Shown here in pieces: positions 1 through 50,189 of a stretch of DNA of 50,189 bases (positions within the stretch are counted from its first letter, which is position 1; each line of letters begins with the position of its first letter). The position numbers and the translations under genes were made by a program. Below the pieces are notes generated by a model. The model was not told the origin of the DNA and ran no database searches. It saw nothing but the letters and a program-made list of their open reading frames with translations. This DNA is from Candidatus Paracaedibacter acanthamoebae (GTDB lineage: Bacteria > Pseudomonadota > Alphaproteobacteria > Paracaedibacterales > Paracaedibacteraceae), in the NCBI RefSeq assembly GCF_000742835.1, contig NZ_CP008941.1:1707501-1757689 (forward strand), given 5' to 3'.

Positions 1-876
1 GAGCAATTTGAAAAATTGATGAATCAAAGAAATTTACTAGAAATCGAACAATTAACTATTCGGCAGATCCTTGTCTGCGTACCAAATATTGCACTTAAAA
101 TATTGAGTCCAGCAAACTTAATTTCTATTATGGGAGGATCTAACCTTATCCTCTATCATCCTGAAAAAAGAGCGTTAGCTGAAATTAAACACAATAGCTG
201 GACTCTGGATAGCCCAGCCCCGACAAATCTCACCCCAATATCTAGAGAAAGTATTATTGAACAAGCGAACGAAGATCCCGATGGTATTATCCTCTTTGAT
301 CAACATTTCATGACGCCCGATCTTTGGCCAACCTTGACTATGATCATAAAAAGTGCACCTTTTAACAAAGATCAAACAGATATTTTGCAGAAAACCAAAT
401 CGGCTTTAACAACACACATAAAGAAGATGACAAAGGCCCATATAAAGGCTCAGAAAAAATTTAATAAATACTATATGATTGAGGATAGCCTTAAAATTCT
501 TCATAATTTAGATTCGAACCAAGAAGATCACCATCTCCAACAGACTGCTGTACAACTAGAAATTTTAAAAAGTAATTATCGTTTGCAGAAGCTAAAGAAA
601 ATTATTTCAGGTAACCAGCTTATGAAAAAATTTGATGCGCTTTCTCCAGAGGATACATCAAAAAAATTCCCAGCTTTTCTCTTCTTTAATTACGAACCAA
701 CGGCATCAGAGCTAGAAGCATCAGAAAATTTGGAAAAACTTAAGCAATATCTTGCCAACAAAAAAGAAGAAGCAGATAAACAAATTGCTTGGATGGAAGA
801 TATTGACCAAAAGATCCTCTTCGAAACTCTTATAATTAATGAGATAGATCGCATTCTTCAAACTCTTGTCTACTAA
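1..876 (+). CDS. Unknown protein, probably cut by the window edge
   Basis: I do not recognise this protein. The frame is open to base 1 (the residues before the first ATG at 19 read EQFEKL), so the gene may start outside the window and this may be only its C-terminal 290 or so residues. The visible part is hydrophilic and Lys/Glu-rich. A long predicted helical or coiled-coil stretch runs from about residue 115 to 215 and again near the end (residues 235-285). There is no signal peptide, membrane segment or catalytic motif that I can see. It runs toward holC-pepA, which lie on the other strand. Coding status is supported by length and ordinary composition only. Confidence 0.55.
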   Translation, partial: EQFEKLMNQRNLLEIEQLTIRQILVCVPNIALKILSPANLISIMGGSNLILYHPEKRALAEIKHNSWTLDSPAPTNLTPISRESIIEQANEDPDGIILFDQHFMTPDLWPTLTMIIKSAPFNKDQTDILQKTKSALTTHIKKMTKAHIKAQKKFNKYYMIEDSLKILHNLDSNQEDHHLQQTAVQLEILKSNYRLQKLKKIISGNQLMKKFDALSPEDTSKKFPAFLFFNYEPTASELEASENLEKLKQYLANKKEEADKQIAWMEDIDQKILFETLIINEIDRILQTLVY

Positions 877-897
877 AAAAAGGGGGCATACCCCCCC
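875..897 (-). terminator. Rho-independent terminator for pepA-holC
   Basis: Read on the minus strand, a GGGGG/CCCCC stem with a 4-nt TATG loop is followed by seven T. It lies about 28 nt beyond the holC stop, the right place to end the pepA-holC transcript. On the plus strand the A-run precedes the stem, so it would serve the upstream unknown gene only weakly. Confidence 0.7.
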
Positions 898-924
898 ATC
901 TATTCCAAGAATCCTTTAGATTTT

Positions 925-1359
925 TTATCCCTGCCCCCAAGCACCCTTGTCATTTTGTTTCCAGTAGGTCAGCTTGAAGTCCCTGTCTCGATAAGACTTA
1001 TATCTGTCCCGCGCGTTATGAACAGTATCCGGATTATTTCCATCAAACATATCCATACACCGATCAAAACCATTATCAGGGATCATTGCCCCATTGAGTA
1101 CAATAACAACCTCAGCCTTATTAATATTGTCCGCGGATAAAGACAACCAAACAGGATGCCTCAACGGATCACCAACAAAACCATGAGGAATAAAGGAAGT
1201 GGGTGAAAAGGTCCACAGCACGCTATTTAAAGTTTCCAGGCGTTCTTGAGAATCGCACACAATAAGGGCACGCAATCCATTCAGATAGATTTTCTCAACT
1301 AACTTCGGCAACGCCTTCTCTAAAGGCGTTACTGTTAGATGATAAAAAGCAACATCCAT
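925..1359 (-). CDS. holC: DNA polymerase III chi subunit
   Basis: 144 residues matching the HolC/chi family in length and pattern. Visible marks are the N-terminal FYHL strand, the middle block LRALIVCDSQERLETLNSVLW, and HPVWLS followed by VVIVLN and a Phe/Asp/Arg-containing C-terminus ending in a YWKQ block. Chi binds psi in the clamp loader and links it to SSB on the lagging strand. The ATG overlaps the pepA stop by one base (TAATG), so the two are translationally coupled in one operon. pepA-holC order is a familiar arrangement in proteobacteria, which supports the call. Confidence 0.9.
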   Translation of the reverse strand: MDVAFYHLTVTPLEKALPKLVEKIYLNGLRALIVCDSQERLETLNSVLWTFSPTSFIPHGFVGDPLRHPVWLSLSADNINKAEVVIVLNGAMIPDNGFDRCMDMFDGNNPDTVHNARDRYKSYRDRDFKLTYWKQNDKGAWGQG

Positions 1360-2843
1360 TACGAGGTAGCCTTTTCAATATGCTTTTTGACCCAGTGGTT
1401 CAAAAGACGTACACCAAATGCTGTGGCGCCTGCTTGATAAGTGCCCTTGGCCTTACTATCCCAAGTTGTACCCGCGATATCTAAGTGAGCCCATTTAGTC
1501 CCATTGACAAAACGTTGCAAGAATTGAGCCGCAGCAATACTACCTGCATTGCGCCCATTTCCGAGGTTCTTAACATCAGCAATCAGAGAATCAATATCTT
1601 TGTCATAAGCTTCAGACAACGGCAAACGCCATAATTTTTCACTGACCTTTTTTCCCGACTCTGCCAGCATATCAGCTAACTCATCATCATTTGAGAAAAG
1701 ACCTGCATGGTCTGATCCCAAAGCAATAATGACGGCCCCTGTTAGAGTAGCTAGATTCACCATATAGGATGGCTTGAATCGATCTTGAGTATACCAAAGC
1801 GCATCGGCTAGAACAAGGCGTCCCTCCGCATCCGTATTGAGAATTTCAATTGTTTGACCGGAAAGTGAGGTTACCACATCGCCCGGGCGTTGAGCATTTC
1901 CATCCGGCATATTTTCTACAAGCCCCATGACACCAACCGCATTAACTTTAGCATTACGACCTGCTAAGGCTCGCATCACTCCCAAAACCGCACCAGCACC
2001 GCCCATATCCCACTTCATGGCATCCATATCTTGAGCTGCCTTAATAGAAATACCGCCGGTATCAAAAGTCACCCCTTTACCCACAAAAGCCACGGGCTTA
2101 TCGTCAGCGTTACCACCATTCCATTGCATAACCACAACTTTTGATTCTTTCGAACTTCCTTGGCCCACGCCCAGCAAAGCATTAAAGCCCATCTTCGTCA
2201 GTTCTTTTTCTCCAAACACCTCAACTTTCACGCCCAATTTTTCCAAAGATTGAGCCTGCTGAGCCAATGTTTCTGGATAAATAACGTTAGGTGGTTCAGA
2301 CGCTACATGGCGAGCTAAAAATACACCTTCAGCAACTTGCTCAAGTTCCTTAAATTTAGCAAATGTTTCTGCTGTATTCTCAGTTAGAACAGTGGCGTGC
2401 TTGACTTGGCAAAACTCAGATTTTTCTTTTTTGGTAAAATACTTTGGAAATGACCAGGACTTGAGTAACAATCCACTTGCAATAATACCAGCCGCCTGGA
2501 CGTCCCCCAACTCTGGACTATAAATAGTGACAGACTCAGCTTGCTCTTTACCCAAGGCTGAATAAATCTTCGCTCCCAGTAATTCCAATTGATAGTGATC
2601 TTTTAACTTTTCAGCGTCCGCTGCAATCAGGTGTAATTTTGTAAGATTTGTTCCCTGAGGATAGACGAGTGAAACAACGCTACCCTTTTTAAAATCAAAA
2701 TCATCAGCATTAACAATCGCCTTTAGCTGACCCGACATTTTTGCATCCAAGTCAGAAATAAACGAATCAAAATTCTTGGATGTTATGATAACCGCAAGAA
2801 TTCCTGCGGTTGGCAACGCTGGCTTATTAAATTCTATTTTCAT
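1359..2843 (-). CDS. pepA: Leucyl aminopeptidase (M17 family)
   Basis: About 494 residues, the full M17 length. The C-terminal half carries the two-metal site: VGKGVTFDTGG with the metal-binding Lys and Asp, DAMKWDMGGAG, and the signature NTDAEGRLVLADAL. The N-terminal third is the macro-like regulatory domain. The enzyme removes N-terminal residues from peptides as a cytosolic hexamer. I start it at the ATG at 2843 because a strong AGGGGGG ribosome site lies just upstream. A TTG five codons earlier sits before that site and is unlikely. holC follows with a one-base overlap. Confidence 0.95.
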   Translation of the reverse strand: MKIEFNKPALPTAGILAVIITSKNFDSFISDLDAKMSGQLKAIVNADDFDFKKGSVVSLVYPQGTNLTKLHLIAADAEKLKDHYQLELLGAKIYSALGKEQAESVTIYSPELGDVQAAGIIASGLLLKSWSFPKYFTKKEKSEFCQVKHATVLTENTAETFAKFKELEQVAEGVFLARHVASEPPNVIYPETLAQQAQSLEKLGVKVEVFGEKELTKMGFNALLGVGQGSSKESKVVVMQWNGGNADDKPVAFVGKGVTFDTGGISIKAAQDMDAMKWDMGGAGAVLGVMRALAGRNAKVNAVGVMGLVENMPDGNAQRPGDVVTSLSGQTIEILNTDAEGRLVLADALWYTQDRFKPSYMVNLATLTGAVIIALGSDHAGLFSNDDELADMLAESGKKVSEKLWRLPLSEAYDKDIDSLIADVKNLGNGRNAGSIAAAQFLQRFVNGTKWAHLDIAGTTWDSKAKGTYQAGATAFGVRLLNHWVKKHIEKATS

Positions 2844-3036
2844 ATAATCCCCCCTCAAACAAATAATCTATTGCTTTATTTGTAGAGTAAAACAGGAGCT
2901 TTTTCAATGACCAGGTTGTAAACGGGCAAATTAATCTTTTCAGTGCGGGAGTTAGGAATCTGGAAAATTTCTATTTATTAGATTTATAGCTGACGGCATA
3001 GAAGCCAATTTTCACATTATAGAGAGGGGGGAGAAA

Positions 3037-3113
3037 TGGCGCACCCGAGACGATTCGAACGTCCGACCTTTGCCTTCGGAGGGCAACACTCTATCCAGCT
3101 GAGCTACGGGTGC
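3037..3113 (-). tRNA. tRNA-Arg (anticodon CCG)
   Basis: On the minus strand the cloverleaf is complete. The acceptor is GCACCCG pairing with CGGGTGC, with a G discriminator and an encoded CCA at 3037-3039. The anticodon stem is TTGCC/GGCAA around CT-CCG-AA, and the T arm is GACG-TTCGAAT-CGTC. CCG reads the Arg codon CGG. It lies in the 370-bp space between pepA and the HIT gene. I see no other gene in that space. Confidence 0.95.
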
Positions 3114-3216
3114 TTTTGATTCTTTATAGCCGATAAAACAGCTCTTGCCAAAAGAAAATTTGTCTGGCACAGCTTTTTGCACCATTATAAGTTAAATTAG
3201 CCAAAAAGGATACATT

Positions 3217-3624
3217 ATGCAACTCGATCATCGCCTGGCTCAATCCTCTGAATTCATTGCAGATTTAACTTTATGTCAAGTCCGGTTATCCCACAATGCA
3301 GCCTTTCCGTGGCTTATCCTTATTCCCAAGATTGATGACATTATTGAAATAATTAATCTTTCTCGCCCTGACCAACATCAGTTGATGGATGAAATCGCTC
3401 AAATCTCAAAGATTATGCAAGATTTATTTGCCCCTAATAAAATCAACGTTGCCACTTTAGGAAATGTTGTTCCTCAACTTCATATCCATGTTATCGCTCG
3501 ATACCATACTGATCCTGTATGGCCAAACCCTGTCTGGAACACCATCAGTCAGGAATATTTTGAACTGGATTTACAAGCAAGAGTAGAATTAATTCGCCAA
3601 TATATACAGTTTTCTATTGATTAA
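3217..3624 (+). CDS. HIT-family nucleotide-binding protein
   Basis: 135 residues of the small HIT (histidine triad) fold: an N-terminal strand with LCQVRLSHNAAFPWLILIP, a central helix, then QLHIHVIARYHTDPVWPNPVW. HIT proteins bind or cleave nucleotide phosphates such as Ap4A. In the triad H-x-H-x-H the third position is Ile here (HIHVIAR). The same His-x-His-x-x-Ala-Arg form with a WP.PVW tail is familiar in alphaproteobacterial members, so this looks like a subfamily trait rather than damage. An AAAGGA site precedes the ATG by about 8 nt. The substrate is unknown. Confidence 0.85.
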   Translation: MQLDHRLAQSSEFIADLTLCQVRLSHNAAFPWLILIPKIDDIIEIINLSRPDQHQLMDEIAQISKIMQDLFAPNKINVATLGNVVPQLHIHVIARYHTDPVWPNPVWNTISQEYFELDLQARVELIRQYIQFSID

Positions 3625-3652
3625 ATTTTTGATTTTATCTACCCCTTTTTTT

Positions 3653-3991
3653 CCCGGCCGCAGCAACGCGAAGAGCCGGGATCTTGAGATGGCAAGCGCA
3701 AGCCCTTATGCGCTCGAGAACCCTGACCTGTCCTCAACTGGATTGGGGATCAAGCCAAGGTATGGTTTCCGGGTCGCGCTTGCGGTTGCCTGGAAAAAGG
3801 GTGGGTATAATGGTGCACTCTTCCTCATTCCGGCCTTGAGCCGGAATCCATTCCTGCGTCTGGATGCTATTAAGATTTAGACGGATATAGCTGTGGTAAA
3901 ATCATCCTGTCCACAAAGTCAAGGTATGGTTTCCGGGTCGCCCTTCGGTTGCCCGGAAAGAGGCTCTCTTTTCGCGGCCAGTGAGCCGGGA
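3653..3991. repeat. Palindromic repeat patch 1
   Basis: This 430-bp space between the HIT gene and lepB holds no credible gene. It is a mosaic of palindromes: a CCCGGC..GCCGGG element at 3653, CATTCCGG..CCGGAATCC at about 3830, and TTTCCGGG..CCCGGAAA twice, the second at about 3930. The segment from about 3840 to 3960 (AGATTTAGA, TATAGCTGTGG, a spacer, then the CCGGG palindrome) is laid out exactly as in the array at 33.5-34.2 kb. The open frame through it is the translated repeat. Confidence 0.8.
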
Positions 3992-4053
3992 TAAGGGAGT
4001 TTTACATTGAAGGCCAGGAAGAAATCCTTCCACAGCCTACCTTACTGAACGTA

Positions 4054-4827
4054 TTATTCAATAACCTTTAAGATACGATTCACCCGAATACCCGGGATCC
4101 AAGCGAGGACGTCATACCAACGGGCATCGGTTGAAAAGAACAATATTCGCGCTGGTCCTAACAAATGATCTTCGGGAATAAATCCCAACTCTTTCATATA
4201 CCGACTATCTTGCGAGTTATGGCGATTATCCCCCATGACAAAATAATGTCCGGCAGGGACAGTATATTCAGGCGTATTATCGGCCGGATGAACACCAAAA
4301 GGGTACTGCATCAAAATCTCATGCGCTTTACCATTTGGCAGAGTTTCACGATAACGGGGTATAACTTTCACTGAACTATCCCGCGGATCCCTTAATGTAT
4401 AATCATCCAGTTTTTCTAATTTACAGGCCACACCATTAATATGGAGAATCCCATCTTTGACTTGCACCTTATCACCGGGCAGCCCCACGACTCGTTTAAT
4501 GTAATCAAGGGATTCATCATAATAAATAGTCATCCGCTTCAACAAGCTTTCTGTCTTACCCACCGGTGCACGGAATACAGCCACCTGTCCTAAGGTCGGC
4601 TTATCATTGTCCAAAAGGCGGCCCTCAAAAAGAGGGGGCGCAAAGGGAAATGAATAATTGCTGTAGCCATAACTGAACTTTGATACAAACAAAAAATCCC
4701 CAATCATCAGCGTTGGGTACATAGAAGCAGAGGGGATAACAAATGGTTGAAATAAAAATGTCCTAATAATAATTGCAATAAATAGAGCTCCCAATGTTCC
4801 TTTAAGCTCTTTGATTAATCTATCCAT
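4054..4827 (-). CDS. lepB: Signal peptidase I
   Basis: 257 residues of the S26 family. One N-terminal membrane segment (about residues 11-31) is followed by the catalytic Ser box PSASMYPTL (Ser35). The Lys box YIKRVVGLPGDKV has the general base at Lys111, then comes GDNRHNSQDSR (box E) and a C-terminal hydrophobic patch. It cleaves signal peptides at the outer face of the inner membrane. An AAGGATAA site precedes the ATG. It lies 74 nt downstream of dnaB on the same strand and may be co-transcribed with it. The exported proteins in this window are plausible substrates. Confidence 0.95.
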   Translation of the reverse strand: MDRLIKELKGTLGALFIAIIIRTFLFQPFVIPSASMYPTLMIGDFLFVSKFSYGYSNYSFPFAPPLFEGRLLDNDKPTLGQVAVFRAPVGKTESLLKRMTIYYDESLDYIKRVVGLPGDKVQVKDGILHINGVACKLEKLDDYTLRDPRDSSVKVIPRYRETLPNGKAHEILMQYPFGVHPADNTPEYTVPAGHYFVMGDNRHNSQDSRYMKELGFIPEDHLLGPARILFFSTDARWYDVLAWIPGIRVNRILKVIE

Positions 4828-4901
4828 TAGTTTATCCTTCTTTTAATTAACAAAATGAAATATCTCCTCAAACAGTTTCTTACCGAGGAGTTATCTCATC
4901 T

Positions 4902-6368
4902 TTAAGAGTCCATATAATTTTCGGTCAAATTACTAAATTTAGTCAAGGCCCCATCGAAATAAAGTTTAACAGTTCCCACCGGACCGTGACGCTGTTTGGC
5001 AATGATAATCTCAGCTTGCTTATAAACTTTTTGCATTTCTTCTTGCCATTGCATGAATTTATCGGTTCCTTCCGGTGGACGGCGACGCTCAAGATAATAT
5101 TCATCGCGATAAACGAACATCACAACGTCGGCATCTTGCTCAATCGAGCCGGATTCACGCAGATCAGAAAGCATGGGGCGTTTATCTTCACGCTGTTCCA
5201 CCGCACGAGAAAGCTGAGACAAGGCAATAACAGGAACATCCAATTCCTTAGCAATAGCCTTAAGCCCCCGGGAAATATCCGAGATCTCCTGAACGCGATT
5301 GTCCCCTCCGCGCTTGGTTCCCCCCGCTTCAATCAATTGTAAATAGTCGATCACAATCAATCCCAATCCATGCTGGCGCTTTAAGCGGCGGCAGCGGTTG
5401 CGGATGGCATTCACCGTAATCCCAGCTGTATCATCAATAAAGAGAGGAAGATCTTGTAAAGTCCGGGTAACCTCAACAAATTTGGGAAAATCTTCAGCCC
5501 GAATATCCCCGCGACGAATCTTGTCGGATGAGACAGCAGACTCAGAGGCCAAAATACGGGATGCTAACTGCTCTGCTGACATTTCGAGAGAGAAGAAAGC
5601 CACCGGGGCCCCATTCGGATCATTATCCAGGACGGCTTTAGCCGCATTAAAAGCTATGTTGGTAGCCAACGTCGTTTTCCCCATAGACGGCCGACCCGCA
5701 AGAATCAATAAATCGGAGGGATGCAGACCACCTAAATATCGATCCATATCAATCAAACCACTGGTGACACCAACAATATGAGAATCCCGTTTAAAAGCCA
5801 TCTCGGCTGTCTGCAGGGCCTCTGTAATGGCCAAATTAAACGGCAAAAGCCCCCCAGAAGACTGACCTTTAGTGGCTAAATCAAATAGCTGCTTTTCGGC
5901 TTGCTCAATTTGATTGACGGCGGTTGTATCAAATTCATAGGTCTTGGCGCTCCCGCAAATTTCTTGACCGATTTTTAATAACTCTCGACGCAAAAAAAGA
6001 TCATGAATCAGCTTGCCGTAATCAACTGCACTCGACATCGATAACACTGAATTTGCAATATCAACCAGATAAGCGGCCCCTCCCACAGGTTCTAAAGCTT
6101 TATCTCGCTCAAAATAGTCTCTTAAGGTGACAGGATCAGCAATTTGTCCTCGTTCAACGAAGCGGCAGATACCTTCAAAAATTTTTCCGTGAATTGCATC
6201 GGCAAAGTGATAGGGCTTTAGAAAATCCCCCACCCGCTCCATCATTGAATTATCAAGCAACAGAACACCTAACAGTCCTTGCTCTGCCTCTAAGTTATAA
6301 GGAGGAGCATCTTCATTTTGGACAGCCACAAGAGGATTGCCCTGAAACGGAATAATATCAGATGACAT
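4902..6368 (-). CDS. dnaB: Replicative DNA helicase
   Basis: 488 residues with both DnaB domains. The N-terminal helical primase-interaction domain begins PPYNLEAEQGLLGVLLLD. The RecA-like motor carries Walker A GRPSMGKTTLA near residue 225, Walker B LIVIDYLQLI, SQLSRAVEQREDKRPMLSDLRESGSIEQDAD, and the C-terminal IIAKQRHGPVGTV. It unwinds the fork as a hexamer. No intein or insertion is present. It is divergent from the large secreted-protein gene, with 78 bp between the two starts that must hold both promoters. Confidence 0.97.
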   Translation of the reverse strand: MSSDIIPFQGNPLVAVQNEDAPPYNLEAEQGLLGVLLLDNSMMERVGDFLKPYHFADAIHGKIFEGICRFVERGQIADPVTLRDYFERDKALEPVGGAAYLVDIANSVLSMSSAVDYGKLIHDLFLRRELLKIGQEICGSAKTYEFDTTAVNQIEQAEKQLFDLATKGQSSGGLLPFNLAITEALQTAEMAFKRDSHIVGVTSGLIDMDRYLGGLHPSDLLILAGRPSMGKTTLATNIAFNAAKAVLDNDPNGAPVAFFSLEMSAEQLASRILASESAVSSDKIRRGDIRAEDFPKFVEVTRTLQDLPLFIDDTAGITVNAIRNRCRRLKRQHGLGLIVIDYLQLIEAGGTKRGGDNRVQEISDISRGLKAIAKELDVPVIALSQLSRAVEQREDKRPMLSDLRESGSIEQDADVVMFVYRDEYYLERRRPPEGTDKFMQWQEEMQKVYKQAEIIIAKQRHGPVGTVKLYFDGALTKFSNLTENYMDS

Positions 6369-6446
6369 ATTTTGCTCACTTTAATCTAATCTTAACCACA
6401 CCATAGCATACTTATAAGCAAAGAGGAAAATCTTAGGTTATCATCC

Positions 6447-9400
6447 ATGGTTAAATTTGCAAAGATCATCCTGTCTATTCTGACAGTAATATTATCCCAC
6501 GTCGCTTGGGCAGATCCTATTGTCGATGAGGTTTTAGAAGATCTGCAAAGCGGATCGAGCAGTTATTCTTCCTATTCATCCTCTGGTCGATGTACAACCA
6601 CCAAAAACTGTACAGAATATTTCCAACAAAAATTGCGACAACTCACCGATAAATATAAAAGTTCTCAAAATAGGCTTAATCGGACAACACAACAAGCCGA
6701 TATTGATCTCTTGACCAAAAAACTTGAAGTGGTCAGAAACCTATCGCAACGCTTACCCCTTCTTCTCAAATCTACCGTATTTTACCCTCAAAATCTGATC
6801 TTCAAAGCAATGTCAGCGCAGGGACAAACTAAATACCGTCAAGGATATCGTATTGAAGTCCCAAATTTTGATAGTGGCTTTGATGTGCTCTCTATTGATC
6901 CTGCCCACTTGACGGAAACTGACACAACAATTCTTGAACAATTGACCCATGAAGTTCATGATATGGTTGATAAAGCTCACCGCATGGCGACTCCTCCTTA
7001 TACCATCAAACATATTAAAGGAATGAGTTTAAGCTATGACGACATTTTGAATGATCTTCTAACCAAAATAGATAGTCAGGATTACACACGGATGGATCGT
7101 GAAGCAGCATTGCGAATTCAACTTAACCTCTTGGATAACGTCAAGGGACATATAGCAACAGATGATCCGGCCCTTACAAAACTTCAAAACTTAAGGTCCG
7201 CTATTGAAACTGAAGCCAACAAAGCCCCCATAAGCATGGATAACTTAATTTTCTTTCTCCAAACAAATTATCAAGATCCGTCGGCTCCACTAGAAAATGA
7301 GTCAGATCATGATTGGAAAACCATGTCCCAAACTTTTATGCCGGCCAAACAACCACAACAACCAACGCCGACCACGCTGACAAATCTTACCTTTGATGTC
7401 AGTGTTGCTGGAAAGACATCGAAGTTATCAGCTAAAACAATTGGATCACGCTTTCAAGAAAAACAACGTTTTTATTCCCAAGCAACCATTTATAAGGAAA
7501 TGTCCCCAGCCGCGCAAGCTGACTATAGAGCGGGCAAACGTTATACCCTAAACCAAGCCCAAATGGCGAGTCAGATTTTTGCTCCTCTTAGCCAAAAAGG
7601 AACAGATGCTATGAAGGACAGTACGCTTGAGAAACTGCGGCAGGAAATAGTTGAAACAATAAAAGCAGATTTACGAACGAGAAAATCACCCCCCTTTCAG
7701 ATTATAGAAGTGAGAGGGGCCCATTACGATTATGATCAGATTTTGAGCATGATTCTTACAGACGTTGAAGATGTTCAAAATCGCCCGACTGATCGCCAAG
7801 CAAATTTAGTTATCGATCTGGGAATTGTTGATAAGTATCTACAATTGGTGGACCAGACCGATAAAAGCTATCAAAAACTTTTAAAATTAAGACAAAAGGT
7901 TGAAGGGGGGCAAGATACGCCCACATCCCGCTATGCCTATGGCTCCACCGTTACCCCACCGAAAAATCAATCCCAGGAACAATGGCTGCTGATTAAAAAA
8001 CAGCTAGCCGCCCCTCAGCCAGCTCTCATGGCCAAAATTGTCAACCTCGCGGACATTACGATTAAAGTCAATGCATCCGGAAAAGCCTATACAGTTTCCT
8101 TAGCGAATGCTGGTACCGCCAATTATGCGCGCCGACGCTTAACCGTAACCACTAAATATGCAAAAGAAAAAGCCGAGATTTTAAAACAGCTCACGCACAA
8201 TTTAAAAGCAATCCGGTGTAAAAATCGCGATGAATGCCGCCGGGCTTATCACGATGAGATTAAAGCAATGAAAGCTCGCTTTGGCGGAGCCGGATACAAC
8301 AACAATTTTTATTCTAATTATAGCAAGAATTCATATTCAGATTATAGCAGTAATGCTTCTTCTGACTATAACAGCTATGGTACTTCATACTCGAAACGGT
8401 CTGGGCCTCAAAAGGCTCAAGAAATTGATACCGCCATCCAAGAAATGCTGGAAAATTTTTCAACTGTCCTCATGAATGCTTTTGATATGGATCGCCCGCA
8501 AACCAAGCTTATGATTTATAACAAGCTATCGGATAAAGGACGAGCCGATTATCTGAATGGTCTGCGTCTTAGCGATCCAAAGGAAGCAAAAATCTTTAAA
8601 CGCCACAAGCCAAAAGAAACGCAAAAGGCAAAAACTGATAAGATGGCAATATTCCAATCAGTTCTTTCCGTTTTTGGAGTTAAGCAACCTGCAGCACCAG
8701 CACTCGCCCCTACCCCTCAGCCGCAACAGCAGATTAACTATGATGCTGCTGAGAAAAAATTATTGCCGCTTGCCTTCTTTGACACAGATGACATTTTAAT
8801 CTATACGATTCAAGCACTGGATCGTAATGTGACTTCCTGCCGAACTTATAGTGAGTGTTCTAATAATGATAGTCGCATTATTGAGGGTATAACGCGCACT
8901 CTCAATCCAAAAGATCCTGTCATTGGATTTCTTCTTGAGATTACAGACGAATTAAAAGAGGCCCAAAAGTCTAATCCCATTGATTTAGACTCTATTGCAG
9001 CGGCCTTTAAAAAAGCAAAATATTCAGCAAGACTGAGACTGGAATCAGAGGATGAAAAAACATGGGAAAGCATTGAAAGCCAGAAAAATAAAAAGCGCCA
9101 ACCCCCTGTCCCTCCAAGAGTTGCTAATGCTCAGGCCCTCATAAAAACTTATAACGCCAACACTCAGGCGACAGCAATGACAGGAACCCCCCTCACCCCC
9201 CCAACGGCACCAGCTTATGGGACGTCATCTGGGTATCCTTCATCTTCCTCCCGTTATGGAGCCTCCTCAACCGATAAGGCGCCTTCGTCGTATGGATCAA
9301 AAGCTGCTAGCAGTTATCGTGCGCCCTTACCTTATGGTTCATCCAGTGGACCCAATTCATCAGCGTCAAGTTATGGGCCATCGACCTATAGCTCATCCTC

Positions 9401-9476
9401 AAATGCATACGGCAATTCAACCCCCAACTCTAGGAACCAACCATCGTCCCAACGCTATGCGGAAACAGTTTACTAG
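6447..9476 (+). CDS. Large secreted repeat protein, function unknown
   Basis: 1009 residues, family not recognised. A clear signal peptide (MVKFAKIILSILTVILSHVAWA) predicts export. The body contains a repeat of about 130 residues seen at roughly 112-230 and 345-470, with a short third copy near 686-710. Each copy starts with a Y..MS..G...Y..G.R pattern, and the first two continue to an HxxGxSxxYDDIL-like block (I-K-G-M-S-L-S-Y-D-D-I-L; V-R-G-A-H-Y-D-Y-D-Q-I-L). Cys pairs occur in C-(K/R)-x-x-(D/E)-like settings near 50, 595 and 800. Low-complexity Asn/Tyr/Ser stretches lie near 616-650, and a Ser/Tyr/Gly/Pro tail fills about 915-1005. No membrane anchor or sorting signal is visible. It stands alone, divergent from dnaB. 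It could be an envelope, matrix or host-facing protein. Confidence 0.85.
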   Translation: MVKFAKIILSILTVILSHVAWADPIVDEVLEDLQSGSSSYSSYSSSGRCTTTKNCTEYFQQKLRQLTDKYKSSQNRLNRTTQQADIDLLTKKLEVVRNLSQRLPLLLKSTVFYPQNLIFKAMSAQGQTKYRQGYRIEVPNFDSGFDVLSIDPAHLTETDTTILEQLTHEVHDMVDKAHRMATPPYTIKHIKGMSLSYDDILNDLLTKIDSQDYTRMDREAALRIQLNLLDNVKGHIATDDPALTKLQNLRSAIETEANKAPISMDNLIFFLQTNYQDPSAPLENESDHDWKTMSQTFMPAKQPQQPTPTTLTNLTFDVSVAGKTSKLSAKTIGSRFQEKQRFYSQATIYKEMSPAAQADYRAGKRYTLNQAQMASQIFAPLSQKGTDAMKDSTLEKLRQEIVETIKADLRTRKSPPFQIIEVRGAHYDYDQILSMILTDVEDVQNRPTDRQANLVIDLGIVDKYLQLVDQTDKSYQKLLKLRQKVEGGQDTPTSRYAYGSTVTPPKNQSQEQWLLIKKQLAAPQPALMAKIVNLADITIKVNASGKAYTVSLANAGTANYARRRLTVTTKYAKEKAEILKQLTHNLKAIRCKNRDECRRAYHDEIKAMKARFGGAGYNNNFYSNYSKNSYSDYSSNASSDYNSYGTSYSKRSGPQKAQEIDTAIQEMLENFSTVLMNAFDMDRPQTKLMIYNKLSDKGRADYLNGLRLSDPKEAKIFKRHKPKETQKAKTDKMAIFQSVLSVFGVKQPAAPALAPTPQPQQQINYDAAEKKLLPLAFFDTDDILIYTIQALDRNVTSCRTYSECSNNDSRIIEGITRTLNPKDPVIGFLLEITDELKEAQKSNPIDLDSIAAAFKKAKYSARLRLESEDEKTWESIESQKNKKRQPPVPPRVANAQALIKTYNANTQATAMTGTPLTPPTAPAYGTSSGYPSSSSRYGASSTDKAPSSYGSKAASSYRAPLPYGSSSGPNSSASSYGPSTYSSSSNAYGNSTPNSRNQPSSQRYAETVY

Positions 9477-9513
9477 AATGTGAGTCCCTAAAGGCTGCGA
9501 ACAAAAATTGGGA

Positions 9514-9825
9514 TTAAGATTTAATTTTCTCATCAAAATGTTGAGTGGGTGTCTTGCGCGTAATGCGATAAAAGGCCCCTTGGGTTTTTCCAACTTCACC
9601 CACAAACAATACCAGCGCGTATACCAAACTAATAAATACGCCAATGACTATTAGGAGGGCAAGCCCCCCACCTTTCATATAAGCTAAACCTGAAAAAGAG
9701 AGTATTATTGTCAAACACAATCCCCTAAACCCATACAGGACAATCTTTTCTGTTATTGATTGTACTTCCATAGAATCTTTTAGCGATATAGATCCTTCTT
9801 CTGGCAAAATGTGTTTCTCATTCAT
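9514..9825 (-). CDS. Small membrane protein, function unknown
   Basis: 103 residues with a charged N-terminus (MNEKHILPEEGS), two adjacent membrane segments at about 30-50 and 54-75, and a basic tail. No family is recognised. It runs toward the end of the large secreted-protein gene (37 bp between stops) and lies downstream of the DnaJ-domain gene on the same strand. Length, hydrophobic layout and the absence of an overlapping real gene support it. Confidence 0.6.
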   Translation of the reverse strand: MNEKHILPEEGSISLKDSMEVQSITEKIVLYGFRGLCLTIILSFSGLAYMKGGGLALLIVIGVFISLVYALVLFVGEVGKTQGAFYRITRKTPTQHFDEKIKS

Positions 9826-9898
9826 GGCTGACCATTTAATTTTCTAATTACTCTCTACTAAATAGATACTCTCTTTCTGAGAAGATTCAAGTATCCGT

Positions 9899-10465
9899 TC
9901 AGTATGATTTCAAACGTTCGTAGGCTTCTTTAACCTGCCGAAACTTTTCAATCGCCTCTGGGTCCCCATTGGTATCAGGATGATATTGTTTGGCTAACGC
10001 CCGATACCGTTGCTGGAGATCTGCTTTTGAAAAATCTTCTTTCAGCTCAAAAAGCTTTAGATCTTCCATGCGTTGTTTCGGCAATGAAAAAAATTGAGTT
10101 GATAAAGGTCGGCGTTGTTGGTGGTCGAAAATACCCAAAGGATCATCAAACTCAACATCAAGCTGTTTGCGCTCTCCCTGCTTTCCCAGCGGCCAACTGG
10201 GACGCTGCCAGACGATATCATCGAGGCGTTCTTGCAGTTGATCAGCTTCGCTCATCCCTGCATAATAATTCCACTTAGAATTATAGTCCCGCACATGTTC
10301 AAGACAAAACCATAGCCAATCTTGCTCACCCTTCTCAAGTTGGTGACGTGATCTCGGGGCTCGATGTTCCCCCTGTTGCGGACATCCAGAATGATCACAT
10401 AAACGCCCCTCAGGCGCTTTATGCGGATTTCCCCGATCAAACCATTGCGAAAATTTTTGAAACAT
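9899..10465 (-). CDS. DnaJ-domain protein (alphaproteobacterial type)
   Basis: About 188 residues. The N-terminal half has a putative zinc-binding pattern (CDHSGCPQQGEHRAP, then a CLEHVRDYN block). The C-terminal 55 residues are a J domain with the HPD signature (KQYHPDTNGDPEAIEKFRQVKEAYERL). This two-part layout is typical of a conserved alphaproteobacterial protein, and the J domain would stimulate DnaK. I chose ATG 10465 (MFQKFSQWF) because family members begin near there. The frame is open 36 codons further, but that would cross the divergent BolA start and its residues look non-coding. It shares a short divergent spacer with the BolA gene, a common pairing. Confidence 0.85.
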   Translation of the reverse strand: MFQKFSQWFDRGNPHKAPEGRLCDHSGCPQQGEHRAPRSRHQLEKGEQDWLWFCLEHVRDYNSKWNYYAGMSEADQLQERLDDIVWQRPSWPLGKQGERKQLDVEFDDPLGIFDHQQRRPLSTQFFSLPKQRMEDLKLFELKEDFSKADLQQRYRALAKQYHPDTNGDPEAIEKFRQVKEAYERLKSY

Positions 10466-10508
10466 AGCAAGATTATGGGACTCAGCATCACATTTATCAA
10501 GAGGCATC

Positions 10509-10769
10509 ATGGGAAAAATTAAAGATATTATTATTGAAAAACTGCAAACGCACCTGCATCCAACACTTCTCAAAGTTCAGGATGATTCCTCAAAACATGC
10601 AGGCCATGCAGATGCCGGCGAAGAAACCCATTTCCGTATTATCATCCAATCCTCGGCTCTTCACGGATTAAGCCGAGTGGCAGCTCACCAGCGGATCTAT
10701 CAAATCCTGGATGATGAACTTAAAACAACGGTGCATGCGCTGGCTATTCAGATCCGATCTAGCCAATAA
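10509..10769 (+). CDS. BolA-family protein
   Basis: 86 residues of the BolA/IbaG fold: start MGKIKDIIIEKL, an HAGHADAGEETHFRIII block, and a GLSRVAAHQRIYQIL helix with the conserved H-R pattern. BolA proteins pair with monothiol glutaredoxins in Fe-S handling or act in stress responses. An AAGAGG site lies just upstream of the ATG. Divergent from the DnaJ-domain gene. Confidence 0.9.
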   Translation: MGKIKDIIIEKLQTHLHPTLLKVQDDSSKHAGHADAGEETHFRIIIQSSALHGLSRVAAHQRIYQILDDELKTTVHALAIQIRSSQ

Positions 10770-10905
10770 GAGATAAATCGGCAGGGGGTGTTTCTTTTAT
10801 TGAGCATCAAAGGTATAAATCGCTGCATAAGTCGCCGTAAAATTTAAGGCGCAGGTACTCAGCATAAAACCTTCACGCCCTCTCAAGATTTAGTATGTCT
10901 AGAAT

Positions 10906-11000
10906 GGGGAGGGGCTACTCTATAATCTCCCATGTATCCCTGGCCTTGATGGAAGACTGCTCCCAGCAGTAACCGCTTCTCATGTGGAGCTCCCCTCTCC
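10906..11000. other. Possible structured RNA, class not recognised
   Basis: The 413-bp space after the BolA gene has no gene. Within it, nine bases at 10906-10914 (GGGGAGGGG) pair with 10992-11000. Inside sits a perfect ACTGCT-CCC-AGCAGT hairpin (10956-10970), with GAAG/CTTC outside it, giving a rod with a central bubble. The shape recalls small rod RNAs such as SRP or 6S RNA, but I cannot find the conserved SRP loop and the length is short for 6S. It could also be an inverted-repeat relic. The strand is undetermined. Confidence 0.25.
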
Positions 11001-11124
11001 TTAGATGAAAAAGCTAAGGTCATCGAATAACTGATCAAAAATTTTGAGCTCTGATCTTATGTGTAGAAATTTCTTAAAAGCAGCTCAAAGATTATTTCGA
11101 AATGTATTTTCTCCTCCGAGTGAT

Positions 11125-11154
11125 TTGACATATTTTTTTTACGCCCCATATAAT
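11125..11154 (+). promoter_or_regulatory. Near-consensus sigma-70 promoter for ydcH-like gene
   Basis: TTGACA at 11125-11130 and TATAAT at 11149-11154 with an 18-nt spacer match the sigma-70 consensus in all 12 bases. The start of the YdcH-like gene lies 28 nt beyond the -10 box, with a GGGAGG ribosome site. This is the strongest promoter I see in the window. Confidence 0.8.
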
Positions 11155-11182
11155 AAAGTGTAATTAATTCAGGGAGGTTATC

Positions 11183-11365
11183 ATGAACATTCAATCGCAC
11201 CTTGAAGCTCTCTTAAAAAAGCATGAGGAGTTAGATAAAGAGATTCGCCGCATTGAAACTCACGCCTTTGTGAGTGAGACAAATTTACATGAAATGAAAA
11301 AAAAGAGACTTAAGGTTAAAGAGGAAATTGAGCGAACGAAGAATTATGCAGACCGTCGAAGTTAA
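11183..11365 (+). CDS. YdcH/DUF465-family small protein
   Basis: 60 residues, almost entirely charged helix (SHLEALLKKHEELDKEIRRIE, then HEMKKKRLKVKEEIER), typical of the YdcH (DUF465) family. The family's function is unknown. It has a consensus promoter and a strong AGGGAGG ribosome site 5 nt before the ATG, suggesting high expression. Its stop overlaps the convergent pabC stop by 4 nt. Confidence 0.85.
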   Translation: MNIQSHLEALLKKHEELDKEIRRIETHAFVSETNLHEMKKKRLKVKEEIERTKNYADRRS

Positions 11366-12123
11366 GGATTATAAACTGCGAGAGCAGACCCAATCAAACT
11401 ATTAGTCAGAAAAATTTTGGTCGCCTCTTCGACATCTTGGCGTGTGATGTGATCGATGCGTACAGGTGTCATTGTTTTTTGCATTTCTTGAATGATTTTG
11501 GCGCGCATGACGCCGGGTAAGCAGCCATCACTCAACGGTGGTGTAACCAACACGCTATTGCTTAGAATAAAAACGTTAGCTGTTGTGGCGCTCACTAAAT
11601 ACCCGGCGTCATTGAAAAATAAAACATCATCAAGACCTCGATTTTCAGCTTCCAATCGGCCTAAAAGAGGAAGTTGATATCCCAAATGTTTAACGCCTGA
11701 CAAAATAGAAGATTGTTGAAAGCAATACTGTGAAAAACTTATATGCAACAGTTGCTGGCGACGTTGATAAGGTTGCGCTGTCACCAAGAGTGTTGGTCTA
11801 ACTGACTGTGGTGTCGCCAGTCCCCGCTCACCAGGTCCGCGCGTTAGAGTAAATCTTAAGGCCGTGCCGATGCCCTGAAGATTATTGCGATCAATAATAG
11901 CTAATAAAATTGCTTTGAATTCTGAGATCACTAAATTAAAAGGAATCTGGAATAAAGTGGCTCCTTTAACTAAACGGTCAAAGTGTGGCCTTAAGCATTC
12001 GATTACCATGCCATTATAAAAAAGTGTTTCAAAAACGCCGTCACCCAACATTAATCCGCGATCCGCAGGAGAAATATTAGCCTTGGAAGACTCAACATAC
12101 TCATCATTAAGATAAATAATCAC
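11362..12123 (-). CDS. pabC: Aminodeoxychorismate lyase-like, class IV PLP enzyme
   Basis: 253 residues of the class IV aminotransferase fold: start IIYLNDEYVE, RGLMLGDGVFETL, the PLP lysine in GVKHLGYQLP, and the cofactor block DDVLFFNDAGYLVSATTANVFIL. D-amino acid and branched-chain transaminases share this fold. The position as the last gene of folP-pabB-pabA argues for 4-amino-4-deoxychorismate lyase, which releases para-aminobenzoate and pyruvate. It starts one base after the pabA stop. Confidence 0.85.
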   Translation of the reverse strand: MIIYLNDEYVESSKANISPADRGLMLGDGVFETLFYNGMVIECLRPHFDRLVKGATLFQIPFNLVISEFKAILLAIIDRNNLQGIGTALRFTLTRGPGERGLATPQSVRPTLLVTAQPYQRRQQLLHISFSQYCFQQSSILSGVKHLGYQLPLLGRLEAENRGLDDVLFFNDAGYLVSATTANVFILSNSVLVTPPLSDGCLPGVMRAKIIQEMQKTMTPVRIDHITRQDVEEATKIFLTNSLIGSALAVYNP

Positions 12124-12124
12124 G

Positions 12125-12694
12125 TTAGAGATTGCCCTCGAAAAAGTTTTTTAAAAGCCCATGACCAAAGTCGGTAAGAACAGCTTCTGGATGGAATTGG
12201 ACGCCGGCAATGGGTAATTGTCGATGACGCAGAGCCATAATTTCTCCTTCATCCGTTGTCGCTGTAATGTCAAGGCAAGCGGGAAGCGAGGCTCGTTCCA
12301 CAATCAAAGAATGGTAACGTGTCACAGATAGCGGCTGAGGGGCGCCTGCAAACAAGCCTGTTCCATTGTGTTTGATTTTATGAACCTTACCGTGGACCGG
12401 CTTCAAGGCTCGGACCACCTGGCCACCAAAGACTTGACCAATGGCTTGATGCCCTAGGCAAACACCAAGGATGGGGATGTGGCACCCAAAATAATAGATC
12501 ACGTCAAGAGAGATGCCGGCTTGAGTGGGCGAGCAAGGACCCGGAGAAATAATGATGTGGCTGGGGGCCAGAGTTTTTATGTGTGAAATTGTTATGGCAT
12601 CATTCCGAGCCACTTCCATTTCGGCTCCTAACTCTCGACCATAGCGGATCAGATTGTAGACAAAGGAGTCATAGTTATCGATCATCAAAATCAT
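12125..12694 (-). CDS. pabA: Aminodeoxychorismate synthase, glutaminase subunit
   Basis: 189 residues of the class I glutamine amidotransferase fold: [22 protein letters not shown], the nucleophile in [11 protein letters not shown], and the His/Glu pair in VQFHPEA. It supplies ammonia to PabB. TrpG is almost identical in motif content. The overlap of its ATG with the end of pabB (12691-12694) and the folate neighbours favour pabA. It may serve both pathways if no trpG exists elsewhere. Confidence 0.88.
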
Positions 12695-14037
12695 AGGTTA
12701 AGTGCCTTTTTAAGGCCGCCAGCCTTCGTTAATGTTTCTTCATACTCCGCAATAGGATCAGAATCTGCAACAATGCCACCACCGACTTGGAAAGTCAGCT
12801 TATCATCGGTTAACAAAAAAGTCCTGATAACAATACTGGTATCCATGGTTCCGTCAAAACCAATATAGCCAATCGAACCGCAATAAACACCCCGATAAGT
12901 TGGTTCGAGTTCTGCTATAATTTCCATAGCTCTGATTTTTGGGGCCCCTGTAATGGATCCGCCCGGGAAGGTTGCTTTGAGTAAGTCGATGGCCGACTTA
13001 TTGTCATCCAGCGTGCCAGTAACTGTTGTGACTAAATGGTGCACTGTGGCATAGGATTCTACCTCAAGTAGCTTGGGGACCTGCACGCTGCCCGGTTGGC
13101 AGACACGGGATAAGTCATTGCGCATTAAATCAACGATCATCAGGTTTTCAGCTCGATCTTTTTCTGATGCTGCGAGCTGTTGGGCTAGATGTTGATCCTG
13201 AACTGGATCGACTAAATCTCGGTGAATGGTGCCTTTAATAGGTTTTGTTTCCACATGCTGATCCGTTAACTTTAAAAAGCGTTCCGGGGAGGCGCTGGCG
13301 ATAACATGATGCTGATCTTTTATATAGGCCGAAAAAGGAGCCGGATTTCTTTCTCGCAACCGAGCATATAAGGCAAAGGGATCACCTTGATAACTGGCTT
13401 CATACCGGCGCGTCAAATTAGCCTGATAAATATCACCTACATAAATATAGTCAATGACCTTTTGTACCTGGGACGGATAGGTATATTGATCAAAAGGATT
13501 ATAGAGGTTACCAACGTCAAAAACAGAATTATTCTTAGAGGGATTAAGAGTATTGATAATCTCACTCATCCAGATTAAACGCTGGTGGGCATAGCTTAAA
13601 TCTTCTGTAGGAAATCCGCTAGAAAATATCCAACCGCGCTGTTGATGGTGGTCAAACGCCACCACCACATCATAAAACCCCATCATTAAATCGGGAAAAT
13701 TTAAATCATCCTCAGGGGCGGTGGGTAGGTTCTCTAAACTGCGGGCTAATTCGTAGGATAAATAGCCAACAACACCCCCCTGAAAAGGAGGTAAATCTGG
13801 AATAGTGTCAAGATGATAGGATTGTAAATGCTTCTCAAGAAGGTCTAGTGGCAGCGGTTTATCATCTTGGTATTTTTCTCTCAACATCAACCACGGATCC
13901 ACAGCAATAAAAGAATAGCGCCCCCACTCTTGGGAGTTATTAGAACTATCGAGAAAAATAGAACCAACTTGATCTTTAAAAACAGAGAAAATAGCTGCTG
14001 GATCTTGATAAAATATTTCCTTTACCAACGGCTGCAT
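12691..14037 (-). CDS. pabB: Aminodeoxychorismate synthase component I
   Basis: 448 residues of the chorismate-utilising family. The motif KPIKGTIHR is the PabB form; anthranilate synthase has PIAGT. Other marks are [36 protein letters not shown], and [14 protein letters not shown]. With PabA it aminates chorismate on the path to folate. Its stop overlaps the pabA start, and folP ends 11 nt upstream. It lacks the C-terminal lyase fusion seen in some bacteria, consistent with a separate pabC. Confidence 0.93.
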
Positions 14038-14048
14038 GAGGGTTCTCC

Positions 14049-14924
14049 TTACAACGCTAATCGAATAGCATCAACCACTTTCATAGCATGAACTGTTTCC
14101 GCCACATCATGAACGCGGACAATATGGGCACCCTTTAGAACGCCGATGGTGGCGGCAGCAATGCTGCCCGGCATCCGTTTCTCCACCGAATCGCCAGTGG
14201 TATGCCCAATAAATGATTTACGTGATACGCCTAACAGTAACGGATAGCCTAAGGCTCTGATCTTGTCTAAGTGAGAAATTAATTGTAAGTTTTGATCAGG
14301 TGTTTTGGCAAAGCCAATGCCGGGATCTATAATAATGTGATGGCGTGTTAGGCCTCGGCTAATAGCGTGAATTGCCATGCGATCCAGATCACTTGCAACT
14401 TCAACGTCTATGGTGCGACCACAGGTGTTTAACGGGTCCAGGCGATCAAACTGCTGGATACATGCTCCTAGTTGTGAATGCATAATAACCACAGGAACAT
14501 TTTCTTCCAGCGCAACATTAATCATGGCGGGATCCATCAGCAAGCCACTAACATCATTAATAATGGACGCACCAGCAACAATAGAAGCTTTGGCGACCTC
14601 TGATTTAGTGGTATCCACTGAAATTAAAACCTCAGGGAATTGGTGGTGGATGGCCTCAATAACAGGAACAACTCGGGATAATTCTTCGTTTAAAGACACA
14701 GGTTTGGCGCCGGGGCGGGTACTTTCCCCCCCAATGTCAAGAATATCCGCGCCTTGCTCGATGAATCCCTGTGCCTGCGCCACAGCATTTTTAATGACAT
14801 CGTCATGCTTCATTAGGCCATCGCCTGAAAAAGAGTCTGGTGTGACATTAATAATACCCATGACTTTAGTTCGTCCGGTCATTAAGGAAAGGTTATAGAA
14901 TTCTAAATTTTCTATTCTGGCCAC
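14049..14924 (-). CDS. folP: Dihydropteroate synthase
   Basis: 291 residues of the TIM-barrel DHPS family: GIINVTPDSFSGDG, ADILDIGGESTRPGAKPV, NDVSGL, HHIIIDPGIGFAKTPDQN, GVSRKSFIG, and VRVHDV near the end. It joins para-aminobenzoate to the pterin diphosphate and is the sulfonamide target. It is the first gene of the four-gene operon, so the pathway enzyme is co-expressed with the enzymes that make its pABA substrate. The start is 64 bp from the divergent pgk start. Confidence 0.95.
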   Translation of the reverse strand: MARIENLEFYNLSLMTGRTKVMGIINVTPDSFSGDGLMKHDDVIKNAVAQAQGFIEQGADILDIGGESTRPGAKPVSLNEELSRVVPVIEAIHHQFPEVLISVDTTKSEVAKASIVAGASIINDVSGLLMDPAMINVALEENVPVVIMHSQLGACIQQFDRLDPLNTCGRTIDVEVASDLDRMAIHAISRGLTRHHIIIDPGIGFAKTPDQNLQLISHLDKIRALGYPLLLGVSRKSFIGHTTGDSVEKRMPGSIAAATIGVLKGAHIVRVHDVAETVHAMKVVDAIRLAL

Positions 14925-14988
14925 TTTACGTCTTCTATGCTTTTTGTTTAATCTAGTCTTAAAATAGTCGTTAAGGTTTTAAAGTATC

Positions 14989-16146
14989 ATGTCATCATTT
15001 TTAACTCTAGATCAGATTAATGTCACTCAACAAAATGTTCTTGTTAGACTAGATTTAAATATTCCAATAAGAAATCAAGAAGTTAGTGATGATACCCGCA
15101 TTACCAGAGCTTTACCAACTCTTAACGAATTGATTAAAAAAGATGCCCGCATCATTATTTTATCTCACTTTGGTCGACCAAAAGGCCAGGTCAATCCAGA
15201 GTTTAGCTTACAACCGGTGGCGCGACTATTAACGGAATACCTTGACTGCCCTGTTCATTTTGCTTCTGATTGCATTGGAGAGGCGGCAGATTTCGCTATT
15301 CGAAATACCCCTTATGGTGGAATAGTTTTATTAGAAAATTTGCGCTTTCATAGGGAGGAAGAGCAAAATGATCCATACTTTGCGCAACAGCTTGCTCAGT
15401 TAGGTGATATTTTTGTGAACGATGCGTTTTCATGTTCCCATCGTGCTCATGCTTCTGTGGTGGGGATTGGGGATTATTTGCCCATTGTTGCAGGCCGTGC
15501 TATGCAAGCTGAATTAATGGCCCTGCAATCAATTTTAAAAGAGCCAAAACGGCCCCTTATGACAATTGCGGGTGGATCAAAAGTTTCAACCAAGCTTGAG
15601 TTATTAACCAACTTAGTCTCCAAAGTTGACTATTTAGTGCTGGGGGGAGGAATGGCCAATACATTCTTGCTCGCCCAAGGAACGGATATTGGGGAGTCGT
15701 TAGCAGAACCGGATCTAATTGAACAAGCTCACACCATCATCGCAAAAGCGCAAGAAAATAACTGTACTCTGATTTTGCCGCAAGACTACGCAACGCCAGA
15801 TGGCGCTTTTAAGATTATGGATATCGGCGTAACCTCTATTCGGACAATTCAGTCAGCCCTCGATCAATGCCAGACTGTTGTTTGGAATGGGCCGGTCGGT
15901 GTTTTCGAAGTACCACCTTTCGATAAGGGCTCAGTAGCGATTGCTCACTATATCGCCCAAAAAACTCAAGAGGGCAAGTTGGTAAGTGTTGCAGGAGGCG
16001 GCGATACTTTAGCTTGTCTTAATAAAGCAGGCGTTGGGGATCAATTGACTTATACATCTACCGCTGGCGGCGCTTTTCTGGAATGGTTAGAAGGAAAAAC
16101 TTTGGCTGGAATTAGCGCACTATTAGCAGGTGGCTCCCAATCATGA
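14989..16146 (+). CDS. pgk: Phosphoglycerate kinase
   Basis: 385 residues, the usual length or slightly shorter. Motifs run in order: VLVRLDLNIPI, RITRALPT, ILSHFGRP, LLENLRFH, NDAFSCSHRAHAS, TIAGGSKVSTKLELL, the nucleotide loop WNGPVGVFE, and GGGDTLACL. It moves phosphate from 1,3-bisphosphoglycerate to ADP. GAPDH, often its neighbour, is 26 kb away beside tkt. The last 97 bp overlap a convergent membrane-protein gene. Confidence 0.97.
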   Translation: MSSFLTLDQINVTQQNVLVRLDLNIPIRNQEVSDDTRITRALPTLNELIKKDARIIILSHFGRPKGQVNPEFSLQPVARLLTEYLDCPVHFASDCIGEAADFAIRNTPYGGIVLLENLRFHREEEQNDPYFAQQLAQLGDIFVNDAFSCSHRAHASVVGIGDYLPIVAGRAMQAELMALQSILKEPKRPLMTIAGGSKVSTKLELLTNLVSKVDYLVLGGGMANTFLLAQGTDIGESLAEPDLIEQAHTIIAKAQENNCTLILPQDYATPDGAFKIMDIGVTSIRTIQSALDQCQTVVWNGPVGVFEVPPFDKGSVAIAHYIAQKTQEGKLVSVAGGGDTLACLNKAGVGDQLTYTSTAGGAFLEWLEGKTLAGISALLAGGSQS

Positions 16147-16349
16147 GCCACAGGCAAGGTGCGAATCGCCTGAATCATTCCAGAAATTGTGGCAATGATA
16201 AGGCTTAAGCTAAGCATCGGGTAAAGTTGAGTATTGAAATCAAGCCATCCTCCTAAATAGAGACCGTAAAGACCTACAGTAAGGCCTGCCCCTATGGCAA
16301 CACTGGCTTTAATAAAGGTAGTGAGGAAATTTACCCAAGCTTTAATCAT
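16050..16349 (-). CDS. Small membrane protein overlapping pgk
   Basis: 99 residues with two membrane segments (about 10-32 and 42-62) and a polar tail. No family recognised. A GGAG site precedes the ATG, and it follows the next small membrane gene by 8 nt, suggesting a pair. The C-terminal third is encoded antisense to the 3' end of pgk, an unusual overlap. The tail may be a late stop rather than a functional domain. Confidence 0.6.
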   Translation of the reverse strand: MIKAWVNFLTTFIKASVAIGAGLTVGLYGLYLGGWLDFNTQLYPMLSLSLIIATISGMIQAIRTLPVAHDWEPPANSALIPAKVFPSNHSRKAPPAVDV

Positions 16350-16357
16350 TGAAACTC

Positions 16358-16666
16358 CTATTTTTTTGAACGGTTACGGATTTTAATAGTCTCAAATCGG
16401 CTTAAGCTTTTGAGGGAGATTAAATGTCCTAAAAAGGCAATGGCAACGCCGCCCAGAACAGCTATACTCGTATGCAGAATAATCAGTAGACTATTTCCGC
16501 TGTTATTGATGAACCCAGGAAAAAAAGCAAAAATCCCCATCATAACGATAAATACGCTAATGCCTGAAACAATAATTGGTAGGACCGTTTTGCGAAATCT
16601 TCTAAATGGCTGATGCCATTGAGATTGAAAGAATTTCTTGGATTCATATGGATCGCGGTAGTTCAT
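16358..16666 (-). CDS. Small membrane protein
   Basis: 102 residues: a basic cytoplasmic N-terminus (about 1-27), two hydrophobic segments (about 28-50 and 60-85), and a basic tail ending RNRSKK. No family recognised. It sits 8 nt upstream of the other small membrane gene with the same two-helix layout, so the two may form a complex or be divergent duplicates. I cannot see clear sequence identity between them. Confidence 0.65.
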   Translation of the reverse strand: MNYRDPYESKKFFQSQWHQPFRRFRKTVLPIIVSGISVFIVMMGIFAFFPGFINNSGNSLLIILHTSIAVLGGVAIAFLGHLISLKSLSRFETIKIRNRSKK

Positions 16667-16796
16667 CGGCTCTAGCAGGTTGAATGGTCCCTCTATAATT
16701 AGAATCTCAAATAAAAGTTAATGGAGCGTTGAGACACGTGCAGAAAATAAAATTAAATGAGTTTATTATTCTTCTGTCTTGCTTATAGTCTCTTTA

Positions 16797-17030
16797 TCTC
16801 GGCCGCAGAGGTGGGAACTCAAGCTTGCAAGGGATGATTTATGTGATTTCGAGATTCCGGATCGCACTGCGCTTGTCCGGAAAAAGGGGGAGGTTGGTAA
16901 AAATTTTATAAAAAACTTTCTTTTCCCGGCCGCAGAGCCGGGAACTCGAGATGGCAAGCGATCACTCAAACGATCTCAAAACCCCGGGCCTGGCCTCAAC
17001 TAGAGGGGGGATCGAGCCTGGGGAAGCGTG
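16797..17030. repeat. Palindromic repeat patch 2
   Basis: The 400-bp space between the small membrane genes and ptrB has no gene. It carries a degenerate CGGCCG element (16800), a TTCCGG..GTCCGGAA palindrome (about 16854-16883), a CCCGGCCGC..GCCGGGAACTCGAGATGGCAAGCG element (16925-16960), and a decayed CCCCGGGC..GGGG module to 17030. The GCCGGGAACTCGAGAT block is shared with the 33.4-34.5 kb array and patch 1. The patch looks older and more diverged than the array. Confidence 0.75.
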
Positions 17031-17072
17031 AGAGATTGTGCTGAATTCTAGATAGAATAAACCTCAGAACGA

Positions 17073-19253
17073 CTAAATCATATTAAATACTTTGAGTGCA
17101 AAGGCTACATAATCTGATTCTTCCCGCAGGGCCTCATCGCGACGCGAGCCACCCGCGTGTCCAGCAGCCATATTCATATGCATCACCATGGGCAGCGTGC
17201 CGGTATTTAACTCACGCAATTTTGCCATAAATTTTGCAGGTTCCCAATAAGTCACGCGCGGATCAGTCAAGCCCCCCGTTATGTACATGGCGGGATAAGC
17301 TTGTTTTTTCATATTGTCATACGGGGAGTAACTGAGCATATAATCAAAGTATTCCTTACTTTCAATCGGGTTACCCCATTCCTTGAATTCGCCCGGTGTC
17401 AACGGCAAAGATTCATCCAGCATCGTATTCATGACATCCACGAAGGGAACAATAGCAAAGGCCGCCTTAAAGAGATCAGGGCGATGATTCACGACATACC
17501 CCATCAACATTCCACCGGCACTTCCACCCATGGCGGCTATATTGCCAGTTGTTGTATAACCAAGATTGATAAGGGCCTCAGCACTATCAATAAAATCATG
17601 GAACGTATTCTTTTTCTTTAAATATTTACCATCCAAATACCAGTTGTATCCTAAGTCATCTCCGCCCCGGATATGGGCAATAGCAAATGCAAACCCATTA
17701 TCCATCCAATGCAAGGCACGACCACTAAAAGATGGTGAAATTGCATATCCATAGGATCCATATCCGTATAACAGCAAAGGATTACCGCTTCCTGGAGTAA
17801 ATTTGTCTTTACGATAAACCACAGAGACAGGCACTTTAATCCCATCGCGGGCGTCTGCCCAAATGCGATCAACATGATACAGAGCCGGATCAAAGCCGCT
17901 ACCAATCTCTTGAGTTTTCAATAGCTTCTGGCTGAGATCAGTAAAATTAACTTCGTAAACGGAGGTTGGGCGCCCCAGTGACGAATAAGAAAAACGGAAT
18001 GTTTCATCGTCATAATAGGTTGCAGCAACAGTGGCATCATAGGTTGCATCGGGAAAATCAATCCAGCGTAAATCATGGGAAATTGGATCCATAACCGCAA
18101 TATTTTCTAAGCCTTGCCGACGGAAGGATAGAACAAAATGACTTTTATAGGGAACAAATGCTGTAATATAAGAAGCAGGATCATGCGGGATAATTTCTTC
18201 GAATTCACCTCCCTGTTGGCCAATGGGAACCCGGACTAAACGTTTATTCTCACCCTCATCATTGGTTAAAATATAAAAATATCCATTATGGTGATCTATT
18301 TCTAAATGACGTTTTTCTCTAGCATCATAAAGCTTCACAATTTTGCGCTCAGGATCTTTTAAATCGATATAGCAAACCGATTCATCCTCTTTAGAGGCTG
18401 ACTGAATAAATAAATAATGTTCATCAAAGGATTGATGCAATTCAAGACTACGCTCATCAATAGTTTCTTCCATAATGAGTTGGTCTGCGTCAACAGCATC
18501 ACCCAATTTATGGAAAAATACCTTTTTTACCCGCCATTCAGGGGTAAATTGGCTATAGTAAAAGCCGCTATTATCGGACAGCCACACTGTTGAGGCGACA
18601 CTGTCAATCGTATCTGCTAATTGCTCACCCGTGAACAGATTGCGGACCTTTAGAGTGCAAAACTCATTGCCCTTTGTATCCTCAAGATAAATAAGGTACT
18701 GTCCATCCCGAGTCGCATGTAAGCCAGCGGCCTTATAGAATTCGTGACCTTTTGACTCTTCGTTTGCATCAAAAAAGATTTCTTCTGCGCCCTCAATACC
18801 CTTTTTACGTAACCGAACAGGGTAATTTTGTTCCTTCGTCTGACGGCTAAAATAATAGTAGTCTCCATATTTAAGAGGAACGCTTTCATCAACATCTGGG
18901 ATATACCCTTTCCGTTGGTTAAACAAACGCTCTCGCTCCGCTGTTAAAGGCGTCATAAAGGCGTCATGATAAACATTCTCAGCCACCAGGTAATCTAATA
19001 TTGCTGGATCCTGAACCCCATGCTCAGGACTTTTCCATTGAGGATCGCGAAGCCAAGGATAGTCATCCCACAGATCAATACCATGCACCGTTCGAACTGT
19101 TGGTCTTTTTTCAGCCTTGGGAACAGGGATTTGCTCTGGTTGAGCGGTGGGACCCTTTACTGTTGTCTGATTTTCCTGAGTCATATCTTGAGCCAAACCT
19201 TGATGAAGAGTTGTCGTTAATAACAGACTACACAATATAATCCCTTTTTGCAT
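17073..19253 (-). CDS. ptrB: Oligopeptidase B-like S9 peptidase, exported
   Basis: 726 residues of the S9A prolyl oligopeptidase family. An N-terminal propeller with a DDYPWLRDPQW start is followed by an alpha/beta hydrolase domain. The nucleophile is in GGSAGG (Ser near 579), Asp in LTDPRV (near 663) and His in AGHAGG (near 701). The RGGDDLGYNWY and DPRVTYWEPAKF blocks point to oligopeptidase B, which cuts after basic residues. Unlike the usual cytosolic enzyme it starts with a signal peptide (MQKGIILCSLLLTTTLHQGLAQ), so a periplasmic site is likely. Stand-alone gene. Confidence 0.9.
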   Translation of the reverse strand: MQKGIILCSLLLTTTLHQGLAQDMTQENQTTVKGPTAQPEQIPVPKAEKRPTVRTVHGIDLWDDYPWLRDPQWKSPEHGVQDPAILDYLVAENVYHDAFMTPLTAERERLFNQRKGYIPDVDESVPLKYGDYYYFSRQTKEQNYPVRLRKKGIEGAEEIFFDANEESKGHEFYKAAGLHATRDGQYLIYLEDTKGNEFCTLKVRNLFTGEQLADTIDSVASTVWLSDNSGFYYSQFTPEWRVKKVFFHKLGDAVDADQLIMEETIDERSLELHQSFDEHYLFIQSASKEDESVCYIDLKDPERKIVKLYDAREKRHLEIDHHNGYFYILTNDEGENKRLVRVPIGQQGGEFEEIIPHDPASYITAFVPYKSHFVLSFRRQGLENIAVMDPISHDLRWIDFPDATYDATVAATYYDDETFRFSYSSLGRPTSVYEVNFTDLSQKLLKTQEIGSGFDPALYHVDRIWADARDGIKVPVSVVYRKDKFTPGSGNPLLLYGYGSYGYAISPSFSGRALHWMDNGFAFAIAHIRGGDDLGYNWYLDGKYLKKKNTFHDFIDSAEALINLGYTTTGNIAAMGGSAGGMLMGYVVNHRPDLFKAAFAIVPFVDVMNTMLDESLPLTPGEFKEWGNPIESKEYFDYMLSYSPYDNMKKQAYPAMYITGGLTDPRVTYWEPAKFMAKLRELNTGTLPMVMHMNMAAGHAGGSRRDEALREESDYVAFALKVFNMI

Positions 19254-19391
19254 CCTTCATCCCTCCTAAAATTTAAGGATTGTTTCCTTTATGATCGAAG
19301 ACAAATGACTTAAAAGACAAGAGTAACAATAATTCCTTAATAAGCTTAAAGAGTTGAAGGAACGTTTTTTTGCATTTTTCCAAAAAATATG

Positions 19392-19421
19392 TTGCAAAGC
19401 GATTTAGAATTTCTGTATAAC
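19392..19421 (+). promoter_or_regulatory. Promoter for tRNA-Arg(ACG)
   Basis: TTGCAA at 19392-19397 and TATAAC at 19416-19421 with an 18-nt spacer, ending 27 nt before the tRNA. A nearly identical layout (TTGCTC-18-TATAAC) precedes ychF. The downstream cca gene, 19 nt after the tRNA, probably shares this promoter. Confidence 0.55.
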
Positions 19422-19448
19422 TACCAATATCAAGTTTATCTCAGAAAC

Positions 19449-19525
19449 GCGCCCATAGCTCAATTGGATAGAGCGTCAGACTACGGATCTGAAGGTTAGG
19501 AGTTCGACTCTTCTTGGGCGCGCCA
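19449..19525 (+). tRNA. tRNA-Arg (anticodon ACG)
   Basis: The acceptor GCGCCCA pairs with TGGGCGC, with a G discriminator and encoded CCA at 19523-19525. The anticodon stem TCAGA/TCTGA surrounds CT-ACG-GA. ACG becomes ICG and reads CGU, CGC and CGA. The CCA-adding enzyme gene begins 19 nt later. Confidence 0.95.
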
Positions 19526-19544
19526 TTTATCACTGGTCGGTTTA

Positions 19545-20690
19545 ATGGCCATCATTATTCCTGATTTATTTCCCATTCAAAAAATTTATCAAGACGCAGG
19601 TTTTAGTCTACGTTATGTTGGTGGGTGTGTCCGCGACAGCCTTCTGGGATTGCTCCCCCATGATTATGATTTAGCAACCCCGATGCCCGCCACTCAAGGG
19701 CTCATCTTATTAAAACAACATGGATACACCGTTATTCCCACCGGTATGGATCATGGAACCTTTACGCTGGTCATTAATAAACAACCTTATGAAATTACGA
19801 CTCTGCGTCGTGATGTAACGACCGATGGTCGCCGCGCAACCATTAGCCATACCGAGAAATGGGAAGAAGATGCAGCCCGTCGCGACTTTACCATTAATGC
19901 CTTGTACATGGATTTTGACGGAACACTGTATGATTACGCCGATGGCCTAACCGATCTTAACTCAGGCACTATCCGTTTTATCGGCAATGCTGAAGATCGA
20001 ATTCAAGAGGACTATCTAAGAATTTTAAGATTCTTTAGATTCCATGAACGTTTTTCCAAACAGCCCATCTCAGCAGCATTGAAAGCAACTTTTACAAAAT
20101 TTGCCCCCCAACTCCAGACCCTTTCAGTGGAACGAATCACTCAAGAATTCTTTTTACTTTTAGCCAGCAAAGCGCCGTATGAAGAGCTTATTATTATGGA
20201 TGAGTGTCAGATCTTACCTCAATTTTTAGCATCCTATAATCTGGAAAATTTTCACAATCTTTTGAAAGCAGAACTTATTGTATCGGCTCCCGACAACTTC
20301 TTAAGACGATTTGTGGCGCTTAACTGTAACGAGCATAAATTACGACTCTCCAATAAAGAAAAAAGCTATTTAACGATTATCGGTAAGTTACAGCAACAAA
20401 TACATCAGGAATCCTTGCATTATCTTGCTTATAGATTTGGCTTGAGTAAGCTCCTCGATGTTTGTCTGCTCAGAAATGAAATTGATCGTTGGCAACACCT
20501 TCATTCTTTTGTTATCCCCCCCTTTCCTCTTGATGGCCATGATCTCACTGCCCTTGGGATCACTAAAGGTCCAGCCATCGGCAAAGCTCTCCGCTATGCC
20601 GAAAAACTCTGGTGCGAGAGCGCCTACGCCTTAACAAAAAAACAACTTTCCGATAAAATAAGGGAAGATATCCTCCCACAAATTAACTGA
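19545..20690 (+). CDS. cca: CCA tRNA nucleotidyltransferase
   Basis: 381 residues of the class II nucleotidyltransferase family. The head domain has RYVGGCVRDSLLG, the metal-binding DYDLATP, GTFTLV, the template-arm EITTLRRD, and EEDAARRDFTINALY. The neck follows with RIQEDYLRILRFFRFHERF. It repairs or adds the 3' CCA of tRNAs. Start at ATG 19545 with only a weak upstream site; being co-transcribed with tRNA-Arg(ACG) may explain that. Poly(A) polymerase is the main alternative, but the short C-terminus favours the CCA enzyme. Confidence 0.92.
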   Translation: MAIIIPDLFPIQKIYQDAGFSLRYVGGCVRDSLLGLLPHDYDLATPMPATQGLILLKQHGYTVIPTGMDHGTFTLVINKQPYEITTLRRDVTTDGRRATISHTEKWEEDAARRDFTINALYMDFDGTLYDYADGLTDLNSGTIRFIGNAEDRIQEDYLRILRFFRFHERFSKQPISAALKATFTKFAPQLQTLSVERITQEFFLLLASKAPYEELIIMDECQILPQFLASYNLENFHNLLKAELIVSAPDNFLRRFVALNCNEHKLRLSNKEKSYLTIIGKLQQQIHQESLHYLAYRFGLSKLLDVCLLRNEIDRWQHLHSFVIPPFPLDGHDLTALGITKGPAIGKALRYAEKLWCESAYALTKKQLSDKIREDILPQIN

Positions 20691-20698
20691 CTCTTTCC

Positions 20699-20728
20699 TT
20701 GCTCTCCGTCCGCAAAAAGCTGTATAAC
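20699..20728 (+). promoter_or_regulatory. Promoter for ychF
   Basis: TTGCTC at 20699-20704 and TATAAC at 20723-20728, spacer 18 nt, with the ychF ATG 33 nt beyond. The same spacing and -10 box are used before tRNA-Arg(ACG), which strengthens the call. Confidence 0.5.
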
Positions 20729-20760
20729 TATATCCAAGAACCTAGAAGAAACGGAAAAAA

Positions 20761-21861
20761 ATGGGATTTAATTGTGGAATCGTTGGATTGCCAAACGTTG
20801 GCAAGTCAACACTATTTAATGCACTAACAGCGACTGCAGCAGCCGAAGCTGCCAATTACCCTTTTTGCACGATTGAACCCAACACCGGCCGCGTCGGCGT
20901 CCCCGATCCACGCTTGTTTGAGTTGGCTAAAATTGCTCAATCACAAAAAATTATTCCGACTCAACTCGAATTTGTGGACATTGCCGGCTTAGTCCGCGGC
21001 GCCTCAAAAGGTGAAGGTCTAGGTAACCAATTTTTGGGTCATATTCGCAGTGTTGATGCCATTATTCATGTCTTGCGGTGTTTTGAGAATGATGACATCA
21101 CGCACGTTGATGGTAGCGTTGACCCTTTGCGAGATTTGACAACCATTGAAACAGAATTGATGCTTGCCGATATGGAAAGCTTAGAACGCCGCGTCCAAGG
21201 GCTTGAGAAAAAGGCCAAAGGTGGCGATGCTGAATCAAAAGCATTGCTAGGCATAACTCAAAAAGTTCTCAAGCATCTTGAAGAAGGCAAAATGGCCAAT
21301 ACTTTTGAGGTTAGCAAGGATGAAAAGCCTTTATTCGATCAACTTCAACTGTTGACATCCAAGCCTATCCTCTATGTATGCAACGTCAGCGAGGAAGAAG
21401 CCGCAACAGGCAATGCTCATACAGCCAAAGTCGCCGCCTATGCGCAGCAACATGGTACAGGATCGGTTATTATTAGTGCGGCCATCGAAGCTGAGGTTTC
21501 TTCGCTCGAATCAGAAGAAGAACAACTAGAATTTTTACAATCCTTGGGCCTCCAAGAAACAGGTCTTAAACAAGTGATCCGCGAAGGGTATAAATTGCTC
21601 GATCTGTTGACTTTTTTTACGATTGGACCAAAAGAGGCGCGCGCCTGGACCACTTATAAGGGAGCCAAAGCGCCACAAGCCGCCGGTGAAATTCACACCG
21701 ACTTTGAACGCGGGTTTATTTGTGCGGAAACTACTTCTTATGAGGATTATATTGCCTGTAATGGTGAGACGGGAGCCAAAGCTGCTGGCAAGATGCGTTT
21801 AGAAGGCCGGGATTATATCGCCAAAGATGGGGACATTTTCCATTTTAGATTTAACGTGTAA
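20761..21861 (+). CDS. ychF: Ribosome-associated P-loop NTPase YchF
   Basis: 366 residues, the full OLA1/YchF length. G1 is GLPNVGKSTLFNALT, G3 is DIAGLVRGASKGEGLGNQFL, and the G4 position is YVCNVSEE, the altered form that lets this family prefer ATP. A coiled-coil domain lies in the middle (about 130-200), and a C-terminal TGS domain includes FFTIGPKEARAWT. It binds ribosomes and is linked to stress responses. A strong terminator follows, right at the edge of the IS island. Confidence 0.96.
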   Translation: MGFNCGIVGLPNVGKSTLFNALTATAAAEAANYPFCTIEPNTGRVGVPDPRLFELAKIAQSQKIIPTQLEFVDIAGLVRGASKGEGLGNQFLGHIRSVDAIIHVLRCFENDDITHVDGSVDPLRDLTTIETELMLADMESLERRVQGLEKKAKGGDAESKALLGITQKVLKHLEEGKMANTFEVSKDEKPLFDQLQLLTSKPILYVCNVSEEEAATGNAHTAKVAAYAQQHGTGSVIISAAIEAEVSSLESEEEQLEFLQSLGLQETGLKQVIREGYKLLDLLTFFTIGPKEARAWTTYKGAKAPQAAGEIHTDFERGFICAETTSYEDYIACNGETGAKAAGKMRLEGRDYIAKDGDIFHFRFNV

Positions 21862-21900
21862 ATTCTCTGGCTTTTCTTTAAGCAAAGCCGAAACTCCTAA

Positions 21901-21930
21901 AAACCCCTTATTAGAAGAAGGGGTTTTTTA
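21901..21930 (+). terminator. Terminator of ychF
   Basis: A 9-bp stem AAACCCCTT / AAGGGGTTT with an 8-nt loop, followed by a T-run. It lies 40 nt past the ychF stop. The IS5-family left end begins 3 bp after it, so the island inserted immediately behind this terminator. Confidence 0.85.
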
Positions 21931-21948
21931 ATAGACTTCTTTCGAAAC

Positions 21949-22775
21949 TCATAGTAGGAGCTCAAAATTATAAATTCCTGCTATTAAGTTGAACCTTAAA
22001 GTGAAGCGTTTGCGTCTATTTCTATACCGATCAGCAATAATTTTAAAGCGCTTGATAACGCCAATGACATTTTCATTAAGTACGCGCCCACTGGCTAATT
22101 GACGGTTGTCCTTTTTATCCTGTTTTGTTAAAGGATTCTTTTTTGTTTTCTTCTTAGGCAGCTTTGATTTAGCATGAATTTTTTGAATCCCTTGATATCC
22201 TGTATCGGTCAAAATGCTTGTTTCAGGATGAACCCGTGTTTTTGATTCTTTAAACAAGCGAAAATCATGGCGTTTACCGTTAGAGAAAGCTGTACAAATA
22301 ATCTTCTTACTCTTTTTATCCACGACTAACTGACTTTTCAGAGTATGCCTTTTCTTTTTACCGGAGTAAAAATACTTTTGCTTTTTTTAGGTCTCTCAAT
22401 GGGACTTTCGGTTGCATCAACAAGCACCATTTCATACTTAACGTCACTTTTCAAAAGCTCTTTGCGACCAGGTAAAGCAAAGTCTGGATGTTTAATCAAC
22501 GAATCTTCAATCCATCTCACTGCCTTATAGGCTGTGCTTTCACTTACTCCATAACTCTGGCTTATGTGAAAATACGTCCGATATTCTTTTAAATATTCCA
22601 ACGTCATTAACAACATATCTTCTATACAAAGCTTAGTGTTTCTGCCGCCTTTCTTTTTCTTCAGTTGAGTTGCTTCTCTTAAAATTTCTATCATCCTATT
22701 AAAGGTTGTACGCTTGATACCTGTTAGGCGCCGAAATTTCTCTTTATCTAATATTTCTACTGCTTTGAGTTTCAT
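21949..22775 (-). CDS. IS5-family DDE transposase made by a -1 frameshift
   Basis: Two overlapping frames. The first (22775 to 22338, 145 residues) has a helix-turn-helix region (MIEILREATQLK.. SQSYGVSESTAYKAV) and the first catalytic Asp in VDATESPIERP. The second (ending at 21949) has the Asp in LTDTGYQG and the Glu in NENVIGVIKRFK. Neither alone is a full DDE enzyme. A -1 shift at A7 (22382-22388) joins them into YSGKKKRHTLKSQLVVD, the conserved block expected there, with no stop between. The protein ends inside the left inverted repeat. It is probably functional if slippage occurs. Confidence 0.85.
22381..22391 (-). other. Slip site CCTAAAAAAAG in transposase
   Basis: On the minus strand the codons are CCT-AAA-AAA-AGC in the first frame. 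Moving back one base gives AAG-CAA-AAG and enters the second transposase frame. A run of seven A is a common site for -1 ribosomal or RNA-polymerase slippage in IS elements. The identical 11-mer occurs at the frame break at 26636-26646. Confidence 0.65.
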
Positions 22776-23099
22776 AATGCTCCCTTAAAAGCATCACAAT
22801 ACATAAAATTTATCTAATATTCGAGTTTCGAAAGAAGTCTATTGTTTAAAAGGTCAGATTTTCTCTTTTGGTTTTATTGGACTAAGATTAATCATTAAGG
22901 CAACAAATAAATAATACATAATATTTTATTTTTAAATAAAATATTTAATTATTGCTGTTTCATATTAAAAGTAGGAAATTTTATTTAAAATTCAACTACC
23001 ATTATTTATACGTATTAGTCCAGAATTACTCAGGTGGTAAATGTAACTTTAATTAAATAGTTAATTAAATTTATTTAAACTACATAAAGGAGAATAGCT

Positions 23100-24230
23100 A
23101 TGAAAATTTCAATTAAACTTTTTAAGTTCCTATCAATGTATTTAACCAGTATTTTCTTTTTATTCTCATTATTCTCAGAATCAGCTAGTAGCAATCAATT
23201 AATTATGGCAATAGAAGATGGGAATGGAGATGTTAACGTTACAAGGTCTGCAGATGGAGAAAGCTGGGAACCTCCTTTTTCTACTCCTAGCACTCGGAAA
23301 ACTAACCTGCCTGTAAGCCTAGTTTGTACAGGGGGGGGCAATATCCTTATGGGAAGAGTAGATCAGCAGAGTAATAATATTTATTATACACCAGCTAATT
23401 TATGTGGTGAGAAGCGCACTTGGTCGAATTCTGATTTTTCCCCTAATAACACTTGGAAAACTACACTGCCTGTAAGCCTAGCTTTTCATAATAATAAGCT
23501 CTATATGGGAATGGTAGAGGAGGGCGGGAATATTGCCGTTGCCTGTGAGAGGGCGCCACAGTGGAGATTAGCTCATCTCCCTATAAGACCCTACTTCACA
23601 AAAACAGAGGGTTTTTTGATCCCTGATAGCCACCCTGATAGCCATGGCATCACTTGGAAGTATATTTACAAGATGGAGATTTTCCTGCCTTTCCCAAAGA
23701 CGTTTGTAAGCCTAGCTTCTCATACTGATGGTTATCTCTATTTGGCAATGGTAGATAATTTTGGAAGAATTGATTTGTCAAGGTCTGCAGATGGAGAAAA
23801 CTGGAAAGATTCTTATAGTCCTCATGTAGTACCTCAAGTAGTACCTCTAGGAGGAGAGGATGAGAGAAGGTGGTGGAGCTATAAAAAGGCTGTAAGCCTA
23901 GCTTCTCATAAGGAAAATCTCTATATGGCAATGGTAGATAATACGGTTGTTGGAAGAATTAGTTTGTCAAGGTCTGCAGATGGAAAAATCTGGTCAGTTC
24001 CTTCTTATATAAATTGGTGGACTCCCCATGCTGTAAGCCTAGTTTCTTATTCTTATCTTTATCGGGATCCAAATACTGGAAGTAATACTATTATAAGGTA
24101 TCTCTATATGGGAATAGTAGATGCTAAGGGAGACATTCATTTAGCAAAGTCTGCAGATGGAGAAACCTGGGAAATTCGTAATCTAAATAGGAATACAAGA
24201 CAGCCTGTAACTTTGCTAAATTGCTATTAA
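23100..24230 (+). CDS. Secreted six-unit propeller-like repeat protein
   Basis: 376 residues with a signal peptide (MKISIKLFKFLSMYLTSIFFLFSLFSESA). The mature part is six repeats of about 55 residues with the pattern (L)Y(M)AMVD..G.I.LSRSADGE.W....... AVSLASH. The S-A-D-G-x-x-W box appears at about 50, 231, 291 and 350, resembling a shortened Asp-box (BNR) turn; units 2 and 3 have degenerate forms. This predicts a six-bladed beta-propeller or lectin-like fold. I see no catalytic set, so sialidase activity should not be assumed. The DNA is AT-rich, with repeats still alike at base level (TCTGCAGATGGA four times), and it sits between two IS elements. AAAGGAG lies 7 nt before the ATG. The 259 bp upstream are very AT-rich and hold nothing else that I recognise. 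Confidence 0.8.
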   Translation: MKISIKLFKFLSMYLTSIFFLFSLFSESASSNQLIMAIEDGNGDVNVTRSADGESWEPPFSTPSTRKTNLPVSLVCTGGGNILMGRVDQQSNNIYYTPANLCGEKRTWSNSDFSPNNTWKTTLPVSLAFHNNKLYMGMVEEGGNIAVACERAPQWRLAHLPIRPYFTKTEGFLIPDSHPDSHGITWKYIYKMEIFLPFPKTFVSLASHTDGYLYLAMVDNFGRIDLSRSADGENWKDSYSPHVVPQVVPLGGEDERRWWSYKKAVSLASHKENLYMAMVDNTVVGRISLSRSADGKIWSVPSYINWWTPHAVSLVSYSYLYRDPNTGSNTIIRYLYMGIVDAKGDIHLAKSADGETWEIRNLNRNTRQPVTLLNCY

Positions 24231-24282
24231 TAGAGATTGAAATACAAAACTGCTTGTAAGCTTGATGCAACATTAATGAATT

Positions 24283-25291
24283 AACGTGAGTTCGACATAA
24301 GGATATGAGAAATACTTAAATAGTCTTGATAATTTAGTAGGGAGCCATAAAATCTTATTAAATTCTGAATAAAATAAGAGGCTTCATGGTTCCCTTAGAA
24401 GAGATATTCTGCTTAATTGATGTTTTTTGCAAGCAATTTGAAGAAACACAAAAATCTAAACTGTTGCCTAATTTTTCAAGGAAAAGAATTCGATTATGCT
24501 CTCTTTCAATTTCAGAGATCATGACGATCATGGTTTTGTTTCATCTTAGCCATTATAGAACCATTATAGAACGTTTAAGGATTTTTATAGGGACTGTCTT
24601 TCAGTAAATTTTAAAAGCGCATTTCCAAAATTAGTCAGTTACAATAGATTTGTTGAGTTAATGCCTTATGCAGCTATACCTTTGCTTGTCTTATCTTTCA
24701 GGCTGACTGGTAAAACAACAGGCAAATATTATATCGATTCAACAAAACTTCATGTCTGTGACAATTTAAGGATTCATAGCCATAAGGTATTTAAAGATTT
24801 AGCAAAACGGGGAAAGACTTCGACAGGATGGTTTTTCGGATTCAAGTTGCATCTTATCATCAATGATAAAGGAGAACTTATGACTTTTAGAATTACATCA
24901 GGAAATGCAGATGATCGTGCTGTCGTGAGAAAAATGACTGCTGGCCTGAAAGGATGGTTGTTTAGCGATAAGGGTTATATCAGCACAAAGTTCACTGAAG
25001 AACTTAAAAATAGAGGGTTAGAGCTTATTACGAAAGTAAAGAAAAACATGGAAAAAAAGATTATCAGTCCAATCAAAAACCTCTGGCTTAAAAAGAGAAG
25101 TGTTATAGAATCTGCTATAGATCAAATGAAAGCAATTCTCCACATTCAGCATACTCGGCATAGGTCTCCTGACAATTTTCTGGTTAATCTTCTTGCTGGT
25201 ATTTTAAGCTATATCCTTAAGCCAAAAAAACCTACAGTTTCTTTTGCTAAGGCAATCTCTGGAATGTCTCTGCTTATGTCGAACTGACGTT
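24283..25291. mobile_element. IS982-family insertion sequence with target duplication
   Basis: 1009 bp with ends AACGTGAGTTCGACATAAG (24283) and, inverted, AACGTCAGTTCGACATAAG (ending 25291), one mismatch in 19. The 8-bp direct repeat AATGAATT flanks both ends (24275-24282 and 25292-25299); because the bases next to it are alike, 6-10 bp are possible. The length and transposase fit IS982. Clean ends and an intact target duplication suggest a fairly recent insertion. Confidence 0.9.
24386..25287 (+). pseudogene. IS982 transposase inactivated by 11-bp duplication
   Basis: The N-terminal part (24386 on, VFCKQFEE.. LCSLSISEIMTIMVLFHLSHYRT) and the C-terminal part (YYIDSTKLHVC, RGKTSTGWFFGFKLHLI, FSDKGYIS, KRSVIESAIDQMK) are in different frames. 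The cause is visible: CATTATAGAAC is tandemly duplicated at 24551-24572. Deleting one copy restores HYRTFKDFYRDCLSVNFKSAFPKLVSYNRFVELMPY, the expected IS982 sequence. DDE residues (YIDST, SDKGY, VIESAID) are intact, so precise loss of 11 bp would revive it. Confidence 0.9.
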
Positions 25292-25327
25292 AATGAATTA
25301 AGCTTATTCATAGGAAAGGTGAGATAA

Positions 25328-25514
25328 GAGGAGAAAATTCTAGTTTATTTTCTCCTCACTACTCCATAGACCAAGTGGGTGACCCCCCCCACTTAGTCTA
25401 TAAGGCTCTCAAGAGCCTTTTGCTGCCCTCTTAGAGCAGTGGATGTTCATCTTTTCATTTGAGTAAGGTTTTTGATGTCTGAAGTATGTCCAAAATAAGG
25501 CTTTAAGGCCTTAT
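25328..25514. other. Cluster of four hairpins in a gene-free stretch
   Basis: The 690 bp between the IS982 element and the next gene have no credible coding frame. Four stems lie close together: GAGGAGAAAA/TTTTCTCCTC (25328-25357), a 14-bp near-perfect stem at 25366-25401, AAGGCTCT/AGAGCCTT followed by T (25402-25421, terminator-like), and ATAAGGC/GCCTTAT (25495-25514). They may be stacked terminators, a small RNA or remnants of another element. Confidence 0.45.
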
Positions 25515-25735
25515 GAGGCAGAGTTTTAAAGAAAAGAGGTCAAAAGAGTGATTGTTTTAAAGCATGTTTCTTTTCAGAACATGTAAATTTTACTCAAAAA
25601 AAATTTCATGCAAAAGCCCTGCTCTACTCCTATGGACGATTGCAGTGTTACTCCGGTGCTCGAATTCTCATGGGACTTTAATGAGACACTGCGTATCGGT
25701 GCTCCGTTTGCTCCTCGCACTCCTCTCGTAAAAGT

Positions 25736-25753
25736 GAGTTTCGAAAGAAGTCT
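25736..25753. repeat. Solo copy of the IS5-family end
   Basis: GAGTTTCGAAAGAAGTCT is identical to the right end of the IS at 22823-22840 and is also followed by TA-compatible sequence. No transposase lies beside it, and the sequence just inside does not match the IS. It may be the far end of a 3.8-kb composite unit starting at 21933, or the relic of a second copy. Confidence 0.8.
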
Positions 25754-25984
25754 AATAAAGCCTCTCTGAATTGAGAGAAAAGCAGTCCCCTGTTTAAATT
25801 ATTTAAAAGTTTTCTCCCCACCTTTCTTAAGAATATTTAATAAATATTAAGATTTAGGGATGCTACTTAACTAAAAAAAAATACCTCTGCAACAATTAAA
25901 ATTGTAGTTATCTGCTGACCCATAAAAAGTGATCAGTTTCTGCTTATATTGTTTACCCATTTTGTTCCCTGTAGGAGGTCTTTC

Positions 25985-26662
25985 ATGCTTACTTCCCTGA
26001 AACGCATTTTATTTCTATCCAACCTTATGTCCTTTGCGGTGAATGCGTTAGAAGCTTCGCCTGCCCCTTTAAATTCTTTGGCCACCACACCAATATTGTC
26101 GGCGCCACAGCCATCCCTCTTAACTCCCCCAAACCATATCAGCGCGGACAAAAATTTAAAATTGGAAACATTGGGAAAAAAGTTAACCATAGTACAGAAC
26201 CATTTAACCCAAGAGGCTAAAAACGGCAATAGAGTCGCACAAGTCGCCTTAATTGATGCCTATCAGCATAATAAATATGGATTTGCTCTTACAGATGCTA
26301 ACCAAAAGATAATCTTAATGTTCTTGACTGAGTTTTCTAAAAACAACCCGCTGCTACGACCTATCCTTATCCGAGCCTATAAAGATGGTGATTTTGGTAT
26401 TAATTATAAAAGGCAAAAGAATGCCAGAATGGGGAAAAAGCTCGCCCTTCAGTATATAGACTCTCCTAATATTGGGGATTTAATTATAGAAGCGATGACG
26501 GAAGAGCGGCTTACCTTTAAGCCGCACCTCAATTGTTTACCGCTTATAATGAAACTGGCATTTGAATTTAAAAATAAAAATGCGCAAGTGTTCTTATTAA
26601 GATGTTATATAACTGGCAAATATGGTGCAGACTTTCCTAAAAAAAGTTATTCCGCGATATAA
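25985..26662 (+). CDS. Exported helical-repeat protein, main frame
   Basis: 225 residues, family uncertain. I start it at ATG 25985, 6 nt after TAGGAGG. The N-terminus (LTSLKRILFLSNLMSFAVNALEA) looks like a signal peptide. A Pro/Ser-rich linker follows, then short helical repeats such as EAKNGNRVAQVALIDAYQHNKYG and NPLLRPILIRAYKDGDFG. Their spacing and the A-x-x-x-L-x-x-(A)-Y pattern recall SEL1/TPR repeats. The frame ends abruptly with SYSAI after a run of seven A, while the -1 frame continues the same repeat pattern, so this is probably only part of the intended protein. It lies just outside the IS island. Confidence 0.65.
   Translation: MLTSLKRILFLSNLMSFAVNALEASPAPLNSLATTPILSAPQPSLLTPPNHISADKNLKLETLGKKLTIVQNHLTQEAKNGNRVAQVALIDAYQHNKYGFALTDANQKIILMFLTEFSKNNPLLRPILIRAYKDGDFGINYKRQKNARMGKKLALQYIDSPNIGDLIIEAMTEERLTFKPHLNCLPLIMKLAFEFKNKNAQVFLLRCYITGKYGADFPKKSYSAI
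26636..26646 (+). other. Slip site CCTAAAAAAAG joining two frames
   Basis: The codons CCT-AAA-AAA-AGT lead to an early stop at 26660-26662. A -1 shift within the seven A (26639-26645) gives AAG-TTA-TTC-CGC (KLFRDIMEKLE) and enters the following frame without a stop. The same 11-mer with the same phase occurs in the IS5-family transposase 4.2 kb away. Confidence 0.55.
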
Positions 26663-26847
26663 TGGAAAAATTGGAACCCTATGCTGATATAAATTCCGAT
26701 TTAGCTACGTTAATTATCTCCATTTGGGAACAGAATCTTTTAGGAATAAAAGACAAGAAAGAGCTTCAAGTAGAGCAATTTAGAATTAAAAATCGTTTTA
26801 TCCAAAAGTCTTTTAAAGAATATCAAAGAGAAAATTTCTTCTATTAG
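26662..26847 (+). CDS. Continuation of the helical-repeat protein in -1 frame
   Basis: 61 residues from the ATG overlapping the previous stop (TAATG), or about 66 counted from the slip site. The residues KLFRDIMEKLEPYADINSDLATLIISIWEQ continue the helical pattern and have no start-like features of their own. I read it as the C-terminus of the preceding protein, reached by slippage or separated by a one-base indel. Translational coupling as a separate small protein is the alternative. Confidence 0.5.
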   Translation: MEKLEPYADINSDLATLIISIWEQNLLGIKDKKELQVEQFRIKNRFIQKSFKEYQRENFFY

Positions 26848-26894
26848 GATTTTCATTAATTTAAATGCCTAGAGTTATCCCCCATTTAAATTGA

Positions 26895-26923
26895 TCACAC
26901 TTGGATTTACGGCCCAAGTGTGA
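26895..26923. repeat. 10-bp perfect inverted repeat upstream of tRNA-Arg
   Basis: TCACACTTGG (26895-26904) and CCAAGTGTGA (26914-26923) with a 9-nt loop, ending 17 nt before the tRNA. No T-run follows, so it is a weak terminator candidate. It may be an operator or part of the tRNA promoter region. Confidence 0.6.
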
Positions 26924-26940
26924 TATCTATAAAGCACAGG

Positions 26941-27017
26941 GCGGTCGTAGCTCAGCAGGATAGAGCGACGGATTCCTAATCCGTAGGCCGTGGGTTCGAA
27001 TCCCGCCGATCGCACCA
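26941..27017 (+). tRNA. tRNA-Arg (anticodon CCT)
   Basis: The acceptor GCGGTCG pairs with CGATCGC (one G-T), with an A discriminator and encoded CCA at 27015-27017. The anticodon stem ACGGA/TCCGT surrounds TT-CCT-AA, and the T arm is GTGGG-TTCGAAT-CCCGC. It reads the rare Arg codon AGG. The DUF457 gene starts 25 nt later. Confidence 0.95.
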
Positions 27018-27042
27018 AAACTATGCATTAAAATGAGTAAAA

Positions 27043-28104
27043 ATGGACCTCATTACCCAAGGAATTTTAGGCGGCGCCATTGGCCAAGCTGGCTTTCAAA
27101 ACAACCTCGGTAAAAAAGCTGTTTTATGGGGTGCCTTAATTGGCATGGTTCCGGATCTTGATGTTTTAGTTAAGATTTCAAGCAATCCTCTGTCAGAACA
27201 ATTGTACCACCGAGGCTTTACCCATTCTCTATTTTTTGCCCCTTTGGCAGCCCCTTTCTTAGCCGGGCTGTTATGCCGATTTTATGATAAAAAGGTAAAG
27301 GCACCCAACTATTGGACATGGTTCTGGCTCGCCTTTTGGGTACTGATTACCCATCCTCTGCTGGACCTTTTTACAACGTATGGGACTCAACTCTTGAACC
27401 CTATTAGTAATTACAGATTTAGTCTGTCAGGTATTGCTATCATTGACCCTCTTTATTCTATCCCCTTATTAACAGGGGTCTTAGTAGGCTTGTGGACCAA
27501 AACGCAAGCTTTTCGAAGCTATTTAACGTCTCTTTTACTGCTGCTGACAACAACCTATTTATTCTATGGTGTTAGTTGCAATCAAAAAGCACTAGCTCTG
27601 GCGCGTCAAAGTATCGGCCAGCAAGGATCGATTATGATCAATAGCTATCCCACTTTATTACAAATTCATGTTCGCCGATTAGTAGCCCATGTCGGGGACC
27701 AAGTTTGGATAGCCTATACAACAACCTATCCTGGCTCCAATTATCCCATTCGCTGGGAAAAATATGATAAAGCGCCGGCTAAAACTTGCCAATCTTTTCT
27801 TGCCACCACTGAGGCCCAGATCTACGATTGGTTTAGTGATGGGGATTACATCATGACTCAAACCCACAATATTCTGAAAATGCAAGATTTACGATTTGGA
27901 TTTATTGGTTCCTCTCAGCTGGGCATTTGGGGGCTCTACGCAAAAATCAATCCAGACGGCTCACTGCAAAACCCCCCGCAGAAATTTCGTACACCAACAA
28001 ATTTTGGTAACGGCAAGGATGATATTTCAACATCCCTACTTCAACAGTTGTTCCAAGCCTCGCTGGGGTATGAAAGTCAACTTTTAGGAATCTATCACCT
28101 CTAA
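27043..28104 (+). CDS. YdjM/DUF457 membrane-bound metal-dependent hydrolase family
   Basis: 353 residues. The N-terminus has the family pattern: MDLITQGILGGAIGQ, MVPDLDVL, YHRGFTHSLFF, and HPLLDLFTTYGTQLL, whose His and Asp residues would bind metal in the membrane. About five hydrophobic segments lie in residues 20-190, followed by a soluble C-terminal half. Members are annotated as inner-membrane hydrolases, but the substrate is unknown. Single gene after the tRNA. Confidence 0.88.
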   Translation: MDLITQGILGGAIGQAGFQNNLGKKAVLWGALIGMVPDLDVLVKISSNPLSEQLYHRGFTHSLFFAPLAAPFLAGLLCRFYDKKVKAPNYWTWFWLAFWVLITHPLLDLFTTYGTQLLNPISNYRFSLSGIAIIDPLYSIPLLTGVLVGLWTKTQAFRSYLTSLLLLLTTTYLFYGVSCNQKALALARQSIGQQGSIMINSYPTLLQIHVRRLVAHVGDQVWIAYTTTYPGSNYPIRWEKYDKAPAKTCQSFLATTEAQIYDWFSDGDYIMTQTHNILKMQDLRFGFIGSSQLGIWGLYAKINPDGSLQNPPQKFRTPTNFGNGKDDISTSLLQQLFQASLGYESQLLGIYHL

Positions 28105-28194
28105 CGATTGCTTTTACCACCCAAGCAATTTGCTTGTTGGGTTAACTTAAATATGGTAGAAGTTGGTTTAAATTAGCAATATTCGAGAGTAACA

Positions 28195-29172
28195 ATGTCA
28201 AAGTCCCCGGTTTTCTTAACTGGCTGTGCCGGCTTTATTGGTATGCACACAACCAAACGTCTCCTTGACCAAGGGGAAACAGTCATCGGTGTCGACAATA
28301 TTAATCCATACTATTCTGTTGATTTAAAACGCGATCGTCTGAAGCAATTAGAGCATCCAAATTTTCATTTTCACGAGGTCGATATTAGTGACCGCCAAGC
28401 TATGGAAAAAATTTGGACGACTTATGAGCCTAAAAGGGCTATCAATTTAGCAGCCCAAGCAGGGGTCCGTTATTCCATCGAAAATCCATTCGCCTATATT
28501 TCAAGCAACATCACGGGATTTTTGGTTATGCTTGAACTATGTCGTCACCAAAAAGATTTTGCAAATCTGGTCTATGCAAGTACCTCTTCCATTTATGGAT
28601 CCAGTACCAATATGCCTTTCGTTGAAGATCAAATGACGGCGGTTCCTATCTCCCTTTACGCGGCAACCAAAAGTGGCAATGAATTAATGGCTCAATCATA
28701 CAATTATCTGTATGGAATGCCAGCAACAGGTCTTCGATTTTTTACCGTTTATGGCCCATGGGGACGTCCCGATATGGCAGCCTTTAAATTTACGAAGGCC
28801 ATTCTCGCCGGCGAGCCCTTAGATCTTTATAATGCTGGAAAAATGAAGCGTGATTTTACCTATGTTGAGGATATTGTCTCTGGGGTTGTCGCCGCCGTGA
28901 ACAGAAAACCGACGAATAAGATTGGTGAGAGGCATCCTATTTACAACCTTGGCAACAACCGTTGTGAAGATTTACCACGAATCATTACACTGATTGAAGA
29001 AACACTTGGGAAAAAGGCACTCATTAATAATATGCCAATGCAACTAGGGGACGTTAAAGAAACCTATGCTAATATTGATAAGGCTAAGGCTGAGCTTGGC
29101 TATTCCCCCCAAACAACCATTGATACAGGCGTTCCAAACTTTGTTCGATGGTATATGGACTATCATAAATAA
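28195..29172 (+). CDS. NAD-dependent nucleotide-sugar epimerase, UDP-glucuronate 4-epimerase-like
   Basis: 325 residues of the extended SDR family: the NAD loop GCAGFIGMHT, the INPYYSVDLKRDRLKQL block typical of UDP-glucuronate 4-epimerases, NLAAQAGVRYSIENP, catalytic ASTSSIYG with the YAATK pair, and FFTVYGPWGRPDMA. It would make UDP-galacturonate for surface polysaccharide. There is no glycosyltransferase cluster here. fabD follows after 9 bp, so it may be co-transcribed with the fatty-acid genes. Confidence 0.88.
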   Translation: MSKSPVFLTGCAGFIGMHTTKRLLDQGETVIGVDNINPYYSVDLKRDRLKQLEHPNFHFHEVDISDRQAMEKIWTTYEPKRAINLAAQAGVRYSIENPFAYISSNITGFLVMLELCRHQKDFANLVYASTSSIYGSSTNMPFVEDQMTAVPISLYAATKSGNELMAQSYNYLYGMPATGLRFFTVYGPWGRPDMAAFKFTKAILAGEPLDLYNAGKMKRDFTYVEDIVSGVVAAVNRKPTNKIGERHPIYNLGNNRCEDLPRIITLIEETLGKKALINNMPMQLGDVKETYANIDKAKAELGYSPQTTIDTGVPNFVRWYMDYHK

Positions 29173-29181
29173 GGACAACAA

Positions 29182-30141
29182 ATGAAACTAGCTTTTACAT
29201 TTCCGGGACAAGGATCTCAAACTGTTGGGATGGGCAAAGATTTTTATGATAATTTTGCCGTCTCAAAACAAGTTTTTGAAGAAGTTGATAACACCCTTAA
29301 CCAGAAGTTAAGCACTCTCATCTTTGAGGGAGATCAAGATAAGCTAACGCTCACTGAAAACACGCAACCAGCCCTGATGGCGGTCAGTATGGCAATTATT
29401 CGGGCTCTTGAAAATGAGTTGGGTGTCAAAGCAGCCTCTCTAACAGCCTTTATGGCAGGCCATTCTTTAGGTGAATATACAGCAAACTGTGCTGCTGGCA
29501 CCTTTAGTTTAGCTGATACGGCCCGTTTACTCCGCATTCGTGGCTCAGCCATGCAAAAAGCAGTTCCCGTGGGTCAAGGGGCCATGGCTGCGATTTTGAA
29601 TATGCCCATCGAAGCGGTAGAAATTCTTGCAAGTGATGCTGCTCAAGGCCAAGTCTGCGTTATTGCTAATGATAACTCTGAAGGTCAAGTTGTCATTAGT
29701 GGTCACACAAAAGCAATTGATCGAGCAATCCCACTTGCTTTAGAAAGAGGAGCTAAACACGCTTTGTCCTTACCGGTCAGCGCCCCTTTCCATAGCCCGT
29801 TAATGGAACCGGCGGCAGCAGCGATGGCGGAAGCTTTAGATTTAGTTAACAGTCAATCACCCCTCTGTCCCATCTTAACGAACGTGACAGCCAGCCTTGT
29901 CTATGATGATGAAATCCTTAAACGCTTTTTGGTGGATCAAGTTACGGGCCGAGTACGCTGGCGGGAATCCATGACGGGACTCCCTTTACACGACATTACC
30001 CATTGTATTGAGATTGGCGCCGGAAAAGTACTAACGGGTCTGGTTAAGAAATCAGCGCCGTCAGTCGAAGCCAGCACAATCAATACAATCGATGACATGA
30101 AGAATTTTATAGATACTCTTGGTACAAAACTTGTTGCATAA
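29182..30141 (+). CDS. fabD: Malonyl-CoA:ACP transacylase
   Basis: 319 residues: FTFPGQGSQTVGMG, the nucleophile in GHSLGEYTA, RGSAMQ, the active-site His in SAPFHSPLM, and the late GAGKVLTGL. It loads malonate on acyl carrier protein. fabG starts 9 bp later with the AAGGAAAA site between them. acpP and fabF, often next in line, are not here. Confidence 0.96.
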   Translation: MKLAFTFPGQGSQTVGMGKDFYDNFAVSKQVFEEVDNTLNQKLSTLIFEGDQDKLTLTENTQPALMAVSMAIIRALENELGVKAASLTAFMAGHSLGEYTANCAAGTFSLADTARLLRIRGSAMQKAVPVGQGAMAAILNMPIEAVEILASDAAQGQVCVIANDNSEGQVVISGHTKAIDRAIPLALERGAKHALSLPVSAPFHSPLMEPAAAAMAEALDLVNSQSPLCPILTNVTASLVYDDEILKRFLVDQVTGRVRWRESMTGLPLHDITHCIEIGAGKVLTGLVKKSAPSVEASTINTIDDMKNFIDTLGTKLVA

Positions 30142-30150
30142 GGAAAAAAT

Positions 30151-30888
30151 ATGTTTCAGCTCAATGATCAGGTTGCATTAGTAACAGGGGCAACTGGCAG
30201 TTTAGGAAAGGCCATCGCCCGTAAACTTCATCAACAAGGTGCCATAGTTGCCATTTCAGGGACGCGTGAAGCCTTATTGAATGAGCTGGCAGCAGAGCTT
30301 GGCGATCGCGTTCACGTCTTTCCCTGCAACCTTGGAGATACAGACAGCGTTGAAGCCTTAATTCCAGCTGTTATAGAAAAGCTTGGTAAAGTTGATATCT
30401 TGGTTAACAATGCTGGTGTAACACGCGACACTCTTATCATGCGCATGAAAGATGAAGATTGGGACACGGTTATTAACATTAATCTAAGCTCAGTTTTCCG
30501 TTTATGCCGAGCCGCCACCAAAGGAATGATGAAACGCCGCTATGGTCGCATCATCAATATTTCATCCGTGGTTGGCTTTACAGGTAACCCGGGCCAAGCA
30601 AACTATTGCGCCTCCAAAGCTGGTCTGGTTGGGATGACGAAATCCTTGGCGACTGAGCTTGCCAATCGCGGTATTACAGCGAACTGTGTTGCCCCCGGCT
30701 TTATCGCGTCTGCTATGACGGAAGAGTTACCCGAAGCAACCAAGGCAAACATTTTATCCTCCATTCCCATGGACAAGATGGGAATAGCTGATGATATCGC
30801 TGTGGCTGTCGTCTATTTAGCGTCCCTCGAAGCAAGCTATATGACAGGGCAAACTCTGCACGTTAATGGTGGAATGGCGATGATTTAA
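30151..30888 (+). CDS. fabG: 3-oxoacyl-ACP reductase
   Basis: 245 residues of the classical SDR family: TGATGSLGKAIA (NADPH), NNAGVTRDTL, catalytic Ser in INISSVVG, the YCASK pair, NCVAPGFI, and the end motif YMTGQTLHVNGGMAM. It performs the first reduction in each round of fatty-acid elongation. It pairs with fabD. An LpxL-family gene follows after 54 bp instead of acpP. Confidence 0.96.
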   Translation: MFQLNDQVALVTGATGSLGKAIARKLHQQGAIVAISGTREALLNELAAELGDRVHVFPCNLGDTDSVEALIPAVIEKLGKVDILVNNAGVTRDTLIMRMKDEDWDTVININLSSVFRLCRAATKGMMKRRYGRIINISSVVGFTGNPGQANYCASKAGLVGMTKSLATELANRGITANCVAPGFIASAMTEELPEATKANILSSIPMDKMGIADDIAVAVVYLASLEASYMTGQTLHVNGGMAMI

Positions 30889-30942
30889 GCGTCGTCGCCA
30901 AACAACCTTCTTTTTCTTAATCAAGGGTGTTAACTTAACCTC

Positions 30943-31827
30943 ATGAAAAAAATTCGTCATCTACTTGAATATATTCCCATTTATCTTCTCTACCGTCTTT
31001 GCCGAGTTATGGGGTTTAGGCGTGCCTCAAATCTCGGGGGTTTTATCGGTCGACATCTTGGGTATTGGTATGCTTTACTGACTAAAGTTGCTGACAAAAA
31101 CATTGCCCGAGTTTTCCCCACACTCTCCCCTGATAACCGAAAAAAAATAATTAAAAAAGCAGCTGAAAATTTTGGTCGAACCTTTTTCGAATATTTTGTT
31201 TTAGATTTGGCTGATCAAGATCCTGCATTCAAAAATGAATCCAACGGCTTCGATAAAGTGGCCGATTACATTGCGGGTAAGCGGCCCATTATCGGATTTT
31301 CGGCCCACCTTGGCAATTGGGAAATAGGCGCAAAAGACTATCTCGCGCACGGACGTGCATTGACAACAATATACCGCGCCATTAACAACCCTTATGTCAA
31401 TGCCTTAATCTTAAAATGCCGTGGAACGATTGTGGCCAATCAGATTCCAAAAGGCAAAGGTTCAGGCCTTGCCTCTATTCGAGCCCTAAAATCAGGCCAG
31501 CACATGGTTATCCTTGTTGATCAAAAATTCAATGAAGGAATAGATATTCCCTTGTTCGGCCATCCTGCTAGAACAGCTGATGGATACGTTAAATTAGCGA
31601 TTGCCGCCAACGCTTATTTAGTCCCGATGCTCATCACGCGCCATGACAGTACCAAATTTGTAGTTCATTATATGGATGACGTTATTGACCCCACAACCAT
31701 GACAGTTGAAGAGTGCTTACTGAAAGTAAACCATTATCTCGAGGAATGGATAAAAACCTATCCTGACCAATGGTTCTGGTTCCATCGTCGTTGGGATAAG
31801 CCATTTTATAAGGATAACGTGGCTTAA
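30943..31827 (+). CDS. LpxL/HtrB-family lipid A acyltransferase
   Basis: 294 residues. One N-terminal hydrophobic segment precedes the acyltransferase motif HLGNWE (H-x4-E), followed by TTIYRAINNP, GSGLASIRALKSGQHMVILVDQKFNEG, and the C-terminal YPDQWFWFHRRW. It would transfer an acyl chain to lipid A at the inner membrane. The family covers LpxL, LpxM and LpxP, and I cannot tell which acyl chain is used. Placement behind fabD-fabG gives it an acyl-ACP context. Confidence 0.9.
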   Translation: MKKIRHLLEYIPIYLLYRLCRVMGFRRASNLGGFIGRHLGYWYALLTKVADKNIARVFPTLSPDNRKKIIKKAAENFGRTFFEYFVLDLADQDPAFKNESNGFDKVADYIAGKRPIIGFSAHLGNWEIGAKDYLAHGRALTTIYRAINNPYVNALILKCRGTIVANQIPKGKGSGLASIRALKSGQHMVILVDQKFNEGIDIPLFGHPARTADGYVKLAIAANAYLVPMLITRHDSTKFVVHYMDDVIDPTTMTVEECLLKVNHYLEEWIKTYPDQWFWFHRRWDKPFYKDNVA

Positions 31828-32022
31828 GGTGGGGAGCTCTCAGAAATATATAGCTGTCCTTCTTAATTCATTCCGATGACAGGTTATCTATAAGGAATGA
31901 GTAACTCACAGCGCCTTCCTCAAGGTAATTCACTTAACCGTCTTCCCTTAACCTAAAAAACTTAGACTATTGCCGTTTTCATTATTAAAGTATTAATCAG
32001 GGCGTAAAAGAAGGACGTAATT

Positions 32023-32961
32023 ATGAAGGTTTTGAAAAAATTAGATCTGTCTGATCGCCGTAATCTAGCCAAAACGATCTCCTTAGTCGAATCAGAAAAA
32101 AATCAAGACCAGCAAGAAGGCGACCTTCTCATTCAGGAACTTTATGATGGGCTCCAACAAGAGATACCACAAAACACAATTGTTATTGCGATCACGGGTA
32201 CCCCTGGGGCTGGGAAATCAACTTTTATCAATGCCTTTGGTACTCAATTGGCAGACCAGGGTTTCAAAGTTGCAGTTCTAGCCATTGATCCGAGCTCTAG
32301 CCTTTCTGGAGGGGCGATCCTGGGCGATAAAACACGGATGACAGAGCTCGCTCGCCATCCCAATGCTTTTATTCGCCCCACCCCTTCCCGCGTCGGCAGC
32401 CTTGGTGGCCTGGCGCCAGCAACAGAAGACAGTTTATACATTTTAAAAGCAGCTAAATTTGATTATATCTTTATTGAAACCATTGGTGTAGGTCAAAATG
32501 AATGGGATGTTGCGTTGCTCGCCGACAGGGTAATCATAATGATTCCTCCCATGACGGGCGATGAGCTACAAGGCATTAAAAAAGGCAATTTAGAATATAT
32601 TGACTACCTGGTTATTAATAAGTTTGATGGCGCTTCCAAAGATCTAGCCCGCGCTACCGCTGATGACTATCAATCAGCCTTTAAAAGCCTTGGTAAAAAA
32701 GTTTTTCTAACGTCAGCTGTGGAAAAAACTGGATTCGAGGATATTTTAAAGGAAATTCAGAGGCACTCACCACCTTGTCAACACTCAGAACAGCTTTTAT
32801 TACGTCGCTTAGACTCTCAATTACTTAAAACGTTATTATCTATTCCTTCCATTGCAGAGATTTTTAATCAAACGAATAAATTGAAAGCCCCAACACGGAT
32901 TAAAGTAAATTTTTTCATAGAACAATTAAAGAAATTATTGACGCGACAACAAATTTTATAG
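32023..32961 (+). CDS. meaB: MeaB/ArgK-family G protein
   Basis: 312 residues: Walker A GTPGAGKSTFINAFG, IDPSSSLSGGAILGDKTRM, FIRPTPSRVGSLGGLAPATED, DYIFIETIGVGQNE, VINKFDGAS, and a shorter than usual C-terminus. MeaB guards the adenosylcobalamin enzyme methylmalonyl-CoA mutase. No mutase gene lies nearby, so its partner must be elsewhere or this protein acts alone. An AAGAAGGA site precedes the ATG. The 195 bp upstream show nothing else. Confidence 0.92.
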   Translation: MKVLKKLDLSDRRNLAKTISLVESEKNQDQQEGDLLIQELYDGLQQEIPQNTIVIAITGTPGAGKSTFINAFGTQLADQGFKVAVLAIDPSSSLSGGAILGDKTRMTELARHPNAFIRPTPSRVGSLGGLAPATEDSLYILKAAKFDYIFIETIGVGQNEWDVALLADRVIIMIPPMTGDELQGIKKGNLEYIDYLVINKFDGASKDLARATADDYQSAFKSLGKKVFLTSAVEKTGFEDILKEIQRHSPPCQHSEQLLLRRLDSQLLKTLLSIPSIAEIFNQTNKLKAPTRIKVNFFIEQLKKLLTRQQIL

Positions 32962-32999
32962 TACTAATTGAGCAAGTTATATTTATGGGAGTCAAAACC

Positions 33000-33290
33000 A
33001 TGGCACGTCGTTGTGCAATTTCTAAAAAAGGTGTTCTATCTGGCAATAATGTCAGCCACGCAAACAATAAGTCACGCCGTCGCTTTTTGCCTAACCTACA
33101 AAACGTGAGCTTTATGTCTGAAGCTCTAGGTCGTGCAATTAGCATGCGTCTTTCCACTAATGCTATCAGAACCATTGAATTTCATGGTGGTTTAGACGCA
33201 TACTTGCAAAAAGTAAGCTCTGTTAACCTTGATCCAAAAATTGCAAAGCTTAAAAAAGTTATTATTAAAATTGCAGAAGCACGTCAATAA
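33000..33290 (+). CDS. rpmB: Ribosomal protein bL28
   Basis: 96 residues starting MARRCAISKKGVLSGNNVSHANNKSRRRFLPNLQNVSF, the bL28 signature. An ATG five codons upstream is part of the GGGAG ribosome site, so I place the start at 33000. The C-terminal extension (LQKVSSVNLDPKIAKLKKVI) is usual for alphaproteobacteria. A strong terminator follows. Confidence 0.97.
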   Translation: MARRCAISKKGVLSGNNVSHANNKSRRRFLPNLQNVSFMSEALGRAISMRLSTNAIRTIEFHGGLDAYLQKVSSVNLDPKIAKLKKVIIKIAEARQ

Positions 33291-33318
33291 GATTCATTAT
33301 TTTTGCTTCTAAGATATA

Positions 33319-33344
33319 GGCTCTGGTTTTCCAGAGCCTTTTTT
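33319..33344 (+). terminator. Terminator of rpmB
   Basis: A perfect 8-bp stem GGCTCTGG / CCAGAGCC with a TTTT loop, followed by six T, 28 nt after the rpmB stop. Confidence 0.95.
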
Positions 33345-33352
33345 ATTGCTTG

Positions 33353-34540
33353 GCATCTCGAGTTCCCGGCTCTTCGGCCGGGAAAAGGGCCTTCTATGAA
33401 CAATAAATGCATCCCCGGGCTTGACCCGGGGTCTCGATAATCCGCTTATCATCTCGAGTTCCCGGCGCTTCGGCCGGGAAAGACGACTCTTTCCGGGCAA
33501 CCAAAAGACAACCTAGAAACTTAAATTAATATGAAAGCTTCCTCATTCCGGACTTGATCCGGAATCCATTCCTGGGTCTTAATCCGAGAAAGATTTAGAA
33601 AAATATAGCTGGGATAAAACCATACTGTCCGTGAACTCAAGGTATAGTTTCCGGATCGCCCTTCGGTTGCCCGGAAAGAGGAAGTTTTACGGGGGACGAT
33701 GAGGTACTCTTCCTAACCCCATGCTTGATTGCCACAGCCAATATTTCAGGAGTAATTGCTTATCACCTCGAGTTCTCGGCTCTGCGGCCGGGAAAGGGAG
33801 ACCTTTACTATATATTTCTCACCTTTTCCGGGCAACCGAAGGGTGACCCGGAAACTCGATAGGGCAGAGTAATCGCCTATCAGCTCGAGTTCCCGGCTCT
33901 TCGGCCGGGAAGAGGGCCTTCTATAAACAATAAATGCATCCCCGGGCTTGACCCGGGGTCTCGATAATCCGCTTATCATCTCGAGTTCCCGGCGCTTCGG
34001 CCGGGAAAGACGACTCTTTCCGGGCAACCAAAAGACAACCTAGAAACTTAAATTAATATGAAAGCTTCCTCATTCCGGACTTGATCCAGAATCCATTCCT
34101 GGGTCTTAATCCGAGAAAGATTTAGAAAAATATAGCTGTGATAAAACCATACTGTCCGTGAACTCAAGGTATAGTTTCCGGATCGCCCTTCGGTTGCCCG
34201 GAAAGAGGAAGTTTTACGGGGGACGATGAGGTACTCTTCCTAACCCCATGCTTGATTGCCACAGCCAATATTTCAGGAGTAATTGCTTATCACCTCGAGT
34301 TCTCGGCTCTGCGGCCGGGAAAGGGAGACCTTTACTATATATTTCTCACCTTTTCCGGGCAACCGAAGGGTGACCCGGAAACTCGATAGGGCAGAGTAAT
34401 CGCCTATCAGCTCGAGTTCCCGCCTCTTCGGCCGGGAAGAGGGCCTTCTATAAACAATAAATGCATCCCCGGGCTTGACCCGGGGTCTCGATAATCCGCT
34501 TATCACCTCGAGTTCTCGGCTCTGCGGCCGGGAAAGGGAG
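33353..34540. repeat. Tandem array of a 527-bp palindrome-rich unit
   Basis: About 1.2 kb between rpmB and lon with no credible gene. Two full units (starting near 33361 and 33888) and a third partial one (34415 to about 34503) repeat with an exact 527-bp period, measured at four separate landmarks. Each unit holds palindromes of several types: CCCGGC..GCCGGG with CTCGAG at its edge, CCCCGGGCTTGACCCGGGG, TTTCCGGGCAACC.. GGAAA, and CATTCCGGACTTGATCCGG. Only a few point differences separate the copies. A further CTCGAG/CCGGC element (34504-34540) ends 7 bp before the lon stop codon. Confidence 0.9.
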
Positions 34541-34547
34541 ACCTTAG

Positions 34548-36935
34548 CTATTGCATCCCAGCAGGACTTGGAGAAACAGAGTGGTTTTTCTCAACCCACT
34601 GTATGGGCTTAAGGGCAGAAATAAGAGCTTCTTTAAGAACTTCATCTGCTGTTGCGACCGGGATAATCTTAATTCCTTTCTTGACGTTTTCTGGAATATC
34701 GTCAAGATCTTTCTCATTGTCGATCGGAATCAAGACTTTTTTAATACCCCCGCGGTGAGCTGCCAACATCTTCTCTTTTAATCCACCAATTTGAAGAACA
34801 CGCCCTCTCAAAGTGATTTCACCCGTCATGGCCACATCCTTATTTACCGGAATGGATGTTAAAGCTGACACAATGGATGTACACATAGCAACGCCTGCCG
34901 ATGGACCATCCTTTGGAATGGCACCTTCCGGAACGTGAATGTGAATATCGCGCTTTTCAAATATTTCCGGATCAATTCCAAAACGTGGCGCTTGCGAACG
35001 AATGTAACTAACAGCAGCTTGGATTGATTCTTGCATAACATCGCCAAGCTTACCTGTGATCATCGTCTTACCTTTACCAGGAACAACAACAGCTTCAATG
35101 GTTAACAAGTCGCCACCAACTTCTGTCCACGCTAAGCCTGTTGTCGCCCCAACAGCGTCTTGTTCTTCAACCTGACCGTAATGGAATTTAGGAACCCCCG
35201 CGTATTTACTCAAATTCTTGGCTGTAATACTAACAACTTTAACTTGATCAACCAGAATTTCCTTAATGGCTTTACGCGCCAAATTGGCAATTTCTCGTTC
35301 CAGATTGCGCACACCTGCTTCACGCGTATAAAGACGAACTAGATTTTTCAAGACCTCCTCATCGATCATCAGTTCATTTTTCTTGAGGCCGTGAACTTCC
35401 ATTTCTTTTGGAACTAAATGCTGTTTAGCAATTTCGATTTTTTCATCCTCTGTATAACCGGGCAGACGAATAATTTCCATACGATCCAACAATGGTTGCG
35501 ACATCTTCAATGTATTGGCTGTCGTCACAAACATTACATCGGATAAATCATAATCAACCTCTAAGTAGTGATCATTAAAGGTAGCGTTCTGTTCTGGATC
35601 TAAAACTTCCAGCAACGCTGAGGCGGGGTCTCCGCGCCAATCCGCCCCCATTTTATCAATCTCATCTAATAAGAACAAAGGATTACTGGTCTTAGCTTTC
35701 CGCATGCTTTGAATAATCTTACCCGGCATCGATCCGATATAGGTTCGGCGGTGGCCGCGCACCTCAGCCTCATCCCGGACACCGCCCAGGGCAACCCGTA
35801 CGAAATGACGCCCAGTAGCCTGCGCAATTGATTTACCAAGAGATGTCTTACCCACACCGGGAGGTCCCACCAAGCACAAGATTTGCCCTCGCACTTTACC
35901 CACGCGTGCTTGAACAGCTAGGTATTCCAGAATACGCTCTTTAACTTTATCTAAGCCGCAGTGATCCCGATCAAGAATTCGACGCGCCTCTGCTAAATCT
36001 TTTTTGACTCGACTGCGATGTTGCCAGGGGATATTGAGCATCCAATCAAGATAGTTGCGCACAACCGTCGCTTCCGCTGACATAGGATTCATAGCGCGCA
36101 GTTTCTTCAGCTCTGCTGTGCACTTTTCTCGCGCCTCTTTACTAAGTTTAATCTTACGGATCTTGGTTTCAAACTCAGAAAGCTCATCCTTCGCTTCATC
36201 CACATCGCCTAACTCTTTTTGAATAGCCTTCATCTGCTCATTCAAATAATAATCGCGCTGTGTCTTTTCCATTTGCTTTTTAACGCGATTACGGATGCGT
36301 TTTTCGACTTGCATCACACTAATCTCGCCTTCAATCATGGATAAAAGCTCTTCCAATCGATCCCCGACGCCGGCCATTTCCAAAAGTTTTTGCTTTTCCG
36401 CAATCTTTAAGGATAAATAGGACGCAATTGTATCCGCCAGCTTAGCAGGATCATCAATTTGATTAATGGTCACCAAAACATCCGGTGGAATTTTACGATT
36501 TAACTTAATGTATTGCTCGAATAGAGCGATGAGACTGCGCGTGACAGCCTCCAACTCTTCCTCAGAGCGTTCCTCTACAAGATCCAACGGCTCCGCATAA
36601 GCTTCAAAATAGTCAAGTTGGTCAGAATATTGAACAATTCGCACCCGACGCACGCCTTCAACCAAAACTTTAACGGTGCCATCTGGTAGCTTTAAAAGCT
36701 GCAAGACACTGCCAATCGTCCCAATGGTGTAAAGGTCAGTCGTCGACGGATCGTCCAAGGCTGGATTCTTCTGTGTCACAAGCAAAACCTGCTTGTCTTC
36801 CCCGCGCATAACATCTTCTAAAGCCCGAACAGATTTTTCACGCCCTACAAACAAAGGCACAATCATGTGAGGAAAAACAACAATATCTCTCAACGGGAGC
36901 ACGGGATACTTAGTACCGTTCATCTGTCCCTGCAT
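34548..36935 (-). CDS. lon: ATP-dependent protease Lon
   Basis: 795 residues. The N-terminal substrate domain is [22 protein letters not shown]. The AAA+ motor has Walker [16 protein letters not shown] near 362, and the S16 protease domain has [11 protein letters not shown] (Ser near 680) and [10 protein letters not shown] (Lys near 722). It degrades damaged and regulatory proteins in the cytoplasm. It follows clpX by 23 bp on the same strand. The stop codon directly abuts the palindromic array, so the transcript's 3' end would run into those hairpins. Confidence 0.97.
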
Positions 36936-36958
36936 TTACTTACCCTCTTATTGTCTTT

Positions 36959-38227
36959 TTAGTTATCAGATCCTGTCTTATCTGCTCGCTTCTGTGCAAG
37001 CATTTTTAATGGTTGAGCCCGTCCTTCCACAACTTCCTTATTGATAACAACTTCTTCCACATCTTCATAGCTTGGTAATTCGAACATTGTATCAAGTAGA
37101 ATAGCTTCAAGAATCGACCTTAAACCACGTGCCCCTGTTTTGCGAGCAATCGCTTTTTTCGCAACCCCCATCAATGCATCTTCCGTAAAGGAAAGCTTCA
37201 CGTCTTCCATTTCAAAGAGTCGCTGATACTGCTTAACCAAAGCATTTTTAGGTTTAGTCAAAATCTCAACCAAAACTTCGGCTGTCAAATCGGTCAATGT
37301 AGCAATCACCGGCAAGCGACCAATGAATTCTGGAATGAGACCAAATTTCAATAAATCTTCTGGTTCTAAATCTTGCAAGATCTCACCCGGCGTCCGATCA
37401 TCAGGTCCTCGAACATCAGCGCCGAACCCAATTGCAACACCTTTACCACGGCTTGAAATGATTCGATCAATTCCCGCAAAAGCTCCGCCACAAATAAACA
37501 AAATGTTTGTCGTATCAACCTGCAAGAATTCTTGCTGCGGGTGCTTCCGGCCGCCTTGTGGTGGAACTGACGCCACTGTACCTTCCATGATCTTCAACAA
37601 CGCCTGCTGCACCCCTTCCCCGGACACATCACGGGTAATGGATGGATTGTCTGATTTACGAGAAATCTTATCAACCTCATCAATGTAAACAATGCCGCGT
37701 TGGGCGCGCTCAACATTATAATCTGCTGCTTGAAGTAAGCGTAAAATAATATTTTCTACATCCTCACCAACATACCCAGCTTCTGTCAGCGTCGTCGCAT
37801 CTGCCATGGTAAATGGGACATCAATAATACGAGCAAGCGTTTGGGCTAGTAAAGTCTTACCACTCCCGGTGGGTCCAACCAACAGGATATTGGACTTCGC
37901 AATCTCAATATCGGCTCCTTTGCCACCGTTATTCAACCGTTTATAGTGATTGTGAACCGCCACCGACAAAACTTTTTTAGCCTGTTCCTGCCCGATCACA
38001 TATTCATCTAAAACTTTACAGATTTCCATTGGTGAGGGAATACCCTCAGCATCTTTAGAAAATGTAGCACGGCTTTCTTCCCGAATAATATCCGTACATA
38101 GCTCTACACACTCATCGCAGATAAAAACTGTCGGTCCCGCAATGAGTTTACGCACCTCGTGCTGGCTTTTACCGCAGAAAGAACAATACAAAGTGTTCTT
38201 AACATCTGTTCCACTGGTTTTACTCAT
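36959..38227 (-). CDS. clpX: ClpX ATPase, unfoldase of ClpXP
   Basis: 422 residues. The zinc-binding domain [19 protein letters not shown] (about residues 14-43) is followed by the AAA+ motor with Walker [13 protein letters not shown] near 119, VYIDEVDKI, the pore loop region and the sensor-2 end [10 protein letters not shown]. The IGF-type ClpP loop is present as IGFGAD. clpP, which normally lies directly upstream, is absent: the next 430 bp are non-coding. Confidence 0.97.
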
Positions 38228-38659
38228 GCTTGACTCCTAAAATCTCCTATGTATCATAATCTTTTTTACAAAAAAGACAATGATCACAAGTGCCCTTTTC
38301 AATTATAAGTATGTATCCTAAAATCTAAATAAATAGTTAAATAAAATCCCTCTTAACTATTTTATGGGAAATTAGAAAGCCTTACCTTGCCAGAAAAACT
38401 TATGACTTCCAAGACTTTTCAGCCATCATCACAACAATTTTAGCGATATAGAGCTCTGATTGCCAGCATAAATTAAAACATTGAAGGACTCTACCTTTCA
38501 TAATGATTCAAAAATCATCAATTTTAAACATGAGATTTTAGTGATTTTTTGACCTACCCATTTGCGCAGAGTCGTAAGCAAGCTCAATAACCAATATATC
38601 GTTGACCCTTTTACGCCATTCAAGGTAATCTTAACCATAAAATAAGAGAGGGATATACC
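38228..38659. other. Gene-free divergent region between clpX and tkt
   Basis: 432 bp without a believable frame. Before tkt I see TTGACC (38602-38607) and TAATCT (38626-38631) spaced by 18 nt, a likely tkt promoter. The part near clpX is AT-rich and should hold its promoter. No remnant of clpP is visible. Confidence 0.45.
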
Positions 38660-40660
38660 GTGCAAACTGCGATAAAACCACAAGATCAAGCACCTTATAA
38701 GCCGATGGCCAATGCAATCAGATTTCTAAGTGCCGATGCGGTCGAAAAAGCAAAATCCGGCCACCCCGGCATGCCCATGGGGATGGCTGATGTTGCAACC
38801 GTCCTATTTCGTGATTTCTTAAAATATGATCCAGCCGCACCCCACTGGCCGAACCGAGATCGTTTTATCCTGAGTGCCGGCCATGGCTCTATGCTGCTTT
38901 ACTCTCTTCTCTATTTAACAGGATATAAAGATATTACACTGGAAGAGCTGCGTCACTTTCGTCAATTAGATGCTAAAACTGCTGGCCATCCCGAATACGG
39001 TCATGCGGCCGGCATTGAAACCACCACCGGCCCTCTAGGCCAAGGAATCAGTAATGCGGTCGGCATGGCGTTAGCCGAACAAATCTTTCATGCTGAATTT
39101 CCTGATCTGGTTGACCACAAAACCTATGTTATTGCCAGCGACGGTGATTTAATGGAGGGAATCTCTCAAGAAGCCATCTCTCTGGCTGGACATTGGGGTT
39201 TGAAAAACCTTATTGTTTTGTATGATGACAACAGCATTTCCATCGATGGCGATACTAATCTGGCTTTTACCGATGATACTCAGCGTCGATTTGAAGCCTG
39301 CTATTGGGAAATTCTGACAATTGATGGTCATAACTTTGAGGCCATTGCTAACGCTCTCAGCCGCGCTCAACAAGCTCAACGTCCTATCCTTATTCGCTGT
39401 AAAACACGGATTGCTGAAGGGGCACCAACGAAAGCAGGAACTTCCTCTAGCCATGGCTCCCCCTTAGGCCCCCATGAAATTGCTCAAATGCGGCAAAATC
39501 TTGACTGGGATGCCCAACCCTTTGACATTCCAGCGGACATTTTGGCTGAATGGCGAGAAGCAGGTGAGCGACATAGAGCAAAGCGTCAAGAATGGGAAGC
39601 CCATTTTAACAGACATCCTGACTCCAAAGAGATCTCTCGTCGCCTCAACCATGAACGACAACCATCCGTTAAGGATGCTCTTAAATCTGTTATCTTATCT
39701 TATATAGATATGCCGGTAGAAAGAGCCACCCGCCAACTCTCTCAAGAGGTCTTAGAACGTATAGCACCGTTGATGCCAGAGTTAATCGGCGGATCTGCTG
39801 ACTTAACGGGATCTAATAATACAAAGGCAAAACCTCAACGCATTATTAATCGCGATAATTTTGCTGGGAACTATATCCATTATGGTGTGCGGGAGCATGG
39901 CATGGCGGCAATTATGAATGGTCTTTCCTTATATGGCGGTTTCCGACCCTATGGAGGAACATTCTTGATCTTTAGTGACTATTTACGTCCCGCCCTCAGG
40001 CTATCGGCTTTAATGCATCAACCGGTTATTTATGTACTGACCCATGACTCCATTGGATTGGGGGAAGACGGCCCCACTCATCAGCCGATAGAACATCTCG
40101 CAGCCCTCAGGGCAATTCCCAACTTGAATGTTTTTCGTCCGGCCGATGGGATTGAAGTCACTGAGTGTTGGGACTTAGCCTTGAACACTCCCGATCGGCC
40201 AAGTGTTCTTGCCCTCACCCGTCAAAATGTCAGACAAATTCGTTTAAAAGATAGTCAAAAGAATTTATCAGGATTAGGGGGATATGTGGCATGGGGAGAT
40301 GCTGAGCAACGAGACTTAACTCTTATTGCCACGGGGTCCGAAGTTGGCCTTGCTGTTGAGGTTGCCGAAACATTGGCAGAGCAGTCCATCAAAGCAACGG
40401 TTATTTCAATGCCCTGTACACGATTGTTTGATGAACAACCCAAGGATTATAGAAAATCTGTATTGGGCTCAGCGCCTCGTTTTGCGATCGAAGCAGCCTC
40501 TCCCTATGGGTGGGAAAGATACGTGGGTGAGTCAGACCATATTTTTGGCATTCCAAGTTTTGGAGCCTCGGCACCCTATCAAGATTTATATGATAAATTC
40601 GGCCTAACTGTTGAAAAGATCGTGCCAAAAATTTTAAAGCAGATTCAAAAGAATGACTAA
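38660..40660 (+). CDS. tkt: Transketolase
   Basis: 666 residues, full length. TPP and active-site motifs in order: SGHPGMPMGMAD, SAGHGSMLLYSLLYLTG, GPLGQGISNAVGMA, SDGDLMEGISQEA, YDDNSISIDG, VREHGMAAIMNG, and HDSIGLGEDGPTHQP. It moves two-carbon units between sugar phosphates. The start is GTG with GAGAGGG about 8 nt before it. The gene is followed by a short nucleotidyltransferase gene and a GAPDH gene on the same strand. Confidence 0.96.
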   Translation: MQTAIKPQDQAPYKPMANAIRFLSADAVEKAKSGHPGMPMGMADVATVLFRDFLKYDPAAPHWPNRDRFILSAGHGSMLLYSLLYLTGYKDITLEELRHFRQLDAKTAGHPEYGHAAGIETTTGPLGQGISNAVGMALAEQIFHAEFPDLVDHKTYVIASDGDLMEGISQEAISLAGHWGLKNLIVLYDDNSISIDGDTNLAFTDDTQRRFEACYWEILTIDGHNFEAIANALSRAQQAQRPILIRCKTRIAEGAPTKAGTSSSHGSPLGPHEIAQMRQNLDWDAQPFDIPADILAEWREAGERHRAKRQEWEAHFNRHPDSKEISRRLNHERQPSVKDALKSVILSYIDMPVERATRQLSQEVLERIAPLMPELIGGSADLTGSNNTKAKPQRIINRDNFAGNYIHYGVREHGMAAIMNGLSLYGGFRPYGGTFLIFSDYLRPALRLSALMHQPVIYVLTHDSIGLGEDGPTHQPIEHLAALRAIPNLNVFRPADGIEVTECWDLALNTPDRPSVLALTRQNVRQIRLKDSQKNLSGLGGYVAWGDAEQRDLTLIATGSEVGLAVEVAETLAEQSIKATVISMPCTRLFDEQPKDYRKSVLGSAPRFAIEAASPYGWERYVGESDHIFGIPSFGASAPYQDLYDKFGLTVEKIVPKILKQIQKND

Positions 40661-40880
40661 GGGGATGTGCATCAACGACCAAGAAATGACGGCCATCAAA
40701 AATCGATTTAAGGAACTATTCTGCGATAGTGATCCACTATGGCTTTTTGGCTCCCGCGTCAATCTTGACGACCACGGCGGCGACATTGACTTATTTATTG
40801 ACACATCGATTCTTAAAGAACTAGCTATTTTCTGGCACTCCCTCCGCCCTAAAATTTTAACCTTACTTAATACCAACTAA
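40653..40880 (+). CDS. Short MNT-type nucleotidyltransferase domain protein
   Basis: 75 residues overlapping the tkt stop by 8 bp. The block [21 protein letters not shown] is the GS..(8-10)..DxD motif of minimal nucleotidyltransferases, the antitoxin half of HEPN/MNT modules. The usual C-terminal third (a later Asp and a last helix) is missing, as the protein ends at LLNTN. No HEPN partner is adjacent. It may be a truncated relic or a stand-alone small enzyme. The start could also be the ATG at 40665. Confidence 0.65.
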
Positions 40881-40893
40881 TGGAGACTCTTTA

Positions 40894-41913
40894 ATGACTA
40901 TTCGCGTCGCAATAAATGGCTTTGGTCGCATCGGTCGCATGATTTTGCGAGCCCTGGCTGAAAACAAACGATCTGAATTTCAGGTCGTTGCGCTCAATGA
41001 TCTTGGATCATTGGACGCAAACGCCCATCTCTTCAAATATGATTCCATCCATGGGCGTTTCCCAGGCACTGTCGTGACCACAGCTGACACAATGGATGTT
41101 GGTCTGGGCGCTATGAAGGTGATTGCCGAAGCTAACCCAGAAAAACTGCCATGGAAAGAGCTTGGTATTGATATTGTCCTTGAATGCAGTGGTCGCTTTA
41201 CCGATAAAGATCAAGCAGCTAAGCACCTCACAGCTGGGGCTAAAAAGGTGATTGTATCGGCACCCTCGAAAGGAGCCGATGCCACTATTGTGATGGGCGT
41301 TAACCATGAAACCTTGACAAAGGATCACCATGTGATCTCTTGCGGTTCTTGCACAACCAACTGTTTAGCCCCTGTTGCCAAGGTTCTGCATCAAGGGCTT
41401 GGCATAGAGATGGGGTACATGACAACTATTCACGCTTATACAGGTGATCAGCGCTTGGTCGATACCTTGCACAGCGATATGCATCGTGCGAGAGCAGCCG
41501 CCATGTCCATGATTCCATCAACAACAGGGGCAGCCAAAGCCTTAGGATTAGTTCTCCCCGAACTACAAGGTAAGCTCGATGGCTGTGCCGTTCGCGTCCC
41601 CACAGCAAATGTTTCCATGATTGACCTAACATTTGTTGCAGGTCAATCAACCACAGTAAAGGAAATTAATGAGTTGATGAAAAAAGCATCCGAGGGCGCC
41701 CTGGGCAAAATTCTGTCTATTAACTCAGAACCCCTCGTCTCAATCGACTTTAATCACAGTGCTTATAGTTCTAACTTTGATACAACCCAAACTCAAGTTG
41801 TGGGTGATAAATTCTGTCGGGTTGTTTCTTGGTATGATAATGAATGGGGCTTCTCAAATCGTATGGGTGATCTAACGGCCCTGGTGGCAAGTTTGTGCTC
41901 AAGCACCAACTAA
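40894..41913 (+). CDS. gap: Glyceraldehyde-3-phosphate dehydrogenase
   Basis: 339 residues: NAD loop [19 protein letters not shown], the active-site Cys in [36 protein letters not shown], and [12 protein letters not shown]. The usual SNASCTTNC is SCGSCTTNC here, which keeps the catalytic Cys and changes two residues before it. Glycolytic role inferred; erythrose-4-phosphate dehydrogenase is a less likely alternative. It starts 13 bp after the MNT gene, in line with tkt. Confidence 0.95.
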
Positions 41914-41989
41914 TTTACTCTCATCTCTCTTAAAGGAAATTAAGGGATTCTTGTCATCATTTCCGCAAAGGGCTCTGTAAATAGTCAAA

Positions 41990-42018
41990 AAAGGAGGGGG
42001 TTTGCTTCCCTCTCCTTT
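41990..42018. terminator. Bidirectional terminator between gap and lipoprotein gene
   Basis: AAAGGAGGGGG pairs with CCCTCTCCTTT (10 of 11 bases) around a short loop. Six T follow the stem on the minus strand and a weaker T-run follows on the plus strand. It lies between the stops of two convergent genes and can serve both. Confidence 0.75.
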
Positions 42019-42050
42019 CTATAATATTTCAATAGAATGCTTAGCCCTTT

Positions 42051-42395
42051 TTATTGATCCTTCAGCATCGCTACGTTAAAGCTGGTGCCTCTGATTGGAT
42101 GGGTAGAGAAATTAATATCGACATCATAATCTTTCTGACAGGCCCGAACAACCCAGTGTTCGCTCCAAGATTGGCCATTATAAGGCCGTGTCACATACAT
42201 TTTCTTAACATTTTGAAGGCCTATATCTTCCTTACAGCTGGTATTGGCACGCACTGTGGTGGCAACAAAAGGCATAAGACTCGCTTGAAGTCGGGTATCT
42301 GTTAAGGTTCCACTAATACCCTGCGGCGTCTCATTACTACAGCTTATCAGCGCAATAGGTGTTACAACAAAAGCAACCAGTTTTTTAAGTTTCAT
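42051..42395 (-). CDS. Predicted lipoprotein, function unknown
   Basis: 114 residues. The N-terminus MKLKKLVAFVVTPIALISCSNE is a lipoprotein signal with the lipid-attached Cys at 19 (LISC). The mature part has two more Cys (near 54 and 84) that could form a disulfide, and a YVTRPYNGQSWSEHWVVRAC block. No domain is recognised, but similar short Cys-paired lipoproteins are common in proteobacteria. Single gene convergent with gap. Confidence 0.7.
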   Translation of the reverse strand: MKLKKLVAFVVTPIALISCSNETPQGISGTLTDTRLQASLMPFVATTVRANTSCKEDIGLQNVKKMYVTRPYNGQSWSEHWVVRACQKDYDVDINFSTHPIRGTSFNVAMLKDQ

Positions 42396-42531
42396 TTGTC
42401 TTTCTCCCTCTTTAAATGATGATTTGAGAGTAAAGCAAATTTAACGAAATTAAGTGGTTAAAAAACCCTAAATTATAACCATAAACAACGCTTCACAATA
42501 ACCTTTTGGAAGAGGTTTCCACAATCGTTAA

Positions 42532-43003
42532 CAGGCTACTTGCAATTTAGCTGCACGCCTTCAGGATTTAGAGCAGCAAGGTAGGCTTCAAAAGAAGAAA
42601 TCTGATCAGATTATTGTGTCAAAGAATTATGAATACAACTATTTGTATTTTATGGAGACACTAATTACCTATCTTCATAATAATCTTCGTTTTGGCGTTG
42701 TGAAACGTCTCCTAAAGGGGCCTAGGTGGAGAAATAGATAATTCTCGCAGTGGCTCACGAATAAGTTTAACACTTAATAAAGTTACCACTTCTATTCATG
42801 TGCATGATTCTAACAATGGTATTCTGGAAGGCGGACGGATTAGTTCATTAATAAAGTTTTTTATAGAAGCTGGTACAACTTTGCAAGACGATATAAGGAA
42901 GAATGAAATATATAGCTTCTCTAAAGGTTAAGGTGGGCGTCATAGAAAGCTTAAGGCGGCGATTCAAAATTTTTTCGATTACGTCGCCCAATGTTCCTTA
43001 TAA
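42532..43003 (+). pseudogene. Decayed gene, family not recognised
   Basis: In the 730-bp space between the lipoprotein gene and rarA, one frame (42532-42741) reads like protein (LAARLQDLEQQGRLQKK.., METLITYLHNNLRFGVVKRLLKG). It hands over around 42716-42741 to another frame (RISLTLNKVTTSIHVHDSNNG.., GGRISSLIKFFIEAG), which has one internal TAA at 42929 and then runs on (GGRHRKLKAAIQNFFDYVAQ) to 43003. No start codon context is visible. This looks like one gene broken by a frameshift and a stop. From 43046 to 43063 the sequence resembles the IS982 right end (16 of 18 bases), so a mobile-element origin is possible. Confidence 0.4.
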
Positions 43004-43127
43004 TAAAAAAATTACGGTGAAAACACCTGTATAAATCATATCTGATATCGAATTGACGTTAATTTTTGGGTGGGTTGGTATGGATATATCTTCCTTTAGG
43101 TCTCTATTGCTTGCTCACTGGAAATTT

Positions 43128-44423
43128 TTAGCCCTTCTTCATGGCTCGTTTTTTATGGCGAATTGCCTGCCAATAATCCAGACGCTTTTGAATTTCTCGT
43201 TCAAAGCCACGCTCCACAGGAGAATAAAATTGAGTCTCGGCCATATCATCCGGAAAGAATTTTTGCCCTGAATAAGCCCCCTCACTATCATGATCATATT
43301 GATAGCCTTTGCCATATCCTTCTTGCTCCATCAATTTAGTTGGAGCATTAAGGATATGTTTGGGGGGAGATTTTTCTCCTGTTGCAGCAGCAACTTTGGC
43401 GCTTGCTTTAAATGCCAAATAAACAGCATTGGATTTTGGCGCTGTTGCACAATAAACAACAGCATTCGCGATAGACAACTCCCCTTCGGGTGACCCTAAT
43501 CGTTCGTAGGCTTGATGAGCTGCCATTGCATGCATTAGGGCCTGGGGGTCAGCCAAGCCAATATCTTCGGCGGCAAATCGAACAACTCGGCGCGCAATAT
43601 ATAAGGGGGGCTCGCCGGCCTCGACCATGCGCTGAAACCAATACAACGCAGCATCAGGATCAGATCCACGCATGGACTTAATAAAGGCACTGATAATATT
43701 ATAGTGAAAATCTTGGTTTTTATCATAAAGGGCTAACCGCCGTTGTATACGTTCCCCCAGCTCCTCGGCTGTTAAATCATGGTCATCTTGATAATCCAGC
43801 ACAGTTTCAACCAGATTTAATAAATTCCGCCCATCCCCCCCTGCCATTTGAATTAAGGCTGTCCGGGCTTGCGGCATGAGAGGAAGGCGTTTTTGCGTCA
43901 ACCGTTCTGCTCGCTCTAGCAACTGCTCTGACGCCGTTTCATCGAGTAGATTCAGCGTTAAAACTCTCGCCCGCGACAGCAAAGCAGAATTCAACGCAAA
44001 AGACGGATTTTCGGTTGTCGCCCCCACTAAGGTAATCAATCCACTTTCAATCGGCCCTAAGAGGGCATCTTGTTGCGCCTTATTGAATCGATGAATTTCA
44101 TCGATAAACAACAGGATGCCGCTACGCCCTTGCGCGTGATCAAAAATCTTACGTAAGTCTGCCACGCCAGAAAAAACCGCTGATAACTGAACAAACTCTT
44201 GCTCTGTCTCAGTTGCAAGCAGCCGAGCTAGTGTTGTTTTCCCTGTACCAGGAGGGCCCCATAAAATGAGGGATGGTAATTTTTTAGCAGCAAGAAGTCG
44301 ACTTAAAATTCCCCCTGCTCCTGTTAGATGGTCTTGTCCGACAACCTCAGAAATATGCAAGGGTCGCAGCCGTTCAGCCAACGGTGCATGGGGGTTTGGA
44401 ATAGACGACAATAAATCATTCAT
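43128..44423 (-). CDS. rarA: Replication-associated recombination protein A
   Basis: 431 residues of the RarA/MgsA/WRNIP1 family: LAERLRPLHISEVVGQDHL, Walker A GPPGTGKTTLARLLA, Walker B LLFIDEIHRFNKAQQDALL, TLVGATTENPSF, SRARVLTL, and the C-terminal family region with KSMRGSDPDAALYWFQRM and a YQYDHDSEGAYSGQ block. It acts at stalled forks. I start it at ATG 44423 (MNDLLSS); the frame is open 22 codons upstream, but those residues are not family-like. Confidence 0.94.
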   Translation of the reverse strand: MNDLLSSIPNPHAPLAERLRPLHISEVVGQDHLTGAGGILSRLLAAKKLPSLILWGPPGTGKTTLARLLATETEQEFVQLSAVFSGVADLRKIFDHAQGRSGILLFIDEIHRFNKAQQDALLGPIESGLITLVGATTENPSFALNSALLSRARVLTLNLLDETASEQLLERAERLTQKRLPLMPQARTALIQMAGGDGRNLLNLVETVLDYQDDHDLTAEELGERIQRRLALYDKNQDFHYNIISAFIKSMRGSDPDAALYWFQRMVEAGEPPLYIARRVVRFAAEDIGLADPQALMHAMAAHQAYERLGSPEGELSIANAVVYCATAPKSNAVYLAFKASAKVAAATGEKSPPKHILNAPTKLMEQEGYGKGYQYDHDSEGAYSGQKFFPDDMAETQFYSPVERGFEREIQKRLDYWQAIRHKKRAMKKG

Positions 44424-44541
44424 TATCAGTGGTGGCCTTTTTATCAAATCTCTTGCAGCAAAAATGCCACAAAATCTGTATCTCAACAAAGCATGTTATT
44501 GATAGAGAGCTAAATAACCTGCTCTTTAACACCTCTCTTAT

Positions 44542-44988
44542 CTATAATGCTGTCAGCTGAATTGCGACAGAGTTAATACAATACCGCAATCCCATTGGCT
44601 CAGGCCCATCCGGGAAAACATGACCTAAATGACTATCACAGGTGTTGCACATTACTTCTACTCTGACTTGTGCTAATGATCTATCCATCTCATATTTGAC
44701 AGCGTTATCTTGAATAGGATGCGTAAAACTAGGCCAGCCGGTACCGGAGTCAAACTTAAGACGTGCCTCAAAAAGAGCACTATCACAGCAAATACAGGCA
44801 TAAATCCCAGGCTCATAGAGATGACATAAAGCACCCGAATAACTGGCTTCAGTTCCTTTTTGGCGAGTAATCCTAAATTCTTCAGGCGTTAACAGCTGCA
44901 ACCATTCAGCTTCTGTTTTTTCCACGCGATGATCGGGAACAGGGTTCCCCTCCATGGCATATCTAATAATATCATTCCAGTTTAGCAC
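44542..44988 (-). CDS. msrB: Peptide methionine (R)-S-oxide reductase
   Basis: 148 residues. Zinc sites CICCDSALF and CNTCDSHLGHVF, the substrate block FDSGTGWPSF, and the catalytic Cys in RYCINSVAIQL. It repairs oxidised methionine. No signal peptide, so cytosolic. It is divergent from petA, 152 bp apart from the petA start, which leaves space for two promoters. Confidence 0.95.
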   Translation of the reverse strand: MLNWNDIIRYAMEGNPVPDHRVEKTEAEWLQLLTPEEFRITRQKGTEASYSGALCHLYEPGIYACICCDSALFEARLKFDSGTGWPSFTHPIQDNAVKYEMDRSLAQVRVEVMCNTCDSHLGHVFPDGPEPMGLRYCINSVAIQLTAL

Positions 44989-45140
44989 GAAACTTCCCCT
45001 TCACTGTTATCACAAGATGAGAGTTTCATTAAGTATATTAGAAACCTGAACGTTCCATCTGCGTCATGCTGTCGCATTCAAAAACAAAGGAAATCAGGGT
45101 TAAATTAAATAGAAATAATTTTATCGAAAAGGGGCTCGGG

Positions 45141-45695
45141 GTGGCCACAAACCAAAAAACTTCTGATGATTCGCCACAGACAACACGACGCGACTTTATT
45201 CATATATCGGCCTGCGCTTTTGCCGCAGTCGGAGCCGGTGCCGCTATCGTTCCTTTCATTCAAAGCATGAATCCGGCGGAGGATGTTTTGGCTTCATCCA
45301 CCGTTGACGTGGATGTATCCAAATTGAATCCGGGTGAGTCTTTAACCGCCATGTGGCGCGGCAAGCCCATCTTTATTAAACGTCGTACCGAAGAAGAAGT
45401 CAAAGCTGTCCGCGCAATTCCTTTAAAAGAGTTGAAAGATCCACAAACAGATCAAGCGCGCGTAGAGCAGCCGGACTGGCTTGTCGTTATTGGCGTCTGC
45501 ACCCACCTTGGCTGTATTCCAACCTTAAGAAAAAATCTCGTCGAAGGGGCAGATGGATGGTTATGCGCCTGTCATGGGTCAAAATATGACGGATCTGGCC
45601 GTATTATTAGTGGACCTGCGCCAACGAATCTTCCGGTGCCAGCTTATACATTTTTGAATGACAACAAAGTTATTAGAATTGGGGAAAAAGCGTGA
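45141..45695 (+). CDS. petA: Ubiquinol-cytochrome c reductase iron-sulfur (Rieske) subunit
   Basis: About 184 residues. The twin-arginine export/anchor sequence [27 protein letters not shown] is followed by the Rieske domain with CTHLGC and [20 protein letters not shown], whose two Cys and two His bind the 2Fe-2S cluster. I start it at GTG 45141, which has AAAAGGGG upstream and gives the length usual for the family. An ATG 25 codons earlier is open but adds atypical residues. First gene of petABC. Confidence 0.93.
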
Positions 45696-46888
45696 GTATC
45701 ATTAAATGGATTGACGATCGTCTCCCAATTTTTACCTTAGTTAACCATGAACTTCGGGACTACCCAACCCCAAAAAACTTAAGCTATGCTTGGAACTTTG
45801 GATCGCTCGCAGGCATTATGCTGGTGATCATGATTTTGACAGGTGTCTTCCTGGCCATGCATTATGTTCCGAATACTCAACTGGCTTTTGATTCGGTTGA
45901 ACGAATCATGCGCGAGGTTAACTATGGCTGGTTGATACGGTATTTGCATATGAATGGCGCCTCCATGTTCTTTATCGTGGTATATATCCATATTTTCCGC
46001 GGCCTTTATTATGGATCTTATAAATCACCTCGGGAATTGCTGTGGATTATCGGTGTCGTTATTCTTTTGTTAATGATGGCAACTGCTTTTATGGGTTATG
46101 TTTTGCCTTGGGGCCAAATGAGCTTTTGGGGAGCAACCGTTATTACAAACCTCTTCTCTGCCTTTCCTGTGGTGGGTGAATCCATTGTGAGCTGGCTGTG
46201 GGGCGGTTTTTCTGTCGATAATCCAACCCTAAACCGTTTCTTTGCTTTGCATTATTTGCTACCGTTTTTAATTGTTGGGGTCAGTATATTGCACTTAGTT
46301 GCATTGCATCAATTTGGCTCCAACAATCCTCTTGGTATTGATCGTAAAGGGCCAGAAGATAGCATTCCATTCCACCCTTACTACACCATTAAGGATGCCT
46401 TTGGACTCAGTGTATTCTTGTTGGTTTATATGTATTTTGTCTTCTTTGCTCCCAATTTCTTCGGAGAGCCCGACAATTATATTCCAGCCGATCCCCTGGT
46501 AACTCCGCCGCACATTGTACCAGAATGGTATTTCCTACCCTTTTATGCAATTCTGCGATCTATTCCAGACAAGCTATCAGGTGTTATTGCGATGTTCGGT
46601 GCGATTATTGTGCTGTTCATCTTACCATTCTTGGATAAACATCCGGTACGTAGTGCAAAATTCCGTCCCTATTATCGTATTGCTTTTTGGCTTTTGATGT
46701 TAGACTGCTTAATATTAGGATGGGTGGGTGCTAATCCGCCAGAAGGCGCCTTTGTTATCCTTGGGCAGCTGTGTACAGCTTACTACTTCTTCCATTTCTT
46801 GGTCTTAATTCCATTACTGAACAAGTATGAGCCAATTCCTCCCTTACCCATGAGCATCAGCAACCCAGTCCTAACAGAGGGGAAATAA
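45692..46888 (+). CDS. petB: Cytochrome b of the bc1 complex
   Basis: 398 residues with about eight membrane helices. The b-heme His pairs are in helix 2 ([22 protein letters not shown]) and helix 4 ([20 protein letters not shown]). The quinol-site [12 protein letters not shown] motif follows. GTG start overlaps the petA stop by 4 nt (GTGA), so it is translationally coupled. It carries the two quinone sites of complex III. Confidence 0.96.
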
Positions 46889-46889
46889 C

Positions 46890-47684
46890 ATGAAAAAAGT
46901 AATTCTTATTTCTCTATTATCCTTTGGGTTAACCTTTAAGTCGGCTCAAGCTGAATCGGATGCGGCACCTCCTAAAAAAGTTGTTTTCTCTTTCAAAGGG
47001 CATACCGGCACTTTTAAACGGGATGAGCTCCAACGGGGCTTTGAAGTCTATAAAAATGTCTGTTCATCTTGTCATGGGGTATACCAGCTACGTATTGGTA
47101 ATCTCCAAGGGAAAGGCAAGGATATTCATGATATCCGTAAATCCAACCTTGGCCTAACGAAAGATGAAGTTGCAGCCTTAGCCGCCGAATACAAAGTACC
47201 AGACCTCAATGCGGATGGGGAACCTATTGAACGGAAAGCAACCCCTGTTGATAAATTTCCCCGTCCTTATCCCAATCAGAAAGCTGCCAGAGCAGCTAAC
47301 AACGGTGCTTATCCACCTGATTTATCAACGGTAGTAAAAGCTCGCAAAGGGGGGCCAGATTATGTTTACTCCTTATTAACCGGCTACCAAAAGGCACCCA
47401 CAGGAGTAGAGGTCGGAGAAGGCCGTCATTACAATCCTTACTTTCCTGGCGGTCAAATTTCTATGGCCCAACCTTTACATACGGAAGGCCAAGTTACTTA
47501 TTCAGATGGCACAAAAGCCACGGTTGAACAAATGGCGCATGATGTTACCGCCTTTTTAACCTGGGCGTCTGAACCTGAATCAGATGACCGTAAGGCCATG
47601 GGCATAAAAATTCTGTTCTATTTATTGATTATGTCCGTCGTCATGTATCTCAGCAAGCGTAAGATTTGGGCTGATGTAAAATAA
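46890..47684 (+). CDS. petC: Cytochrome c1 of the bc1 complex
   Basis: 264 residues. Signal peptide MKKVILISLLSFGLTFKSAQA, the heme c site CSSCH near 55, the axial Met in GGQISMAQPL, PPDLSTVVKARKGGPDYVYSLLTGY, and a C-terminal membrane anchor ILFYLLIMSVVMYLSKRK. It passes electrons from the Rieske protein to a soluble cytochrome c. It starts right after petB and is followed by a terminator, so petABC is a complete operon. Confidence 0.96.
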   Translation: MKKVILISLLSFGLTFKSAQAESDAAPPKKVVFSFKGHTGTFKRDELQRGFEVYKNVCSSCHGVYQLRIGNLQGKGKDIHDIRKSNLGLTKDEVAALAAEYKVPDLNADGEPIERKATPVDKFPRPYPNQKAARAANNGAYPPDLSTVVKARKGGPDYVYSLLTGYQKAPTGVEVGEGRHYNPYFPGGQISMAQPLHTEGQVTYSDGTKATVEQMAHDVTAFLTWASEPESDDRKAMGIKILFYLLIMSVVMYLSKRKIWADVK

Positions 47685-47685
47685 A

Positions 47686-47717
47686 AAAGGGGAGAAATTA
47701 TTCTCCCTTTCTTTTTC
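47686..47717 (+). terminator. Terminator of petABC
   Basis: AAAGGGGAGAA and TTCTCCCTTT form a stem with one bulged G and an ATTA loop, followed by a T-rich run, just after the petC stop. Confidence 0.85.
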
Positions 47718-47884
47718 TCCACATTTCTTAAAATTAAAATAATTTTTTTTACCTTCAGAAATCCTCTTACCTCACAAGTAATTACCTAACCTCCCCGACA
47801 CAGAAAAGCATTTAAAACAGTAATTCTAATTTACTAATAAGAGTGATACATTTTACCGATGATTATAATCTCGAAGCATAGTCG

Positions 47885-48928
47885 ATGAAACTCAAAAAAA
47901 CACTAATCTTTCTAGGATTACTGATTGGAGCTGGCAGTCTTTATCACGGCAACCATTTTTTTGGTGCAGCAGGAACTTATGCACGGTATGAAGTGTACAA
48001 TAATCTCTCTGATCTCTATTTCCCTAGTAAGCCCCCCCTACAACCAACTTTGTCACGCTTTCAACAGCTTAAAAGATTTTTCTATAAAGAAGTCACCTGG
48101 TATAAGATTAAAAATGATTCCAATCTATCAGAAATACTCTTCAACAATTTCAAAGAGACTTACACGCTCAACGCTGATCAAGTTCTATCGATCTGATCAA
48201 TTTAGTCAGTCACATATGGAATCGGTTTCACCGCAAGTAAGAAGACACTTGCTTCAGCTTCGCCAAGTTTGGCTGTATATTATTTATTCTTCCCCTCTCA
48301 CGAATGAAATTGCAGGTATCACTGACAAAAAGAAACCGCCAATTTATAATGTAGAATATGCCGTCCCTCCCTCAAGGTTATCAATAAAAGGAAAAGAAAT
48401 TATTCATGCGGATGGTGAAATTGATTATCTCATCATTGGAAGTGGCCCAGCAGGCAGCGTCATTGCCCATGAACTGACCCGCAAAAAAAGCGGTAGCAAG
48501 ATTGTTCTGATTGAAGCGGGCTCATTTGTAAAGCCATTAAGCACTTTAACTGAGTTATCTCCTGAGCTTATGGAATCCAATAACTTGCGTAGAGCAATAA
48601 ACAGCAATATTATTATTCGCAATGGAGCAACAGACGGTGGGGGGTCAACAGTCAACCTTGACTTAGCATTCTCTCCCCTCCTTCCTTCCATCAAGGAAAA
48701 ATTGCAAAGTTGGATAGATCAAGGTTCCCTTCCCTCTTACTTTTGTCATCAAAAAGACCAGGACTGGGCTGAACTTGAACACGCTTATTCATGGGTAAGC
48801 CGAAAATTGATGACGCGGCAAGTAAATATAAATGAAATTAATAAGAATAATTTTCCATTAAAAGAAGGGGCTACTTTGGCTGAAACTTATTGTTTAAATT
48901 CAAGAAATCCAAATGACCCCCATATTAC
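47885..48928 (+). pseudogene. GMC-type FAD oxidoreductase, broken
   Basis: The first frame (47885-48196) begins with a signal-like segment (MKLKKTLIFLGLLIGAGSLY) and stops after NADQVLSI. The second frame continues DQFSQSHMESVSPQVRRHLLQ.. without its own start, so a one-base shift near 48185-48200 has split one gene. Downstream is an FAD-binding fold, EIDYLIIGSGPAGSVIAHELT and IVLIEAG, followed by a GMC-like N..RNGATDGGGSTVN block. The reading ends at PHIT, where an IS end begins at 48929. The catalytic C-terminal half is missing. Substrate unknown. Confidence 0.8.
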
Positions 48929-49300
48929 GGCGTTGTTGCGTAAATAGAAAAGGTTGTCAATAAAAGGTAAATGGAAGTATCTTTTTTAAAATAAAAAAGG
49001 ATGACCTATGCCTTATAAAGAACGTATTAGGTGCTCAGGCGCTATTCATAAACGTCAAAAGCACTATCGCCTACAGAATTGGCCAGACTATAATCAAGCT
49101 TTAATAAACAGAGGAGATCTCACTTTATGGTTTTGTGAGGATCTTCACCATAACTGGTACGCGCAAAAATCCCCTATTCCTAAAAAAGGGCGGCCCCTCC
49201 ATTATTCTGATCATGCCATTACACTCATACTAACATTAAGGCTCCTCTTTAAACAAAAACTTAGGCAAACTCAAGGGTTAGTCACGTCATTGTTTCACCT
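48929..49300 (+). mobile_element. IS5/IS903-like element, 5' fragment
   Basis: It begins with GGCGTTGTTGCGTAAAT (48929-48945), the end sequence that recurs at 49301 and, with changes, at 49746. It carries the first 98 codons of a transposase and is cut by a second copy at 49301. It has inserted into the GMC oxidoreductase gene. Confidence 0.75.
49008..49300 (+). pseudogene. IS903-like transposase, N-terminal fragment
   Basis: An AAAAAGGATGACCT leader precedes the ATG. The residues RLQNWPDYNQALINRGDLTLWF and GRPLHYSDHAITLILTLRLLFKQKLRQTQGLV are the N-terminal part of an IS5-family (IS903 group) transposase. The frame is interrupted after SLFHL by another IS end. The ALLRKW.. tail that follows is translated IS terminus, not transposase. 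Confidence 0.8.
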
Positions 49301-49745
49301 GGCGTTGTTGCGTAAATGGGAAGCAAGAACAAACTCTCCCTTTTTCCCAAAATTATTAGATTTTAACTGATTCCTGCATACCAAGATTAGTAAAAGTGTT
49401 CAAAATAAAGCACCCAAGATGTAATTCCGCATCTTGGGTTATCCCATAACCTGGCATTAAGCTTACGACCGATCACCTCTTTATAGCGGTATATTGTATT
49501 TTCTACTTTTGCTCTCCTGCCATAATCATTTTCTGTTTGCCAGGCGTATAGTCCCTTTTTATTAATGTAATTAATACCCTTTTGTCTAACAGAGCAGTGC
49601 TCTTCTGACAGTGAAGGAGATCCTCGAGCTGGAGGAATAATGGGTTTAATGTTGACTGATTCTAGTTGGCTGTAAACATTTTGACCATCATAGCCCGTAT
49701 CAGCAATAAGCTGCGTAATCTTTGTCGCATCCGCCTGCTTAAGGT
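49301..49745 (-). mobile_element. IS903-like fragment A, transposase C-terminal part, frameshifted
   Basis: On the minus strand the sequence reads KQADATKITQLIADTGYDGQN.., PPARGSPSLSEE, GLYAWQTENDYGRRAKVENTIYRYKEVIG, with the last two DDE residues (Asp in ADTGYD, Glu in KVENTI). After LNARLWDN an extra C shifts the frame; without it the text continues QDAELHLGCFILNTFTNLGM to the normal end. The left edge is the GGCGTTGTTGCG terminus. The copy stops at 49745, where the next terminus begins. Confidence 0.75.
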
Positions 49746-50189
49746 GCCTTTGTTGCGTAAATGGGAAGCAGGAATAAACTTCCCCTTTTCCCCAAAATTA
49801 TTAGATTTTAACTGATTCCGGCATACCAAGATTAGTAAAAGTGTTCAAAATGAAACACCCAAGATGTAATTCGGCATCTTGGTTATCCTATAGCCTGGCA
49901 TTAAGCTTACGACCGATCATCTCTTTATAGCTGTATATCGTATTTTCTACTTTTGCTCTCCTGCCATAATCATTTTTTGTTTGCCAGGCGTATAGTCCCT
50001 TTTTATCAATGTAATTAATACCCTTTTGTCTAACAGAGCAGGGCTCTTCTGACAGTGAAGGAGATCCTCGAGCTGGAGGAATAATGGGTTTAATGTTGAC
50101 TGATTCCAGTTGGCTGTAAACATTTTGCCCATCCTAGCCCGCATCAGCAATAAGCTCTTTTACTTTTGTTACATCAGCCTGCTTAAGGT
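49746..50189 (-). mobile_element. IS903-like fragment B, transposase with two stop codons
   Basis: Near-identical to fragment A and beginning with GCCTTTGTTGCGTAAAT. It keeps the correct frame where A is shifted, but TGG is TAG in LNARLW and the Tyr of ADAGYDG is TAG, so it is dead for other reasons. It runs to the window edge and ends at CCTGCTTAAGGT, the same internal point at which fragment A ends. Confidence 0.75.

Follow-up and report, generated by a model that had tools for sequence, protein, structure and literature searches.

Does a chromosomal gene of Candidatus Paracaedibacter acanthamoebae use slippage on a run of adenines to make its full-length product, as a nearby insertion sequence appears to do? 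The question is raised by the 11-nucleotide sequence CCTAAAAAAAG, which occurs at exactly two sites in the stretch of DNA that we analyzed (hereafter the window; 50,189 nucleotides, positions 1707501 to 1757689 of a contig of 2,470,036 bases, one of the two that make up the genome). One site lies on the minus strand in an IS5-family transposase (22381 to 22391), and the other lies on the plus strand in a gene for an exported, Sel1-like protein (26636 to 26646). The zero-frame codons at the two sites are CCT-AAA-AAA-AGC and CCT-AAA-AAA-AGT, and at both a long continuation is found in the -1 frame. Both sites, the shared phase and the -1 continuation are as an initial annotation had described them. 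We conclude that two independent things very probably share the 11-mer by chance: a kept recoding site in the insertion sequence and a one-base change in the Sel1-like gene.

The insertion sequence (minus strand, 21932 to 22841) is bounded by perfect 19-bp inverted ends at 21932 to 21950 and 22823 to 22841, an exact 19-mer present in both orientations, and it is the one full-length copy of this element in the genome. Its transposase is divided between an upstream frame that carries the helix-turn-helix (HTH) part (minus strand, 22338 to 22775; PF13613, E 5e-18) and a downstream -1 frame that carries the DDE part (minus strand, 21949 to 22383; PF13359, E 1e-21). The halves are consecutive parts of a single IS5 model, NF033581, covering positions 2 to 135 and 142 to 284 of its 285, while each half alone falls under the cut-off of that model (89 and 129 versus 140 bits). 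The A7 frame-switch site at 22381 to 22391 (minus strand) coincides with the pivot in relatives. We surveyed this pivot in 13 loci and resolved it in 12, L032 having been included but unmatched by the search pattern; L026 and L027 showed no visible pivot and were left out. Counting the window copy, 8 of the 12 resolvable loci switch to -1 at the same point. The remaining four comprise one that switches to +1 (L030), two that read in one frame (L033 and L034) and one with an internal deletion (L029). Several public annotations of relatives give a coding-region length that is not a multiple of three, which we read as joined frames.

Because the same-point frame change recurs in relatives, the transposase A-run is, judged from its sequence, a frame-switch site of a known kind, and a product from this copy is predicted. 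The statement that A7 slippage is familiar from IS transposases is supported to that extent. We propose that the A-run is a retained recoding site. Without a switch, the product would be a DNA-binding protein made of the N-terminal part; in a fraction of cases the -1 frame would be entered, through either transcript slippage or ribosome slippage, to yield the full DDE transposase. We infer that slippage of one of these kinds occurs in this copy. Frame changes of mixed direction among relatives are described as a mark of transcript slippage in the available portion of one study (PMC3711429). A downstream RNA stem that might act as a stimulator was not convincing in the window copy (z -1.91 and -1.32). 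The element is like other IS5-family transposases with an A-run frameshift (NF033581; L033, one of the relatives, carries an IS702-family annotation) in that two frames, joined at the same pivot, encode its HTH and DDE parts. It differs from the four nearest relatives read (L022 to L025), which have A8 at the pivot, in having A7 preceded by T; A8 is also found in L031, and A7 in L028 and L035. At a threshold of 1e-15, matches to the element were present in 7 of 287 related genomes, its own genome counted, and at 1e-20 a phylum sample of 398 genomes contained none besides its own copy. In a plasmid collection, 171 records matched, of which 8 were inspected.

Perhaps the same 11-mer in the Sel1-like gene marks the same device? 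A chromosomal gene cannot be said to use a slip sequence just because a neighbouring transposon shares it. Two copies of CCTAAAAAAAG per 50 kb are locally unusual (shuffled sequence averages 0.15, with two copies reached in 2 of 100 shuffles). Across the genome, the count is 7, versus 9 for a reversed-pattern control, which rules out enrichment of the sequence as a genome-wide slip signal. The initial annotation had suggested counting how many copies lie at frame breaks; by eye there are two among the seven, just the transposase site and the Sel1-like gene site that it had already noted. One further copy (L002) shares the phase of these two sites and lies in a frame that stays open, in which a -1 step would run into a stop after three codons. 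Another (L003) lies in a different phase inside an uninterrupted frame, and the last three (L001, L004 and L007) are outside long frames. Because the seven copies stand against nine of the reversed pattern, and because the same-phase copy in L002 sits in an intact frame, we conclude that the occurrence of the 11-mer in both the transposase and the Sel1-like gene is chance. The two sites are unrelated, and the link that had been drawn between them through the shared sequence does not hold.

We then compared the Sel1-like gene with its orthologues. The zero frame (plus strand, 25985 to 26662) ends in TAA and matches positions 1 to 259 of a 322-position profile. The -1-frame continuation (plus strand, 26644 to 26847), which is conserved in the orthologues, matches positions 250 to 318 (E 4.9e-19), so that the gene meets the profile in two pieces and in different frames. 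Compared with the orthologues, the gene is shifted out of register by one base at the A7 run (plus strand, 26636 to 26646). Orthologues were found in all four other genomes of the genus that were searched, and each is one open frame through the site. None has seven A's there: the nearest, in G002, which also has the same neighbour genes, carries six A's in frame, and the other three have no A-run. The slip site and the broken frame are thus kept in 0 of 4 orthologues. The exported protein had no match in G005 and G006, which represent the family's other genus, and a match in G024 (E 0.006, one stop) was dropped as weak before the counts. Uninterrupted relatives lacking the A7 are what the initial annotation, in proposing that homologues be aligned, had named as evidence against its own suggestion. 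Together with the intact same-phase copy in L002, they turn us away from the claim that the exported-protein gene uses its A7 productively and toward the plain alternative it had offered, an indel or assembly error, the one-base difference being present in this genome only.

The sequence beyond the break has kept the character of a coding region. When the continuation is read in the -1 frame, the residue spacing across the break fits the orthologues by eye, with no alignment gap. Identity to the G002 orthologue is 63% over the 67 codons after the break versus 48% before it, and the changes after the break are distributed 19/9/32 over the three codon positions, indicating that coding constraint is retained. 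Because this stretch is still constrained, the break appears to be recent or not real. Its divergence from G002 greatly exceeds that of the eight neighbours measured: dN is 0.42 and 0.26 for the gene and 0.017 to 0.138 for the neighbours.

We conclude that the interruption most likely reflects a simple change of one base in run length. This difference would have arisen in one of two ways, and we infer that one of them applies: the gene evolves fast and may have undergone a genuine indel recently, or the assembly may have miscalled the homopolymer. The main product would be expected to lack its last three confidently predicted helices. In a model of the G002 orthologue (mean pLDDT 72.9), these are helices 220-233, 238-249 and 258-275, and the break falls at the start of the first. 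Some full-length product is possible; it would be made at a low level by accidental slippage, and the present analysis does not indicate selection for it. In Foldseek searches, the best matches of the G002 model were Sel1-repeat proteins (6ork, 6ok3, 6deh and 8sxq; probability 0.98 to 1.00). This structural likeness comes with weak E-values, however: the Sel1 entries in the first eight rows have E-values of 0.007 to 0.034 and TM-scores of 0.24 to 0.42, the best E-value being 0.0069 and none reaching 0.001, and Pfam Sel1 had no match in the four orthologues. A sequence search of solved structures returned nothing useful (best E 0.22).

Could the A7 of the Sel1-like gene nevertheless work as it does in the insertion sequence, giving the cell both a short and a long form of the exported protein? 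We consider this unlikely. It is favoured by the identity of the 11-mer and its phase to those of the IS site, by the conserved coding continuation, and by the apparent use of longer A-runs within the genus in another exported protein, discussed below. Seven A's are also able to slip in Escherichia coli, where frameshift product amounted to 63, 40 and 10% in cassettes with 11, 9 and 7 A's (PMC3711429), and T_AAA_AAA is listed among consensus frameshift heptamers in the available portion of that paper. A second source, as far as its available text extends (PMC4066793), points the other way: its heptamers follow X_XXZ_ZZN, in which the three X are identical, a definition that leaves the T_AAA_AAA phase outside, and it ranks A_AAA lowest of six active tetramers. 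Downstream folding that might act as a stimulator is unremarkable at this site (z -0.84 and -0.76), and the lack of conservation of the site in every orthologue weighs against productive use as well. A further slippage analysis was restricted to runs of 9, and the accessible part of its text allows that some bacteria may also slip on shorter runs (PMC1088944). We note as counter-evidence to a simple length change that an intact -1 continuation, more conserved than the part preceding it, is also what selection for the long form would predict.

A narrower form of the length-change explanation, which we find plausible although somewhat doubtful, is that the break is solely an assembly homopolymer miscall, with an intact gene present in the cell. 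The site is an A-run, no decay is visible after the break, and 454 was among the methods used for the genome set that includes Ca. Paracaedibacter acanthamoebae; the same accessible text lists PacBio and Illumina, which makes such an error less expected (PMC4198247). Also against a miscall, nine other runs of at least seven A's or T's, in 7 of 32 orthologue-supported window genes, are all in frame, and the Sel1-like gene is the sole broken one among the 32 (orthologue rows being absent for the window's first 4 kb and its last 2.5 kb). With 1 of 32 listed genes broken, a generally poor assembly is unsupported. Nor does it seem at all probable that the halves of the gene are translated as separate polypeptides, with a stop and restart at the TAATG junction (plus strand, 26660 to 26664), where the zero-frame stop overlaps a -1-frame ATG. 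The junction is present and the four orthologues lack a methionine at that position, but we saw by eye no clear ribosome-binding site upstream of it, and the second piece, which in the orthologue model forms the last helices of one repeat fold, would start without a secretion signal.

The accidental rescue of endosymbiont genes through slippage on A-runs, as described for Buchnera and Blochmannia in the available portion of PMC5009743, offers a parallel to the Sel1-like gene: in each case a chromosomal gene of a host-associated bacterium is frameshifted at an A-run. The runs are described there as long, whereas the Sel1-like gene has A7 and lies in a window of 42% GC. In the literature searched, no paper linked slippage with Odyssella.

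A gene outside the window is a better candidate for a built-in frame switch in these amoeba-associated symbionts. Among 42 genomes of the order, this gene (L051; G000:C1:59767-61928) occurs in five, namely those of the genus that were searched. In all five, the N-terminal frame, which carries a hydrophobic signal-like stretch, ends within a 25- to 86-base overlap with a tail frame whose end is hydrophobic, and each overlap contains a run of A8 to A10. The chance of such a run in a stretch of the overlap's size was 0.0005 to 0.018 per genome, as estimated by shuffling each gene. In G001, G002 and G004 the switch is at a second run (A10, +1) and the first run, also A10, is in frame; in the genome that contains the window (A9) and G003 (A8) the switch is at the first run (-1) and the second is in frame. 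Each of the breaks in the latter two genomes depends on a single run length and might be a miscall; the three breaks at the second run are on firmer ground. Within its first 26 to 56 codons the tail frame lacks ATG, GTG and TTG. Aligned tails are identical at 40 of 79 residues between the genome that contains the window and G002 and at 44 of 117 between G001 and G004, and changes by codon position are 21/26/31 (weakly coding-like) and 48/41/68, respectively; the alignment of G003 with the window's genome stopped short of the hydrophobic end. No part of the protein has a Pfam match above cut-off.

On this sequence evidence, we lean slightly toward the view that slippage on A-runs serves this genus as a regular means of expression in L051, with the A7 gene of the window being at most a very young and weak case. 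The broader proposal that this organism exploits A-run slippage thus gains indirect support from outside the window and loses it for the Sel1-like gene itself. In the simplest reading, slippage at L051 could give soluble, unanchored forms along with membrane-anchored ones. The Ebola virus glycoprotein gene, which yields soluble and transmembrane forms by slippage according to the accessible part of PMC5009743, is alike in that a frame change at an A-run is needed to reach a hydrophobic C-terminal segment. L051 is bacterial, has no homology to it, and its slippage is putative, so the comparison is one of how the two might work. The frame states of L051 might instead reflect phase variation through changes of run length in the DNA; five out-of-frame states would then arise by chance with a probability of (2/3)^5, or about 0.13. 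If slippage is indeed used, a chromosomal bacterial gene would choose between a soluble and an anchored form by this means, and L051 would be a test case for distinguishing transcript slippage from phase variation.

A genome listing of runs of at least nine A's gave 39 places, corresponding to 37 distinct runs, of which we examined the 36 outside the window in 35 stretches (the window run is at 25873 to 25881). By open-frame geometry, 8 of these pass through an open frame, 3 lie at a possible frame break and 25 fall below both thresholds; one of the 25 (L075) was in an open frame on reading. The three at a possible break are L051, L058 and L063. At L058 (A9 at G000:C1:644617), relatives match only the later part, which is lipase-like by eye. 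L063 (A9 at G000:C1:923931, minus strand) was rejected as a slippage gene: its G002 orthologue is one 827-amino-acid frame, and the copy in the window's genome carries another lesion at a distance from any long A-run. Judged from these features, the L063 gene looks like one that is decaying.

The strongest case lies outside the window, in an exported-protein gene of the source genome (G000:C1:59767-61928, or L096:1300-3461) with counterparts in relatives (L097, L098, L099 and L100). All 5 genomes of the genus (5 of 5) have its hydrophobic C-terminal tail out of frame, and an A8-A10 run lies inside every frame overlap among them. The gene is the best candidate here either for A-run slippage that the bacteria exploit or for phase variation.

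Other A9 runs lie at possible frame breaks elsewhere in the source genome. The gene at L063 (near G000:C1:923931, minus strand) is in three pieces there, with one break on the A9 run and another elsewhere, and its orthologue in the nearest same-genus relative, G002, is a single unbroken frame of 827 aa. Hence, L063 looks like a decaying gene. At L058, the A9 run (G000:C1:644617) carries the end of one long open frame and the start of another in a different frame; matches in relatives cover only the later part, and the two frames may belong to one gene or to two. By eye, the second frame is lipase-like.

Within the window, the Sel1-like gene (25985-26847), whose frame is broken at an A7 run, evolves much faster than the eight neighbours measured (dN 0.42 and 0.26 versus 0.017-0.138). 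Such a rate would be expected if the protein faces the host or is dispensable.

A 3.8-kb block (21932-25754) separates the Sel1-like gene from ychF, and the corresponding interval in G002 is only 290 bp. The block starts with the IS5 element and runs to 25736-25754, where the inverted end of that element occurs for the third time. From this arrangement, it looks like an insertion carrying DNA beyond the IS5 element. Inside it, 23100-24230 encodes a 376-aa exported protein, for which a Pfam search returned zero families above the cut-off; internal repeats were apparent by eye. A DDE transposase gene in two frames (24380-25290) is probably part of an inactive element. An apparent short tandem duplication was seen by eye near 24550-24580.
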